A DNA stretch of 54,866 nucleotides from NCBI GenBank assembly GCA_021324435.1, contig JAJPIZ010000003.1, forward strand, positions 1 to 54,866, in the 5' to 3' direction. The DNA comes from Anaerolineae bacterium. GTDB lineage: Bacteria; Chloroflexota; Anaerolineae; Anaerolineales; Villigracilaceae. The notes below the pieces were generated by a model. It had not been told where the DNA came from and made no database searches. It saw only the letters and a program-made list of their open reading frames with translations. The translations under genes were made by a program, and so were the position numbers. Positions 1 to 54,866 of this stretch are shown in pieces (the stretch's first letter is position 1; the number at the start of each line of letters is the position of its first letter).

Positions 1-1
1 C

Positions 2-433
2 TTGCGCTGGATGCTGTGGCTGGTGGATTTGTCAGGCAGGGAAATCGAATCTCTCAACAAGCGACTTCACTTTACCGCCGCATTGCTTGATTCTCTGAAG
101 GCCTCATCCAAGCTTCTTTCCGATCTTTCTTCTTTCGCTGATTTGAAACCCAGCCAGTGCGTCGAGCGTCTCGACAAAATCCCTTTGCCCGCGGCCTACG
201 CGGTCTCTCTCGCCGCGCGCGGAAGACCAAAGCAGAAATTGGAAAAATATATTTCCGAGTGGCGGCACGTCAAGCCGCACACTACCGGCCATGACTTGAA
301 GAAACTCGGCCTTGAGCCTGGGCCGAAATATCAGAAGATTTTATGGCGCCTGCGCGCCGCGTGGCTGGATGGGGAAATAAAGGCATCAAAAGACGAAAAT
401 GGCCTTCTCGAAAAATTGTTCTTACATAAATAG
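2..433 (+). CDS. CCA-adding tRNA nucleotidyltransferase, C-terminal fragment
   Basis: This is the last 143 codons of a gene that enters the window already open at its left edge, so the start lies outside. The segment around residues 95-125 (TGHDLKKLGLEPGPKYQKIL) matches the C-terminal region of bacterial CCA-adding enzymes / poly(A) polymerases, where a T-G-x-D-L...G-x-x-P-G-P pattern is typical. The enzyme family adds or repairs the 3' CCA of tRNAs using CTP and ATP. That fits the tRNA-Val at 20549, whose gene carries no CCA. The catalytic nucleotidyltransferase domain is not visible here, so the exact subclass (CCA-, CC- or A-adding) cannot be decided. The family call is good; the gene is incomplete. 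Confidence 0.8.
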   Translation: MRWMLWLVDLSGREIESLNKRLHFTAALLDSLKASSKLLSDLSSFADLKPSQCVERLDKIPLPAAYAVSLAARGRPKQKLEKYISEWRHVKPHTTGHDLKKLGLEPGPKYQKILWRLRAAWLDGEIKASKDENGLLEKLFLHK

Positions 434-495
434 TAATTGTCCCAAATGTACGCGCTATTCTAATTAGGTCTTGTGCTACTGAGTTCTGACATATA

Positions 496-553
496 AATGT
501 CCGCTCAAAAAGTGTCTTTTGTAGGCTAAATTTATGTGAATCTTGCGGACATT
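496..553. terminator. Inverted repeat between convergent genes, possible terminator
   Basis: AATGTCCGC at 496-504 is exactly complementary to GCGGACATT at 545-553, with a 40-base loop. It lies in the 133-base gap between two convergent genes (plus gene ending at 433, minus gene ending at 567). The long loop makes this a weak terminator candidate; nothing else was recognised in the gap. Confidence 0.3.
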
Positions 554-566
554 ATTTCATCAAACA

Positions 567-1067
567 TTAGTAGGTACGCTTACGAAACCAGTTGACCAAT
601 TGAATAATCCCCAAAGCGGAAACAATCGTCAATAATAAGGCCCATTCGAAATTGAATTGAAATTTGATGATCATCGCCAGGCTCGCCAGCCCGAAGCCAA
701 CCAGGGCCAGTAAACTGATTCGGCGGAGGTGACGCGTCTCAACGGCGTGCCGCTCCTCGTCCGAGGCCGCGAAGCGGAGGCGATACCGAAAATCGGTCAA
801 GTCCCAGGCCAGCAGTCCGCCGATCGCGCCGGCAAACATCCAGCCCGGCGCAAAGTCCAACATCCACAACCCCAAAGCCGCCGCTAAAAAATTGAAGGCG
901 AGGCCGACATAAGAAAACCATCGCCAGCGACGCCAAATGGCGATCAGCCACAGCGCGCCGAAGATGACAATCCACCGCGCGAACGACATCAAGCCGGCTT
1001 GTGCATAACCCCAGGCCAGCGATCCGATTCCCATCGCGACGCTGAGCAAAAGCGCAAAGAGAGTCAT
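567..1067 (-). CDS. Polytopic membrane protein, unknown function (166 aa)
   Basis: Not recognised as a named family. The protein is almost entirely hydrophobic with about six membrane segments (roughly residues 1-21, 27-45, 50-70, 74-90, 118-138 and 141-158), separated by a charged cytoplasmic-looking stretch around 93-116 and ending in a basic tail (WFRKR). The start at 1067 is chosen because its ATG overlaps the stop of the DUF58 gene (ATGA), showing translational coupling; a longer reading frame upstream lies inside the DUF58 gene. It is the last gene of the MoxR/DUF58/DUF4129 operon and probably works with those proteins in the envelope, but this is inferred only from position. Confidence 0.7.
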   Translation of the reverse strand: MTLFALLLSVAMGIGSLAWGYAQAGLMSFARWIVIFGALWLIAIWRRWRWFSYVGLAFNFLAAALGLWMLDFAPGWMFAGAIGGLLAWDLTDFRYRLRFAASDEERHAVETRHLRRISLLALVGFGLASLAMIIKFQFNFEWALLLTIVSALGIIQLVNWFRKRTY

Positions 1068-2338
1068 ACCCTGCCCGTCATTTGAACACGCCGCGCAAAG
1101 GCCTTGCGCGTGGCTTGATCGAAAGGCTGCTCGACGTTCCACTCGATGACTTGCACGCCCGCACGCTGGACTTTTTTGAGCATCAGATCGCGCTCCATGC
1201 GGACCACCCTCGCCGCCAACTCGACCTCGTGCCGGCGCGGCAAATAACTTTGCTCAAACGCCACCGGGTCCGGACTCACCACCATCACCTGATAGCCGCG
1301 TGCCCGCAATTGAACCAGAGTCGGAAAATCGTCCTGCAACAACGGACTGACCAGAACAATTTGCGACTCGATGGGAAACATGCGTGTGGGAAGATATTGC
1401 AAGCCCTCGAAAATCTGGCTCGCGCCCGGCTCGGCATGAGACAGCGCGTGTAAAATGCGTTCGCGCTGAAGTTTGCCATAGCCGGGGAAAGTCCAATGCA
1501 GGTACGCGCTGTAAACGAGCAAACCAACGCGATTGCCTTGCGCGAGCAGCGCATCGGCCAGCGCGCCCGCGGCCAGCACCGAGTGTTCAAAGAGCGTATG
1601 CCCGCCCGCAAACAAATTTGATCTCTCGCGGCCATCCAGTACGATGCCCACATCGGCTACGCGCTCCTGCTGATATTCGCTGGAAAATAATTCATCAGGA
1701 TATCGCGCGCTGACGTGCCAGTTGATTTGACGCGGCGAATCGCCAGACTCGTAATCGCGTACGCCGAAGAATTCGACTCCCACACCGCCCGCGCGCGCAG
1801 GGATTGTCCCCGAGTAAACGCGCGTCCGGCGCGGCCGGATCGGGACGCGCTTGATGCGGGCAATGGACGGAAACACAAATAACTGCCCGAATGTGCGGAT
1901 GTCTTGCGTTACGCGCGATAGCCCAAAGTGATCGCCCGCCTCCGTGTGGATTGTTTCAAACGGAAAGCCGCCGCGCGGTCCACTGACGGTGTAATCAAAA
2001 GTAAAACTCGCGTCTTTGCCCAAAGAAATCAAATGACGATTGCTCCCATCGGTGATATTCAGCGCGGGAGAAATAACATCTTCAACAGAGAGTTCTTCGA
2101 TGTCAGTTCCAAGATTGGTGACGGTCAATGTGACCTTAACCGGCGTCTGCGGCGCGACGCGCTCCGCGCTCAATTCGCGATGCACTCTGAACTTGACATT
2201 TTCCGGCCCGCGCCAGAGTCCATAAAAAAGATATAAAAAAAGCGGAATGGTCAACGCCAGGATCGCGCCATGCAAGGTCACGAGGCTGGCGAGAAGCAGG
2301 AAAAAGATGAGAAGGCCGAGGAATATAGCGCGAGACAT
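1064..2338 (-). CDS. DUF58 domain protein (vWA-like partner of MoxR)
   Basis: A 424-residue membrane-anchored protein. Two hydrophobic segments lie at about residues 3-40, followed by a beta-rich domain (45-170) and the DUF58 signature around residues 190-215 (GVEFFGVRDYESGDSPRQIN, then WHVSARYPD). The region after this (about 220-380) has a von Willebrand factor A-like fold pattern with VGIVLDGRE as the first strand. DUF58 proteins are nearly always encoded beside MoxR AAA+ ATPases and are thought to be client or effector proteins in envelope or metal-insertion processes. Here the MoxR gene lies 11 bases upstream and the next gene overlaps its stop, so the operon is tight. Function beyond the family assignment is unknown. 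Confidence 0.9.
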   Translation of the reverse strand: MSRAIFLGLLIFFLLLASLVTLHGAILALTIPLFLYLFYGLWRGPENVKFRVHRELSAERVAPQTPVKVTLTVTNLGTDIEELSVEDVISPALNITDGSNRHLISLGKDASFTFDYTVSGPRGGFPFETIHTEAGDHFGLSRVTQDIRTFGQLFVFPSIARIKRVPIRPRRTRVYSGTIPARAGGVGVEFFGVRDYESGDSPRQINWHVSARYPDELFSSEYQQERVADVGIVLDGRERSNLFAGGHTLFEHSVLAAGALADALLAQGNRVGLLVYSAYLHWTFPGYGKLQRERILHALSHAEPGASQIFEGLQYLPTRMFPIESQIVLVSPLLQDDFPTLVQLRARGYQVMVVSPDPVAFEQSYLPRRHEVELAARVVRMERDLMLKKVQRAGVQVIEWNVEQPFDQATRKAFARRVQMTGRV

Positions 2339-2348
2339 AAGACCTCCC

Positions 2349-3362
2349 TCACCTCCGTCGGCCCCCCTCTTTCTCTCCCCTCAAATTCTGTGAATTTGGG
2401 GGGAGACGGAGGGGGGTCACCGGCACCGGAGTCTTCTTCAGGACATCTTCGATCACGTCGCTCGCTACAGATTGCGACATCCAATATTCCGGTTGCAGAA
2501 TCAGGCGATGGCTCAAAACAGGAGTCGCGAACATCTTGATGTCATCCGGGATGACATAATCGCGCCCATCCAGCGCGGCGCGGGCACGCGCCAATTTCAG
2601 AAAAGCCAGCGAACCGCGCGGCGACGCGCCGACCGACACGCGCCGATCTTCGCGCGTGGCATGGATCAACGCCGCGATATAACTTTCGATATCCGCGTCC
2701 ACATGAACGGTCTCGACCGCAGCGCGCAAATCCGGCAATTGCTTCGGCTTCATGACCTGCTGCAACGCGACCTCGTCCTGCCGACGCTCGCGGCGACGAC
2801 GCAGGATTTCCTTTTCCTCCTCCATGGCCGGATAACCCACCGACAACTTCACCATGAAACGGTCGAGTTGCGCTTCGGGCAGTGGGAACGTACCTTCATA
2901 TTCAATCGGGTTTTGAGTCGCCAGCACGATGAACGGCTCAGGCAGAGTCAGCGTTTCGCCTTCGAGCGTCACACGTCCCTCCTGCATGGCCTCGAGCAAA
3001 GCGGATTGGGTCTTGGGCGAAGCGCGGTTGATTTCATCGGCCAGAAGAATATTTGTAAACACCGGGCCGCGGCGTAACTCGAATTTATTTTTATTGCGAT
3101 TGAAAATATAACCGCCCGTGATGTCGCCGGGCAGAAGATCAGGAGTAAATTGGATCCGCTTGAAGTCCAGGCCAAGAGCCGTTGAAAAACTGCGCGCGAT
3201 CAACGTCTTGCCAAGTCCAGGAAAATCTTCGAACAGCACGTGTCCGCCCGCGAGCGCCGCCGTCATCACCATTTCGAGCACGCCGCGTTTGCCCACCACG
3301 GCGCGCTCCACTTCCGAGATTACTTTTTTGCTCAGCGCAGAAACTTCACGAATATCGGCCAC
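2349..3362 (-). CDS. MoxR family AAA+ ATPase
   Basis: A MoxR-type AAA+ ATPase of 337 residues from the GTG at 3362, or 345 from the ATG at 3386. I prefer the GTG because it overlaps the upstream gene less and starts with the usual helix. Walker A is FEDFPGLGKT, Walker B is ILLADEINRA, sensor 1 is LATQNPIEYEG, and the lid domain contains SPRGSLAFLKLAR. MoxR proteins act as chaperone-like ATPases with DUF58/vWA partners, and such a partner follows directly. The last twenty or so residues, after VLKKTPVPV, are not part of the conserved fold. They are encoded by a palindromic repeat at 2352-2412 that also occurs elsewhere in the window, so the tail looks like a repeat captured as coding sequence. 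Confidence 0.93.
   Translation of the reverse strand: MADIREVSALSKKVISEVERAVVGKRGVLEMVMTAALAGGHVLFEDFPGLGKTLIARSFSTALGLDFKRIQFTPDLLPGDITGGYIFNRNKNKFELRRGPVFTNILLADEINRASPKTQSALLEAMQEGRVTLEGETLTLPEPFIVLATQNPIEYEGTFPLPEAQLDRFMVKLSVGYPAMEEEKEILRRRRERRQDEVALQQVMKPKQLPDLRAAVETVHVDADIESYIAALIHATREDRRVSVGASPRGSLAFLKLARARAALDGRDYVIPDDIKMFATPVLSHRLILQPEYWMSQSVASDVIEDVLKKTPVPVTPLRLPPNSQNLRGEKEGGRRR
2352..2412. repeat. Palindromic CT/GA-rich repeat, copy inside MoxR gene
   Basis: Nested inverted repeat: CCTCCGTC (2352-2359) pairs with GACGGAGG (2405-2412), and inside it the CTCCCC...CAAATTC arm (about 2375-2388) pairs with the GAATTTGGGGGGAG arm (2392-2405). The core resembles the hairpins at 30057-30087 and 53841-53873. 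It lies wholly inside the final codons of the MoxR gene, whose stop is at 2349-2351. Confidence 0.75.
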
Positions 3363-3921
3363 GATGATTCTCCATTTGAGACTCAAGATAATCCACTGCG
3401 TCTTTCGGATTCAAATCCAGCGGCGTGGGCGCGGGACGGATTTGATTCTTTGCAAGCGGAAAATCAACGAAGGATTTATTCAACCCCGCGTCGAAATATT
3501 TCTCCACCGCCTCATTCTGGACCTCGGGCCGGCCGCGCCGCCCAAAACTTTGACTCAACTCGCGGTTGATCTTACCCAGCCTGTTGGCAATCTGCCACTT
3601 GAAATAATTACCGCGGCGGGCTTTGAAGAACCAGGTCGCCAGTGTTTCCACTTCTCCTTGCGAGGGTTCGCGTTTGAGCAATGCGCGTTTCGAGCCGCGC
3701 CCTTCGGGAATAAAGTTAGACGTGATCGTTATGAACAAGATCAAAAGCAATGCAATCCACAACACAAGTTGAGGGACGGCAGAATAATAAATCCATAAAA
3801 CCCAAAACACATAGGCGATTGGCACGACCACTGCACTGTAGATGGCATCGTGCAGGAAAAAAGCAAGCACGGTTGATATCCCGACGATGACAAACAACAA
3901 CAGCCAGCGGGCGCGAGTCAT
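3346..3921 (-). CDS. Membrane protein of the MoxR operon, unknown function (191 aa)
   Basis: Not recognised as a named family. Residues 1-68 form two or three membrane segments. They are followed by a soluble, charged region with a possible helical bundle (EVETLATWFFKARRG around 90, ANRLGKINRELSQ around 111) and a proline-rich C terminus. Its ATG overlaps the stop of the upstream DUF4129 gene (ATGA), and its own 3' end overlaps the MoxR start. It is therefore co-translated with both and probably belongs to the same envelope-associated complex. In many genomes a transmembrane protein of this size sits between DUF4129 and MoxR; its role is not established. Confidence 0.75.
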   Translation of the reverse strand: MTRARWLLLFVIVGISTVLAFFLHDAIYSAVVVPIAYVFWVLWIYYSAVPQLVLWIALLLILFITITSNFIPEGRGSKRALLKREPSQGEVETLATWFFKARRGNYFKWQIANRLGKINRELSQSFGRRGRPEVQNEAVEKYFDAGLNKSFVDFPLAKNQIRPAPTPLDLNPKDAVDYLESQMENHRGRYS

Positions 3922-4784
3922 GGAGTCACCCCGCAGGCCTGCAGGATCGAGTTGAGGCAGGCGACTGCTTCATTCACATCTGATTGACTCGATTTACGCG
4001 CGCCGTAACGCGCCGACTCAAACAGGCGCGTCAATCCTTTGACTGCCTCGGCGGGCAGACCTGCGTACTCAAGCCGCGTCGCGAATTCGCGCGGCGTCAT
4101 GGCCTCCGCGCGATTCAACCCGCGCCGCGCACTGACCACTTCGCCCATGCGCACATAGGATTGGACGATCACGTCGCCCCAGTCGCGGCCTGAGGCAATG
4201 TCGTTGAGCGATGATTGCGCGATCTCGGCGATGTCGTCCAACCCGGAAAGGCTTCGAGCGTGGGTACGCATCCACCCACGGTAGCCGGCCCAGGTCAAGA
4301 GAAGAAGCGTGGCAATTACCGCGAGGCTGATGAGATAAATGAGCCACGGCGTCATTTCGGGCTGATGGAAAGTCGGCACATCCGCATCCGAGCCGAGTCC
4401 CGGCGCGGGCGCGCCGTTGTTAGTCGGCGGCGGGCCATCCAAGGTTGGAATTTGAATCAGCCGATAGTGCAGGGCAATCAACAAAGCCAGCACAGTAAGC
4501 GCGAGGCGGGTGACCATCCGCAATATTTTTTTGCGCTGTTCAGGAGGGATCAGAAAATAGAAGATGATCAGGTTGATGACGAAGGCCGCCCAAATCAACA
4601 GAGATTTCCAGAGCGGAGTGGCAGGCGCGTTGGAAATCAGCGACGAAGCCTGCGGCGCGGCGGGCGAAGATTGGACCGGCAATGCCCTGCCCTGCTGGAA
4701 GTGGACATCATGCAGACTGGAGGCGAGAATCGCTACCGCCGCCAAGACCAACACACCGAAAGCCAACAACCAGCGCCTGCTCAT
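3918..4784 (-). CDS. DUF4129 domain membrane protein
   Basis: A 288-residue protein with an N-terminal signal anchor (LLAFGVLVLAAVAILA, residues 5-20), two further membrane segments near residues 60-110, one near 145-165, and a C-terminal soluble domain of the DUF4129 type (about 205-280: VRMGEVVSARRG, then AMTPREFATRLEYAGLP and a helix ending ARYGA). DUF4129 often occurs with MoxR, DUF58 and a transglutaminase. Here the transglutaminase is missing, or DUF4129 stands alone. The reading frame extends upstream to 4877, but that part is encoded by an intergenic TTCGATATTCG-type repeat. The ATG at 4784, just before the signal anchor, is therefore taken as the start. It is the first gene of the operon that runs to 567. 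Confidence 0.8.
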   Translation of the reverse strand: MSRRWLLAFGVLVLAAVAILASSLHDVHFQQGRALPVQSSPAAPQASSLISNAPATPLWKSLLIWAAFVINLIIFYFLIPPEQRKKILRMVTRLALTVLALLIALHYRLIQIPTLDGPPPTNNGAPAPGLGSDADVPTFHQPEMTPWLIYLISLAVIATLLLLTWAGYRGWMRTHARSLSGLDDIAEIAQSSLNDIASGRDWGDVIVQSYVRMGEVVSARRGLNRAEAMTPREFATRLEYAGLPAEAVKGLTRLFESARYGARKSSQSDVNEAVACLNSILQACGVTP

Positions 4785-4818
4785 GTTGTGAGATTTTACC
4801 ACTGGTAGAAAGGCCAAA

Positions 4819-4872
4819 ATTCGATGTTCGTTATTCGATAGTCGAATTTCGTGACTCGAATATCGAATGTCG
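4819..4872. repeat. Intergenic word repeat (variants of ATTCGATATTCGA)
   Basis: The divergent gap between the DUF4129 and DUF309 genes is filled by five or six imperfect copies of a TTCGA(T/A)-containing word in both orientations. The same words recur at 42145-42179 upstream of an ABC permease gene. It also creates a spurious N-terminal extension of the DUF4129 reading frame. Confidence 0.65.
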
Positions 4873-4879
4873 CTCATGA

Positions 4880-4885
4880 TATACT
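4880..4885 (+). promoter_or_regulatory. -10 box of the DUF309 gene (likely leaderless)
   Basis: TATACT lies seven bases upstream of the ATG at 4892, so transcription would begin at or next to the start codon. There is no Shine-Dalgarno sequence in the ten bases before the ATG. I see no convincing -35 box. Confidence 0.45.
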
Positions 4886-4891
4886 GCCGCT

Positions 4892-5284
4892 ATGCGCGCA
4901 AACGATTGTGACGGGTCTCTGCATCCCAAAGCCATCGAGGGGCTGCATCTGTTCAATGCCGGAAAATATTTCGAGGCGCATGAAGAGTTGGAAATCGCGT
5001 GGAAAGAGGAAAAAGGGAAGATTCGTGAGTTGTATCAGGGGGTTTTGGAGGCCGCGGTGACTTATCTGCACGTGACGCGGCATAATTATCACGGCGCGGT
5101 CAAGGTCCATGGACGAAGTATGAAGTGGCTGAGAGATTGGCCGGATCACTGTCGCGGCGTGGACGTGGCCCAACTCCGAAAAGACATGGACGCGGTCATT
5201 GCTGAAGTCAAACGACTTGGCGAGACGCGGTTGAGCGAATTCAATTCCGCGTTGCTAAAGCCGGTTGTGTGGAAGGAGGGTTGA
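4892..5284 (+). CDS. DUF309 domain protein
   Basis: A 130-residue soluble helical protein. The DUF309 signature is clear: GLHLFNAGKYFEAHEELE (residues 17-34) with the following W and the GVLEAAVTYLHVTRHNYHGA segment (residues 50-69). The conserved H-E and H residues on consecutive helices resemble a metal- or ligand-binding helical bundle, but the biochemical role of DUF309 is unknown. The gene seems to start without a leader (see the -10 box at 4880). A zinc-ribbon micro-gene begins one base after its stop, suggesting joint transcription. Confidence 0.85.
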   Translation: MRANDCDGSLHPKAIEGLHLFNAGKYFEAHEELEIAWKEEKGKIRELYQGVLEAAVTYLHVTRHNYHGAVKVHGRSMKWLRDWPDHCRGVDVAQLRKDMDAVIAEVKRLGETRLSEFNSALLKPVVWKEG

Positions 5285-5285
5285 G

Positions 5286-5471
5286 ATGGGAAAAGAAGTA
5301 AAAAGTGAAGAAGTGAGAAGTAAAGAAGGAAAAGGCAGCGAAGAAAATACAAAGCACAAGTTTATTTGCGACCGATGCGGGTTTGAGATGTACGAGAAGA
5401 ACTGCAAAGTCATCTGCCCGAATTGCGGGAATCGATTCGATTGCTCGGATCTGAACATTTATTTCGACTGA
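5286..5471 (+). CDS. Small zinc-ribbon protein (61 aa)
   Basis: A 61-residue protein whose C-terminal half has a four-cysteine zinc-binding pattern (CDRCG, residues 28-32, and CPNCG, residues 44-48), with an extra Cys near the end (FDCSD). The N-terminal 20 residues (KSEEVRSKEGKGSEE) are encoded by a tandem purine-rich word (GAAGTAAAAAGTGAAGAAGTGAGAAG), so they look like low-complexity sequence added in front of the ribbon. The ATG at 5286 follows a GGAGGG motif that overlaps the end of the DUF309 gene. Function is unknown; such ribbons often act as protein- or nucleic-acid-binding adapters. Confidence 0.7.
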   Translation: MGKEVKSEEVRSKEGKGSEENTKHKFICDRCGFEMYEKNCKVICPNCGNRFDCSDLNIYFD

Positions 5472-5475
5472 CGCG

Positions 5476-7197
5476 TCACGGCGTCGGCGTAACACGCGGC
5501 ACGGGTGTACGCGTCGGCAGTGGAACGAAGTTCAACAGCGGATATAAGGTGGGAGTCTGTTCAGGCGCGGGTGTGGGGATGAGCGGAATCCAGCCGCTGT
5601 AACCGAAGTAAGCAGTCAAGAACGCGGCGCGTTCATCGGGGGTCATCGGGCGTGGACGCGCGTAATCTTCCAGCATGGCAGTCAATAATTCGGTGCTGAT
5701 GTAACGGCCATCGTAAAAGACATGGCGGTCGAGAAATTCGTATCGCTCTGCGGGCTGAGGCGGGAGGCCGGGTCCCGGCGGCTGGTTGCCCATTTGACCA
5801 AAGAATAAATTTCCCAAACCATAATGGATGAATGAGCCGTCATAAAACTCCATCATCAGCGGCGCGTGAGACTGACTTCCACTGACAATGTCCGCGCCCG
5901 CCGCGGCGACCTGACGGAAATCGCCCAACTGCCACGGCATGACCCGCGGCGAGTAGCCTTCCTTGTATTGGAAGGTGGCGATCACCAAATATCCCTGCGC
6001 GCGCAGTTGTTTGATCTGTTTCGTGAATTGAGCATAATCACAGGGATTCGCGCCGGGGACATTATCTGTTGCAAAAGGTTCGGGCAACTCACCGGCATTG
6101 CAACCGACAAAGGCAATCTTGTTGCCGTGATTTTCGATCAACAGCGGCTTGCGCGCCTCTTCCAAATTTGCACCGCCGCCAAAATATTGCATGTTATGTT
6201 GTTTATAAAGATTCAGCGTGTATAAAAAAGACCTTCCGCCGCTATCCAAAATGTGGTTGCCGGTCAACTCGACCACATCCACGCCGACGTTATCGAACAG
6301 GCCGATATATCTTGGGTCACTGCAATAGAATCTATTTTCGTTTGGATTTGGAGGCGGGCAATTCGGGTCGAACGAGGTCTCATTACTTACATGAAGGATG
6401 TCGGCCTGCCTCAGCCAGTCGCCAATATCCGAGCCGGGATAGTCAATCCCTTTTACTTCCATTTGATAAGCAATCTCGCGCACCAGCGAGGTCGTGCCGG
6501 TCATAATGACGGTGGTGAGTTTGGATGGATCGCGGTTGGAAGGCTGAAGGCTGAAGGCCGAAGGCTGACTGCCGCGCAAAGCAAACGTGATTTGCAACGG
6601 ATATTGACTGGCATCGAAATCTTTGCGGATGGGAGATTGACCATCAACGGTCAGAACTTTCCATTTTGGATCGAGCGATTCAAACGGAACAATTCCCCAC
6701 GATGGAAGATTCTTCCACACATCATCGAGCAATTGATCGGCAGGCGCAACTTTCACGGACCCGTTAGCGGGCGCGCCCCAAAGCGCGGTGAACGCGGCGA
6801 GGGTTGACTCTGCCATCCATAACGGACGCCCGGCAAACGGTCCGGACGATGAACCGTGCCACGCAGATTTTATGTCGTCGAGAGTCACGCCGTCCGTCAC
6901 AGTTGGAAATGGAGCAACGAGCGCATATATCCAGACGGACGATGGATTATGGACGATGGACGTTGAATCCACATCAAGGATCATGGAAGCTGAGGAAGAA
7001 TTCAAGGCAAGCGGTACGCCCCAGCCCTGCGCGGTCTGACGGAGCGCATCAGGAATCGTGGGGCTAATCCACAACCCATTCAGCGCGGAGGCTGGTGTTG
7101 AAGTCGAGACGTTCGGTTGCGAAGTTGGCGCGGCGGCTTGCGGCGCACACGCCTCAAGTAAAGCCCCCGCGAGCAGGAGAAACAATAATTTTTTCAC
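5476..7197 (-). CDS. CapA-family (PGA_cap) lipoprotein
   Basis: A 573-residue exported lipoprotein: signal peptide with lipobox LEAC at residues 14-17, then a Pro/Thr/Ser-rich linker. The C-terminal two thirds carry the CapA-like metallophosphoesterase fold: ILHVSNETSFDPNCP (about residue 268), VVELTGNHILDSGGRSF (about 312), AFVGCNAGE (about 360), and VSGSQSHAPLMMEFYDGSFI with IHYGLGNLFF (about 430-455). The N-H, H and D residues expected for metal binding are present. The family is linked to capsule or poly-gamma-glutamate synthesis, but lone lipoprotein members in this phylum have no proven role. Two stretches are encoded by word repeats (6538-6571, giving QPSAFSLQPS, and 6932-6970), apparently inserted in frame. 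It stands alone on its strand, with nine bases to the upstream gene. Confidence 0.8.
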   Translation of the reverse strand: MKKLLFLLLAGALLEACAPQAAAPTSQPNVSTSTPASALNGLWISPTIPDALRQTAQGWGVPLALNSSSASMILDVDSTSIVHNPSSVWIYALVAPFPTVTDGVTLDDIKSAWHGSSSGPFAGRPLWMAESTLAAFTALWGAPANGSVKVAPADQLLDDVWKNLPSWGIVPFESLDPKWKVLTVDGQSPIRKDFDASQYPLQITFALRGSQPSAFSLQPSNRDPSKLTTVIMTGTTSLVREIAYQMEVKGIDYPGSDIGDWLRQADILHVSNETSFDPNCPPPNPNENRFYCSDPRYIGLFDNVGVDVVELTGNHILDSGGRSFLYTLNLYKQHNMQYFGGGANLEEARKPLLIENHGNKIAFVGCNAGELPEPFATDNVPGANPCDYAQFTKQIKQLRAQGYLVIATFQYKEGYSPRVMPWQLGDFRQVAAAGADIVSGSQSHAPLMMEFYDGSFIHYGLGNLFFGQMGNQPPGPGLPPQPAERYEFLDRHVFYDGRYISTELLTAMLEDYARPRPMTPDERAAFLTAYFGYSGWIPLIPTPAPEQTPTLYPLLNFVPLPTRTPVPRVTPTP

Positions 7198-7206
7198 GAA
7201 GCGACG

Positions 7207-8319
7207 CTAAGCAGGTTTGAGTTCGAGCCGCGCCAACGAAAAACTTTTTAGCGCGTTCTCGTCAATCGTCACGCCGAGGCCTGCGCCGCGCGGCACATCA
7301 ATTGTGCTGTCTGAGTTGAGCGAGAATTTTTCATGTGTGATATCGCGACGATAATAACGGTCGGATGCGGAGATGTCGCCCGGCAAAACGAATCCGGGCA
7401 GTGAAGCCAGCGCGAGATTCGAGGCGCGGCCAATGCCCGTTTCCAACATTCCGCCGCACCAAACCGGGACATTTTGCGCGCGGCACAGGTCGTGAATCTC
7501 AAGCGCCTGACTCAGCCCGCCCACACGTCCCGCTTTGATGTTGATGACGCGACAAGCCTTCATCTCAATCGCGTAGCGCGCGTGGCGCGGCGATACAATA
7601 CTTTCATCGAGGCAGATGGCCGTATGGAATTGCTCCTGCAATTTACGATGATCCCAAATGTCATCCTCGAATAATGGCTGTTCGATCAACAAAAGGTCTA
7701 ACGGGTCCAATGGCCGCAAAGTCTGACTGGTTTCGAGCGAATACGCAGAGTTCGCGTCCACTTGCAGACGCAGATTCGGAAAGGCTTTGCGAACCGCGGT
7801 CGCGTCGCCGACATCGCGGCCCGGCTTGATCTTGATCTTGACGCGCGCGTAGCCCTGCTGAACATAATCCGTTACGGCTCTCACCAGGACTTCGGGCGAT
7901 TCCTGCAAACCCACCGAGACACCCACCTCGACTTTGTCTTTTTTTCCGCCGAACATCTCGCGCAGAGACTTATGATCGCGCTTCCCGAACAAATCCCACA
8001 ACGCCATCTCGACACCAGCCTTGGCAAGATGATGCCCGCGAATGCCCGCCACACGTCGTTGAAAATCGGCGGCATCTTTTATATCTTGGCCAAGAATCAA
8101 CGGCGCGACAAAATCCTTTAGGATATGGATTGCGGTTCCAGTCGTTTCATAATTGTAGCCAGGATTACCAGAAGCAACACATTCGCCCCAGCCTACAAGT
8201 CCCTCCGCTTGGATTGAGACAATAACACACTCACGGTCCACCTCGCGCCCAAACGAGGTCTCGAACGGCGCGACTAAAGGCATCCGAAGATGATGTAAAG
8301 TGATGGATTCGATTTTCAA
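7207..8319 (-). CDS. Enolase-superfamily enzyme, o-succinylbenzoate synthase / N-acylamino acid racemase type
   Basis: A 370-residue muconate-lactonizing/OSBS-type enzyme. The barrel shows the K-x-K catalytic motif (VKIKIKPGRD, about residue 160), the three metal ligands in VDANSAY, LIEQPLFE and CLDES, and the second catalytic lysine in VINIKAGRVGG. The ending WCGGMLETGIGRA is characteristic of the OSBS/NSAR group rather than of mandelate racemase or dipeptide epimerase. OSBS makes o-succinylbenzoate for menaquinone; NSAR racemises N-acylamino acids, and some enzymes do both. No other men genes are nearby, so the physiological reaction cannot be settled from the window. Confidence 0.85.
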   Translation of the reverse strand: MKIESITLHHLRMPLVAPFETSFGREVDRECVIVSIQAEGLVGWGECVASGNPGYNYETTGTAIHILKDFVAPLILGQDIKDAADFQRRVAGIRGHHLAKAGVEMALWDLFGKRDHKSLREMFGGKKDKVEVGVSVGLQESPEVLVRAVTDYVQQGYARVKIKIKPGRDVGDATAVRKAFPNLRLQVDANSAYSLETSQTLRPLDPLDLLLIEQPLFEDDIWDHRKLQEQFHTAICLDESIVSPRHARYAIEMKACRVINIKAGRVGGLSQALEIHDLCRAQNVPVWCGGMLETGIGRASNLALASLPGFVLPGDISASDRYYRRDITHEKFSLNSDSTIDVPRGAGLGVTIDENALKSFSLARLELKPA

Positions 8320-8331
8320 AACAAATTCCTT

Positions 8332-8853
8332 CTATTCGGCTTTTACATCCCCATCATTATTCCCCAGCCCCAAATCCCGCAGGGCATCGTCCATGCTAAC
8401 GCCCTCCTGCCGCATGCCGGGGACCGGTGTGCCGCAATACGGGCAAATATTCCACGGCAATTCCATCAGCCTGCCGCAGTGATGACAGGTCTTCTTTAAT
8501 TTCGTGTGGCAGTTGGGGCATACCTGCCAGTCATCCTTGACGCGGCGTTCACAGCCCGGGCAAAGCGGAAGTTCCTCCAGGGTTTGAAGAAGGGCCTCCT
8601 CTTCCAGCGTGTGTTGATATTCCTCTTCGAGCGTGCGTGCTGGACGCAGAATCAAATATACGAGAACGCCCGGCAGATTCAACACAGCCGCGAGCAGAGC
8701 GGACAAAATGTGTACAAGCGGGTCGCGAGCGCGGGAACGGATGTCGCGATACGTCCAGATAACGAGAGCAATCCACAGGGCGGCCAGGAACGCTCCGCCG
8801 AAGGCGGTCAGAACGAGAAGGAAGTTGCTGAGAAAAGTCGGATCAAAAGACAT
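8332..8853 (-). CDS. Membrane protein with double zinc ribbon
   Basis: A 173-residue protein with two N-terminal membrane segments (about residues 10-33 and 48-68), a short acidic helix (EEEYQHTLEEEALLQ), and a double zinc ribbon with four C-x-x-C pairs (CPGC, CPNC, CHHC, CPYC between residues 97 and 141). The layout (TM-TM-zinc ribbon) is common among bacterial small membrane adapters. It lies 12 bases upstream of the OSBS-like gene, and both may be co-transcribed. Function unknown. Confidence 0.75.
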   Translation of the reverse strand: MSFDPTFLSNFLLVLTAFGGAFLAALWIALVIWTYRDIRSRARDPLVHILSALLAAVLNLPGVLVYLILRPARTLEEEYQHTLEEEALLQTLEELPLCPGCERRVKDDWQVCPNCHTKLKKTCHHCGRLMELPWNICPYCGTPVPGMRQEGVSMDDALRDLGLGNNDGDVKAE

Positions 8854-8899
8854 GAAAGCTCCTCATGTAATCATCACAAAGAAAAATCTGCGGACGACT

Positions 8900-10387
8900 C
8901 TATCCTCCAACCGAACCGCCAATAATCCCGCCCTCTGTCAACTTCCGAAGATCGGAGAGCGCCGATTCAATTTCTTCCGCTTTGACCGGACGATCTTCAT
9001 CGCGATGCTTGAGTAATCCCGCCTTCGCTTTCTCGACGGCGAGTTCGCGAATCGACGCGTTCTTTGCCAATGCCTCTTTTACCAATGTCGCGCCCTGCGA
9101 GTAGCCGATCAGCGGATTCAAAGCCGTGATCACAATCGCATTTTTCGAGAGCCAGCCTTCCGCCTTCTCGCGATTCGCCGTTACGCGTTTCACGGCGCGT
9201 TCGGTAAACGCGTTGACCGCGCCGATGGTCACCTGCATCATTTCGAACAAATTGTGCGCGATGATCGGCATCATCACATTCAATTCCAACTGTCCGGCCT
9301 GCACCGCAAGCGCCACGGTCGTATCGCAACCGATCACATGGAACATGGCCTGATCGAGCATCTCGGCCATCACCGGATTCACTTTGCCCGGCATGATGCT
9401 CGATCCAGGCTGAACAGCGGGCAATCGAATTTCATCCAGTCCAGTTGATGGCCCCGAGGCCAGCAACCGAAAATCATTTGCGATGCGGATCAGGGTCAAT
9501 GCCAGTGTGCGAATCGCGGAAGAGAAATCTGCCGCGTCTGCCATGGACTGCATGGACTCGAATAAATTATCAGACTCGTACAATTTAAGTCCGGTTAACT
9601 CGGATAATTTTTTCACCATTCGCTTGTGATACTCAGGATGTGCGTTCAAACCGGACCCGACCGCGGTGCCGCCAATTCCCAGCCTCCTCAACCCCTCAGC
9701 AGACCGCGCCACGCGTTCAGCATCGCGCGCGACGGCTCGGGCGTACGCGCCAAACTCCTGACCAAGGCGGACCGGCACAGCGTCCTGAAGATGCGTGCGC
9801 CCCGATTTGACGATTCCATCAAACTCAACTGCCTTTGCCTCCAGCGCGGATTGAAGTCCTTTCAGCGCGTCGAGCAATTCGTTCAGCCGCCACAGCGCGC
9901 CCAAGCGAATCGAAGTTGGAATCACATCATTTGTGGATTGGGCCATATTGACATGATCGTTCGGATGAACATAATACCTGCCCAATCCTCCGCCGAGAAT
10001 CTGTGTGGCGCGGTTGGCGATCACTTCATTCGCGTTCATGTTGTGGCTTGTCCCCGCGCCGGCCTGGAACGGATCCACGACAAATTCGGAATCCCATTTT
10101 GCATCCATCACTTCCTGCGCGGCCTGCGAGATTGCAGAATAAAGTTGCTTGGCAGTGAACTTCTTGCCATCTACTTCGCGGTCGTTGAACAAGCCAAGAT
10201 CAAAATTGACCTCCGCCGCAGCGCGTTTCACCGCCGCGATGGACCAGATGAACGCCCGCCACGGACGCAAACCTGATATTGGAAAGTTCTCCACGGCGCG
10301 CTCGGTTTGGACTCCGTACAGAGCATTTGCAGGGACGCGCAACTCTCCCAGCGAATCTTTTTCAACGCGAAAATCCTGTGCAGTCAT
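8900..10387 (-). CDS. Aspartase/fumarase superfamily lyase, aspartase-like
   Basis: A 495-residue lyase of the class II fumarase/aspartate ammonia-lyase superfamily. The superfamily signature GSSIMPGKVNPV is present, as are GTSHNMNANEVIANRA, NMAQSTNDVIPT and SGRTHLQDAVPVRLGQE. The N-terminal ALYGVQTERAVENFPISG and the S-H-N-M-N-A-N version of the second motif are closer to aspartases, which convert aspartate to fumarate and ammonia. GGTAVGSGLNAHPEY is fumarase-like. I call it aspartase-like and leave fumarate hydratase as the alternative. The start at 10387 (MTAQDF...) is preferred because it directly precedes the FRVEKDSLGE segment that begins family members; an ATG at 10405 is also in frame. 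Confidence 0.85.
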   Translation of the reverse strand: MTAQDFRVEKDSLGELRVPANALYGVQTERAVENFPISGLRPWRAFIWSIAAVKRAAAEVNFDLGLFNDREVDGKKFTAKQLYSAISQAAQEVMDAKWDSEFVVDPFQAGAGTSHNMNANEVIANRATQILGGGLGRYYVHPNDHVNMAQSTNDVIPTSIRLGALWRLNELLDALKGLQSALEAKAVEFDGIVKSGRTHLQDAVPVRLGQEFGAYARAVARDAERVARSAEGLRRLGIGGTAVGSGLNAHPEYHKRMVKKLSELTGLKLYESDNLFESMQSMADAADFSSAIRTLALTLIRIANDFRLLASGPSTGLDEIRLPAVQPGSSIMPGKVNPVMAEMLDQAMFHVIGCDTTVALAVQAGQLELNVMMPIIAHNLFEMMQVTIGAVNAFTERAVKRVTANREKAEGWLSKNAIVITALNPLIGYSQGATLVKEALAKNASIRELAVEKAKAGLLKHRDEDRPVKAEEIESALSDLRKLTEGGIIGGSVGG

Positions 10388-10432
10388 TACAAACTCCCGG
10401 AACAAAATTCACAAGCAGGCTTATTTTACACC

Positions 10433-11707
10433 TTATGGTGTATGGAAATCGAAGTGCCAATCCAAGCCGTCCGACCAATCGCTGGAGGTCTCTCCGATGA
10501 CTTGATAAAAAGTCGTGCCGGGTTTCAAGTAGATGGGCGTTCCTGACGCGGCGGTAATCAAAAGCGGTTGGTCAATGTCGGTTCGAGACCAATATGCAGG
10601 AAAGGCAAAGCCATCTCGAAACACATACGCCTTGCCCGAATCCACCAGATTGACATGGAAGACTTCGTCCTGTTGCTCGAATTCGTTGGCGAACGTATGC
10701 GAGACGTACAAAACAATCACATTATCTGCGGCGACTTGCTCCTTGGTCAGGTCGTCCATCAAAGGAGCGTAGGTCTCCGGCTTGTTGTCGCGCGTATCAT
10801 TGGCCTCCTGAAAACGCAGGTATCGCCCGGAGGCCGGGTCATATTGCCAGTAGTTGTAATCATCAGTGGAATAGCGGGTGAAGACGCGGCTGACCGCCCA
10901 TCCACCTTGCGGAGGCACTATGCTGAAGAAGCCACTGCGGAGATTTTGGCGCGAGTTGTCCATGCGCTGGCGGGCGGCGCAATCATTCCATTTCGTGGTG
11001 TTGAAATAGGCGTTGTTGTAACTTTCGATCTGGCGTTTTCCCCCAAAGAATGGCGGACACTCGCCAAATCCCGGCACAACCAAAAGATCGGAAAGACTCC
11101 CGCTTTTGAAGTAGGTGTATTCGCGCGGATCGGCATATTTGAACACATAAAAGGCGTGATACATGCGCGCCACATGCTCGTCAAAGTAACGGCCTGAGCG
11201 TACCGGCCCGACCTGTTTGGCGTCATTGCCATAATAAATGGCGATGAAACGCGTTAGCAAATCTTCGATATAGTATTCATAAACAACATCTGCAAGACTC
11301 AAGCCGGATTGCGGCCGAATGTAGCGAGGATAATTTGCCACCTTGATCGCCAGCGGGCGACGATTCAACAACGCGGGATCGGAAGGCGGCAAGCCAGTCA
11401 GCGGATTGATCTCAATGGGAGAAAAAATCGCCGCATCCGACGGCGTGGCGATAACCGGAACAATCAATGAATTTCCGCGGACCTGGGTTGTGGGATACGG
11501 CGTGAAGGTCACGGCGGGTCGAGGAGTGAAAGGAACACCGAAAGGAGAATCGTAGACGCCGGGTTGAAAGGGCGTGGGCGTAAAAGAATCTTGTGAAGCG
11601 GAGGCCGATTCGGGGTCCGGACCGGAAGCGCAAGACGTCAGCATCGCGAATAAAAACAAAACAAATCCAAGCGAAAGAAATACCCCTGAAGCGCCTCGGT
11701 ATCGCAT
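10433..11707 (-). CDS. DUF3048 domain lipoprotein
   Basis: A 424-residue exported lipoprotein with signal peptide and lipobox LTSC (residues 22-25 from the ATG at 11707), then a Thr/Pro-rich linker and a two-domain DUF3048 body. The N-terminal domain has RRPLAIKVANYPRYIRPQSG followed by LADVVYEYYIED and FIAIYYGND. The C-terminal domain contains VIVLYVSHTFANEF and ends in a short beta-rich segment. The family is YerB-like, and its molecular function is unknown. A longer frame to 11758 exists, but the ATG directly before the signal peptide is better. It is transcribed divergently from the complex I-like cassette starting at 11780. Confidence 0.85.
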   Translation of the reverse strand: MRYRGASGVFLSLGFVLFLFAMLTSCASGPDPESASASQDSFTPTPFQPGVYDSPFGVPFTPRPAVTFTPYPTTQVRGNSLIVPVIATPSDAAIFSPIEINPLTGLPPSDPALLNRRPLAIKVANYPRYIRPQSGLSLADVVYEYYIEDLLTRFIAIYYGNDAKQVGPVRSGRYFDEHVARMYHAFYVFKYADPREYTYFKSGSLSDLLVVPGFGECPPFFGGKRQIESYNNAYFNTTKWNDCAARQRMDNSRQNLRSGFFSIVPPQGGWAVSRVFTRYSTDDYNYWQYDPASGRYLRFQEANDTRDNKPETYAPLMDDLTKEQVAADNVIVLYVSHTFANEFEQQDEVFHVNLVDSGKAYVFRDGFAFPAYWSRTDIDQPLLITAASGTPIYLKPGTTFYQVIGETSSDWSDGLDWHFDFHTP

Positions 11708-11779
11708 GTCATGATTGTACCAAATGCGCAAAGATGGAGCGTGGCGATTGCCCATCAAAACTGATAAAATTACCTGCCC

Positions 11780-13342
11780 ATGTTGATTCTAATCACCATT
11801 TTGCTTTTGTTTGCGGCGGCGCTGACTCTGGTCATCCTGCGGCTCACGCGCCCGGAATTCCGCTTCACCTGGGTAATCGCAGTGGCCGCTACCTTCCTGG
11901 CATGGATTACTGTTCTTCTTTGGCAGACTCAAATCCCGCTCTCGTTCACCCTGTTGCCGTGGCAACCCGCCAATTTATTTTCCACGTCCCCATCATTTTC
12001 CGCCGATGGACTTTCATGGCCGTATGCCGTCAGTCTGGTAACGCTGGCATTGGCCATCTTGCTGACCGCATCAGCGCGTGAGGGCTTTTCAAGTTCATTT
12101 GCATGGGCCGGTTCAATCACGCTATGTGGCCTTGGATTGCTGGCCGTGACAGCCGCTAATCCACTCACGCTGGCGATGGTATGGGCCGCCCTCGATCTGA
12201 CCGAATTGATCGTCATGTTGAGAACAGTCAACGAGCGCGAGGCCGGTGAACGTGTGGTGGCCGCGTTTTCGACACGCGCGATCGGGATCATATTGTTGAT
12301 TCTCGCCAATGTGGTCAGCAGTGCCTCGGGAAAAACAACAGAGTTTACTTCCATTCCGCCTCAGGCCGGACTTTTGCTTTTGGTCGCGGCTGGACTGCGC
12401 GTCGGCGTTTTGCCTTTGCACCTGCCTTATAGTTCCGAAACTTCTTTGCGCCGCGGACTTGGCACCGCCTTGCGCCTGGTCACGGCTTCGTCAAGTCTTG
12501 TGCTGTTAGCGCGCATCCCGACCGCGAGCCTTGCCTCTCCGCTCACCCCTTTTCTTTTGGTCTTCGCATGTATCGCCGCGTTGTATGGCGGCTGGATGTG
12601 GATGCGCGCACCGGATGAATTAACCGGCCGCCCCTATTGGTTGATTGGCCTCGGCGCGCTGGCCGTTGCATCTGCTTTGCGCGGCGACCAAAGTGGAGCC
12701 ACTGCCTGGGGCGTTGCGCTGGTTTTGGCGGGCGGCGCGTTGTTTCTAACATCCGTTCAACAAATCTGGCTTAACCGCGCCCTGTTGATCGGCGCATGGG
12801 CGCTGTCAACATTACCATTTTCATTGACGGCAGTCGGCTGGCAAACTGATGTTAGCGGCCTGACAATTTTCCTGCCGCTTTTACTGGCCGCCCAGGCTCT
12901 GATTATCGCCGGCTTTATCCGTCATGCACTGCGGCCTTCGACGCGCGCATCGCTTGAGTCACAGCCCGCCTGGGCAAGAAGCGTTTATCCCTTCGGGATC
13001 ATTCTCATGCTTTTGGTTCAACTTATTCTTGGGTTTTGGGGATGGGATGGAGCCATGCAGACCGGAGCATGGATCGCAGGACTCATCGCCTCATTACTGA
13101 CCCTTGGCCTGCTGTGGGCCACGCCGCGTCTTCCCGCCCTCAATCCGGTGCGCGCCCATTGGGTACAACCGACAACTGCCTCGCGCCTCGATCGGCTTTA
13201 TCAAAACCTGTGGGCTGTCTATATTTGGTTCGCGCGAATCAGCCAGACAATATCAACGACCCTCGAAGGCGAAGGCGGTATCATGTGGGCATTGCTATTC
13301 TTGATTTTATTCGTCTCGCTGATTGTTCAAAGGAAGCCATAA
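11780..13342 (+). CDS. Complex I-like antiporter subunit (NuoL/M/N-related), divergent
   Basis: A 520-residue membrane protein with about 14 hydrophobic segments. The region from about residue 110 to 330 follows the proton-antiporter fold of NuoL/NuoM/NuoN and Mrp proteins. A conserved glutamate sits in the fifth-helix-like segment (ALDLTELIVML), and a P-L-H motif occurs in LRVGVLPLHLPYSS. In true proton-pumping subunits a lysine precedes this P-L/F-H motif; here the equivalent position appears to be arginine. It is the first gene of a three-gene cassette (11780-15334) with no hydrophilic Nuo subunits nearby. Role in ion translocation is inferred from fold only. A TAAAAT box at 11765-11770 is nine bases upstream of the ATG. 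Confidence 0.7.
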   Translation: MLILITILLLFAAALTLVILRLTRPEFRFTWVIAVAATFLAWITVLLWQTQIPLSFTLLPWQPANLFSTSPSFSADGLSWPYAVSLVTLALAILLTASAREGFSSSFAWAGSITLCGLGLLAVTAANPLTLAMVWAALDLTELIVMLRTVNEREAGERVVAAFSTRAIGIILLILANVVSSASGKTTEFTSIPPQAGLLLLVAAGLRVGVLPLHLPYSSETSLRRGLGTALRLVTASSSLVLLARIPTASLASPLTPFLLVFACIAALYGGWMWMRAPDELTGRPYWLIGLGALAVASALRGDQSGATAWGVALVLAGGALFLTSVQQIWLNRALLIGAWALSTLPFSLTAVGWQTDVSGLTIFLPLLLAAQALIIAGFIRHALRPSTRASLESQPAWARSVYPFGIILMLLVQLILGFWGWDGAMQTGAWIAGLIASLLTLGLLWATPRLPALNPVRAHWVQPTTASRLDRLYQNLWAVYIWFARISQTISTTLEGEGGIMWALLFLILFVSLIVQRKP

Positions 13343-13343
13343 G

Positions 13344-13940
13344 ATGCTGGTTTCAGTCCTTCCATGGATCGCCGTTATGACCTTGCTGGCCACGTCCACT
13401 GGCCTGCTCCTCAACCGCGACTGGCGTCGGGACATGGGGTTGCTCTCGGTGCAATATCTCGCCGCGGCTTTTTTGGTTGGCCAACATTGGCCGCTCGGCA
13501 TGGCCGCCGCGAAACTTGTCACCGGCTGGATGGCAACCGCCGCGCTGGGTATGACTCTGAACGCATTGCCCTCGACCAAGCAAACGACCGAAGAGTTCTG
13601 GCCGCAAGGCCGCGCCTTTCGGCTCTTTATGGTAGGCATGATTGTGGTGTTGACAGTTTCCGTCACGCCGCGCGTCGAAGCCAACATTCCCGGACTTGGA
13701 ATGCCCGTAATCGCCGGAGGAATTTTATTAAGCGGCATCGGCCTTTTGCATCTCGGTACAACTTCACAGATCGAACGCGTAATCTTCGGACTCCTGACTG
13801 TTCTTGCCGGCTTTGAGATTCTATATGCGGGAGTCGAAGCTTCCATTCTCGTCGCGGCTTTGCTGGTTGTGGTCAATCTCGGGTTGGGCCTGGTCGGCGC
13901 GTATTTGTTGAATGCCTCCACTCCGGAGGAAGTTGCATGA
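13344..13940 (+). CDS. Membrane protein of the complex I-like cassette (198 aa)
   Basis: A 198-residue protein with about six membrane segments (roughly residues 3-21, 34-50, 54-72, 92-110, 119-140 and 150-190). The ATG at 13344 lies directly after the stop of the upstream antiporter-like gene, and its own stop overlaps the next start (ATGA at 13937), so the three genes are translationally coupled. In size and layout it recalls the small membrane subunits between antiporter genes of Mrp, Hyf or Nuo clusters (NuoJ/NuoK-like), but sequence motifs of those families were not recognised. Function is inferred from context. Confidence 0.65.
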   Translation: MLVSVLPWIAVMTLLATSTGLLLNRDWRRDMGLLSVQYLAAAFLVGQHWPLGMAAAKLVTGWMATAALGMTLNALPSTKQTTEEFWPQGRAFRLFMVGMIVVLTVSVTPRVEANIPGLGMPVIAGGILLSGIGLLHLGTTSQIERVIFGLLTVLAGFEILYAGVEASILVAALLVVVNLGLGLVGAYLLNASTPEEVA

Positions 13941-15334
13941 GCGCGCCGCTGATCTGGATCTTCACCCCGATGATCATTGGCGGACTCTCCTTCTTATTCT
14001 TTCGCGAGCGGACAGTGGCGGCAATTGGGGGCACCACCTCCCTGATCCTCGCCGGCATTGCATTGATCATTCCGATTGACGAAGCCTTGAAGATCGGACC
14101 GATCTCGCTCAAGATTGCCTCGTCCGCGATTTTGTTTGGACGCAGTCTCGTGCTCACGCCTGCCAATGCGCCTTTGCTGGTGTTAGTCTTCGGTATGAGC
14201 GCGCTGTGGTTCTTCGGGACCGAGGCGGCCGGTGTTGCGCGTCAACTTGTGCCCTATGGCTTGATCGTGACTGCGCTACTCGTGGCGTCCATCGCGGTTC
14301 AACCATTCTTGTTTGCCGCGCTATTGATCGAAATGGCCGTGTTGGTTTCAGTGCCTTTGCTGTCTCCGCCGGATCAAAAGCCCGGGCGCGGTCTGATTCG
14401 ATATCTCATCTATCAAACTCTCGCCATGCCATTCATCCTTTTCGCGGGGTGGCAACTGGCGGGCGTCGAGGCCAGCCCCGGCGATTTGGCGTTGACCGTT
14501 CAATCCACTGCTTTGCTCGGCCTGGGTTTTGTCTTCTTATTGGCAATCTTCCCGCTATATAGCTGGATTCCGCAATTGATGGAAGAAAGCTCACCCTATG
14601 TGGTTGGCTTTCTGCTTTGGATTTTGCCCACCATCGCGGCCATCTTTGGCATGGGCTTTTTGGATCGCTATGCCTGGCTCCGCAATTCCCCGTCCCTGAT
14701 GAGCGGTGTGCAAGTCATCGGATTGGTGATGCTGGTGACTGGCGGCTTGTGGGCCGCCTTTCAGCGTGATGTCGGACGGTTGATGGCATACAACACAGTG
14801 TCGGAGACAGGATTTATTTTGCTTGCCATTGGCCTAACTGCAAGCGCGGGCACGGACCTTGTCTTTCTTTTTCTGATTCCGCGCGGGCTTGGTCTTGCAA
14901 TTTGGGCGCTATCACTTTCGATTTTAAAAACGGATGATGGAACACATCACTTTAAATCCATGCAGGGGCTGGCGCGCACTTACCCAATCGCATCGGGGGG
15001 GTTGACTCTAGCCGCGCTCTCGACAACCGGTCTTCCTCTGCTGGCGGGTTTTCCGCCTCGCCTGGCTTTGTGGGAGGGATTGGCACACGAGGACCTGACC
15101 ATGGCAATCTGGTTCCTGGTCGGCCTGCTGGGTCTATTGACCGGCGCAGTCAGGATGATGGCAGTGCTGGTCACGGAGAAAGAGGAAACGCCCTGGAACT
15201 CGAAAGAGACCTGGGTTCAGCGCGCCATGCTTGGTCTGGGCATGATCGGGCTTTTCGTCCTCGGAATCTTCCCGCAAGTGCTTCGTCCTTTGCTCGATAA
15301 ACTGCCGTTGATGTTCCAGCATCTTGGACGTTGA
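13937..15334 (+). CDS. Second complex I-like antiporter subunit (NuoM/N-related), divergent
   Basis: A 465-residue membrane protein with about 13-14 hydrophobic segments and the antiporter fold. A glutamate is kept in the fifth-helix-like segment (ALLIEMAVLVS), the seventh-helix region reads LLAIFPLYSWIPQLMEESSP, and the second half contains FQRDVGRLMAYNTVSETGF, which closely matches the NuoM/N pattern Q-x-D-x-K/R-R-x-x-A-Y-S-x-x-x. The lysine normally found just before F-P-L/H is not present, and Y replaces H, so proton-pumping residues seem altered. It overlaps the preceding gene by four bases. Together the three genes look like a membrane module detached from the hydrophilic arm of complex I. 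Confidence 0.75.
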   Translation: MSAPLIWIFTPMIIGGLSFLFFRERTVAAIGGTTSLILAGIALIIPIDEALKIGPISLKIASSAILFGRSLVLTPANAPLLVLVFGMSALWFFGTEAAGVARQLVPYGLIVTALLVASIAVQPFLFAALLIEMAVLVSVPLLSPPDQKPGRGLIRYLIYQTLAMPFILFAGWQLAGVEASPGDLALTVQSTALLGLGFVFLLAIFPLYSWIPQLMEESSPYVVGFLLWILPTIAAIFGMGFLDRYAWLRNSPSLMSGVQVIGLVMLVTGGLWAAFQRDVGRLMAYNTVSETGFILLAIGLTASAGTDLVFLFLIPRGLGLAIWALSLSILKTDDGTHHFKSMQGLARTYPIASGGLTLAALSTTGLPLLAGFPPRLALWEGLAHEDLTMAIWFLVGLLGLLTGAVRMMAVLVTEKEETPWNSKETWVQRAMLGLGMIGLFVLGIFPQVLRPLLDKLPLMFQHLGR

Positions 15335-15357
15335 GACGAGCGCCGAATCGGCCATGC

Positions 15358-15363
15358 TATAAT
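15358..15363 (+). promoter_or_regulatory. -10 box and ribosome binding site of the coiled-coil gene
   Basis: TATAAT at 15358-15363 lies in the short gap after the antiporter cassette. A strong ribosome binding site (GGAGG, 15376-15380) precedes the ATG at 15386. No convincing -35 at the usual distance was seen. Confidence 0.5.
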
Positions 15364-15385
15364 TTAAACATCCGCGGAGGATTTC

Positions 15386-16576
15386 ATGGAATTCGAAGAT
15401 ATCATAAAACGTGTCGAGTGGCTCGATGAACAGCAGAGAAAGAACAAAACCGCGCTTGGGGAGTTGGGTGAACAATTGACCGCTCTCGAGGCGAGCGTCA
15501 ACGCGCTGACCAAACAGTTCAAGACCATGAGCAAGGAATTTAGCGACATCAGTATTGCCGCGGCGCGCCTGAATCAGTTCGACCAGATCATGGAAAAACA
15601 GCGGGCAGATTTGAACAAATCGCTTGAGGCGGCAGAAAAACAAACCATGCGTCGCGAGGCGGATGCATCCAAACTGCTTCGCGCGGAACTCGATGAGATT
15701 TCAAAAAAGTTGCTGAAACTGGACGAGATCGCCGAGCTGAACAAGAAATTCAAAGAGCGCGTTCACGAAGAACAACGACTCAATCTGGCCATGCAGGATA
15801 TGCAGGCAAAAGTCGAAGAAGCCGTCACACAAAACAGGAATATTCTCACGACCCAGAAAGCAATGGATGAGGCGCGCCGGCAGGACGCCAAGCGCATCGC
15901 AGACTTGCAGGGCGAAATGACCTCCGTCCGCAAGCGCGCCGACGACGCGCGCGAGAAAACTATTTTGCATTCCGACAACATCCGCAGTCTGGAAAGCCGC
16001 GTCAACGAATTGGTGCAGACTGAGAACAGCCGTCTCGAAGCGCAGGCAAACTTCCTTGAACAGCAGGCCGCGATGCAGATGGAACGCGACAAAGCCTGGA
16101 AAGACTGGCAGGAAACATACAGCACATTCAAGAAGCAGGCAGAGAACATGGAAGCGCAAATGACCGCGCTGGACGATTCGATTCGCGCCGCAAAACGCGC
16201 CCAGGATGCCTACAACGATCTGAATCAAAAGCTTGAGCGCCGCATCGCTGAAGTCAGCGAAATGCAAAGGCTGAGCGAGGACCGCATGCGTCAGGAATGG
16301 GTGGCGTTCAAGGCCGACGAACAAAAGCGCTGGACAGGTCACTCCCTTTCACAGGAAGAAGCCATGCGCGACCTCCGCAAAGACATGGACAAACTTGAAC
16401 AGCGCGTGACCTCGCTCGACGATATGTCTCAAACCATGCAGGATCAACTCCATCAAACCACAGACACCACCGAAAAACAATTACAGGAACTGATGAACAT
16501 CTCCAATGAATGGCTCACTGCTTACGAGCGCATCATGGGTCACGGCAAGACGAAAGCAAAGAAATCTGCAAAATGA
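15386..16576 (+). CDS. Long coiled-coil protein (396 aa), unknown function
   Basis: A soluble, highly charged protein that is almost completely heptad-repeat coiled coil from about residue 10 to 380, rich in Gln, Lys, Glu and Ala, with no signal peptide or membrane segment. It begins FEDIIKRVEWLDEQQRKNK and ends in a basic tail (GKTKAKKSAK). There are no catalytic motifs. It has its own promoter and strong ribosome binding site, so it is probably well expressed. A cytoplasmic scaffold, chromosome-associated or SMC-like helper role is possible but not shown by the sequence. Confidence 0.75.
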   Translation: MEFEDIIKRVEWLDEQQRKNKTALGELGEQLTALEASVNALTKQFKTMSKEFSDISIAAARLNQFDQIMEKQRADLNKSLEAAEKQTMRREADASKLLRAELDEISKKLLKLDEIAELNKKFKERVHEEQRLNLAMQDMQAKVEEAVTQNRNILTTQKAMDEARRQDAKRIADLQGEMTSVRKRADDAREKTILHSDNIRSLESRVNELVQTENSRLEAQANFLEQQAAMQMERDKAWKDWQETYSTFKKQAENMEAQMTALDDSIRAAKRAQDAYNDLNQKLERRIAEVSEMQRLSEDRMRQEWVAFKADEQKRWTGHSLSQEEAMRDLRKDMDKLEQRVTSLDDMSQTMQDQLHQTTDTTEKQLQELMNISNEWLTAYERIMGHGKTKAKKSAK

Positions 16577-16581
16577 ATATG

Positions 16582-16609
16582 GCAGGGGCGCAATATATTG
16601 TGCCCCTGC
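16582..16609. repeat. GCAGGGGC...GCCCCTGC hairpin in front of selB
   Basis: GCAGGGGC (16582-16589) pairs perfectly with GCCCCTGC (16602-16609), and the inner bases GCAA/TTGT extend the stem to about 12 pairs. It sits between the coiled-coil gene stop and the SelB start and leaves no room for a normal ribosome binding site. It may end upstream transcription or limit SelB translation. The same outer arms occur at 26124-26152. Confidence 0.65.
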
Positions 16610-18490
16610 ATGAATCGTATGCGCGTTATCGGAACGGCCGGCCACGTTGACCATGGAAAGTCCACGCTCATTGCGGCGCTGACGGGCACGCACCCCGACC
16701 GCCTCAAAGAAGAGCAGGCGCGCGAGATGACCATCGAGTTGGGGTTCGGCTGGCTGACATTGCCCGATGGTGAAGAGATCGGCATCGTGGATGTGCCCGG
16801 GCATCGCGATTTCATCGAAAATATGCTGGCCGGCGTCGGCGGCATTGATGCGGCCCTGCTCGTCATCGCGGCGGACGAAGGCGTAATGCCGCAAACCAAA
16901 GAGCATCTGGCGATCCTCGATTTGCTCCAAATCCCCACCGGACTCATCGTCCTGACAAAAACTGATCTGATCACCGACAACGATTGGCTTGATCTGATGG
17001 AAGCCGATGTGCGGACGGCTGTTCGGCACACGATTCTGCAAGATGCGCCCATCGTCCGCGTCTCTGCCCGGACCCGAAGCGGACTCGACAAACTGACAGC
17101 GACCCTCGCCGACATCCTGCGCGACAAACCCGCGCGCCTCGACCTTGGCCGCCCGCGCCTGCCCATTGACCGCGTCTTCAGCATGGAAGGATTCGGCACA
17201 GTTGTCACCGGCACGCTAACCGACGGCCATTTCGCCCTCGGCGATGAAATTGAAATCCTGCCATCCGGTTTGAGGGGTCGAGTGCGCGGCCTGCAAACAC
17301 ACAAGAAGAAAGAAGAAAGTGCAGTCCCCGGTTCACGCACCGCTGTGAACATTTCAGGCGTCGCCGCGGAACAAATCCAACGCGGCGAAGTGTTAACTCA
17401 TCCGGGTCAATATCGTGCCACGCGCCGCGTGGATGCGCGCCTTCGTCTGCTCAAAGATGCAACCTCGCCGCTCAAACATTCCAGCGAGGTGAAAATCTTC
17501 ATCGGAACCAGCGAGACCGTCGCCGCGCTTCGACTGCTCGGCGCGGAAGAACTTTCTCCGGGCGAAGAAGGCTGGATTCAACTGGAGCTGCGGAATCCCA
17601 TTGTGGCTGTACGCGGCGACCGCTACATTTTGCGCCGCCCATCTCCCGGCGAGACACTCGGCGGAGGCGCCATCGTTGATCCGCAACCCGCGCAACGACA
17701 TAAACGCTTCGATGAAAATGTGCTGAAGAGTCTCGAATCCCTCGCTCAAGGCTCGCCTGCCGACGTTTTATACGAGACTGCGCTGTCCATTGGCATCTCT
17801 TCACCCGGCGAAATGATAGCGCGCTCTCATCTTGAAAAAGATTCTGCCAGCAAAGTCATGGACGAATTGCTGACGTCTGGCAGGCTGGTCAAAATTGACG
17901 ACGACCTCCTGGCGCCGCTTCCACACTGGAATGATTTGAATCAAAAAGTCCTGCAGATCGTCGAAAATTATCACAAAAACTTTCCACTTCGACGCGGCAT
18001 TCCCCGTGAAGAACTCAAGAGCAAACTAAAGTTATCGCCGCGCATTTTCAATGCTGTGATTACGTCAATCGTCAATCGTAAATCGCTAATCGAAAACGGC
18101 GCTTTTGTCGCCGCGCCGTCGCACGAGATTCGCTTCGATAGCGGTCAGCAGGCCAAAGTTCAGGAATTGATGCGGAAGTTTGCGCAGAATCCGTTTGACC
18201 CGCCAACTGTCAGGGAATGTCATGAGGAAATTGGCGAGGAAGTCCTCAATGCGTTGATCGAATCGAATGTATTCATCGCGGTTTCTGCGGATGTCGTGTT
18301 TCGTAAACAGGATTATGATTCGATGACCGCCAGGATTCGCGCCGCCATCGAAAAGAACGGACGGATCACGCTGGCTGAGGCGCGCGACATGTTCAACACG
18401 AGCCGCAAATACGCGCAGGCGTTGCTGGAGCATTTGGACGCCGTTGGAGTCACGACGCGAGACGGCGATGTGAGACGACTCAGAAAATAA
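16610..18490 (+). CDS. selB: Selenocysteine-specific translation elongation factor SelB
   Basis: A 626-residue GTPase. G1 is GTAGHVDHGKST, G2 lies in EMTIELGFGW, G3 is DVPGHRDF and G4 is LTKTD, exactly as in SelB rather than EF-Tu. The GTPase and two beta-barrel domains end near residue 340 (EEGWIQLELRNPIVAVRGDR), and the C-terminal 280 residues form winged-helix repeats of the type that bind the SECIS hairpin. SelB delivers Sec-tRNA to in-frame UGA codons. Starts at 16610 or 16619 are possible; both lie next to the hairpin at 16582-16609. Residues near 485-495 (SIVNRKSLIEN) are encoded by a tandem word repeat (18065-18092). Its presence supports real UGA decoding in this genome, and two UGA-containing genes occur in the window (31136-31612 and 47845-48573). 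Confidence 0.93.
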   Translation: MNRMRVIGTAGHVDHGKSTLIAALTGTHPDRLKEEQAREMTIELGFGWLTLPDGEEIGIVDVPGHRDFIENMLAGVGGIDAALLVIAADEGVMPQTKEHLAILDLLQIPTGLIVLTKTDLITDNDWLDLMEADVRTAVRHTILQDAPIVRVSARTRSGLDKLTATLADILRDKPARLDLGRPRLPIDRVFSMEGFGTVVTGTLTDGHFALGDEIEILPSGLRGRVRGLQTHKKKEESAVPGSRTAVNISGVAAEQIQRGEVLTHPGQYRATRRVDARLRLLKDATSPLKHSSEVKIFIGTSETVAALRLLGAEELSPGEEGWIQLELRNPIVAVRGDRYILRRPSPGETLGGGAIVDPQPAQRHKRFDENVLKSLESLAQGSPADVLYETALSIGISSPGEMIARSHLEKDSASKVMDELLTSGRLVKIDDDLLAPLPHWNDLNQKVLQIVENYHKNFPLRRGIPREELKSKLKLSPRIFNAVITSIVNRKSLIENGAFVAAPSHEIRFDSGQQAKVQELMRKFAQNPFDPPTVRECHEEIGEEVLNALIESNVFIAVSADVVFRKQDYDSMTARIRAAIEKNGRITLAEARDMFNTSRKYAQALLEHLDAVGVTTRDGDVRRLRK

Positions 18491-18502
18491 AAGGAAAAGT
18501 AT

Positions 18503-19171
18503 ATGTGTGGACGATACACTTTAACGGTTGACTATGCTGAATTGAAATCGGCTTTTAAAGATTTCTCTCTGCCCGATAAATATGCGCCGCGCTACAACAT
18601 CGCGCCGACGCAACCCGTGCTGGCAATCCCCAACGATGGAAAGAAAGCCGCGGATTTCTTCGTGTGGGGATTGATTCCATCGTGGGCTAAAGATCCATCC
18701 ATAGGCCAGCGACTCATCAACGCGCGCGGCGAAACATTGGCCGAGAAACCGTCGTTTCGCGGCGGCTATAAATACAAACGTTGTCTGATTCTGGCCGATG
18801 GGTTCTATGAATGGAAATCACAGCCGGGAACGAAAACGAAAATCCCACACTTCATTCACTTGAAGACCGGCAAGCCATTCGCGTTCGCCGGGCTTTGGGA
18901 TGAATGGCATTCATCCGATGGTTCTTCGATCCGGTCTTGCACGATCATCACCACCCTGCCCAACAAACTGATGGCGACCATCCATGATCGCATGCCCGTC
19001 ATTTTGCAACCGAAAGATTATGATGACTGGCTGGATACCGCGGCGCGCACTGCCGATACATTGAATCACCTCATCAAGCCATTTCCTGCCGATCAAATGG
19101 AGGCCTATCCTGTTTCCACGCTGGTGAACACGCCCAAAAACGACCGCGCTGAACTGATCGCGCGGGTGTAA
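18503..19171 (+). CDS. SRAP family protein (abasic-site processing, YedK/HMCES-like)
   Basis: A 222-residue SRAP protein, the usual length. Cys2 directly after the initiator Met (MCGRYTL) is the residue that crosslinks to abasic sites. Other active-site elements are present: RYNIAPTQ (about residue 31), LINARGETLAEKPSFR (about 72), DGFYEWK (about 100) and IHDRMPVIL (about 160). SRAP proteins form a thiazolidine link with abasic sites in single-stranded DNA and protect replication forks. The gene starts 12 bases after selB with AAGGAAAAG in front, so it is probably co-transcribed with selB, although no functional link is known. Confidence 0.93.
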   Translation: MCGRYTLTVDYAELKSAFKDFSLPDKYAPRYNIAPTQPVLAIPNDGKKAADFFVWGLIPSWAKDPSIGQRLINARGETLAEKPSFRGGYKYKRCLILADGFYEWKSQPGTKTKIPHFIHLKTGKPFAFAGLWDEWHSSDGSSIRSCTIITTLPNKLMATIHDRMPVILQPKDYDDWLDTAARTADTLNHLIKPFPADQMEAYPVSTLVNTPKNDRAELIARV

Positions 19172-19202
19172 ACACAGGCTTAACTTCCGCTTAGGGGATT
19201 GC

Positions 19203-19231
19203 TTGACGCTCGATTCTGCGCATGTTATCAT
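19203..19231 (+). promoter_or_regulatory. Promoter of the LysM-M23 peptidase gene
   Basis: TTGACG (19203-19208) and TATCAT (19226-19231) are separated by exactly 17 bases, a good housekeeping-type promoter. It is followed by a GGAGAG ribosome binding site and the ATG at 19249. Confidence 0.65.
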
Positions 19232-19248
19232 GCGCCGCCGGAGAGTAA

Positions 19249-20460
19249 ATGCAAAACAACTTCAAGGATGAATCAAGGCCACGCAAAGGGGACACTGAAG
19301 AGCCAAATGAAACTTCCAAACGAAAGGAACGCCAAAATCGCACATCGGGATGGATGCAAAGCCTGCTTCAGATGGGGCTGGGCGAATCCTTTTTACGCGC
19401 GGCAACCAATATTTTTTCGGTCCTCGCGATTGCGGTCGTGATCTGGCTCGCGCAGGCCTATTTCCTTCAGCCGGGGTCAAAGGTTCGGGGAAGCGGCGAG
19501 CCGCCTCAGGGTCCGACCCCGATAGCGGCCGCGCCTGAACCGGGCTTCTCTGCGCCGCTCGACATTTCATCCATTGGCATCCTCCGGCTAACAGATCCTC
19601 ACACGAATGTCCCCTCGCGGCCGCGTCAGGAAATTGAAAAATATACCGTTCAAGCGGGCGATACCGTGATCGGCATCGCCGATAAATATGGACTGCAACC
19701 AAAGACAATCTTTGCGGCCAATTATTATATTTTGCTGGACGACCCGCATAATCTGCAACCCGGACAAGAGTTGAACATTTTACCGGTGGACGGCGTATAC
19801 CGCGAATGGCAGGCGGGCGAGGGCTTGAACGGCGTGGCAGGTTTCTATGGAGTGAAGCCTGAAGATATTATTGATTATCCGCTCAACCACCTTGACCCAA
19901 GCACCATCGGCGATTATGCACATCCCAACATCAAGCCCGGCACATGGATTATCGTCCCTGGTGGAAATTATCAATATCACGCACCGGGACAGGTTCCACT
20001 GGGTATCACACGCACCAACCCGGCCAGCGCACAAGTGGGAGGCCCGGGTGCGTGCCCGGCGGTCAACGGCGGCGCGGTCGGCTATGGGACTTTTGTGTAC
20101 CCGACACCGAAGCATGTTCTCTCCGGTTTTGATTATTCGACCAAGACCAATCATCTCGGCATTGACCTGATGGGCAACCTGGGCGACCCTGTCTATGCGG
20201 CGGATGGAGGCGTGGTGGTGTACGCGGGCTGGAATAATTATGGCTATGGAAACATGATCATGATTGATCATGGCACCGGCTTCCAAACTTTATACGGGCA
20301 CTTGAGCGCGATCTTCGTGAACTGCGGAGATAATGTGACGCAGGGACAAACCATTGGATCCGTGGGAAGCACCGGCCATTCATCCGGCCCGCATTTGCAT
20401 TTTGAAGTCCGCACGGCCAGCAACGTCATTGACCCATGGGATGTACTGCCCGCGCCGTAG
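19249..20460 (+). CDS. LysM-domain M23 family metallopeptidase
   Basis: A 403-residue membrane-anchored cell-wall peptidase. After a charged N terminus, one membrane segment lies at about residues 50-72, followed by a Pro-rich linker. A LysM domain covers about 130-180 (YTVQAGDTVIGIADKYGL) and a second, weaker LysM-like unit about 183-235. The C-terminal M23 endopeptidase domain has the metal-binding motif HLGIDLMG (about residue 304), then YGHLSAI and GPHLHFEVR (about 383-391), giving the H-x(3)-D and H-x-H ligands. It would cleave peptide crosslinks of murein outside the membrane. It has its own promoter and is followed by a hairpin and the tRNA-Val gene. Confidence 0.92.
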   Translation: MQNNFKDESRPRKGDTEEPNETSKRKERQNRTSGWMQSLLQMGLGESFLRAATNIFSVLAIAVVIWLAQAYFLQPGSKVRGSGEPPQGPTPIAAAPEPGFSAPLDISSIGILRLTDPHTNVPSRPRQEIEKYTVQAGDTVIGIADKYGLQPKTIFAANYYILLDDPHNLQPGQELNILPVDGVYREWQAGEGLNGVAGFYGVKPEDIIDYPLNHLDPSTIGDYAHPNIKPGTWIIVPGGNYQYHAPGQVPLGITRTNPASAQVGGPGACPAVNGGAVGYGTFVYPTPKHVLSGFDYSTKTNHLGIDLMGNLGDPVYAADGGVVVYAGWNNYGYGNMIMIDHGTGFQTLYGHLSAIFVNCGDNVTQGQTIGSVGSTGHSSGPHLHFEVRTASNVIDPWDVLPAP

Positions 20461-20476
20461 AAAACCCTCACCCCTG

Positions 20477-20498
20477 CCCTCTCCAAAAACGGAGGGGG
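20477..20498 (+). terminator. Hairpin after the M23 peptidase gene
   Basis: CCCTCTCC (20477-20484) can pair with GGAGGGGG (20491-20498), one G-T pair included, over an AAAAAC loop. It resembles the CT/GA-rich palindromic repeats elsewhere in the window. It lies between the peptidase stop and the tRNA promoter; no U-run follows. Confidence 0.4.
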
Positions 20499-20508
20499 GA
20501 GCCACTCC

Positions 20509-20537
20509 TTGCGCAGGCAATTTATCTCGGCTATAAT
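20509..20537 (+). promoter_or_regulatory. Promoter of tRNA-Val
   Basis: TTGCGC (20509-20514) and a perfect TATAAT (20532-20537) are 17 bases apart. The tRNA starts 11 bases downstream of the -10 box. Confidence 0.7.
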
Positions 20538-20548
20538 CTCGGTCACCC

Positions 20549-20622
20549 GGGCGCGTAGCTCAGTTGGTTAGAGCGCTACTATCACACAGTAGAAGTCGGG
20601 GGTTCGAGTTCCTCCGCGCCCA
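20549..20622 (+). tRNA. tRNA-Val (anticodon CAC)
   Basis: A complete cloverleaf can be drawn. The acceptor stem GGGCGCG pairs with CGCGCCC over all seven positions, the D arm is GCTC/GAGC, the anticodon stem is CTACT/AGTAG with loop ATCACAC (anticodon CAC at 20583-20585, reading GUG), and the T arm is GGGGG/TCCTC with TTCGAGT in the loop. The discriminator base is A, and CCA is not encoded, so it must be added by the enzyme at 2-433. The T stem contains two G-T pairs (positions 50-64 and 53-61). A perfect hairpin with a T-run follows two bases after the tRNA. Confidence 0.93.
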
Positions 20623-20623
20623 C

Positions 20624-20654
20624 AAAGTCATCACGAAACCGTGATGACTTTTTT
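20624..20654 (+). terminator. Rho-independent terminator of tRNA-Val
   Basis: AAAGTCATCACG (20624-20635) pairs perfectly with CGTGATGACTTT (20640-20651) over an AAAC loop and runs into a stretch of six T residues. Confidence 0.85.
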
Positions 20655-20656
20655 AT

Positions 20657-20760
20657 CGAGGGTTCGAGTGCTACGCGATCCGCGCCCACACAAATGACCA
20701 CTTTCGAACCAGTGGTCATTTGTTATCAAGGGGTTTGAGTGTCTCGCGATCTGCAATCAC
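20657..20760 (+). repeat. Two decayed tandem copies of the tRNA-Val 3' end, each linked to a hairpin
   Basis: Copy 2 (20657-20690) repeats GGTTCGAGT and CCGCGCCCACA of the tRNA T arm and acceptor 3' strand (20602-20624) with a seven-base insertion. It is followed by its own hairpin (20691-20722). Copy 3 (20728-20760, GGGTTTGAGTGTCTCGCGATC then TGCAATCACA) is more diverged but aligns with copy 2 through TATC-A-GGG-TT-GAGTG-CGCGATC. The units are about 60-70 bases apart. None can form a tRNA. Confidence 0.75.
20691..20722 (+). terminator. Second hairpin downstream of tRNA-Val
   Basis: CAAATGACCACT (20691-20702) pairs perfectly with AGTGGTCATTTG (20711-20722). It occupies the same place relative to the decayed tRNA tail as the terminator at 20624-20654 does to the true tRNA, but has a different sequence and only a short T-run. 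Confidence 0.55.
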
Positions 20761-20775
20761 AAAATTTCGTTCTGT

Positions 20776-20781
20776 TATAAT
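20776..20781 (+). promoter_or_regulatory. -10 box of the sigma-factor gene
   Basis: A perfect TATAAT ends 11 bases before the ATG at 20792. There is no ribosome binding site in between, so the transcript would be leaderless or nearly so. The -35 region is not convincing. Confidence 0.45.
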
Positions 20782-20791
20782 TTTGCCATTC

Positions 20792-21430
20792 ATGACCACC
20801 CGAACTAATGAAACCTGGCTTTCTGATTTACGCGGCAACGGCGCGACGCGCGAAGCCGCGCTGACCGATCTGCGCGAAGTTGTGGAGCACGGCCTGCCGT
20901 ACGCGCTTTCGCGCTGGCTCTCGCCCAACGATCCTCTGTTCGCGCCGCTCATCGAAGAAGTGACTCAGGAAACGCTTCTGCGCGTGCTCGATCAATTAGA
21001 TACATTCGAAGGCCGTAGTATGTTCACCACCTGGGTGCATAAAATCGCGGTGCGCATTGCGCTGACGGAGTTACGCCGCAAACGCTGGCAGGATTCCTCC
21101 CTCGATGAAATGTTGGATAACGAGGAAACGCCCGCGCCCGCAGGCCTCATGGCTGACCGCTCTCCGACTCCGGAGGAGTCCGCGGTGCGCGCCGACATGC
21201 TCGAACGCGTCCGCCGCATTCTGAATGAGGAACTGACTCCCAAACAACGCGAGGCGCTCGTTCTGTTGGGGATTCAGGATGTTCCACTGGAGGAAGCCGC
21301 CAAACGGATGAAGACCAATCGCAATGCTCTATACAAACTTCTTCACGACGCTCGCCTGCGCCTCAAACGCCGTCTCCTCAATGAAGGCATTTCCGCTCAG
21401 GAAGTTTTGGCCGCTTTTGAACAAAAGTAA
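20792..21430 (+). CDS. RNA polymerase sigma factor, sigma-70 family (ECF-like)
   Basis: A 212-residue protein with region 2 at about residues 30-100 (LIEEVTQETLLRVLDQLDTF then MFTTWVHKIAVRIALTELRRK) and region 4 at about 145-195 (LTPKQREALVLLGIQDVPLEEAAKRM, then a recognition helix with NRNALYKLLHDARLRLKRRL). There is no region 1 or 3, as in ECF sigma factors. The frame is open to 20720, but the upstream part is decayed tRNA repeat, so the ATG at 20792 next to the -10 box is used. The following gene encodes a small zinc-binding anti-sigma-like protein, the usual partner arrangement. Confidence 0.9.
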   Translation: MTTRTNETWLSDLRGNGATREAALTDLREVVEHGLPYALSRWLSPNDPLFAPLIEEVTQETLLRVLDQLDTFEGRSMFTTWVHKIAVRIALTELRRKRWQDSSLDEMLDNEETPAPAGLMADRSPTPEESAVRADMLERVRRILNEELTPKQREALVLLGIQDVPLEEAAKRMKTNRNALYKLLHDARLRLKRRLLNEGISAQEVLAAFEQK

Positions 21431-21469
21431 GAATAATCTGAGCATAACCGTCCAAGTCACAGGTCTGGC

Positions 21470-21763
21470 ATGAATATAAAAGAAATTATCCAGAATATTC
21501 GTAATCGTCTTCAAAAGAAAGAGGAACTTTCTGATGAGGCGATTCAGGGATTCCTGCGCGTGCTCGATAAAGTCCGCGTAGAAGAGACGAGCTGTAAGGA
21601 AGTGTTTGCTCAACTGGACGAGTTTGTCGAAAAGGAAATCCACGGTCAAGACGCTTCGCGCTTGATGCCGCTTCTGCGCGAGCACCTGGATTTGTGTTCG
21701 GATTGCTGTGAAGAATACGAAGCGTTGATGAGTGTGCTCGAAGAGACTGCCCGCAAATCATGA
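21470..21763 (+). CDS. Putative zinc-finger anti-sigma factor (97 aa)
   Basis: A 97-residue soluble protein, helical throughout. Its C-terminal region H-L-D-L-C-S-D-C-C-E-E-Y (about residues 72-83) matches the H-x3-C-x2-C zinc-binding anti-sigma (ZAS/zf-HC2) pattern, and the position directly after an ECF-like sigma gene fits. There is no membrane segment, so it would be a cytoplasmic anti-sigma factor that responds to redox or to a partner protein. The gene ends at a strong bidirectional terminator (21821-21853). Confidence 0.7.
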   Translation: MNIKEIIQNIRNRLQKKEELSDEAIQGFLRVLDKVRVEETSCKEVFAQLDEFVEKEIHGQDASRLMPLLREHLDLCSDCCEEYEALMSVLEETARKS

Positions 21764-21820
21764 ATAAACATGATTGATCCTCAACCCAAATCTAGAAGAG
21801 CATCCACGAAGCGACACGAA

Positions 21821-21853
21821 AAAAACCCCAACGGATGATCCGTTGGGGTTTTT
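21821..21853. terminator. Strong bidirectional terminator
   Basis: AAAAACCCCAACGGA (21821-21835) pairs perfectly with TCCGTTGGGGTTTTT (21839-21853) over a TGA loop. It serves the anti-sigma gene on the plus strand and the DUF1684 gene on the minus strand. Confidence 0.92.
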
Positions 21854-21907
21854 GTTTGCGCGCCTTTGAAAATTCGCGGGGTTCGCCTCAATTCGCGGAT
21901 CAATCTC

Positions 21908-22420
21908 TCAATGCTCCGTATCAAACAATTTCTCCCCGGCTCGAATCGGAACTTTCAGCCGATTCTCGAACGGCGTAAGAGGGCAGGACCAATGCTCGTT
22001 GTACGCGCAGTATGGATTATAGGCCAGATTGAAATCCACCAAAAAGCGACCGCCCGGCAATTGCTCCGGCTCGAGGTAGCGGCCCGCGGGATACGTCTCG
22101 TTGCCAGCCAGCGAATCAACGAAGGGCAGGAAAAATCCATAATCGGCCTGATAGATGGTCAACACCACATCCTGTTCGTCCACGCGAAAGCGGATTCGAC
22201 TGTGGCGGATGTAACTTTGCACGTCCCCGGTCGAGGTCTGCATTTCGATGCGGTCTTTCGTCGCAAACTCTTCCGCCTTGACTTCGAGTCGCAAAGCGGG
22301 GTTTTCAGGGAAATAATTCAAGCCTGTGAAAGCGCGCTTCTGCTCGCGGGTCAGGGGGCTTTGCGGGCTGTTCTTGAAAAACTCGTCCTTCTCGGCGCGA
22401 AATGTCTCCAATTCAGTCAT
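21908..22420 (-). CDS. DUF1684 family protein
   Basis: A 170-residue soluble protein with the DUF1684 pattern: an N-terminal helix LETFRAEKDEFFKNSPQSPL, FTGLNYFPENP, then beta strands ending in GGRFLVDFNLAYNPYCAYNE (about residues 124-143) and W-S-C-P followed by N-R-L-x-V-P-I-x-A-G-E-K. The conserved N-P-Y-C-A-Y segment is diagnostic for the family, whose function is unknown. It is a single-gene unit, transcribed opposite to its neighbours. Confidence 0.88.
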   Translation of the reverse strand: MTELETFRAEKDEFFKNSPQSPLTREQKRAFTGLNYFPENPALRLEVKAEEFATKDRIEMQTSTGDVQSYIRHSRIRFRVDEQDVVLTIYQADYGFFLPFVDSLAGNETYPAGRYLEPEQLPGGRFLVDFNLAYNPYCAYNEHWSCPLTPFENRLKVPIRAGEKLFDTEH

Positions 22421-22481
22421 GGTTCCTCCACATTAATTTCACACAATGTGACAGCGGCAAAATGCAAATCCTTACACGCCC

Positions 22482-22510
22482 TTGCCATTTCGCATGTCTT
22501 GTGCTATTTT
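22482..22510 (+). promoter_or_regulatory. Promoter of the response-regulator gene
   Basis: TTGCCA (22482-22487) and TATTTT (22505-22510) are separated by 17 bases. The ATG at 22519 lies eight bases after the -10 box and no ribosome binding site precedes it, so the message is probably leaderless. Confidence 0.55.
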
Positions 22511-22518
22511 AGGACACA

Positions 22519-22899
22519 ATGTCCTCCACTCAAAAAACAGTCATGATTATCGAAGACGAGCCGGATGTCTCCGAGTTGTTCGCGGAGATGATGCGCGTCA
22601 GCGGCTTCCGCGTCCTCAAGTCGTATACGGGTACACCCGCCATGGGATTGATCGCGCAGGAAAGACCGGATGCGATCATTTTGGATATTATGATGCCGGA
22701 TGTCTCCGGCCTGGAAGTCTTGCGCTACATGCGCCGCAGGCCGGAGCTGGCCAAAATTCCAGTCATTATCGTTTCAGCGCTGAGCACGCCCTCCGATATT
22801 CGCACCGGCCTGGACGCGGGCGCTTCGGTCTACCTCACCAAACCTGTGGGATACGTTGATTTGAAAAACGCGGTGGATCGCTTAATTCTAGGTACCTGA
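22519..22899 (+). CDS. Single-domain response regulator (CheY-like)
   Basis: A 126-residue receiver domain without output domain. The acidic pair is EDE (residues 12-14), the phosphorylated Asp lies in AIILDIMMPDVSG (about residue 57), the Ser/Thr switch in VIIVSALS (about 85-92) and the conserved Lys in VYLTKPVG (about 108-115). No histidine kinase is encoded nearby, so the input is unknown. The promoter at 22482 is good. The next gene starts five bases after its stop, so both are probably co-transcribed. Confidence 0.92.
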   Translation: MSSTQKTVMIIEDEPDVSELFAEMMRVSGFRVLKSYTGTPAMGLIAQERPDAIILDIMMPDVSGLEVLRYMRRRPELAKIPVIIVSALSTPSDIRTGLDAGASVYLTKPVGYVDLKNAVDRLILGT

Positions 22900-22903
22900 A
22901 TAA

Positions 22904-23491
22904 ATGGGGCCTCTGCGCGCCTTTCTTGCGTCCGAACTTCCCGCCTCCCTTCAGGATGCAATCCAATCAGCAACAAGCGGCCTGCGTAAAACACTGGGCG
23001 ATGACTTGATACGCTGGGTGCCCGCGCATAACGTTCATTTGACTCTCAAATTTCTCGGTGATGTTTCTGCCTCCAACCTGGATTTGATCAAACAGATGTT
23101 GACGCGCGAAGCCGCGCAATTTCCCGCCTTTGATTTGGACGTGGAGGGCATCGGCTCTTACCCGACCTCGCGCCGGCCGCGCGTTTTGTGGGTGGGACTC
23201 AGCGCCCCAGCCTCGCTCATCTCTTTGCAACGCGCGATCGAAACCGCCGCATCGCGCCTCGGCTACGAAACAGAAGAACGCGGCTTTTCACCGCATCTGA
23301 CGATTGGCCGCGTCCGCCAGACAGCCTCCGCGGCGGAACTGCAAAAAATCCGTTCAGCGCTGGAAGAGACAAAAGTCGGCAAAATCGGTTCAGTGCGCGT
23401 GGAGGCGGTGCATTTATTCAAAAGCGATTTACTTCCAACCGGTTCTATCTACACAAAGTTATTCTCCGCCCCGCTCGGGGTTCGCTCATGA
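22904..23491 (+). CDS. thpR: RNA 2',3'-cyclic phosphodiesterase (2H family)
   Basis: A 195-residue 2H phosphoesterase. It carries both H-x-T/S-x motifs, HLTLKFLGD (about residues 46-54) and HLTIGRVR (about residues 131-138), and starts with RAFLASELP as in ThpR/LigT proteins. These enzymes hydrolyse 2',3'-cyclic phosphate ends of RNA, often on tRNA halves. Its stop overlaps the region just ahead of the RsfS gene, and the two are probably translated together. Confidence 0.92.
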   Translation: MGPLRAFLASELPASLQDAIQSATSGLRKTLGDDLIRWVPAHNVHLTLKFLGDVSASNLDLIKQMLTREAAQFPAFDLDVEGIGSYPTSRRPRVLWVGLSAPASLISLQRAIETAASRLGYETEERGFSPHLTIGRVRQTASAAELQKIRSALEETKVGKIGSVRVEAVHLFKSDLLPTGSIYTKLFSAPLGVRS

Positions 23492-23499
23492 GGTGATTT

Positions 23500-23844
23500 C
23501 TGAACGCACTCGAACTGGCACACACGATTGTCAACTCGCTGGAAGATAAAAAAGGCGAAGATATTCTCCTGCTCGACATAAAAGACATTGCATCCTTTAC
23601 GGATTATTTTGTGCTGTGCACCGGCACCAGCGACCGCATGTTGGACGCGCTGGCGGATGCCGCCGTGGAAACGGTCCGAACGAAGCACCATAAAAAGGGA
23701 CGCAAACAGGGCGAAGCCCGCGACGGCTGGGTGGTCGTGGATTATGGCGATGTGGTCGTCCATCTCTTCTCGCCCGATCAGCGCGATCATTATGATCTCG
23801 AAGAGTTGTGGAGCGATGGCAAAGTGCTGATCCGAGTCCAGTAG
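23500..23844 (+). CDS. rsfS: Ribosomal silencing factor RsfS, with non-ATG start
   Basis: A 114-residue protein of the RsfS/Iojap family: LNALELAHTIVNSLEDKKG at the start, then LDIKDIASFTDYFVLCTGTS (residues 25-44), VVVDYGDVVVHLFSP (residues 75-89) and YDLEELWSD near the end. RsfS binds ribosomal protein uL14 and blocks 50S-30S joining in slow growth. The family N terminus is only complete if translation begins at the CTG at 23500. A TGA lies two codons upstream in frame, and AGGTGA precedes it at a suitable distance. The first in-frame GTG (23611) would remove 37 conserved residues. CTG as start is rare, so either this start or a sequencing error should be considered. Confidence 0.88.
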   Translation: MNALELAHTIVNSLEDKKGEDILLLDIKDIASFTDYFVLCTGTSDRMLDALADAAVETVRTKHHKKGRKQGEARDGWVVVDYGDVVVHLFSPDQRDHYDLEELWSDGKVLIRVQ

Positions 23845-23910
23845 CCTTTTGCTCATAGCGGGGTTTTTATCATCAAATCAGGTCGTAAATCTGCGCGTTA
23901 GGAGAGGACC

Positions 23911-25227
23911 ATGAATGCCACTGGCACAGCCCCAGCTCGACCTCGTTTAAATCACTTCCAACAAGCCATGATGGCGCTGTTCTGGTTTGGAATCCAGGCA
24001 CATTGGTCAGCGATTCTGCTCATCACTCTGCCCAAGCAGGCATTTATCATGGGCGGTGATGAGGCCAAGGGACAGACGCTCGGGCTGATTTTACCAACCA
24101 TCGCCATTGTCTCGATGATCGTTGCTCCGCTCTTTGGCGCGTTGAGCGACCGCATCATGACGCCCATTGGACGGCGCAGGCCATGGATCATTGTCGGCAC
24201 GCTGTTCAATATCATCGGACTTTATGGGCTTGCAGTTTGTCCGCGCGAAAACGATCTCTCGTCCCTGCCTCTTTACATCGGTGCGGCCATTTGGGTGGTC
24301 TTTTGGAACAATGTCGCCAACGCACCATATAACGCGTTAATTCCTGACATCGTTGCGAAAGAACAGCGCGGAAGCGCGGCGGGGTGGTATGGATTGATGA
24401 GCATGCTCGGCAACGCCGTCGGCGCGGCAACAGGGATCATATTTACGAAAAATGGCGTCACAGATCTTAATGCCATCTATATATCAATCGGTGTGCTGAT
24501 GATGCTCAGCATGTTGGGCACCGTCTTCTTTACCTCGGAACCGCGCAATGTCGAAAAACTTCCGCCTTTCCGCTTCAGGGAATTCCTGCGCGGCGTGTTT
24601 GACCCATTGCGCGATCACGATTTCCGATGGGTATTCTGGACGCGCTTCCTGATGGTGATGGGCTTTTTCACAGTACAGGAATTTTTGCAATTCTACTTCC
24701 GCGATGTGGTCAAAGTTTTCACCTTGTTCGGGCGGAACGTTGCAGAGAATCCCGAGTCGGCGGTCTCGGTCTTTGGATTAATGCTCTTGCTCGGCGCGGT
24801 TGCCAGTTCCCTCGCGGCCGGCGTGCTTTCTGATCGCTTTGGACGAAAGGTAATGGTCTATGTTTCGAGCGGATTACAGGCCATCGTTCCACTGATCTTC
24901 CTTTTCTTTACCTCCTTCGATTTGGCCGTAATGATGGGAATCGTCTTCGGTCTCGGATATGGCGCATACCAGGCCGTGGACTGGGCGCTGGCCAGTGACG
25001 TTCTGCCGTCAGAATCCGACAACGCAAAAGATATGGGCGTCTGGCACATTGCCTTCACACTTCCGCAACTGGTCCTGCTGCCGGCAGGAATAATGCTTGA
25101 CTATTTCCAAACTGTGGGCAAAAGAATCGGGCAAGCCAATCTCGGCTACGATGTTGTGTTTATCATTGCCGCGGTTTGTTTTGTTCTGGGAACGGTGCTG
25201 GTGAGGAAGATCAGAAAAGTGAGATAA
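23911..25227 (+). CDS. MFS transporter, SLC45/sucrose-carrier-like
   Basis: A 438-residue membrane protein with 12 predicted segments. The loop after the second segment reads LFGALSDRIMTPIGRRRPW, the form of the MFS A-motif typical of the SLC45/GPH-like sugar carriers. The equivalent second-half motif is LAAGVLSDRFGRKVM. The last segments contain GYGAYQAVDWALASDVLPS, also characteristic of this group. It probably carries a sugar or glycoside with a cation; the substrate cannot be told. It starts with an AGGAGAGGACC ribosome binding site and is a separate unit followed by a long gene-free stretch. Confidence 0.85.
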   Translation: MNATGTAPARPRLNHFQQAMMALFWFGIQAHWSAILLITLPKQAFIMGGDEAKGQTLGLILPTIAIVSMIVAPLFGALSDRIMTPIGRRRPWIIVGTLFNIIGLYGLAVCPRENDLSSLPLYIGAAIWVVFWNNVANAPYNALIPDIVAKEQRGSAAGWYGLMSMLGNAVGAATGIIFTKNGVTDLNAIYISIGVLMMLSMLGTVFFTSEPRNVEKLPPFRFREFLRGVFDPLRDHDFRWVFWTRFLMVMGFFTVQEFLQFYFRDVVKVFTLFGRNVAENPESAVSVFGLMLLLGAVASSLAAGVLSDRFGRKVMVYVSSGLQAIVPLIFLFFTSFDLAVMMGIVFGLGYGAYQAVDWALASDVLPSESDNAKDMGVWHIAFTLPQLVLLPAGIMLDYFQTVGKRIGQANLGYDVVFIIAAVCFVLGTVLVRKIRKVR

Positions 25228-25363
25228 GCGAAGGTCAGGTCAAGGTGTTATATTTGCCGTAAATCCAGCAATCTAATTCCTCCGTTAATTTCGGGGATTA
25301 GGCTGTAGAAGCCCAAAGGATATTTAGACTGCAACCGCGCAGTCTAACCTCTAGTTGGGCGGT

Positions 25364-25478
25364 TAAGTAGTCGGTCGTAAGTTTTTAGAAAACAAATTCC
25401 TACTCAGGCCGCCGTCCTCGGCGGCGTGGACGCTGCTGGGAGCGAAAGTTTATAAAATCTATTTCGACCGACTACTTA
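25364..25478. mobile_element. MITE-like element with 14-base terminal inverted repeats
   Basis: TAAGTAGTCGGTCG (25364-25377) is the exact reverse complement of CGACCGACTACTTA (25465-25478). Inside is a GCCGCCG/CGGCGGC hairpin (25408-25425) but no coding frame. No clear target-site duplication was seen. Confidence 0.55.
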
Positions 25479-25585
25479 GCAAAGGCCGTTTTTCAGATTA
25501 ACGATATTAAAAAAATAAGGTCTATTCTTCTGCATCAAAAAGTTCTGGCAAAACATCGGCGCCCAACAGAGCGTTAGCCAAAAAT

Positions 25586-25619
25586 CAACGTCCGCGGACC
25601 TCACAGCCTGCGGACGTTT
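25586..25619 (-). terminator. Terminator of the Ndk gene
   Basis: Read on the minus strand, AACGTCCGC-type arms (25587-25595 and 25610-25618) form a nine-base-pair stem extended by further pairs, followed by TGATTTTT. It lies 24 bases after the Ndk stop. Confidence 0.7.
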
Positions 25620-25642
25620 CCTATTCACTACTCACTATTCTC

Positions 25643-26107
25643 TTACTTCTCAAAAATCCATTTATCCACTTCACGCTTCCAATCCACCAACTCCTCCTTC
25701 TTGAACCACAACGAGACTTCCTTCTCGCCGTTGGCAGGTTCATCCGAAGCGTGGGTCAGGTTGCGGCCTACTTCGAGGGCAAAGTCATGTCTCAGTGTGC
25801 CCGGCGCGGCTTCGGTCGGACGCGTGGCGCCCATCGTCTGCCGCACCGCGGCGACCGCGTTGGGGCCCTCCCAGGCCATGGCCATCACCGGCGCGGACGT
25901 GATGTATGAAATCAATCCATCATAAAAAGGCTTGCCTTTGTGAATCGCGTAATGCGTCTCGGCCAGAGATTTGCTGACGTTCATAAATTTGGCCGCCACC
26001 AGCCGAAGTCCGCGGCGTTCGAGGCGGGCAATGACCTCGCCCACGAGTCCGCGTTGAACTCCATCCGGTTTGACAAGTACGAGCGTTCGTTCCACAAATT
26101 CCTCCAA
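25643..26107 (-). CDS. ndk: Nucleoside diphosphate kinase
   Basis: A 154-residue NDP kinase, slightly longer than the usual 135-150. It starts ERTLVLVKPDGVQRGLVGEV, with the Lys and Asp of the nucleotide site, contains GATRPTEAAPGTLRHDF, and has the phosphorylated histidine in GRNLTHASD (usual N-x-x-H-x-S-D pattern). It exchanges phosphate between ATP and other nucleoside diphosphates in the cytoplasm. A hairpin at 26124-26152 separates it from the upstream TPR gene. Confidence 0.95.
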   Translation of the reverse strand: MEEFVERTLVLVKPDGVQRGLVGEVIARLERRGLRLVAAKFMNVSKSLAETHYAIHKGKPFYDGLISYITSAPVMAMAWEGPNAVAAVRQTMGATRPTEAAPGTLRHDFALEVGRNLTHASDEPANGEKEVSLWFKKEELVDWKREVDKWIFEK

Positions 26108-26123
26108 AAAGTAGAATTAAACA

Positions 26124-26152
26124 GCAGGGGCGGAGCGGCGCTCCGCCCCTGC
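26124..26152. terminator. GCAGGGGCGGAGC hairpin between the TPR and Ndk genes
   Basis: GCAGGGGCGGAGC (26124-26136) pairs perfectly over 13 bases with GCTCCGCCCCTGC (26140-26152), with a GGC loop. It starts a few bases after the stop of the TPR gene. The outer arms equal those of the hairpin at 16582-16609, so it is a dispersed repeat used as, or acting as, a terminator. Confidence 0.7.
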
Positions 26153-26155
26153 GCG

Positions 26156-28651
26156 TTATCGCAACAATTCTTCCGCTTTGGTGTACGCGTCCAACGCTTC
26201 CTGCAAACGATTGGCCCGCATATATGCGTCACCCAGCGCCTGCCAGATCGGCACCTCCACCGGGTAACGATAAAGCGCCTCGCGCAGATCGCGGATGATT
26301 TCTTCGAGTGTCTTGCCTTTGCGAATCAACCTGCCGTAAATCTCGAGCGCCGCGGCGATGTTCCCGCGGCTGAGTTCAGATTGCGCGTTGCCAAGCGAGA
26401 CCTCACCTACTTTGGGCGATACACTCGCGGGCTTCGGGCGCGGCGGCGTTGGAGCAACTTTCCTTTCAGGCCGCGGCGCGGCTTTCATTTGCGGAGCCGG
26501 TTCTTCAAAAGAAAATTCTTCCTGAACAGAGGCTTCTTCCGGCGCGGGTCGTTCTTCCACGCGACGCCAATCTGCGGGACGAGTCGGCTCTGTGGATTCT
26601 GGCTCCGTTTCATTCTGCAACCACGTGGGCAGTTCCTCGTCAGAGGCCGCCATCGGTTTTTTCTCCGCGTCTTCCTTATCGAGGCCTGCCAGCCAGTCCG
26701 GCAAATCCTCGGCGGAAGCCGAAGCGGGTGCGACCTCTTCCGTTGATTCAAACGAGGGTTGCGAGGTTTGTGATGATTCGCCGCGCAACCATTCGGGAAC
26801 ATCCGTACTTTGTTCCGGCTGAACAGGCGTGGAGCCGAGATCGCTCAACCAATCCGGTGTTTCCTGCGCGCTCAGAATCGGCGTCTCTTCTTTTTCGGGT
26901 CCAGCGGACTCTTCCATGAAGTCCGTCTGACCCTCTTTCAGATTGCGAAGCCAGATGCCTGTTTCATCTTCAGTCGCTGCCGCCTCAGGCGCGGACTTTA
27001 CAGCGGGCGCGCTTGCAATGGGCGTTTCGCCAATCTCTTTGGCTTTATCCACCCACTCCGGCGCGACGCCTGTGCGCGCGTTCGGGTCGGTGACCAACTC
27101 TTCAGATTTGGCCCCGTGTTTGGCCGCCAAACTTTCGAGCCAGGCCATGGCGTCATCTTGTTCTTTCGGGGTCGTGCCCAGGCCGCCAAGATCGCCAGCA
27201 GGTTTGACCGCGGGAGTTTCTTCGGCAAAGGTTTGCGCGGGCGCTTCCATCGCTGGAGGTCGAGTTGACTTGATCGGTTCTGCCGGCTCTTCACCGAGTC
27301 CTTTCAACCAATCAGGGACATCTGCGGAGGCGGGTTGTTCAACACTAGATGGTTCTCCACCAAGATTTCGCAGCCAATCTGTGTTGCTCGTTGACTCGGC
27401 AGACGGAGCCACGGGTTCAGGTTCAGCAGATGGAGTCTCACCAAAACCCTTGAGCCAATCTGGCGTTTCACCAACAGGCTCCGATGTCATCGGTTGATTC
27501 CCGCCGAGACTCCGCAACCAATTCGGAGTTTCCTCTGCAGGAGCCGCGACCGGTTGCGAAGGCGCGGGCTGTGATGGAGGTTCGTTGGAAGGTTGCATGG
27601 CTTTGACCCATGCGGGAAGATCGGCTTGCACCGCATCAGATTCGGGTTCCGGCACGGCAGGGCCTTCTTTGAACGTGCCGGTCGACTCGCCCCAGCCGGC
27701 TTGACGGAGAAAGTCCGGGATTTCCTCTTTAGGTTTTGAAACGGGAGCCGGCGCAGGTCCAGGGCCTGATGCGGCGGCCTTCAGCCAATCCGGTTGCGCG
27801 CCGAGGGCGGTCGAATCCGATTCCAGACCGATGCCCGAAGTTCCGCCCCAGTTCGCGCCCATCTCCACAGGCTGACCTTTGTACTCAAGTTTCTCAAGAG
27901 TCACAACTCCATCCGCGACTTCATCGGAGCGGAAAACAGATTCCTGCACGAAGGCCGCGTACGGGTCCAGTTCGTTGACGCGGCGGCGATAGGTTTGCGT
28001 TGAGTCAGCGCGCTGTGTGCCGGGCAGAATCTCGACCATGGTGCGATTGGCATCCAAACAATATGGAAAACGTTTGAGAAGTTGCGTGCAGATCTCAGTG
28101 GCTTCCGTCTTCTGCCCGTTCTTGAAGTAAGCCTTGGCTAACAACACCTGCATATCGGTGCGCCCAGGATCATTGTTGAGCACGGCGCGAATTTCAGAAA
28201 TGGCCTGCGTGTACAGTTCGCCCTGCACATACATATGCGCCAGCGCGCCGCGCGTCAAACGAATCTTCGGCGGTTCGACCCCGTCGCGGCGGCCAAACAA
28301 GCGTTGCAGTTCACCTTGAATCGCGGCGTTGGATGGCTGGACTTCAAAAGCGCGCTCCATGTGCCAGATGGCGTCATCGAGTTTGCCTTTGTCATCAGCG
28401 ATGATGCTCATGCCGACGTGCGAAACAAAATCATCCGGCACCGAAACCAGCACGCGCTGAAAAATATCCACGGCCGCGTCGTAGCGTTTGGATTCAAGAT
28501 ATGCCTTGCCAAGCAGGCGATAGGTTTCGAGATGTTTGGGAAATGTCTTCAGAATGTGATGGCAATGCGCGATGGCCTCATCCAGCCCTTGCCCATGCTC
28601 GATGATGCTCTCGATCTCGCGATTGTAATTTCGCAGGGGAACTTTAGCCAT
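26156..28651 (-). CDS. TPR protein with a disordered array of P-D-W-L motifs (831 aa)
   Basis: Residues 1-230 hold tetratricopeptide-like helical repeats (ETYRLLGKAYLESKRYDAAV, QVLLAKAYFKNGQKTEA), and residues 770-831 end with another pair (VPIWQALGDAYMRANRLQEA). Between them, from about residue 285 to 710, is a long acidic, Pro/Glu/Ala-rich and probably disordered linker. It contains about fifteen short motifs of the form P-x-W-L-x-x-L-G, for example QPDWLKA, TPNWLRSLGG, TPDWLKGFGE, VPDWLKGLGE and LPDWLAGLD. No enzymatic domain or signal peptide is seen. Tandem tryptophan motifs between TPR modules suggest a cytoplasmic scaffold with many identical binding sites. The partner is unknown. Confidence 0.8.
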   Translation of the reverse strand: MAKVPLRNYNREIESIIEHGQGLDEAIAHCHHILKTFPKHLETYRLLGKAYLESKRYDAAVDIFQRVLVSVPDDFVSHVGMSIIADDKGKLDDAIWHMERAFEVQPSNAAIQGELQRLFGRRDGVEPPKIRLTRGALAHMYVQGELYTQAISEIRAVLNNDPGRTDMQVLLAKAYFKNGQKTEATEICTQLLKRFPYCLDANRTMVEILPGTQRADSTQTYRRRVNELDPYAAFVQESVFRSDEVADGVVTLEKLEYKGQPVEMGANWGGTSGIGLESDSTALGAQPDWLKAAASGPGPAPAPVSKPKEEIPDFLRQAGWGESTGTFKEGPAVPEPESDAVQADLPAWVKAMQPSNEPPSQPAPSQPVAAPAEETPNWLRSLGGNQPMTSEPVGETPDWLKGFGETPSAEPEPVAPSAESTSNTDWLRNLGGEPSSVEQPASADVPDWLKGLGEEPAEPIKSTRPPAMEAPAQTFAEETPAVKPAGDLGGLGTTPKEQDDAMAWLESLAAKHGAKSEELVTDPNARTGVAPEWVDKAKEIGETPIASAPAVKSAPEAAATEDETGIWLRNLKEGQTDFMEESAGPEKEETPILSAQETPDWLSDLGSTPVQPEQSTDVPEWLRGESSQTSQPSFESTEEVAPASASAEDLPDWLAGLDKEDAEKKPMAASDEELPTWLQNETEPESTEPTRPADWRRVEERPAPEEASVQEEFSFEEPAPQMKAAPRPERKVAPTPPRPKPASVSPKVGEVSLGNAQSELSRGNIAAALEIYGRLIRKGKTLEEIIRDLREALYRYPVEVPIWQALGDAYMRANRLQEALDAYTKAEELLR

Positions 28652-28710
28652 TGCGCGCTCCGCACCAAGTATGCCCCAATCTTAAAAAATCCGCAAGCCT
28701 GCGCGACATT

Positions 28711-30006
28711 TCAATTGTAAAACAAAGGAAGCGGCGGCACCGATGTATCGCTGAACTCATGCGCGGCCAGGACGCGCGCTTTGGCCTCCGCCAATCTTTT
28801 TTCATCGTTGGCGTGGATCGTGAACAGCGGTTCGCCCTGCTCCACCTTATCTCCGACTTTGTGATGGATGATGAAACCGACAGCGTGATCAATTGCGTCG
28901 GACTTTTTGGCGCGGCCCGCCCCCAACGCCACCGAGGCTTCACCCACGCTTCGCGCCTCGACTTTGGAAAGGTATCCGCTTCGAGGCGCTTTCACCACTT
29001 CGACGAATTTGGCGCGCGGCAATTTATCGGGATCATCCACGTACGAAACGTCTCCACCCTGTGCCTCGACCAGTACGCGGAACTTTTCCAGCGCGCTCCC
29101 GTCCGCAATCGCTTTTTCGGACATGGCGCGGCCTTCATCCAAATCTTTGGCGCGCTTGCCGACCACCAGCATGTGTGAACTGACATGCAGGCAATGCTCG
29201 CGGAAATCTGCCGGACCGCCGCCTTTGAGGGCGTCAATCGCTTCTTTTACTTCGAGCGCGTTCCCCACCGCGTGACCGAGCGGCTGATTCATATCCGAAA
29301 GCAAACAGATCGTCTTGCGCCCAGCCAGATCGCCAATTTGAGTCATCAGGTCGGCCAGTTCGCGCGCCATGTCGAGCGTCTCCATGAACGCGCCGTTGCC
29401 CACTTTGACATCCAGGACGATGGCCTGGGCGCCGGCCGCGATCTTCTTGCTCATGATCGAGGAAGCAATCAACGGGATGGAGGGCACAGTCCCGGTCACG
29501 TCGCGCAGAGAATACAATTTGCCGTCCGCCGGCGCGAGGTCCAGAGATTGACCCGTGAGCACGATGCCCTTTTCCTTGAGTTGTTTCTTGAATTCATCCG
29601 TGTTCAAATCCACGCGGTAGCCGGGGATGGATTCCATTTTATCGAGCGTGCCGCCGCTGAAGCCGAGTCCCCGACCCGACATTTTTCCAACAGGCAGTCC
29701 GCACGCGGCGACAATCGGCAGAACAACCAACGAGGTTTTGTCGCCTACACCGCCGGAGGAATGTTTGTCCACGGCGATGTCCACCACGCCGGTCAAGTCG
29801 AGGATGCGTCCTGAAAGAACCATTGCCAGAGTCAAATCGGTGGTTTCCTGCGGCGTCATGCCGTTGAGCAGAACAGCCATCGCCCACGCCGAGACCTGAT
29901 AATCGGGAATATCCCCTTTTACAAAACCCTGCACGAAGAAGTTAATTTCTTCCTGAGTGAGTTCGCCTTTGTCGCGTTTTTTGATGATGATGTCGGTGGC
30001 GCGCAT
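28711..30006 (-). CDS. Pyrimidine-nucleoside / thymidine phosphorylase
   Basis: A 431-residue enzyme of the thymidine phosphorylase family. Phosphate and nucleoside site motifs are intact: DKHSSGGVGDKTSL (about residue 80), MSGRGLGFSGGTLDKMESIP (about 107) and SSIMSKKIAAGA (about 181). The C-terminal domain contains SGYLSKVEARSVGEASVALG. It splits thymidine, uridine or deoxyuridine with phosphate into base and (deoxy)ribose-1-phosphate. The length and the K-x-S-S-G-G motif suit the Firmicutes-type pyrimidine-nucleoside phosphorylase. The frame runs on upstream to 30066, but that part is a palindromic repeat, so the ATG at 30006 is taken as start. It pairs logically with uracil phosphoribosyltransferase at 46053 in pyrimidine salvage. 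Confidence 0.93.
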   Translation of the reverse strand: MRATDIIIKKRDKGELTQEEINFFVQGFVKGDIPDYQVSAWAMAVLLNGMTPQETTDLTLAMVLSGRILDLTGVVDIAVDKHSSGGVGDKTSLVVLPIVAACGLPVGKMSGRGLGFSGGTLDKMESIPGYRVDLNTDEFKKQLKEKGIVLTGQSLDLAPADGKLYSLRDVTGTVPSIPLIASSIMSKKIAAGAQAIVLDVKVGNGAFMETLDMARELADLMTQIGDLAGRKTICLLSDMNQPLGHAVGNALEVKEAIDALKGGGPADFREHCLHVSSHMLVVGKRAKDLDEGRAMSEKAIADGSALEKFRVLVEAQGGDVSYVDDPDKLPRAKFVEVVKAPRSGYLSKVEARSVGEASVALGAGRAKKSDAIDHAVGFIIHHKVGDKVEQGEPLFTIHANDEKRLAEAKARVLAAHEFSDTSVPPLPLFYN

Positions 30007-30030
30007 TGGATTCTCCTGCACTTCGATTCT

Positions 30031-30100
30031 ATCACCCCCTCCGTCACTTCGTGACACCTCCCCCAAATCCTTTGGATTTGGGGGAGGATAGGTGGGGACT
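30031..30100. repeat. Composite palindromic repeat, copy B
   Basis: GTCAC-TTC-GTGAC (30043-30055) is followed directly by a perfect 14-base-pair hairpin CCTCCCCCAAATCC/GGATTTGGGGGAGG (30057-30087) and a GGTGGGG tail. The order of a small GTC...GAC hairpin, then ACCTCC and a large hairpin is the same as in the copy at 39611-39700. Confidence 0.85.
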
Positions 30101-31134
30101 TAGCCCTTCACCAACTTCTGCCCATCCTTCGTATCCTGCACGGTCCAGCCCAGCGCGGCGATCTGATCACGGATTCGATCCGACTCGGCCCATTGCTTGT
30201 TGAGGCGCGCCTTGCCGCGTTGATCCAGCAACGCCAGCACCTCTTCTGAAGGCTTATCTTCTTCGAGCGGCGGTGCATTCACGACCATTTCCCAGACTTT
30301 GGGATCAATTCCCGTTTCAATCGGGTCAGGAATGCCCACTGTTCCCAACTCGCTCAAAGAGAATTTTGCACCAGCCGGGTACATCTTCGGATCGCAATCA
30401 TGGACGAGTGAAACTGAACTGACGCCGACTACTTCACATTGACCTGAATCAAAATCCATGATTACACCGGTATGCTCATCCAGGCCAATGGTGATATTTT
30501 CCGCGGGCAGTTCCTTGCACCACAGATCAAAACGATCCATGCCAACAAAACAACGGCTGGTATCCAGGTCTTCACCGCCATCTGCATTGTTCCAATGCGG
30601 GACAAACGAGACGCGCAAACCATAATCTCCAAACAGATTCAAACCGGGGACGCTGTGGATATCCTGTCCCACTTTATAAACTTCATAGACTGGCAGTCCC
30701 CACGCGCCGACCGCAATGGTTGCCGATGAAGCAAAGGCCAATGTCGCGCCCTGACGGTGTCGCGCGCGAATCAATTCCCACGCCAGGCTCCCCTGCAATT
30801 GACGAATCGCATACGTGGGACTGCCCGGCCCCATGAAAATCATGTTGGCATACAACAACGGCTTGAGAATATGGGCATCGTCCGGGCTGAACAAGGTCCC
30901 GCGTTTGCGCGCCGGGATCACGTCAATGGCCGGGGTGTAGTTTTGGAGCCGGGTTTTCAGAAAGTCCGCTACACGTCCCGCGACTTGATGCGAGTTGAGT
31001 TCAAATCCCGCGGGCGTTTCTAGAACTGCGATCCGCAAGGGCTGAGGCAGGGCGCGCGCCAGCATCTCGAAGATGCGTCCGCCTGCCAGCGAGGTTTCAC
31101 CGGAACCGAGAAAAGCAATTTGTCCTAAGGTCAT
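30100..31134 (-). CDS. S51 peptidase/cyanophycinase-like protein fused to a CysS-type C-terminal tail
   Basis: A 344-residue two-part protein. Residues 1-270 resemble the peptidase E/cyanophycinase (S51, class I amidotransferase-like) fold: GQIAFLGSGETS at the start, ANMIFMGPGSPTYAIRQLQG (about 95-114), LAFASSATIAVG with the probable serine nucleophile, and IGLDEHTGVIMDF with the family's D-E-x-T segment. Residues 295-344 (LLDQRGKARLNKQWAESDRI then DQIAALGWTVQDT) look like the end of cysteinyl-tRNA synthetase, which recognises the tRNA. No synthetase core is present. The gene follows the UGA-containing peroxiredoxin gene with one base between them. The combined function is unknown; tRNA or RNA binding by the tail is an inference. 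Confidence 0.8.
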   Translation of the reverse strand: MTLGQIAFLGSGETSLAGGRIFEMLARALPQPLRIAVLETPAGFELNSHQVAGRVADFLKTRLQNYTPAIDVIPARKRGTLFSPDDAHILKPLLYANMIFMGPGSPTYAIRQLQGSLAWELIRARHRQGATLAFASSATIAVGAWGLPVYEVYKVGQDIHSVPGLNLFGDYGLRVSFVPHWNNADGGEDLDTSRCFVGMDRFDLWCKELPAENITIGLDEHTGVIMDFDSGQCEVVGVSSVSLVHDCDPKMYPAGAKFSLSELGTVGIPDPIETGIDPKVWEMVVNAPPLEEDKPSEEVLALLDQRGKARLNKQWAESDRIRDQIAALGWTVQDTKDGQKLVKG

Positions 31135-31135
31135 G

Positions 31136-31612
31136 TCAATTGGATGACGCGTTCAATTGGTCTATTACGCCGAGAAGAATTTTGTTTTCAGGAATATCCG
31201 ACATGGATGAACCATAATGAGCATAACGGATCAAACCATTTTTATCAACCACCGTGACGAGCGGCATGCGTCCCATTTTAAAGATGTTGACCTCCTGTTT
31301 GTAGCGGTTCGCGACCGCGTGGCTGGGATCAGGCAGGCCGATAAATGGAATTTTCTCTCGCGCCCAATATTCATAGAATGCACTGGTCGAATCCGGGCCG
31401 ACCGCCAGAATCTCGGAGCCGCGGCTTGTGAACTTTTCATAATCATCACGCAGGCGCGCTAACTGCGCGCGGCAATATGGTCAGAGAAAACCACGCAGAA
31501 ACGCGAGGACGATGGGCCTGCCACGATAATCTGAAAGGCTGATAAATTTTCCGTGTACATCACTGAGTTCAAATTCCGGCGCGGGTTCGCCGGGAGTCAA
31601 AAGCTTAGGCAT
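31136..31612 (-). CDS. Peroxiredoxin-like selenoprotein (in-frame UGA at the active site)
   Basis: Read through one TGA (31481-31483), this frame gives a 158-residue AhpC/TSA-type protein. It begins PGEPAPEFELSDVHGKFI and continues with SDYRGRPIVLAFLRGFL, then U44-PYCRAQLARLRDDY, and ends with a standard thioredoxin-fold half (PLVTVVDKNGLIRYAHYG). The UGA replaces the peroxidatic Cys of a C-P-x-C motif; Cys47 remains. Coding continuity on both sides and an unbroken frame of 158 codons argue against a pseudogene. A hairpin with an AGUUA loop follows the UGA (31450-31473). It overlaps the end of the upstream UDG gene (ATGCCTAA) and is one base from the next gene. It would reduce hydroperoxides, with Sec as nucleophile. 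Confidence 0.9.
31450..31473 (-). promoter_or_regulatory. SECIS-like hairpin of the peroxiredoxin gene
   Basis: Counting the U of UGA as 1, GCGCGC at 14-19 pairs with GCGCGC at 25-30, leaving the loop A-G-U-U-A at 20-24. An outer GC/GC pair (11-12 with 33-34) extends it. Bacterial SECIS elements need a stem with a G (usually GU) at the loop tip about 16-37 bases after the UGA; here G21 and U22 fit. Confidence 0.75.
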
Positions 31613-32303
31613 TGACCAGCTCTTTGGCTTTTTTCCAGATTTGGTCGAACATTTTCACGGTCAGTTTCCCCGTTTGCGTGTTTTGCTGGCTGGGATGATA
31701 GGAACACAATAACCAGTGATCCGTATTCAGTTTATAGAATGCGCCGTGAGAAAAGACCATAGACTGCAGGCGATGGACGGTCAACGGTCTGTCGTCTACG
31801 GTTTGTGGACGAGGAAATATTTTCAACACCCGTTCAAACGCGACGCGCCCCAAAGATACAATCACCTTCGGTTTTATCAATTCAATTTCGCGTTCGAGAT
31901 AGGGCTGACAGTTATCGAGTTCTTCCGCCGTAGGTTTGTTACCCGGCGGAGCACAGCGACCTGAGGCCGTGATGTACATATCGCGCAAAGTCAAGCCATC
32001 CATGCGGCTGAAAGAATCGGGTTGACTCGCGAACCCCGCGCGATACAACGCAGGAAAAAGAAAATTGCCCGAGGCATCTCCGGTGAATTGTCGCCCGGTC
32101 CGATTCGATCCGTGCGCACCGGGAGCCAGTCCAACCACGAGGATACGCGCGTGAGGGTCGCCAAAGCCGGGAACGGGTCTGCCCCAGTATTCCCAATCCT
32201 GATAGGCTTTTCGCTTTTTGCGCGCCACTTCTTCACGCCACGCAACGAGCCGCGGGCATTTGCGACAGGCGATAATTTCTTTGTTCAGAGATTCAAGTGT
32301 CAT
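31605..32303 (-). CDS. Uracil-DNA glycosylase, family 5 (UdgB-like)
   Basis: A 232-residue glycosylase. An iron-sulfur cysteine pattern begins with ACRKCPRLV and returns as GRCAPPGNKPT and LLCSYHPS. Motif 1 is GLAPGAHGSNRTGRQFTGD, with the alanine (A in place of D/N) typical of family 5 (UDGb), and motif 2 is CSYHPSQQN. Family 5 enzymes remove uracil, hypoxanthine and some oxidised bases from DNA. A short segment (FPRPQTVDDRPLTVHRLQS) is encoded by a CGGTC/GGACGG word repeat (31765-31812) and is probably an inserted loop. The stop overlaps the start of the UGA-containing peroxiredoxin gene, so both are translated from one message. Confidence 0.92.
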   Translation of the reverse strand: MTLESLNKEIIACRKCPRLVAWREEVARKKRKAYQDWEYWGRPVPGFGDPHARILVVGLAPGAHGSNRTGRQFTGDASGNFLFPALYRAGFASQPDSFSRMDGLTLRDMYITASGRCAPPGNKPTAEELDNCQPYLEREIELIKPKVIVSLGRVAFERVLKIFPRPQTVDDRPLTVHRLQSMVFSHGAFYKLNTDHWLLCSYHPSQQNTQTGKLTVKMFDQIWKKAKELVNA

Positions 32304-32324
32304 GTGTTCCGATTTTATATGTCT

Positions 32325-32401
32325 GTCATTGCGAGACGCGTTCTTCGTTGGAGTAACCTCATTGATAATCGCGGAGATTGCTTCGCTACGCTCGCAGTGA
32401 C
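32325..32401. repeat. GTCATTGCGAG-type inverted repeat element (77 bases)
   Basis: GTCATTGCGAG (32325-32335) is matched by CTCGCAGTGAC at the far end (32391-32401), with one mismatch. The inside has GGAGATTGCTTCGCTACGCTCG. This is the widely seen intergenic palindrome whose false translation reads like HSERSEES. It occupies the gap between queA and the UDG gene. A related copy is at 36904-37026. Confidence 0.75.
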
Positions 32402-32402
32402 A

Positions 32403-33452
32403 TCATAAAATTAGCATTGCATCACCAAAGGAATAAAAGCGATAGCCTTCCTTGATCGCGATTTCGTAGGTTTCCAGAATTTTTTCGCGCCCCGCGAACG
32501 CGCTCACCAGCATCAATAGCGTGGACTTTGGCAAATGGAAGTTGGTGATCATCGCGTCCACCACTTGGAATTGATAGCCGGGGAGAATAAAAAGAGAAGT
32601 AGGGCCGGTAAAAGCCTGGACGGTGGACGGTGGACGGCTTACGGTCTGTTGTCCGCCGTCCACGGTCCACGTGGCGGCGCTTTCTAGCGTACGTACCGAT
32701 GTCGTCCCCACCGCGATGACTCGCCCACCGGATTGCTTCGCGTGATTGACCAGGTCCGCGGTTTCCTGAGTCAACTGGCACCATTCAGTGTGGATTTTAT
32801 GTTCTTCAGGATTGTCTTCCGTCACCGGCGCGAAGGTGTCCAGCCCCACATGCAAGGTCACATACGCGATCTTCACGCCTTTCTTTTGCAACTTCTTCAA
32901 CAACTCAGGTGTGAAATGCAAGCCCGCGGTCGGCGCGGCGGCGGAACCCGGCTCGTGAGCATAGACGGTTTGATAGCGTTCCGGGTCACGCAGTTTTTCG
33001 TGGATGTACGGCGGGAGCGGGACATTGCCAACTTTGGAAAAATACGGCTCGATCGGATCAGAGAATTGGATCAATCGTTCCGAACCGTTCAGGATTTCAA
33101 CAATCTCGGCCTCGGGTCCATTCTCGACCTTGACCTTATTTCCCGTTTTCAGGCCTTTGCCTCCGACCAAGGCCTCCCACGTCAATCGGTCGCGGCGACG
33201 GAGCAGGAGCAACTCGACTCGTCCACCCGTGAATTTGCGGGCATAGATACGCGCCGGGATAACTCGCGTTTGATTGAGCACGAGCAAGTCGCCTCGATGC
33301 AGGTAATCACCGATCTCGCGGAAGATTTTATGCTCCAGCGCACCCGTATCGCGGTGAAGCACCAGCAAACGCGACGAATCGCGCGGCTCGGCAGGCGTCT
33401 GCGCGATGAAAGATTCGGGGAGGTCGTAGTCGAAATCGGAGGTTTTCATCAT
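32403..33452 (-). CDS. queA: S-adenosylmethionine:tRNA ribosyltransferase-isomerase
   Basis: A 349-residue QueA. It begins with TSDFDYDLPESFIAQTPAEP and has LLVLNQTRVIPARI, GSAAAPTAGLHFTPELL (about residue 172), VTLHVGLDTFAPV and HTEWCQLT. The end has FILPGYQFQVVDAMITNFHL and AFAGREKIL, all family-typical. It converts preQ1 in tRNA to epoxyqueuosine using the ribose of SAM. A stretch near residue 265 (WTVDGGQQTVSRPPSTVQAF) is encoded by a GGACGGTGGACGG palindromic word (32616-32671), and homologous proteins are not expected to have it, so it looks like an in-frame insertion in a surface loop. Starts at 33452 or 33449 are both possible. Confidence 0.95.
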   Translation of the reverse strand: MMKTSDFDYDLPESFIAQTPAEPRDSSRLLVLHRDTGALEHKIFREIGDYLHRGDLLVLNQTRVIPARIYARKFTGGRVELLLLRRRDRLTWEALVGGKGLKTGNKVKVENGPEAEIVEILNGSERLIQFSDPIEPYFSKVGNVPLPPYIHEKLRDPERYQTVYAHEPGSAAAPTAGLHFTPELLKKLQKKGVKIAYVTLHVGLDTFAPVTEDNPEEHKIHTEWCQLTQETADLVNHAKQSGGRVIAVGTTSVRTLESAATWTVDGGQQTVSRPPSTVQAFTGPTSLFILPGYQFQVVDAMITNFHLPKSTLLMLVSAFAGREKILETYEIAIKEGYRFYSFGDAMLIL

Positions 33453-33478
33453 TGCGTAGTAACGACTTCAGTCGTTAA

Positions 33479-33700
33479 TCATCCCAGCTTTTTTCCAAAA
33501 TCCTCCGCTGGCGGAAACTTCTGCCCATGCTCCCGCAACCAGTCTTTACCTTTATCTTCGAAATATATGGGCAAACTCGACCACGGCCAATCATACACAT
33601 CTTGAAACAAAAATTTTGATTTGTAAAACCCTCTCTTATATGCAAGTCGCCGATCAACCAGAAAAGGCCGGCGTTTGGATTTCAATACAAAAGCAATCAA
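33479..33700 (-). CDS. Small uncharacterised reading frame, possible gene remnant (73 aa)
   Basis: Not recognised. The frame starts at a TTG at 33700 (no ATG) and gives a protein-like, aromatic-rich C terminus (DVYDWPWSSLPIYFEDKGKD, then WLREHGQKFPPAED). The D-W-P-W-S-S motif recalls the end of REP-associated (Y1-type) transposases, but no catalytic part is present. Just upstream in another frame a short piece (NADYAEYRDGKRD) runs into a stop, as if a frameshift had broken one gene. The region is more AT-rich than its neighbours. It may be a decayed gene or a real small gene. Confidence 0.35.
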   Translation of the reverse strand: MIAFVLKSKRRPFLVDRRLAYKRGFYKSKFLFQDVYDWPWSSLPIYFEDKGKDWLREHGQKFPPAEDFGKKLG

Positions 33701-33750
33701 TCTCTTTTTCCGTCTCGATATTCGGCGTAATCAGCATTTGTGGCTGAAAG

Positions 33751-33978
33751 TTACTTGCGAAAGAATCGAACCACAATATTCAGAATAACCGTCAAAACAA
33801 CCGAAAGCAGAATGCTCGTGACGATAGGAAAGTAAAAACTTCCATTCTTGCCTTCGATGTGAATATCGCCGGGCAGTCTTCCAATCGGGATGCCAAATTT
33901 CGCGGCGAGATACACTCCTCCGCCAATTAGAAACAGCACAATCGCGCCGAGCATTAAATAGCGGCCAAGGCTTTCCAT
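33751..33978 (-). CDS. DUF2905 family membrane protein (75 aa)
   Basis: A 75-residue protein with two membrane segments (about 6-27 and 51-71) flanking GIPIGRLPGDIHIEGKNGS, which is the diagnostic DUF2905 motif (G-R-L-P-G-D-I). Function is unknown. DUF2905 genes are often found near ruvB and queA in bacteria, and that is the case here (ruvB at 34291, queA at 32403), so it probably belongs to the conserved ruvB-queA neighbourhood. Confidence 0.88.
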   Translation of the reverse strand: MESLGRYLMLGAIVLFLIGGGVYLAAKFGIPIGRLPGDIHIEGKNGSFYFPIVTSILLSVVLTVILNIVVRFFRK

Positions 33979-33986
33979 AGTTCACC

Positions 33987-34277
33987 TCACGGAGCGGAAG
34001 CCGGGACGGCAAAGACCGTCAACTTCGGTTCGGCGCCCGCGGCGCGAAACATCAAGATGCCTGCCGGGGTTTCACCGGAATTACGCATCTCCTCCAGCGC
34101 TTCGCGGCTTTTCCAAACCGAGATGATCTGCCAGAGCGTTTGATCCGACGTGCTTTGCGTCAGAAACGTCTGGACCATTTGAGGCGGTAAACCGTCCTTC
34201 GTACCTTTGCGATACGCGTCTTCCAATGCGGACCATTTCCCGGTTGCAACATTGGCTTCGAGAATCGTGATCACCAT
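33987..34277 (-). CDS. Antibiotic biosynthesis monooxygenase-like (ABM) domain protein
   Basis: A 96-residue single-domain protein with the ferredoxin-like ABM pattern: VITILEANVATGKWSALEDA, a middle helix, then LWQIISVWKSREALEEMRNS, and a final strand LTVFAVPAS. These small dimeric proteins include heme-degrading and quinone-forming monooxygenases, but many act only as ligand-binding domains. No specific active-site residue can be assigned. It sits in a minus-strand series from ruvB to DUF2905 with gaps of about ten bases. Confidence 0.65.
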   Translation of the reverse strand: MVITILEANVATGKWSALEDAYRKGTKDGLPPQMVQTFLTQSTSDQTLWQIISVWKSREALEEMRNSGETPAGILMFRAAGAEPKLTVFAVPASAP

Positions 34278-34290
34278 TAATTCATCTCCA

Positions 34291-35340
34291 TTAAATTAAA
34301 CGAGGTTGTTGCCCTTCGCTATACGGCAAATTCAAATGTTCGTAGGCGGATTTGGTCGCCACGCGTCCCTGCGGCGTGCGGTCCAAAAATCCCAACTGCA
34401 GAAGATACGGCTCGACCACATCCATAATCGTGTCCTGCTCTTCGCTGATCGAGGCGGCAATCGTGTTCAATCCCACCGGCCCGCCGTTATATTTTTCGAT
34501 GATGGTCTTCAGCACGCGGCGATCTACATCGTCCAAGCCGAGCGGGTCCACTTGCAGAAGATCGAGGGCTTCTTTTGCGACGTTGGCCGTGACCGTTCCA
34601 TCCGCCCGCACCTGAGCGAAATCGCGCACGCGCCGCAACAGACGCAACGCGACGCGCGGCGTGCCGCGCGCCCGGCGCGCGATCTCCTCGACGCCGCTTG
34701 TGTCCACATGAACTGCCAGCAATTTCGCGGCGCGCGTGACGACAGCCTGCATCGCCGCCAAATCATAATAGTCCAGCCGATAGACCGCGCCGAACCGCGC
34801 CCTGAGCGGCGCGGTGACCAACGCCAGCCGCGTCGTCGCGCCGACGACGGTAAAGCGCGGCAATTTGAGTCGAATGGATCGCGCCGAGGGCCCTTTGCCG
34901 ATGACAATGTCCAACGCGAAATCTTCCATGGCGGGGTACAACACTTCTTCCACGGCGCGCCCGAGGCGATGGACTTCGTCAATGAAGAGCACATCACCCG
35001 CGCGCAGGTTGGTGAGGATGGCAGCCAAATCTCCGGCGCGCTCGATGGCCGGACCCGAAGTCACTTTGATGTTGACGCCCATTTCATTGGCGACGACATG
35101 AGCCAGCGTTGTTTTTCCCAAACCGGGCGGGCCGTAAAACAGAACGTGATCCAGCGCCTCGCCGCGCCCACGCGCCGCGGCAATCAGGATTCCCAGATTC
35201 TCTTTGACTTGGTTCTGCCCAATGAGATTGTTTAAATTTTGCGGACGGAGCGCGTTGTCCACGCGGTCGTCGGGTTTGGCTTCAGGATCGAGGGGACGAC
35301 GTTGTCCCGAGCCTGCCGAAGGACGAGGGGAGTCGGTCAT
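34291..35340 (-). CDS. ruvB: Holliday junction branch migration helicase RuvB
   Basis: A 349-residue RuvB with all motifs: [19 protein letters not shown], Walker [15 protein letters not shown], Walker [11 protein letters not shown], sensor 1 [11 protein letters not shown], the arginine-finger/sensor 2 region [17 protein letters not shown], and the C-terminal winged helix ending LNLPY. Together with RuvA it drives branch migration of recombination intermediates; ruvA is not in this window. The first dozen or so codons ([15 protein letters not shown]) are encoded by a copy of the common CCTTCGGCAGGCTCGGGAC word (35301-35330), so the N-terminal tail is not conserved and the true start could lie slightly downstream. 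Confidence 0.96.
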
Positions 35341-35448
35341 AGAGTGATTATAACTCGATAAAACGCGCGCCCGCTTCAGGTCCGCGAACGACGCGGCTTC
35401 TCATCGCTATTGTCCACTTTCTATTTTCTACACACCATTCTCCATCTT

Positions 35449-36888
35449 CTACATCACATCCACATCATGCGGGCGCGACTCAATCAGTCCCACTTCCGTC
35501 ATGCGGACAAAGACCGCCTTCTCGTACAATTCATCCACCGTGTGCGCGTTGGTGTAGCTCATGCCCGATTGCAAACCGCCGATGAGTTGACTCAGCATCT
35601 CGCGCGCCGAGCCGCGATACGGCACCGCGGCTTCCACGCCCTCGGAAACATACTCCTCGATTTCCTCCTGCGTGATGTCACCCTCGCCCTCGCGCACTTT
35701 GCGCGCCACATTGGCTTGAAGCGACGCCATGCCGCGCGACACTTTGTAACGATGACCTTTGCGCGTCATCAGCAGGCCGGGGCTTTCATCCGTGCCAGCC
35801 AGCAAACTGCCGATCATCACCGTGGACGCGCCGGCGGCCAACGCTTTGACCACATCGCCGGATGCGCGGATGCCGCCATCCGCGATGACCGGGATATTTT
35901 GCGGACGCGCCACCGCCGCGCAATTGATGACCGCGGTCAGTTGCGGGACTCCCGCGCCGGCCACAACGCGCGTGATGCAAATCGAACCGGGGCCAACACC
36001 CACCTTGACCGCGTCGCACCCCGCCTCGATCAATCTTTGCGTGCCTTCGGCAGTGGCCACATTCCCGCCGATGATTTGCGCGCTCGCAAAGGCTTTGCGG
36101 ATTTGTTTGATGGTGTCAATCTCAAGTTTGGAATCGCCATGCGCAATGTCCACCACGATGCAGTCCGCGCCCGCCTCGAGCAGTCGTTCGACGCGTTTGA
36201 GTTCGCTGGGTTTCACTCCCACCGCCGCGCCGACCGCGAGACGTCCGCGTTCATCTTTGGTGGCCTTCGGGAATTCGGAAATCTTCATGATGTCTTTCAT
36301 CGTGATCAAGCCCGCCAGTTTTCCGTCTTTATCCACCAATGGCAATTTTTCCACGCGATGCTCATGCAGGATTTTTTCGGCCTGTTCCAGCGTGGTGTCG
36401 CGCGGGGCGGTGACAACTTCTTTCGTCATGATCTCCGAGAGCGGTTTGCTGTCGTCGTTTTCAAACAGCAAATCGCGCGTCGTGACAATCCCGACCAGTC
36501 GCTGGCCGCCATCCAGAATCAAAATACCGCCCGTGTACGTCTCCTCGACGATCTTCTTCACATCTCCGACCGTGTGCAAGACGGTCAATGTGAGCGGATT
36601 TTCTACAACAAACGACTCCGCTTTTTTCACACGGGCGATCTGATGCACCTGTTCATTGATGGACATAAAACGATGGATGATGCCGATCCCGCCTTCGCGC
36701 GCCATCGCAATGGCCATGTCGCTTTCGGTCACAGTGTCCATGTTGGCGGAGACAATGGGCGCTTCGAGTTTGATTTTTTGCGTGAGTTTTGTTTGGGTGG
36801 AGAGTTTGCGCCGCGACGGCACATCGGAATATTGAGGAACGATTAAAACGTCGTCATAGGTCAAAGCAAGGTCAGGCAAAATTTTCAT
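35449..36888 (-). CDS. guaB: IMP dehydrogenase
   Basis: A 479-residue IMPDH. The N-terminal [17 protein letters not shown], two CBS domains at about residues 90-205, the phosphate site [17 protein letters not shown], and the active-site loop [20 protein letters not shown] with the catalytic cysteine are all present, as is the flap region with RGMAS. It makes XMP from IMP, the committed step to GMP. Together with purA on the opposite strand directly behind it (37118), both branches from IMP, to GMP and to AMP, are encoded side by side. The CBS pair suggests adenine nucleotide control. Confidence 0.96.
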
Positions 36889-36903
36889 GGCGATCTCCTC
36901 ATT

Positions 36904-37026
36904 CAGAGTGTATCACTCCGAGCGAAGCGAAGAGTCTAAATTTATGAAAAAGATGCTTCGTCGGCTGAACCTCGATATGCCGCTTCGCGGCTACTCGACC
37001 CACAGCCTCCTCAGCATGACACTCTG
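36904..37026. repeat. Inverted repeat element related to the GTCATTGCGAG family (123 bases)
   Basis: CAGAGTGTATCACTCCGAG at the left is an imperfect reverse complement of CCTCAGCATGACACTCTG at the right end. Inside lie GCGAAGCGAAGAGTCT and CTTCGTCGGC, the usual words of this family. It lies between guaB and purA and produces a long false N-terminal extension of the purA frame (the well-known spurious HSERSEES peptide). Confidence 0.75.
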
Positions 37027-37083
37027 CGCATCAGCCGCGCCGATTATATGGCGCGTGACCCTTTCGTGCAATGCTTCGCGAAG

Positions 37084-37089
37084 TATAAT
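37084..37089 (+). promoter_or_regulatory. -10 box of purA
   Basis: A perfect TATAAT lies 28 bases upstream of the purA ATG, with a GGAGG ribosome binding site at 37109-37113. A weak CTTTCG stands at -35 distance (37061-37066). Confidence 0.5.
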
Positions 37090-37117
37090 CGCGTCATCTC
37101 AGAGATTCGGAGGCATG

Positions 37118-38386
37118 ATGTCTGTCACTGTCATTCTTGGCACACAATGGGGAGACGAAGGCAAAGGCAAAGCCATTGACACCTTCGCCGGAGACTTCGA
37201 TTACGTCGCACGTTTCAACGGCGGTAACAACGCCGGGCATACGATTGTCAATGAATACGGCACATTCAAAATCCATCTTGTGCCCTCCGGCGTCTTTTAC
37301 CCAAAAGCGAAATGCCTGATCGGGGGCGGCGTGGTCATGGACCCGTCCGTGCTGATTGACGAGATGAACGATCTGCTCAAAGCGGGAATCCAACTCGAAA
37401 AGCGGCTGTTCATTTCGCCGCGCGCCCACGTCATCATGCCTTATCACAAAATCCTGGACGGGCTTTATGAAGAAGCGAAAGGCGCGGGCGCGACAGGAAC
37501 GACTCGGCGCGGCATCGGTCCGACCTTCGCGGATAAGATCAGTTACAACGGCATACGCTGGAGCGATTTCGCAGACAACGATTTGTTCACAGCTAAATTG
37601 CGGATGCAAATCTCATTGAAAAACAAAATCATCGCCGCGTTAGGCGGAACGGGGCTTGATTTTGAAAAAGTCCGCGATGAATATCGCGGCCATTATGAAA
37701 AGATCAAACCTTTCATCACCGAACTCTTCCCCATCGTTCAAAACGGATTGAAGACCGGAAAGAAATTCCTGCTTGAACAAGCGATGGGAACCTGCCTCGA
37801 CCCGGATTGGGGAACGTATCCGTTCGTGACCGGCTCGACGACTCTCGCATCCGCCGCGACCGGGGGCCTGGGGATTCCACCGAGGAACATTTCGCGCGTC
37901 ATCGGCGTGACCAAAGCCTACACCACCCGCGTCGGCGCGGGACCCATGCCGACGGAGATCAAAGACGACGAGCGCGCCGCGTCCGCTTTGAGGGAGGTCG
38001 CGGCCACGACCGGGCGCGTCCGCCGCGGGGGCTGGTTCGATGCGGAGTTGACGCGCTTCGCGGTTCAGATCAGCGGCATTGACCGTCTGTTCCTGACCAA
38101 ACTGGATATTCTCAGCGAATTCGACGAAATCAAAATTTGCACGGGCTATGAATTCCAAGGTAAGCGAGTCCATTATTACGATTTGGATTCGTACCAACTT
38201 GACAAAGTCAGGGCGATCTATAAAACGGTGCGCGGCTGGAAGGAGGATATTCGCGGTATTCGCAAATACAAAGATCTGCCTTCCAAAGCGCGGGCTTATG
38301 TGGAAACCATCGAGAAATTGGTTGGAACAAAAATCGGCTGGGTCGCAAACGGGCCGGAGCGCGAGGCAGTGATCAAGAAGCAGTGA
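37118..38386 (+). CDS. purA: Adenylosuccinate synthetase
   Basis: A 422-residue PurA. It begins MSVTVILGTQWGDEGKGKAI, with the P-loop-like G-D-E-G-K-G-K, followed by FNGGNNAGHTIV, TGTTRRGIGPTFADK, and near the middle FLLEQAMGTCLDPDWGTYPF. The GTP-binding end has LTKLDIL. It joins IMP and aspartate with GTP. The start at 37118 is four bases after GGAGG and is preferred over the ATG at 37115. The long open frame upstream is a repeat element (36904-37026), not coding. It converges with the export operon at a shared terminator (38425-38457). Confidence 0.96.
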   Translation: MSVTVILGTQWGDEGKGKAIDTFAGDFDYVARFNGGNNAGHTIVNEYGTFKIHLVPSGVFYPKAKCLIGGGVVMDPSVLIDEMNDLLKAGIQLEKRLFISPRAHVIMPYHKILDGLYEEAKGAGATGTTRRGIGPTFADKISYNGIRWSDFADNDLFTAKLRMQISLKNKIIAALGGTGLDFEKVRDEYRGHYEKIKPFITELFPIVQNGLKTGKKFLLEQAMGTCLDPDWGTYPFVTGSTTLASAATGGLGIPPRNISRVIGVTKAYTTRVGAGPMPTEIKDDERAASALREVAATTGRVRRGGWFDAELTRFAVQISGIDRLFLTKLDILSEFDEIKICTGYEFQGKRVHYYDLDSYQLDKVRAIYKTVRGWKEDIRGIRKYKDLPSKARAYVETIEKLVGTKIGWVANGPEREAVIKKQ

Positions 38387-38387
38387 C

Positions 38388-38420
38388 CAGTATCCAGTAA
38401 GCAGTAGACAGTAAACAGAA
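38388..38420. repeat. Intergenic word repeat (CAGTA variants)
   Basis: Directly after the purA stop there are five imperfect copies of a six- to seven-base CAGTA-containing word (CCAGTATCCAGTAAGCAG...). The same words occur after the upp gene (46681-46714). Confidence 0.55.
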
Positions 38421-38424
38421 AATA

Positions 38425-38457
38425 AAAAAAATCCGCAAGTTTGCACTGCGGATTTTT
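38425..38457. terminator. Bidirectional terminator between purA and the export operon
   Basis: AAAAAATCCGCA (38425-38436) pairs with TGCGGATTTTT (38447-38457), with A-runs and T-runs on both sides. It lies between the convergent purA and HlyD-like genes. Confidence 0.88.
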
Positions 38458-38476
38458 GTTTTCATTGAACAACAAA

Positions 38477-39595
38477 TTACGGATTGGGCGGGAAAGTCAC
38501 CTCAACCGTCATCCCCCACATCACACGCGGGTCAACCTCATCCACCTTGAGGCGAACAGTGTAGAGAATATCGCCGCCCTGCCTGGTAAACGATTGGCTG
38601 ATCGTTTCAATCGCGCCTTTGATCGTGACACCCGGCAAGGCGTCGGGGATCATCGTCGCGCTTCGACCGACCTTGAGCTTGACCACTTCCAATTCGGTGA
38701 CATCATCCGTTTCGACGATCCATTGACCGAAATCCGCTACACTCACCGCGGTCGTCTCCGGGCCTACTTGATCGCCGACATGCACGCTGACATCGGCCAC
38801 GACACCGTCAAACGGTGCTTTGAGTTCAAAATTATCCAGCGTCTCCTGCGCCGCGTCCAGTTGAGCCTTGGCTAATTCCAATTCGTCTTTGTTCGGGCCG
38901 TCAGCGGTCAACTCATATTGATATTTGGCTTCGGCCTCGGCGGCGAGGGCCGCATCCAGCGCGGCGCGGACGGTATCGCGCTCGCGCGTGATGGATTCGA
39001 GTTTGCGAATCGCCTCGTCGAGATTTTCCTGCGCGCTTTGCAACTTATCTGCGGCATTTCTTCGATAGAAGTTATCTTCAGGCTGGTCTTTGTATTTATC
39101 AAACTCCGCCTGTGCATCCGCCAAATCAGTCTGGCGTTGGTCAACGACATTCTGCTGATCCTTCATGCGGCTCTCAATGTCTTTCACATCGAGATTGTTC
39201 CACTTGTTCAGCGCATCCGCACGGACCTTCTGCGCATTCATATAAGCCTGCCACAATTTTGCGCGTTCGCCATCCGCGTTGCGGAGCAGGGAATCATATG
39301 CCTGTTGCGCGGCGACAAGACTCGCGCGGGCCTGACCCGCGTTCGACAGGCGCGCCAACACATCGCCTTGTTTGACCTTGTCGCCTTGTTTGACAAGGAT
39401 TTCGCTTACCGTTCCGCGCGCCTGGAACGCCAGCATCGCGCCTTGAAGCGGGCGGATATGCCCCTCCGCGATCACCGCGCCGGCGGGGATAGCCGTCGGC
39501 TGGGTCGCGGTCGGAGTCGCTGGCCCGCCGCAAGCGGTCAAAGCCAGAGCAAAGATCAAAATCAAGAGAGCCGTGGTAACAATTTTCTTATTCAT
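38477..39595 (-). CDS. HlyD/MacA-type periplasmic adaptor lipoprotein
   Basis: A 372-residue exported lipoprotein with signal peptide and lipobox LTAC (residues 18-21). The order of parts is that of membrane-fusion proteins: first half of the lipoyl-like domain (EGHIRPLQGAMLAFQARGTV then KQGDKVKQGDVLARL), a long alpha-helical hairpin (about residues 95-240, rich in Gln/Glu/Ala), the second lipoyl half (LKAPFDGVVADVSVHVGDQV) and a beta-barrel domain. It would link the ABC permease encoded immediately upstream in the operon to the outside. It is the last gene of the four-gene export operon 44138-38477. Confidence 0.88.
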   Translation of the reverse strand: MNKKIVTTALLILIFALALTACGGPATPTATQPTAIPAGAVIAEGHIRPLQGAMLAFQARGTVSEILVKQGDKVKQGDVLARLSNAGQARASLVAAQQAYDSLLRNADGERAKLWQAYMNAQKVRADALNKWNNLDVKDIESRMKDQQNVVDQRQTDLADAQAEFDKYKDQPEDNFYRRNAADKLQSAQENLDEAIRKLESITRERDTVRAALDAALAAEAEAKYQYELTADGPNKDELELAKAQLDAAQETLDNFELKAPFDGVVADVSVHVGDQVGPETTAVSVADFGQWIVETDDVTELEVVKLKVGRSATMIPDALPGVTIKGAIETISQSFTRQGGDILYTVRLKVDEVDPRVMWGMTVEVTFPPNP

Positions 39596-39610
39596 ATTAC
39601 CTTCCTTTTT

Positions 39611-39700
39611 GCCTCACCTTTCCCCTCCGTCCCTTCGGGACACCTCCCCTTCCCTCTCCCAATTGGGAGAGGGAAGGGGAGGCCGGGTGGGGTTAGGCGA
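39611..39700. repeat. Composite palindromic repeat, copy C
   Basis: GTCCC-TTC-GGGAC (39629-39641) is followed by a perfect 40-base palindrome with arms CCTCCCCTTCCCTCTCCCAA (39643-39662) and their complement (39663-39682), then GGGTGGGG. The layout matches copy B at 30031-30100. It lies between the permease and adaptor genes of the export operon. Confidence 0.88.
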
Positions 39701-39706
39701 GGGCGA

Positions 39707-42142
39707 TTATTCATACGCCAGCACTTCTCGAATTGTCAGCCGCGCCGCGTTGCGCGCAGGCAGAACGCTGGCAATTGCAGATAAAACCAAAATCAAGCCG
39801 AGCCAGATGAGGTAGCCCGTGATAGTAAACACGGTCTTGATTGGAGTCTCGAAGACGGCCAGACTGACAATCAACGAAAGCAAATACGTGAACGGGACAG
39901 ATAAAATGATGGCCATTCCGAACGAGATGATGCCGATGACCATTCCCTCTGCAATGACCGTCCGCATGATGATGCTGTCCACCGCGCCGATGGCGCGCAT
40001 GATTCCAATTTCACGCGTGCGCTCCAACACATTCATGCCCATCGTCCCGGCGAGGCCCATCGAACCGACGACCGCCGTCAGCAGGGCCATGATGAGCAGA
40101 AACGTCACCAGCGTGTCCAAACTTTCTGAAGCGGTATCCAGCGAAGCCAGTCCGGATTGAGCCTGGCGCAGTTTGAATCCATTGTCGCGGAAGAAATGGT
40201 CAAGAGTATCGGCCATTCGATCTTGAGTTGCGCGGTCGTGTCCCGCAGTCACGATGCGAAATGACAAAGCCTGATTTGCGAGGTCATTGCGTTGCGCCAC
40301 ATATTCGAGCGGAGCATAAGCCAGGATGCCTTCGCGCCCGACGAATTTAAAAATGCCAACCACCTGCCATTGTTCATCGCGGCCATCTACTTTCAGCGGC
40401 AGGAAATCGCCCGCTTTCAGGTCGGGATAATATTGCAGGACGGCTTCGCTGATCGCAATCTTGCGCTCATCATCGGAATGGATCCAGCGCCCCGAAACAA
40501 GAATCGGCTGAACCAATTCACTATGCGCGGGCGGCGCGAGGATATTCAGCGTTTCGGCCACCGAGCCATCGGGATACAGCAGGTCGGTGCTCATGCCCTG
40601 CCAGCCTTCCACGTCCACCACACCCGGCACTTGCATCGCGTATTGTTGCACTTTGTCCACGCGATAGGGCTGATCAAAATCCACCGTCACATCGGCGCGG
40701 AAATATTTTCCGATGGCGCCGATGTAATCATGCAGAGTCACGCGCACATTGAACACTGCGATAAAGATCGCGCCGCCCATCGTCAGCGTGAAGAGCGTCA
40801 GCATCAGACGGCCGCGGCGGCGGAACGTGTTGCGAAGCGAAATCAAAAACGGACGCGGGATGTGGATGCCGCGCTTTGCCAACGCGACTGCCGCGCGCGT
40901 TTCGAATCTTTGCCACGCCGATTCCCGCCTCGGACTTTTGTGAAGCGGCTTGCCCTCGGCTCGAGCCAAATCCCCGCTGATGGCTTTCAGCACCGTGACC
41001 TTCGAGCCGTTGATGACCGGCACGAGTCCGGCGATGAGCGGGACCAAAATCCCAATTCCGATCTGAACCATGAAAGCCATCGGCACGATGCGATAGCCAA
41101 GTAAGTCAAAGCGCAGTTCGCCCGCGATGAAGGCCGCCAGGCCATACGCGCCTTGTCCACCCAGCGGGATGGCAATCAGCAAAGCCAGCACACCAAACGA
41201 AACGATCAAAGCCAGATACATAAAAAGGATTTGGCGATTCCGCCCGCCGACCAGTTTCATCACACCGATGTGACGCAGGTGCTGGTTGATCAACGCATTG
41301 AGCGTGTTGGCAATCAAGGACGAAGAAAGAAATACAACCAGGATTCCAAGCGCCATCAAAATGCCAAGTATGGCGTTGATGGTGGAAGCCAGCGGATGTT
41401 CGTGAGTCTTGGATGTGCGTGTGCGGAAGACAATCGTTCCGTTGCGATTCAGTTTGTCCTTGACGTAAGCCGTCACGTCGCTGATGTGCTTTTCATCGTC
41501 CTGTCCAGTTGTCACTGTGGCATATATGCGGTTATAAAGTTCCGGCTGACGAAGCGCGGGCAGTGTACTCATTGTGATGTATGCAAACGGCTGGGCAAGG
41601 AAATCTCCCGCGCCGGTCGTCGGGTCTTTGACGATGCCGACTATCGGCAAAGATTTGGTCGTGCCATCGGCGAGTTCAAAGACCAACTGATCTCCCACTT
41701 TGACATTCAAGTGTTTGAGTACATCTTTTTCAAGAACCACCTGCTTCTTGCCTGGCGCGCTCTGACCCTGATACGGAGTCAACAGGTCAATCCTGTTCTT
41801 GGCAAAATCGTCGAAGGCGATCACATTGAGCGTCGTCCACGTGGAGCTGTTCTCGGCGCGCACGCGGATATTCATCACGCGGCGGCCCTCCGCGTCTTCG
41901 ATCCCGCGCATGTTGCGGACGGAGGTCAGCACGCCATCATCGAAATTGTTCAACGTGCGGATCTCCACGTTGGCCGGGTTATTGGCCGCGTAACTGATGC
42001 TCAAGTCATGAGAAATGATGACATACGCGCCGGCAATCACGCCGATTGAGAACACGCCCACCGCAATGGAAAAGACCACCAGCAGGGTGCGGGCCTTATT
42101 TTCGATCAAATCGAGAAAAACTTTACGCCATCGAGGTTGCAT
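39707..42142 (-). CDS. ABC transporter permease, FtsX/MacB-type with duplicated core (811 aa)
   Basis: An 811-residue membrane protein. It has an N-terminal anchor (LLVVFSIAVGVFSIGVIAGA) and a large extracytoplasmic MacB-PCD-like domain (about 45-250). Then come a three-helix FtsX domain (about 270-385), a second anchor (about 445-470), a second extracytoplasmic domain and the final FtsX domain (about 695-805, LARERTREIGIMRAIGA-type coupling segment NVLERTREIGIMRAIGAVDS). Such tandem FtsX permeases work with LolD-like ATPases, which are the two genes upstream, and with the HlyD-like adaptor downstream. Probable role: export or extraction of a lipid, peptide or drug. The substrate is unknown. 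Confidence 0.9.
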   Translation of the reverse strand: MQPRWRKVFLDLIENKARTLLVVFSIAVGVFSIGVIAGAYVIISHDLSISYAANNPANVEIRTLNNFDDGVLTSVRNMRGIEDAEGRRVMNIRVRAENSSTWTTLNVIAFDDFAKNRIDLLTPYQGQSAPGKKQVVLEKDVLKHLNVKVGDQLVFELADGTTKSLPIVGIVKDPTTGAGDFLAQPFAYITMSTLPALRQPELYNRIYATVTTGQDDEKHISDVTAYVKDKLNRNGTIVFRTRTSKTHEHPLASTINAILGILMALGILVVFLSSSLIANTLNALINQHLRHIGVMKLVGGRNRQILFMYLALIVSFGVLALLIAIPLGGQGAYGLAAFIAGELRFDLLGYRIVPMAFMVQIGIGILVPLIAGLVPVINGSKVTVLKAISGDLARAEGKPLHKSPRRESAWQRFETRAAVALAKRGIHIPRPFLISLRNTFRRRGRLMLTLFTLTMGGAIFIAVFNVRVTLHDYIGAIGKYFRADVTVDFDQPYRVDKVQQYAMQVPGVVDVEGWQGMSTDLLYPDGSVAETLNILAPPAHSELVQPILVSGRWIHSDDERKIAISEAVLQYYPDLKAGDFLPLKVDGRDEQWQVVGIFKFVGREGILAYAPLEYVAQRNDLANQALSFRIVTAGHDRATQDRMADTLDHFFRDNGFKLRQAQSGLASLDTASESLDTLVTFLLIMALLTAVVGSMGLAGTMGMNVLERTREIGIMRAIGAVDSIIMRTVIAEGMVIGIISFGMAIILSVPFTYLLSLIVSLAVFETPIKTVFTITGYLIWLGLILVLSAIASVLPARNAARLTIREVLAYE

Positions 42143-42144
42143 AG

Positions 42145-42179
42145 GAATTCGATATTCGATATTCGGAAATCGAGATTGG
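42145..42179. repeat. Intergenic word repeat (ATTCGAT variants)
   Basis: GAATTCGATATTCGATATTC and following AAATCGAGATT repeat the same words seen at 4819-4872. It lies between the ATPase gene ending at 42217 and the permease start at 42142. Confidence 0.6.
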
Positions 42180-42216
42180 CGAAAACTATCGTCAACTCAC
42201 TATTCCCGATTTACCC

Positions 42217-43401
42217 TTACCGTTTCTCCACTTCTTTCTTCTTTCCTCTTATATTTTCCTTCTCACTTCTTTTCTCTGATGCATGTTCTTTCAACCGATC
42301 CTGTACCATCTTTCCCAGCGCCTCCGCCGTGATCGGCGACTCTTCGATGATACGCAGAAAATCTTCGCGTGGAAAAGACAGCAATTCCACCGGCTGGCTC
42401 CCGGCACGGACACAGGCAATCGCTTTGCCGCCGCGCAGTAATTCGATCTCGCCGAAAATCTCACCGGCTTGCAAATGAGCCAGCACCTTACTGCTCTTCG
42501 TATTCCCAGCCATGACGCTTACCGAACCGCGAGAAATCATATAAAGATCATTCACGGGTTTGCCGCAATCCAAAATCACCTCGCCGGCGTTGACCATCAT
42601 TCGCTTTGCCTTCTTGGTGACCTCCAGCATATGGCGATGACGGAGCAACGGCAATGCCTTCGCGACCGTTTCATCAATCAACTCGCCATCTGAAATGACG
42701 ATGGTGCGCTTCACGCGCGAGGTTAATGATGGATCGTGCGTGACCATCACAATCGTCTTACCGCGTCGCACCAGTTCCTCGAATACATCTATCATGTGGC
42801 TGGCAGTTTTTGAATCGAGATTTCCAGTGGGTTCATCCGCCACAAGCAAAGGCGGGTCAGTCGCAAGCGCACGCGCGATGGCCGTCATTTGTTGCTGGCC
42901 GGTCGAAACCGCCAGCGGTAATTTATGGGCCTGATCTGCCAACCCAACCATTTCGAGCAATTCCATGGCGCGCTTTGGCCGCTCATCGAAATCATATTCG
43001 TCCACGTAATCCATCGGGAGCATCACGTTCTCGAGCAATGTAAGCATCGGAAGCAATTGAAAAAACTGGAAAACGATGCCGAGATTCCTGCCGCGCCACA
43101 GTGAACGCTGGCTTTCGGTCAACGCGTAAATATCCGTGCCGTTGACGATCACCTTGCCGCCCGTCGGATGGTCAATGCCGGTGATCATGTTCAACAATGT
43201 GGATTTGCCGCTTCCCGACTTTCCGACAATCGCCACGAACTCGCCGCGGCGGATGATCAGGTCAATGCCTTTGAGCACCACGAATTCGCCTGCAGGATTT
43301 TTGAACGACTTGACGACGCCGTGCATTTTGATCATGTCCTCAGCGTGATGTCGAGCCGATTTGACGGGAGCCGCTTTGAGGGCGGAACGAGGCGCCATCA
43401 T
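42217..43401 (-). CDS. ABC transporter ATPase fused to a cyclic-nucleotide-binding domain
   Basis: A 394-residue protein. Residues 25-250 are a LolD/MacB-type ABC ATPase: Walker [11 protein letters not shown]-loop [10 protein letters not shown], Walker [13 protein letters not shown] and switch His in VMVTHD. The signature is [15 protein letters not shown] instead of the usual [15 protein letters not shown], so Gly is replaced and the Arg is lost. Residues 265-375 form a cNMP-binding (Crp-like) domain: [38 protein letters not shown], then [13 protein letters not shown]. The C-terminal tail ([18 protein letters not shown]) is low-complexity repeat. The next ATPase in the operon has a normal signature, so this subunit may be the regulatory half of a heterodimer. 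Ligand binding is inferred from the domain only. Confidence 0.88.
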
Positions 43402-44138
43402 TTCATCCGCTTCCTTTCGGACCTGTGTCCGGCTTCCGTTAAATGAACCACTTCCCCGTCCACGATTTGAAGACTGCGCGTGAAGCGGGGACCGAGACTG
43501 TTATCGTGCGTGACCATGATGATGGTTTTGCCGCGATCCTGTACGAGATGTTCGAAGACATCGAAGATGTGATCGGCAGTGACAGAATCCAAACTGCCGG
43601 TCGGCTCATCTGCGACGAGAATAGGGGGGTCGTTGGCAAGCGCCCGGGCAATCGCCACGCGCTGTTGCTGCCCGCCGGAGATTTGCGTGGGAAGTTTATC
43701 CATCTGATCTTCGAGTTCCACCAACGCCAAAAGTTCACGCGCCCGCTCGCGGGATTCACGCGGCTTGAAGTTTCCGCACAAATCCATCGGCATCATCACG
43801 TTTTCGACCAGGGTGAGCATCGGCAACAATTGAAAGGATTGAAAGATGACGCCCAGTGTCTGCCCGCGCCAAAGAGCCAATTCATCTTCGTCGAGTTGAT
43901 GGACCGATACAGTGTGACCGTTGGCGCGCACAAGGACTTCGCCGGAGGTGAGATGGTCCACGCCTGTGATCATGTTGAGCAGGGTGGATTTGCCCGCGCC
44001 GGACTTTCCAATCACACCGAGGAACTCGCCTTTCTTCACTTGAAAGTTGACGTCGTGGAGCGCGTTGAAATCGCCTGCCTCGGTGGAATAAACCTTCGTC
44101 AAGTTTTTTACTTCGATGATGGAAGAAGAGACTTTCAT
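43398..44138 (-). CDS. ABC transporter ATPase, LolD/MacB type
   Basis: A 246-residue ATPase with complete motifs: Walker [11 protein letters not shown]-loop [10 protein letters not shown], signature [15 protein letters not shown], Walker [13 protein letters not shown] and switch His VTHDNS. The start at 44138 ([10 protein letters not shown]) is chosen because it places the first strand correctly; the frame upstream to 44228 has no family similarity. Its stop overlaps the start of the second ATPase gene (ATGA). It is the first gene of the export operon (two ATPases, permease, adaptor) and should pair with the signature-defective second ATPase or with itself. Confidence 0.93.
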
Positions 44139-44336
44139 GAAGACCCGTGAAAAAAGCGGCCCACCCGCGGCCGCCGAAGACGTTCTGTCGAGCGATTGGA
44201 TTGTAATCCTGTTCAACGTGCAAGGCAAATTAGAAAGTCTTCATTTTCATCCCAGACTCACCTTCCTTTCCTATTTGCAGAACCGTTTATTTCGAGTATG
44301 CTTGTCGGAAATCAGAGACCAAAGCGAGGAGAGTCT

Positions 44337-45764
44337 GTGGCAAAAAGCGCCTCCATACGAGCCTTCAAATGTCCATCCTGCGGCGCGCCGATTGAACCCG
44401 AAGTCGGCACGCTGACCATGAAATGTCCGTATTGCGGCGGGACTGTCATCATCCCTGAATCATTGCGCACGCCTCCGCCCTCCGCCGGGCCGACATTGAA
44501 CGATGCCTTTCAATTTGGACTCAACGGCATTGATTTGAATCAAATCGTCGGCAATGCCATGCAATTGCCGGAAGCGCTCTCGCTTGCCAAGCAGGGCCGC
44601 GTGGACGAGGCCGCTCAGATCTACAGTCGTATCACCGGCATGGAACATGAGGATGCGGTCAAGGCCGTGCAAGCCATGGCTGGAGGTCACGCGGTGGCGT
44701 TGACGCCCGGGCGGCCCGGAACAAACTGGCAGACGATGAAGGTGGATTATTCGAGCCAGCCTGTTTTGCAAACATCCACCCCATCCACCTTTTCGGGAGA
44801 GACCTATACGCCCTCCGCGACAAAAAGAAGCGGGGCATCCTGCGCTTTAATCGTTGCGATCCTGGCCTGCATCAGCATTCTTGCAGGAGCGATCCTTTTT
44901 GTCCCATCTGTGTTTGGAGCGTTTTCCTTTTTCAGTCCGCTGAGTTCAATCGGGTTTGCAAACAAAACGCTGTCGTTTGGCGGCGAGGGGATCGGACAGG
45001 GCCTTTTCGAAGACGCGCGCTCGATTGGCGTGGATGGCGACGGAAACATCGTCGTCGCGGAATACAGCAACGGCCGCCTTCAAATCTTCGACCCGAACGG
45101 CAAATTCGTTTCGATGTTCTCCCTCGGACCAAAGACCTACGTGCAGGCGACAGCCGTGAGCCATAATGGAACGATTTATATTGTCACTGGCGGAAAGATT
45201 TTGATTTACAACGAAAGCGGCCAACAGACCGGCGAGATCAGCGATGATAATCATGATTACAATGATGTAACCCTCGGAGCGGACGGCACGCTTTACGCGC
45301 TCTCCGATAACGAAACCATCGTCCGCTTCAAACGGGACAACAGCATTGATCTCGAAATTCAGAATTCGATCAGCGACATCACCGGCGACAGCGATATTGA
45401 TACACATCTCGCCGTGGACGGTCTCGGCAACATGTATATCCTCGGAAACTTCACCTACGCTGTTTTCAAATATTCGCCGCAGGGAAAATTCATCAATCAA
45501 TTTGGAAGCGAAGTCAAAGGGTCCGATAGCGACCCGGCCAAGTTCCAGGGGCCGATCACCATCGGCGTGGATGGCTATGGCCGCATCTACGTGGACGACA
45601 TCTTCGAGATCAAAGTTTTCGATTCGACCGGCAAATACATCAGCAGTATCGGTGATAACGACGGCGCGGTGTTTGGAATGGCCTTCGATAGCCAGAACAA
45701 TTTGTACACGGTCAGCAAAAACAAGGTCGCGAAATTTTCCGTGAAAAAGCCGAGCGATAACTAA
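44337..45764 (+). CDS. Zinc-ribbon membrane protein with extracytoplasmic NHL/beta-propeller repeats
   Basis: A 475-residue protein starting at GTG 44337, which is preceded by GAGGAGAG; an in-frame ATG at 44298 lacks a ribosome binding site. The N terminus carries a zinc ribbon (FKCPSCGAPIEPE then MKCPYCGGTVI), followed by a short helical region and one membrane segment (about 167-200, CALIVAILACISILAGAILF). Outside the membrane, residues 220-475 form NHL-like propeller blades: RSIGVDGDGNIVVAEYSNGR, LQIFDPNGKF, AVDGLGNMYILG, TIGVDGYGRIYVDD and AFDSQNNLYTVS. NHL propellers bind proteins or ligands; the function here is unknown. It is divergent from the export operon with about 200 bases between. 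Confidence 0.82.
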   Translation: MAKSASIRAFKCPSCGAPIEPEVGTLTMKCPYCGGTVIIPESLRTPPPSAGPTLNDAFQFGLNGIDLNQIVGNAMQLPEALSLAKQGRVDEAAQIYSRITGMEHEDAVKAVQAMAGGHAVALTPGRPGTNWQTMKVDYSSQPVLQTSTPSTFSGETYTPSATKRSGASCALIVAILACISILAGAILFVPSVFGAFSFFSPLSSIGFANKTLSFGGEGIGQGLFEDARSIGVDGDGNIVVAEYSNGRLQIFDPNGKFVSMFSLGPKTYVQATAVSHNGTIYIVTGGKILIYNESGQQTGEISDDNHDYNDVTLGADGTLYALSDNETIVRFKRDNSIDLEIQNSISDITGDSDIDTHLAVDGLGNMYILGNFTYAVFKYSPQGKFINQFGSEVKGSDSDPAKFQGPITIGVDGYGRIYVDDIFEIKVFDSTGKYISSIGDNDGAVFGMAFDSQNNLYTVSKNKVAKFSVKKPSDN

Positions 45765-45765
45765 A

Positions 45766-45990
45766 CTCGCAATTCAAATTGTCGCAGGCAAGGTCAACAA
45801 AAAGGGATTGGATTTTTACGACCGGCTCGTAGATGAATTGTTCAAAAAATCGAACCGTACGTCTGTCTATTTCACTGGATTTGTCGCAAACTCTCCAAGG
45901 CAAAGGCGGATGGCCAGGCCGCCGAATTTTGGCGGGACGCGCCTGTCCGTTTCTGGAACCCCTCAGCGCAGACGCAAGGCACATGCTTTC
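45766..45990 (+). pseudogene. Remnant of a glycoside hydrolase family 1 (beta-glucosidase-like) gene
   Basis: Translation from 45766 gives LAIQIVAGKVNKKGLDFYDR then LVDELFKKSN, matching the part of GH1 enzymes that reads G-K-V-N-x-x-G-L-D-F-Y-D-R-L-V-D-E-L. After a frame change, 45879 onward gives LDLSQTLQGKGGWPGR, corresponding to the later GH1 motif W-D-L-P-Q-x-L-x-D-x-G-G-W. The family then loses similarity. No start, catalytic glutamates or full barrel are present, so this is a decayed fragment. It fills most of the gap between the propeller gene and upp. The end coordinate is approximate. Confidence 0.6.
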
Positions 45991-46023
45991 GAGGCTCCAC
46001 TGCGCGGCGTGAGTCATCCGGGC

Positions 46024-46029
46024 TATAAT
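46024..46029 (+). promoter_or_regulatory. -10 box of upp
   Basis: A perfect TATAAT lies 23 bases before the ATG, with a strong GGAGGAG ribosome binding site at 46043-46049. The -35 region (TGCGCG, 46001-46006) is weak. Confidence 0.5.
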
Positions 46030-46052
46030 TAAAATAACCTTTCGGAGGAGAA

Positions 46053-46679
46053 ATGCCCAACCTCTTTGCGTCGAAACACCCGCTGATTTTGCACAAACTT
46101 TCCCGCCTGCGCGACAAAAACACCGAGCCGAAGAAATTCCGTGAGCTGGTGCGCGAGATCGCCGCGTTGCTGACCTACGAGGCCACCGCGGATCTGGCAG
46201 TCACGCCGCGCGAACTCGAGACTCCGCTGGCGAAAATGACCGGCTATGAATTAAAAGAGAAAATCGGCCTCGTGCCGATTCTGCGCGCGGGACTTGGCAT
46301 GGTCGAAGGCATCTGGGAGTTGATGCCGGTCGCGGAAGTTTGGCACATCGGACTCTATCGCGACGAACGGACCCTCAAGCCTGTGGAGTACTACAACAAA
46401 CTACCCATCGAGCCGACTGTTTCGGTGTGCCTCATTCTGGACCCGATGCTGGCCACCGGCGGTTCGGCCACCGCCACCGCTGACGTCTTGAAGCGCTGGG
46501 GCGTGAAGAAGATCAAGTTCGTCGGGCTGATCGGCGCGCCGGAGGGCATCAAAATGATGCAGGATCACCATCCTGACATTCCGATTTATCTGGCGGCCAT
46601 TGACGACCATCTCAACGAACGCGGGTACATCGTGCCGGGACTCGGTGACGCGGGTGACCGTCAGTTTGGGACAGGATGA
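46053..46679 (+). CDS. upp: Uracil phosphoribosyltransferase
   Basis: A 208-residue Upp, the standard length. It has [20 protein letters not shown] at the start and [13 protein letters not shown] (about residue 73). The PRPP-binding segment is [20 protein letters not shown] (about 128-147), followed by [10 protein letters not shown], and the uracil-binding end is [16 protein letters not shown]. It turns uracil and PRPP into UMP, completing the salvage route that the pyrimidine-nucleoside phosphorylase at 28711 can feed. A promoter and strong ribosome binding site precede it. Confidence 0.97.
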
Positions 46680-46680
46680 T

Positions 46681-46714
46681 TCAGTGTTCAGTGGTTAGTG
46701 ACCAGTAATCAGGT
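46681..46714. repeat. Intergenic word repeat (CAGTG variants)
   Basis: Several imperfect copies of a CAGTG/CAGTA word between upp and the alcohol dehydrogenase gene, the same kind as at 38388-38420. Confidence 0.5.
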
Positions 46715-46721
46715 GTAGCTT

Positions 46722-47777
46722 ATGAAAGCCATGCTTCTGCGCGAGACCGCGCCGCTTGCACAAAATCCAACTCCGCTTTCGCTCGTGGACTTGCCGGAGG
46801 CAAAACTCAACGCGGGCGAAGTCTTGATTCGTGTCATCGCATGCGGAGTGTGCCACACAGAACTCGACGAAATCGAAGGACGGATGAGGCCGCGCTTGCC
46901 CATCATTTTGGGGCATCAGGTGGTCGGAATAGTCGAAGAAGTCTCACAAGTCGAACAAGTCAAAGAGGGGCCTGTAAGACCCATTGGACTTGTTAGACCT
47001 GGCGACCGCATTGGCGTGGCGTGGATTGCATCCGCGTGCGGAAAGTGTGAACATTGTTTAGCGGGAAATGAAAATCTGTGCGCGGAGTTCAAAGCCACAG
47101 GCCGCGACCTTGACGGTGGTTACGCCGAGTACATGACCGCCCGCGCGGACTTTGTGCATCCTATTCCTGAATCGTTGAGCGACATAGAAGCCGCGCCGTT
47201 GTTATGCGCGGGCGCAATCGGATATCGTTCCTTGAGGCTGGCGAATCTCCGCGATGGACAGTTGCTCGGCCTGACCGGTTTCGGCGGATCGAATCATCTT
47301 GTGCTGAAGATGGCAAAATACAAATATCCGAACGCGAAAATTTTTGTCTTCAGCCGCAACCCGGCGGAACGCGAGTTCGCGTTGTCACTTGGCGCGGATT
47401 GGGCCGGCGCGATCGAGCAGAATCCACCTGCAGAGTTGGACGCGGTGATCGAGACCACGCCCGTTTGGGGTCCGGTAATGGAGGCGTTGAAGCATCTCAA
47501 ACCGGGAGGCCGGGTTGTCATCAACGGCATCCGCAAAGAAGAGTCGGACAAGGAAGCGCTGACGAAGCTGGATTATCCGTCGCAGTTGTGGATGGAAAAG
47601 GAGATCAAGAGCGTGGCGAACGTGACGCGGCAGGACGTGCGCGAGTTTTTGTCGCTGGCGGCGGAGGCGGGCATCAAGCCGGAGTTTCAGGAGTTCGAAT
47701 TGAAGGACGCAAACGCGGCGCTGTTGGAAATGAAGCAGGGTAAAATTCGAGGGTCGAAGGTGTTGCGCGTGAGTTAG
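46722..47777 (+). CDS. Zinc-dependent alcohol dehydrogenase family protein
   Basis: A 351-residue medium-chain dehydrogenase. The catalytic zinc site includes Cys in IACGVCHTELDE and His in ILGHQVVG (Gln instead of the more common Glu after His, as in one bacterial subgroup). The structural zinc loop is CGKCEHCLAGNENLC. The nucleotide-binding region reads LLGLTGFGGSNHLVLKMAK, and PLLCAGAIGYRSLRLANL precedes it. It should oxidise or reduce an alcohol/aldehyde pair with NAD(P). A segment near residue 72 (VSQVEQVKEGPVRPIGLVRP) is encoded by an ACAAGTC/GACTTGT word repeat (46933-47000) and appears inserted between the GHQ motif and the zinc loop. The substrate is not known. Confidence 0.88.
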   Translation: MKAMLLRETAPLAQNPTPLSLVDLPEAKLNAGEVLIRVIACGVCHTELDEIEGRMRPRLPIILGHQVVGIVEEVSQVEQVKEGPVRPIGLVRPGDRIGVAWIASACGKCEHCLAGNENLCAEFKATGRDLDGGYAEYMTARADFVHPIPESLSDIEAAPLLCAGAIGYRSLRLANLRDGQLLGLTGFGGSNHLVLKMAKYKYPNAKIFVFSRNPAEREFALSLGADWAGAIEQNPPAELDAVIETTPVWGPVMEALKHLKPGGRVVINGIRKEESDKEALTKLDYPSQLWMEKEIKSVANVTRQDVREFLSLAAEAGIKPEFQEFELKDANAALLEMKQGKIRGSKVLRVS

Positions 47778-47844
47778 TGTTAACCACAGATGAACATTTT
47801 CACTAGATGGCTGGACATAACCTCAATAAATCCAAAATCAAACT

Positions 47845-48573
47845 ATGCCCCTCCTCAAAGACCCTGAACGGACGGAAACAAAAGCCCTGCATCGCTTTGC
47901 TGATTTCGACGGCAAGCGCATGCTCGAGATCGGTTGCGGCGACGGACGCCTGACGTGGCAGTATGCCAAGTCAGCAAAATTCGTATCGGGCATTGACCTC
48001 GAAGCCGATGACCTGCGTCTGGCGACGATTGACCGCCCTTCTGATCTGCCCGTTTCATTCGCCCGCGCCGATTCGATTCACCTCCCCTTTGGTAAAGAAA
48101 AATTCGACATTGCCATCCTCGCCTGGTCGCTCTGATGAATTCAGCATGAGGGCATGGTCCATGCCCTGAGTGAGATTCATCGTGCCCTTGCGCCGAATGG
48201 AATCCTGATTGACCTGCGCCCGCTGACGGGCGGCTGGCCAATTGAAGTCGCCTCGAGCCGCGAAGTCATAGAGGCCGGACGCGTCAGCGATTTGCCGGTT
48301 GGCCTGGAAGATGACAAAGCCGCCAACGAGTCTATGGCGCGGGCCGAGTCGCAAAAGTGGTTCACGCGCGAGCGCGAAGAGTATTTTCCCTTCTTTTATT
48401 ATTGGGACTCGCCAAATGAGATGAAGAAATACATTGACGAGGACTGGGCAGACTTCGTCACCATTGACGAGGAAACCTGGAAGAGCATCCGCTCGCTGTG
48501 GGCCGTGGCCGATGCGGACGCCCGGATGAGGGTCCGCGTGAAGATGCTGATCTCGCGGTGGAAGAAAAGTTAA
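47845..48573 (+). CDS. SAM-dependent methyltransferase with two adjacent in-frame UGA codons (probable selenoprotein)
   Basis: Read through TGATGA at 48133-48138, this frame gives 242 residues of a class I methyltransferase: motif I MLEIGCGDGRLTWQYA, acidic motif GIDLEADDL, FARADSIHLPF, then FDIAILAWSL, two UGA codons and IQHEGMVHALSEIHRALAPN, GILIDLRPL. The UGA pair lies at the end of the fourth strand, between two parts that together make one continuous domain, and the frame stays open for 145 further codons. A perfect 19-base palindrome starts 10 bases after the second UGA (48149-48167) and looks like a SECIS. Alternatives are a gene with double nonsense mutation, or termination with restart at the ATG at 48154 inside the hairpin. 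The substrate is unknown. Confidence 0.75.
48149..48167 (+). promoter_or_regulatory. SECIS-like hairpin of the methyltransferase gene
   Basis: AGGGCATGG-T-CCATGCCCT is a perfect palindrome. As RNA it forms a seven-pair stem with the loop G-G-U-C-C. Counted from the second UGA, the stem starts at nucleotide 14 and G-G-U lies at 21-23. E. coli fdhF SECIS also has G-G-U-C at the loop tip. Confidence 0.65.
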
Positions 48574-48665
48574 ATATCCTGCGCCAATTTTTACGGGATG
48601 CGGAGGAGCGCAGAAAAAGTTTTTTGCCATCCGCACTCGTCAGCGTTTATCCGCGTCCAACTTTT

Positions 48666-49424
48666 TTACTTCACATCCACGCCCGTGATACGCGCCAGAA
48701 CAAAATGGATCAGCGCGATGGGCAAGACCAACGCCGCGTGCAACGCCGCGCTCAGCCCGAAGATGACCGCCGTAACGCGCATGAAATCATTCAACAACGG
48801 CGCAAGGTGTTCGAGCATCCACGGCCCCGCGCCGGCCAAGACAGCCAGCGCGATCAACACAATGATTCCCACGCCGAGCGGCGTCCACGCATGGCGGTCG
48901 GACCGCGAGGGCAACATGGTACTGCTGATGGTGAACACCAGATAAAACCAAATGGGGAAGTCCTTGACCTGCGGGAGAACGGAAACGCCCATCAAAAACA
49001 AGTTGAATTGTCCGTTGCGAAACACATCCCACAGGGGAAGCAAGTCCAGCCGCGTCACGGCCAGATACGCCACGATCAACCCGCCGGAAAAAAGCGGCGC
49101 CGCGCCGATCAAGGAATCGCGCACAATGTCCGTCTTCACGGTTTCCACATAGCCGAGTTGCAAACGTCCATCCGGCAACATCTGCGGCACGAGCGAAAAC
49201 CTGGCGGTGCGCACGCCGAGAATCACCGCCATCAAATAATGACTGAACTCATGCAGTAAAACCCCCGGCCAAAAAATAATCGAGAACATCGCAATCGTAA
49301 ATTCAGGACTGCGGCTGAGAATCAAAAGCACGGCTTGTATCTCGCGATGCAAAAGCCGCTGGAGAAATACCAGCGGCAGGAGGGTCAATGCAAACCAAAA
49401 AAGTCCATCAAACGAAGTCGGCAT
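48666..49424 (-). CDS. Site-2-type (M50-like) membrane metalloprotease
   Basis: A 252-residue membrane protein with about six hydrophobic segments. The zinc-binding motif HEFSH (H-E-x-x-H) lies in GVLLHEFSHYLMAVILGVRT (about residues 55-74), inside a membrane helix as in site-2 proteases. The further conserved D/N-x-x-P-G-type motif of classical RseP/SpoIVFB proteins is not obvious, so it may be a divergent member. There is no PDZ domain. It is the last gene of the gap-pgk-pknB-tpiA group; its ATG touches the tpiA stop (TAATG). Substrate unknown. Confidence 0.75.
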   Translation of the reverse strand: MPTSFDGLFWFALTLLPLVFLQRLLHREIQAVLLILSRSPEFTIAMFSIIFWPGVLLHEFSHYLMAVILGVRTARFSLVPQMLPDGRLQLGYVETVKTDIVRDSLIGAAPLFSGGLIVAYLAVTRLDLLPLWDVFRNGQFNLFLMGVSVLPQVKDFPIWFYLVFTISSTMLPSRSDRHAWTPLGVGIIVLIALAVLAGAGPWMLEHLAPLLNDFMRVTAVIFGLSAALHAALVLPIALIHFVLARITGVDVK

Positions 49425-50215
49425 TAGTCTATGGTCAATTGTCCACGGTCTAGTCGGGATGCCGCTTTCGTGATCGCCGCAAATTCATCGGCTTTGAGGC
49501 TCGCGCCGCCGACCAGCGCGCCGTCAATTTCAGGCTGATTGAAAAATTCGGACGCGTTGCCTGCATTCACCGAACCGCCATACAAAACGCGGATGGCTTG
49601 CGCGGTCGCCTCACCGAACAGTGCGCTCATCGCCGGACGAATGACCTTGCTGACCACTCCATTGGCATTTTCTCCGCTGGAGGCTTTGCCCGTTCCAATC
49701 GCCCAAACGGGTTCATACGCGATGACAATGCGCGGCGCGAACGCCGAATCCGCGTCAGCCAGGCCAAGCTTGATTTGGCGCGCGACCACTGCCTCGGTCC
49801 GGCCCGATTCGTATTCATCCAGTGTCTCCCCCACACACACAATCGGGGTCAAATCAAATTTTTGCGCGGCGCGCAATCGCTTGTTGACTGTCTCATCTGT
49901 TTCGCCAAAATAGGCGCGCCGCTCGGAATGTCCGATGATCACATACTTGCACAATTCCTTGATCATCAACGGCGAGACCTCGCCGGTGAACGCGCCTTTT
50001 TCTTCCCAATACATGTTCTGCGCGCCCAGGCCGATGTCCGTGCCTGCGAGCATCGTTGAGATCGCCATCAAACTCGTGAACGGCGGACACAACACTTTTT
50101 CAACGCCGCCGATCTCGCGCAGACGCGCCGACATCGAAGAGACCAGTTCCCTGGCCTCCGCAATGGTCTTATTCATCTTCCAATTTCCGGCAACCAGTGG
50201 AATTCGTTTCGTCAT
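49424..50215 (-). CDS. tpiA: Triose-phosphate isomerase
   Basis: A 263-residue TIM with all active-site parts: GNWKMNKT (Asn and Lys), VIIGHSERRAYFGETDE (catalytic His), VIAYEPVWAIGTGKASS (catalytic Glu and flexible loop) and LYGGSVNAGN. It interconverts dihydroxyacetone phosphate and glyceraldehyde 3-phosphate. The ATG at 50215 overlaps the stop of the kinase gene (ATGA), so translation is coupled to PknB. The last codons (RLDRGQLTID) are encoded by a GGTCAATTGTCCACGGTC word similar to the repeats in queA and the UDG gene. Confidence 0.97.
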   Translation of the reverse strand: MTKRIPLVAGNWKMNKTIAEARELVSSMSARLREIGGVEKVLCPPFTSLMAISTMLAGTDIGLGAQNMYWEEKGAFTGEVSPLMIKELCKYVIIGHSERRAYFGETDETVNKRLRAAQKFDLTPIVCVGETLDEYESGRTEAVVARQIKLGLADADSAFAPRIVIAYEPVWAIGTGKASSGENANGVVSKVIRPAMSALFGEATAQAIRVLYGGSVNAGNASEFFNQPEIDGALVGGASLKADEFAAITKAASRLDRGQLTID

Positions 50216-52026
50216 GGAAGTCTGTTGTACAAATTCTGAGCCATCTCGCGCACCCAATCCGGCGTATTGAGATCGGCCAGCAGAATGTTCAGAATTTGTT
50301 TGGCCGCAAAAGTCTTGCCCTCTTGCGCGTCCATCTCTGCTTCGAGCAGTGCAGATTCGGACATGCCCGGCTTGAGGCGCTTCACTTCATTTAATTTTGC
50401 GTGTCCATCCTCGGGATGGCCGTTGAAATAAAGATAACGCGCTTCGGCCACCATCGTGATGGGTTGCTCGACTCGACTCACCGAATCAAACGGAAGCGAA
50501 GACGGCAGATCAACCGGCGAAGTAGCCGCTTTATAAAGCGCTTCATGGAAATTATTTACCATGTCCTCGGTCGGTTTGCCCGTTGGTCCCAATGACTTGA
50601 TGACGCGCAAGTACATCGCGGCGGCAGGCACCCAGGCTTCGCGTTTCCTGAATTCATCGCCTGCCATCTGGAAAAACTGCGTGTTGGCTGTGCCGGCCAG
50701 ATCAGAAGCCTTTGCCAGCGCCACCAGCGAGTCGCGCGTTTGACCCGCATCCCAGTACGCGAGCGAAAGTTGAAGGTTCGCGCCGGGATCGTTGGGATTC
50801 TGATTCAAATGATCGAGCGCGGTTGCAATCGCAGGCGGAATGGGAGTTAGTGAAGGCGAAGCCGGCGGCGTATCGGTTGGATGCGGAGCCGTGGCTGTCG
50901 GCGGAGGAAGATGCGTTGGAGGCGGCAGGGTCGGTACAGCAACCGTCGGATTTGCTGGATTCAAAAAACGCGCGCCGCCGCGAAAAGCAATCAAGACAAA
51001 GACAACGCAGATCAACAACAACACGCCGGTCGCGATGAGGGGCCACGGCGAACGCTTCTTTCCCGGGACCTTTTGGGTGGCCACCGTTTTCGCGGGGGCT
51101 GCCTCGCCCTTGGCAGGCGCGGCTTTGGTTCCCTGCTGGGTTTCGGGCTTCAGAGAAGTCGGGCGCATCGTGATGGCCGTGCCTTGCATTGGGATGCCCG
51201 CCTGTGTCCATGCGTCCTTGAACGCCTGCGACAATTCGTTAACCGTTGCATAACGGTCGGAACGTTCTTTGGCCAGCGCCTTCAACAAAACGCGCTCGAC
51301 GGTTTCCGGCACCTTGGGGTTGATGGCGCGCGGCATCGGGAGCGGCGAATAAATATGATCGTGAATAATGGAGAACGGTGTATCGGCGTTGAACGGAACT
51401 TGTCCCACCACCATCTCGTACAGCATCACGCCGAAGGAATAAATGTCCGTGCCTTCGTCGAGGTCTTTCTTGCCCATGGCCTGTTCGGGCGAGATGTATT
51501 GCGGCGTGCCCATGATCATATCGGATGAAAGAGTCGACTCGCCGGATTGAGCGATGCGCGCCAGCCCGAAGTCCGCCAGGTAGATGCCGCCATCCGTGCC
51601 CATCAAAACGTTGGACGGTTTGATATCGCGATGCAGGACGCCCTGCTTGTGCGCGTACGCCAGCGCCGAACCGACTGAGTCCACGACTTTGCGAATCTCG
51701 TCCGAGGTCAACGGGCCCTGGGTCAACCGCGCCTTGAGCGTATCCCCTTCGATGAATTTCATCACCAGATAAGGCCGGTGTTCATGCTCCGCATAATCGT
51801 AAACCGGCACAATATTGGGATGTTCCAGTTTTGCCACGAGCCGCGCTTCGCGCTGGAAGCGAGCTTCAAAATTCGGGTCCTCCCCAAATGCCGGATGAAG
51901 AGCCTTGAGAGCCACATAACGGTCGAGCGCGGCATGATAGGCTTTGTACACAGTTGCCATCCCGCCCTGACCCAGTTGCTCGATGATTCGATATGGACCG
52001 ACGTTCTCGCCTACATTGAAAGACAT
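50212..52026 (-). CDS. PknB-type Ser/Thr protein kinase with extracytoplasmic TPR-like domain
   Basis: A 604-residue transmembrane kinase. The kinase domain (about 11-270) is complete: glycine loop LGQGGMATVYKAYH, Lys in VALKALHP, HRD motif VLHRDIKPSNVLM, DFG motif LADFGLARI, and activation/P+1 region GTPQYISPEQAMG. A juxtamembrane linker is followed by one membrane segment (about 332-352), a Thr/Pro-rich stretch (PTLPPPTHLPPPTATA) and an outer domain of TPR-like helices (about 405-600). No PASTA repeats are present, so it does not sense muropeptides in the usual way. It is encoded within a glycolytic cluster and overlaps tpiA, suggesting a link to central metabolism. A TATAAT-like -10 (minus strand, 52058-52063) precedes it. 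Confidence 0.93.
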   Translation of the reverse strand: MSFNVGENVGPYRIIEQLGQGGMATVYKAYHAALDRYVALKALHPAFGEDPNFEARFQREARLVAKLEHPNIVPVYDYAEHEHRPYLVMKFIEGDTLKARLTQGPLTSDEIRKVVDSVGSALAYAHKQGVLHRDIKPSNVLMGTDGGIYLADFGLARIAQSGESTLSSDMIMGTPQYISPEQAMGKKDLDEGTDIYSFGVMLYEMVVGQVPFNADTPFSIIHDHIYSPLPMPRAINPKVPETVERVLLKALAKERSDRYATVNELSQAFKDAWTQAGIPMQGTAITMRPTSLKPETQQGTKAAPAKGEAAPAKTVATQKVPGKKRSPWPLIATGVLLLICVVFVLIAFRGGARFLNPANPTVAVPTLPPPTHLPPPTATAPHPTDTPPASPSLTPIPPAIATALDHLNQNPNDPGANLQLSLAYWDAGQTRDSLVALAKASDLAGTANTQFFQMAGDEFRKREAWVPAAAMYLRVIKSLGPTGKPTEDMVNNFHEALYKAATSPVDLPSSLPFDSVSRVEQPITMVAEARYLYFNGHPEDGHAKLNEVKRLKPGMSESALLEAEMDAQEGKTFAAKQILNILLADLNTPDWVREMAQNLYNRLP

Positions 52027-52114
52027 ATCTCCGCGCTCCCGTGATTAAATTGGCATCATTATACTTCTTCTTGCCCAAATCTCTGTGCACGTTTGAAGTT
52101 GAAACGGACAAACA

Positions 52115-52150
52115 ACAAATCAGCGGATGCTGTCGCAGCCGCTGATTTGT
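52115..52150 (-). terminator. Terminator of the small membrane protein gene
   Basis: ACAAATCAGCGG (52115-52126) pairs with CCGCTGATTTGT (52139-52150) around a 12-base loop, and on the minus strand it runs into TTGTTTG. It lies 12 bases after the stop at 52163, between that gene and pknB. Confidence 0.75.
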
Positions 52151-52162
52151 CTTCAAACTTTG

Positions 52163-52576
52163 TTATCGTGTAATGGCGTAAACGATGCCGCTCTCCGGGC
52201 TTGGAGAGAAACGCACTTTGTAGGAATGGGATTCGCCGCAGGCGTTGACGTCCCAACGTTCCACCCAAACACCGGCGGCATCCGGTTGTTGCAAGACCGT
52301 GATCAACACAGACTCGGGATCCTCACAGCCCAAACCTTTTTCATAAATCACTAGCGAACTCCACACATCGTGTTTTACTGCCGGGTCGGCCAGGCCTCCA
52401 TCCACCGGGCCGCTGACGCCGGCCGCGCCGACTGCATTCCTGAGCACCAGCCCTAAAAGGAAACTCCCGGAAACAACCAGCACAACCGTTACGATCGCTA
52501 TGATCGCAATGATCGTCATCACTTTCTTCTTTGATTTTTGCCGAGCGGGGGATGCTTGAGTCTTAACGTCTAACAT
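52163..52576 (-). CDS. Single-pass membrane protein, unknown function (137 aa)
   Basis: Not recognised. A basic cytoplasmic N terminus (SPARQKSKKK) is followed by one membrane helix (about residues 19-43) and an outer domain of about 90 residues with two cysteines (LGCEDPESV and VNACGESHSY) that could form a disulfide, plus beta-strand-like ends (YKVRFSPSPESGIVYAI). It is placed between pgk and pknB with its own terminator and is separated from pgk by 80 bases. Any link to either neighbour is only positional. Confidence 0.65.
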   Translation of the reverse strand: MLDVKTQASPARQKSKKKVMTIIAIIAIVTVVLVVSGSFLLGLVLRNAVGAAGVSGPVDGGLADPAVKHDVWSSLVIYEKGLGCEDPESVLITVLQQPDAAGVWVERWDVNACGESHSYKVRFSPSPESGIVYAITR

Positions 52577-52656
52577 GAACTCTCTCTACAAGAATCATTC
52601 TATCAAATCCAAGGTGAAACCGCGCGGCCCTATCACTTCTGCAGAGGCTGGCACTG

Positions 52657-53829
52657 TCACTTGTCCTGCAAGGCCGCGACGCCGGGTAGTTCTTTGCCCT
52701 CCAAAAACTCAAGAGAGGCGCCGCCGCCCGTGGAGACGTGCGTCATTTGTTTGGCGACACCGGCCTTCTTGACCGCGCTGGCCGAGTCGCCGCCGCCGAT
52801 CACAGTCGTCGCGCCGGATTCCGCCAACAGCCTCGCGATGGCAAACGTTCCCTCCGCGAACCTGGGCATCTCGAAGACGCCCATCGGTCCATTCCAGACG
52901 ATGAGGCGGGCGCCGTTCAACGCGGCTTTGAATGCGCTGACAGATTTCGGCCCAATGTCCATGATGCGCCAACCCGCAGGGACTTTGTCCACATCAACGA
53001 CCTTGCTGTTTGCCTCGGCCTCGAACTTATCGGCGACGACCGCATCCACAGGCAAGAGCAATTTATTTCCCGCTTTTGCCATGATGGACCTGGCGGTTTC
53101 AATCGAAGCAGACTCAACGAGACTATCCTGCATGTTATAGCCTTTTGCGGCGAGGAAGGTGTTCGCCATCCCGCCGCCGATGATCAGCTTGTCACATTTT
53201 GAAAGAAGAGTCTCGACCACGAGAATCTTGTCGCTGACCTTCGCGCCGCCGAGGATGGCAATGTATGGATGTTCCGGGTTGGAAACCGCGCGTCCCAGAT
53301 ATTCGAGTTCCTGCTCCATCAAAAAGCCGGAAACGGCCGGAAGAAAATGCGCGATGCCCTCCGTGGAAGAATGCGCGCGATGAGCCGAACCAAAGGCGTC
53401 ATTGACGTAAACATCAGCGAGCGAAGCCATTTGCCTGGCAAGGTCAAGATCATTCTTTTCTTCGCCCGCGTGAAAGCGCGTGTTTTCCAACATCAATACT
53501 TCGCCGGGCCTGAGCGCTTTCGCCATCTGTTCAACTTCGGGGCCAACGCAATCGGGCGCCATTTTAACGGGCCTGCCCAACAGCGAGGCCAAAACTTCCG
53601 AGGCGGCGCGCAGACTGAATTCCGGGTCTGAACCGCCGTTCGGTCGCCCAAGATGACTCATCAGAATCAATGACGCGCCCTGATCCAGCACATATTGAAT
53701 CGTCGGCAGTGAGGCGCGGATGCGTTTATCGTCAGTGACCTTGCCGCCCTCCATCGGCACATTGAAATCCACGCGCATGATGACGCGCCTGCCTTTGAGA
53801 TCAATGTCTTTTACAGTTTTTTTGTTCAT
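52657..53829 (-). CDS. pgk: Phosphoglycerate kinase
   Basis: A 390-residue PGK. It has [58 protein letters not shown], and near the end [14 protein letters not shown] and [11 protein letters not shown] with [17 protein letters not shown]. It makes ATP from 1,3-bisphosphoglycerate in glycolysis. The ATG at 53829 (MNKKTVKD) is used; the ATG at 53841 lies 45 bases after the gap stop and is also in frame. A palindromic repeat separates it from gap, but the two are most likely in one operon. Confidence 0.97.
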
Positions 53830-53840
53830 CACAACCTCCA

Positions 53841-53873
53841 CCCTCCCCCAAATTCAGAGAATTTGGGGGAGGG
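53841..53873. repeat. Palindromic CT/GA-rich repeat between gap and pgk
   Basis: CCCTCCCCCAAATT (53841-53854) pairs perfectly with AATTTGGGGGAGGG (53860-53873) over a CAGAG loop. The stem is nearly the same as in copy B (30057-30087) and in the MoxR gene. In the operon it could adjust gap against pgk expression by partial termination or mRNA stability. Confidence 0.85.
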
Positions 53874-53885
53874 CTGGGGAGGGGG

Positions 53886-54866
53886 CTAAAGAGATTTCGC
53901 AATCATCGCCGTGAGATCAGCGGTGCGGCAGGCATAACCCCATTCATTGTCGTACCACGCCACCACTTTGACCATGTTGCCGATGACGAGCGTATCCAGC
54001 GAACTGAACACACTCGAATATGTCGTACCGCGCAGATCGGTGGAGACCAGCGGTTCGTCGGTCACATCGAGGATGCCTTCCATCGCGCCGCGCGAATATT
54101 CGATCATCGCGGCGCGGATGTCTTCCTTGCTGGCTTCCTTGTTGAGGACCGCCGTGAAGTCCACCACCGAAACCGTCGGCGTGGGAACGCGGAAGGCCAT
54201 GCCGCCGAACTTGCCTTTCAATTCAGGGATGACCAAACCCACAGCCTTCGCCGCGCCCGTCTCCGACGGGACAATGTTCTGCGCCGCGGCGCGCGCATCG
54301 CGCACGTCCTTCGCGCCGAGGTCCTGCAGTTTCTGCGAGTTGGTGTACGCGTGGACGGTGGTCAGTACGCCTTTGTCAATCCCGAACTTGTCATTCAGCA
54401 CCTTCGCAACTGGAGCCAGCCCGTTCGTCGTGCACGACGCGTTGGAAATAATATTGTGTTTGGCCGGATCATATTTATCCTGATTCACGCCGAGCACGAT
54501 GGTGATGTCTTCGTTTTTGGCCGGAGCCGAAATGATGACTTTCTTCGCGCCGCCCGATTCAATATGAGCCTTGGCCTTGGTCGCGTCCGTGAACAAGCCT
54601 GTGGACTCGATCACGATTTGCACGCCCACATCTTTCCACTTGATGGCGGCCGGGTCCTTCTCCGCAGTGACGGTGATGGTCTTGCCGTCAATCACAAGAT
54701 GACCGTCCTTCACTGCAACCGTTCCATCGTAATGTCCATATGTGGAATCATATTTGAAGAGATGTGCATTTGTTTCCGGCGGGAACAGGTCGTTGATCGC
54801 CACCACTTCGATTTCGTTGGGATGCCGCGCCTTGATGGTGCGAAGCACCAGGCGGCCGATCCGTCC
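53886..54866 (-). CDS. gap: Glyceraldehyde-3-phosphate dehydrogenase, type I (5' end cut off)
   Basis: The frame is open to the right edge of the window; the first residues visible are [16 protein letters not shown], part of the NAD-binding motif, so only about ten N-terminal residues are missing. The catalytic motif [17 protein letters not shown] is intact with its cysteine, as are the following TVHAYTNSQ, the anion-site motif [17 protein letters not shown] and the final [11 protein letters not shown]. It oxidises glyceraldehyde 3-phosphate with NAD and phosphate. It leads the group gap-pgk-small membrane protein-pknB-tpiA-M50 protease on the minus strand. Confidence 0.96.

Follow-up and report, generated by a model that had tools for sequence, protein, structure and literature searches.

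A bacterial class I methyltransferase family with a predicted vicinal selenocysteine pair encoded by consecutive UGA codons

The stretch of DNA analyzed here (the window) comprises 54,866 nucleotides of contig JAJPIZ010000003.1 from an Anaerolineae bacterium. At 47845..48573 on the + strand lies an open frame with a single break, the hexanucleotide TGATGA at 48133-48138. The open reading frame list splits this locus into two frames, the second of which, of 139 aa, begins at ATG 48154. Reading through both codons yields a product of 242 aa with the motif A-W-S-L-U-U-I, in which the first UGA (48133..48135) would encode Sec97 and the second (48136..48138) Sec98. Residues 27-122 of the read-through protein match the Pfam model Methyltransf_11 (55.6 bits, cut-off 21.2), which places both UGAs within the domain. 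Across 42 diverse members of the family only four positions are invariant, namely the two Sec/Cys columns together with G30 and G32. Frame, domain and homologues thus identify a class I SAM-dependent methyltransferase with adjacent U97 and U98, and the first-pass annotation was correct in describing a SAM-methyltransferase domain broken only by TGATGA. A SECIS-like hairpin follows the two codons at 48149..48167 (+). Upstream, at 46722..47777 (+), is a zinc-binding alcohol dehydrogenase-like gene (TIGR02822, 257.5 bits, below the cut-off of 283.5). The window also encodes the Sec-specific elongation factor SelB at 16598..18490 (+), as had been noted before (TIGR00475, 347.4 bits, cut-off 242.25, match at 16625-18484); a tRNA-Val (CAC) gene is found about 2 kb behind selB, at 20549-20623.

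Homologues were sought in two overlapping sets: 150 relatives (search 1) and, with a profile, 400 genomes of the phylum (search 2). Among the matches listed for the 150 relatives, at least 53, in 47 genomes, carry one or two in-frame TGA codons. In the phylum search, 46 genomes contributed 51 matches at E <= 1e-18, all of them with one or two TGA, and 32 of these (29 genomes) were new relative to search 1. Both searches together yielded at least 85 TGA-bearing matches in at least 76 genomes. We extracted a set of 84 sequences, consisting of 83 of the 85 TGA-bearing matches and one TGA-free member from the 150 relatives (G124). The two columns are Sec-Sec (UU) in 55 of them, Sec-Cys (UC) in 21, Cys-Sec (CU) in 7 and Cys-Cys (CC) in 1; codon 1 is TGA in 76 and TGT/TGC in 8, and codon 2 is TGA in 62 and TGT/TGC in 22. 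Residues other than Cys or Sec, and the codons TAA and TAG, are absent from both columns in the 84 extracted members, and two matches outside this set (G033:C127, UU; G340:C96, UC) agree, so that the homologue comparison proposed in the first-pass annotation turned out in favor of its reading. Across the 84, in-frame UGA stands where homologues have Cys, which is the pattern that marks a selenoprotein. Several genomes hold the gene in duplicate, at times with copies of different type (G013, UU and CU; G228, UU and UC), and in one genome two UC-type copies lie about 4 kb apart (G007:C16:16716-22331).

With the first profile, members scored at least 89.8 bits, and the next two sequences in the examined loci, at 50 and 40 bits, lack the pair. 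Because this cut-off could hide Cys-only members, a wider profile (A3) was rerun on the phylum genomes. It gave 51 matches of at least 189 bits, 51/51 with TGA, in phylum searches that scored the best 6 or 7 candidates per genome and could thus miss TGA-free members. Below these in the ranking came a G174 gene lying in two frames, the second piece with UU, and then TGA-free matches in G396, G276 and G493 at 75-84 bits (73.6-83.0 bits in a later comparison); the last three were considered as Cys forms and rejected, being other methyltransferases in which the pair is absent. The G174 locus (L162, G174:C26:112600-114200) is a UU member split between frames just before the motif, through decay or assembly error. 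Among 13 other methyltransferases picked by hand, L002 from the window’s own genome has His-His and L147 has Cys-His at the site, and the remainder show other residues or gaps, with one alignment stopping short of the site. A scan of genome contigs with the window protein returned 122 stretches, none of them a relative, and a scan with the diverse alignment (one pattern over WSLCC) returned 29, none confirmed; neither tblastn of plasmids at 1e-10 nor a DNA pattern search of viral contigs gave a match.

With the two columns masked, the 84 sequences were placed on a quickly searched maximum-likelihood tree, which implied at least 17 changes of Sec/Cys state. Column 1 accounts for 4 changes and column 2 for 14, counts that are approximate given that 23 of the 81 inner branches are weak. 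For 17 pairs compared before and behind the site, 49 of 51 dN/dS estimates fall between 0 and 0.46. One of the other two has no value, and the second (0.93, upstream part) is attributable to misalignment, because that pair differs by a 2-residue gap. These estimates indicate that the codons on both sides of the UGAs are under purifying selection, in agreement with the earlier remark that the sequence around them is intact.

Besides selB, the window’s own genome encodes selA (548 bits), tRNA-Sec (68 bits) and selD (G000:C28:26110-27042, - strand; 350 bits). The selD gene contains one in-frame TGA, and SelD is probably itself a selenoprotein. The full set of selA, selB, selC and selD, whose absence would have spoken against a selenoprotein, is therefore present. 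At a self-chosen and not sharp threshold of 54 bits, tRNA-Sec was detected in 42 of the 47 carriers of TGA-bearing genes in the set of 150 relatives versus 76 of the 103 others, and in 25 of the 29 further carriers from the phylum; scores of 54.7-58.2 are seen in four genomes that belong to one family, and below the threshold the highest scores reach 53. Nine of the 76 carriers lack a tRNA-Sec at this threshold (G006, G053, G068, G089, G091, G303, G333, G387 and G443). These assemblies are all drafts, with 180 to 1100 contigs each, and the missing genes probably reflect assembly gaps. In G124, the sole CC genome found (86% complete), there is no credible tRNA-Sec (best score 44.7 bits), as expected for a genome in which the methyltransferase is CC.

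The hairpin is formed by a 19-base palindrome, AGGGCATG-GTC-CATGCCCT (48149-48167), which gives an 8-bp stem with a GUC loop or, alternatively, 7 bp with the loop GGUCC. The 3-nt loop begins 18 nt after the second UGA and 21 nt after the first. The RNA from 48133 to 48190 has a folding energy of -24.9 kcal/mol, whereas shuffled versions average -14.75 (z -3.64) and none of the 200 folds as well. The bacterial SECIS model, as set out in PMC13188914, specifies a stem of 4-16 bp, a loop of 3-9 nt with an early G, 16-37 nt from UGA to loop and an MFE <= -7.5; the window hairpin fits the model in that form, and the palindrome had rightly been placed at SECIS distance. An Rfam scan of 44001-52000 gave no match. 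An automatic SECIS check at both UGA positions, with a script that also accepted G as the loop-closing base, was passed by 79 of 83 genes, including 21/21 UC and 4/7 CU forms. The four failures are L032 (UU), which has the usual hairpin sequence with a different predicted fold, and the CU forms L058, L089 and L109.

Covariation was analyzed in 81 aligned genes (80 distinct rows), that is, the 83 minus L089 and L109, whose hairpins differ. In this alignment 92.5% of cells are paired, versus 21-58% in slid versions. Double changes that keep pairing occur in 6 of the 8 stem pairs, and the covariation score was reached by 0 of 500 shuffles; for the count of further pair types, 76 of the 500 reached the observed value, and 29 of 80 rows leave the outermost stem pair open. 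RNAalifold found the same stem unaided, with pairing-preserving double changes in 5 of 6 pairs. In a test that kept the protein and exchanged synonymous codons, the native hairpins were on average more stable than their recodings: the mean z was -2.05 for UU (n=55), -1.59 for UC (n=21), -1.70 for CU (n=7) and -0.53 for CC (n=1), and means at six other places ranged from -0.13 to +0.13; gene by gene, values <=0.05 were obtained for 31/55 UU, 11/21 UC, 5/7 CU and 0/1 CC. The clearest sign of hairpin constraint in these sequences, and a nearly synonymous one, is that the third base of an Ala codon tracks its partner codon: opposite a G-initial codon (Gly, or Asp/Glu in two), Ala is encoded by GCC in 56 of 59 genes and by another codon in 3, and opposite an A-initial codon (Ser) by GCT in 22 of 23 and by GCC in 1 (two of the 84, having no Ala codon, are omitted). 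The stem also coincides with a recurrent peptide, MVH in 62 and MVD in 14 of the 84; the remaining 8 are L089, L109, the CC form L090 and five genes whose stem mostly pairs by other letters. MVH/MVD is lost in a clade of three in which the hairpin differs or is absent. The stem RNA thus seems to write part of the protein, with the peptide G/S-M-V-H/D-A-L at 48150-48167 imposed by the hairpin.

On this comparative evidence, we consider it very likely that both consecutive UGAs are read as Sec, so that the product is a class I SAM-dependent methyltransferase with a vicinal Sec-Sec pair. The first-pass annotation had proposed such a pair from the window’s own letters, and the Cys/Sec exchanges at both columns and the SECIS element across the family, together with the sel genes of the window’s own genome, now argue for it. 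A tandem TGA is far beyond chance, because the same codons carry it in 55 of the 84 extracted homologues. As a mechanism, we propose that SelB would deliver Sec-tRNA at the first UGA, the ribosome would advance by one codon, and the same SECIS would act at the second, with one hairpin about 20 nt downstream serving both. The hairpin can apparently serve each UGA alone, because 21/21 UC and 4/7 CU forms have it at the same spacing, and from this we infer that both positions of a UU gene can receive Sec. One SECIS therefore probably serves the two UGAs in turn.

The best surviving alternative to this double decoding is that one UGA is an efficient Sec codon and the other a weak or regulatory stop, with a short protein as the main product and the full-length form rare. 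Tandem insertion from a single SECIS may well be inefficient, and the UC and CU relatives manage with one Sec. However, both UGAs are kept in 55 of 84 members across distant families, a stop should also occur as TAA or TAG, which no member has, and the single-UGA relatives use each codon alone with the hairpin at the same spacing; we therefore regard this explanation as improbable. A pseudogene, a sequencing error, or two genes with a stop at TGATGA and a restart at ATG 48154 could account for the 139-aa frame and for the frame-shifted copy in G174, yet this reading has a negligible probability and is ruled out by the conservation pattern: at least 85 TGA-bearing matches carry the codons at the same place in all that were extracted, recurrence in at least 76 genomes makes an error implausible, dN/dS is low downstream of TGATGA, single-UGA forms have a Cys codon in the other column, the CC form is uninterrupted, and the methyltransferase domain spans the site. 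Genome-wide reassignment of UGA to another amino acid would explain an in-frame UGA within an intact gene, but it is rejected as next to impossible because the alternative codons are TGT and TGC only, a SECIS and the full Sec machinery are present, and TGA apparently works as a normal stop codon at the end of the 396-aa frame (15386-16576) that precedes selB.

Same-strand neighbors within 250 bp of the methyltransferase gene are common (66 candidate ORFs) and differ from clade to clade, and none is common to the whole family in the 61 loci mapped. The alcohol dehydrogenase-like neighbor (cluster c1) is found in 13 of the 61 loci, mainly in close relatives; together with uracil phosphoribosyltransferase and glycolytic genes it recurs mainly in the window’s own family, and one alcohol dehydrogenase locus (L107) belongs to another family. 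Since the recurrent neighbors are mostly confined to that family, they point to no operon-based function. In G370, an ArsM-like gene (L126, 3453-4189, - strand) with an in-frame UGA and the motif U-I-A-G follows the UU gene at a distance of about 36 bp. Its best NCBIfam match is ArsM_AhpD_UU, at 189.9 bits below the cut-off of 510, and a search for a neighbor of this type across the examined loci found it in G370 only. G092 has two matches with one TGA each, which do not adjoin its UU gene.

RebM/UbiE-type methyltransferases (PDB 6uv6, 5gm1 and 3bus, the last of which we take to be RebM) are among the closest solved structures by profile. In the profile alignment the pair lies directly behind strand 4 of the Rossmann fold. 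The SL-x-x motif has the same position in 6uv6, a sugar O-methyltransferase, and in 5gm1, with His-His and Cys-His, respectively, opposite Sec-Sec. Such histidines have been proposed as catalytic in RebM. By this comparison the pair probably replaces the His-His or Cys-His of other methyltransferases and lies in the active site, where it most likely points toward the SAM methyl group; the placement is taken from the alignment, because single-sequence structure prediction of the window protein reached a mean pLDDT of only 36. Since the 42 diverse members have no invariant Cys outside the pair, a two-selenium site would consist of the pair alone. Two selenolates would bind a soft electrophile, most likely a metal(loid) or chalcogen compound, and hold it for methyl transfer, and the pair may cycle via a diselenide, thereby reducing an oxidized intermediate. 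We put this chemistry forward tentatively, just short of an even balance. Our best guess for the substrate, a soft metal(loid) or chalcogen compound, has weak support from the ArsM-like gene in G370, one of the 61 loci mapped, and from the arsenite assignment of several selenoprotein methyltransferases noted below. Alternatively, the Sec pair could be a redox switch or a covalent nucleophile acting on an organic substrate, a serious possibility toward which we are nonetheless somewhat skeptical. The position of the pair is held by His-His in RebM-like enzymes and by a nucleophilic Cys in some C5-methyltransferases, and no metal gene is a shared neighbor, all of which would suit an organic substrate. 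Against it, one family member adjoins a Sec-containing ArsM-like gene, and several selenoprotein methyltransferases are filed as arsenite methyltransferases in Table 1 of PMC13188914.

Comparison with known families sets the window protein apart. It matched 39 NCBIfam models at E <= 0.1, and the best 25 of the 39 all fall below their cut-offs. The best match is to CpaM, the corrinoid protein-associated methyltransferase (NF043040), which all 42 diverse members match and which the window protein matches at 45.2 bits versus a cut-off of 180. MduS (NF045649), methyltransferase/UXPK-star (NF047649), ArsM_DUF2284_UU (NF041536) and ArsM_AhpD_UU (NF041537) share with the window protein a bacterial class I SAM-methyltransferase domain and, as predicted for it, Sec. 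The window protein scores 26.2 bits against MduS (cut-off 380), 20.1 against UXPK-star (cut-off 460) and 18.2 against ArsM_DUF2284_UU (cut-off 575), and the G370 member scores 33.5 against ArsM_AhpD_UU (cut-off 510), the NCBIfam selenoprotein methyltransferase models being longer than the domain matched. ArsM itself (NF008823, selenoprotein form UxxG) would be alike in its predicted SAM-methyltransferase fold and Cys/Sec chemistry, but it is outside the best 25 of the 39 window-protein matches, only 8 of the 42 members match it at 1e-5, and the G370 member reaches 27.6 bits versus a cut-off of 263, so the family is not assigned to ArsM.

In the literature, a 2022 review (PMC9312934) mentions ArsM and an enzyme of DNA repair in its passages on methyltransferases, a search of the deep-Sep paper (PMC12013277) for the word “methyltransferase” found none, and the relevant part of PMC1242214 deals with pyrrolysine methyltransferases. 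No bacterial case was among the matches listed in searches for selenoprotein methyltransferases or for Sec or UGA in tandem, vicinal or consecutive arrangement; tandem UGA codons appeared in one abstract, on an Ebola virus gene. The family has probably been overlooked in databases because standard gene calling would split these genes in two. Its members amount to a natural recoding experiment: the hairpin has a single position common to the UU, UC and CU forms and is missing from the CC form, a set that allows one to measure how one SECIS serves two neighboring UGAs. The 2026 review PMC13188914 gives the motifs as CxxU in MduS, UxxG in UXPK-star and ArsM_DUF2284_UU, and UxxG/CxxU in ArsM_AhpD_UU, with no adjacent Sec-Sec among them, and its Table 1, a catalogue of 119 prokaryotic selenoprotein families, lists neither a Sec-Sec motif nor a family of this kind. 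On balance we favor, with modest confidence, the view that what distinguishes the present family is a combination of features: it would be spread through one phylum and almost exclusively Sec-dependent, with a vicinal diselenol catalytic center that replaces His-His and binds or reduces and methylates a soft substrate, with consecutive UGAs decoded by one SECIS, and with a hairpin that writes its own peptide. If this is true, active-site chemistry at a vicinal Sec pair would be new.
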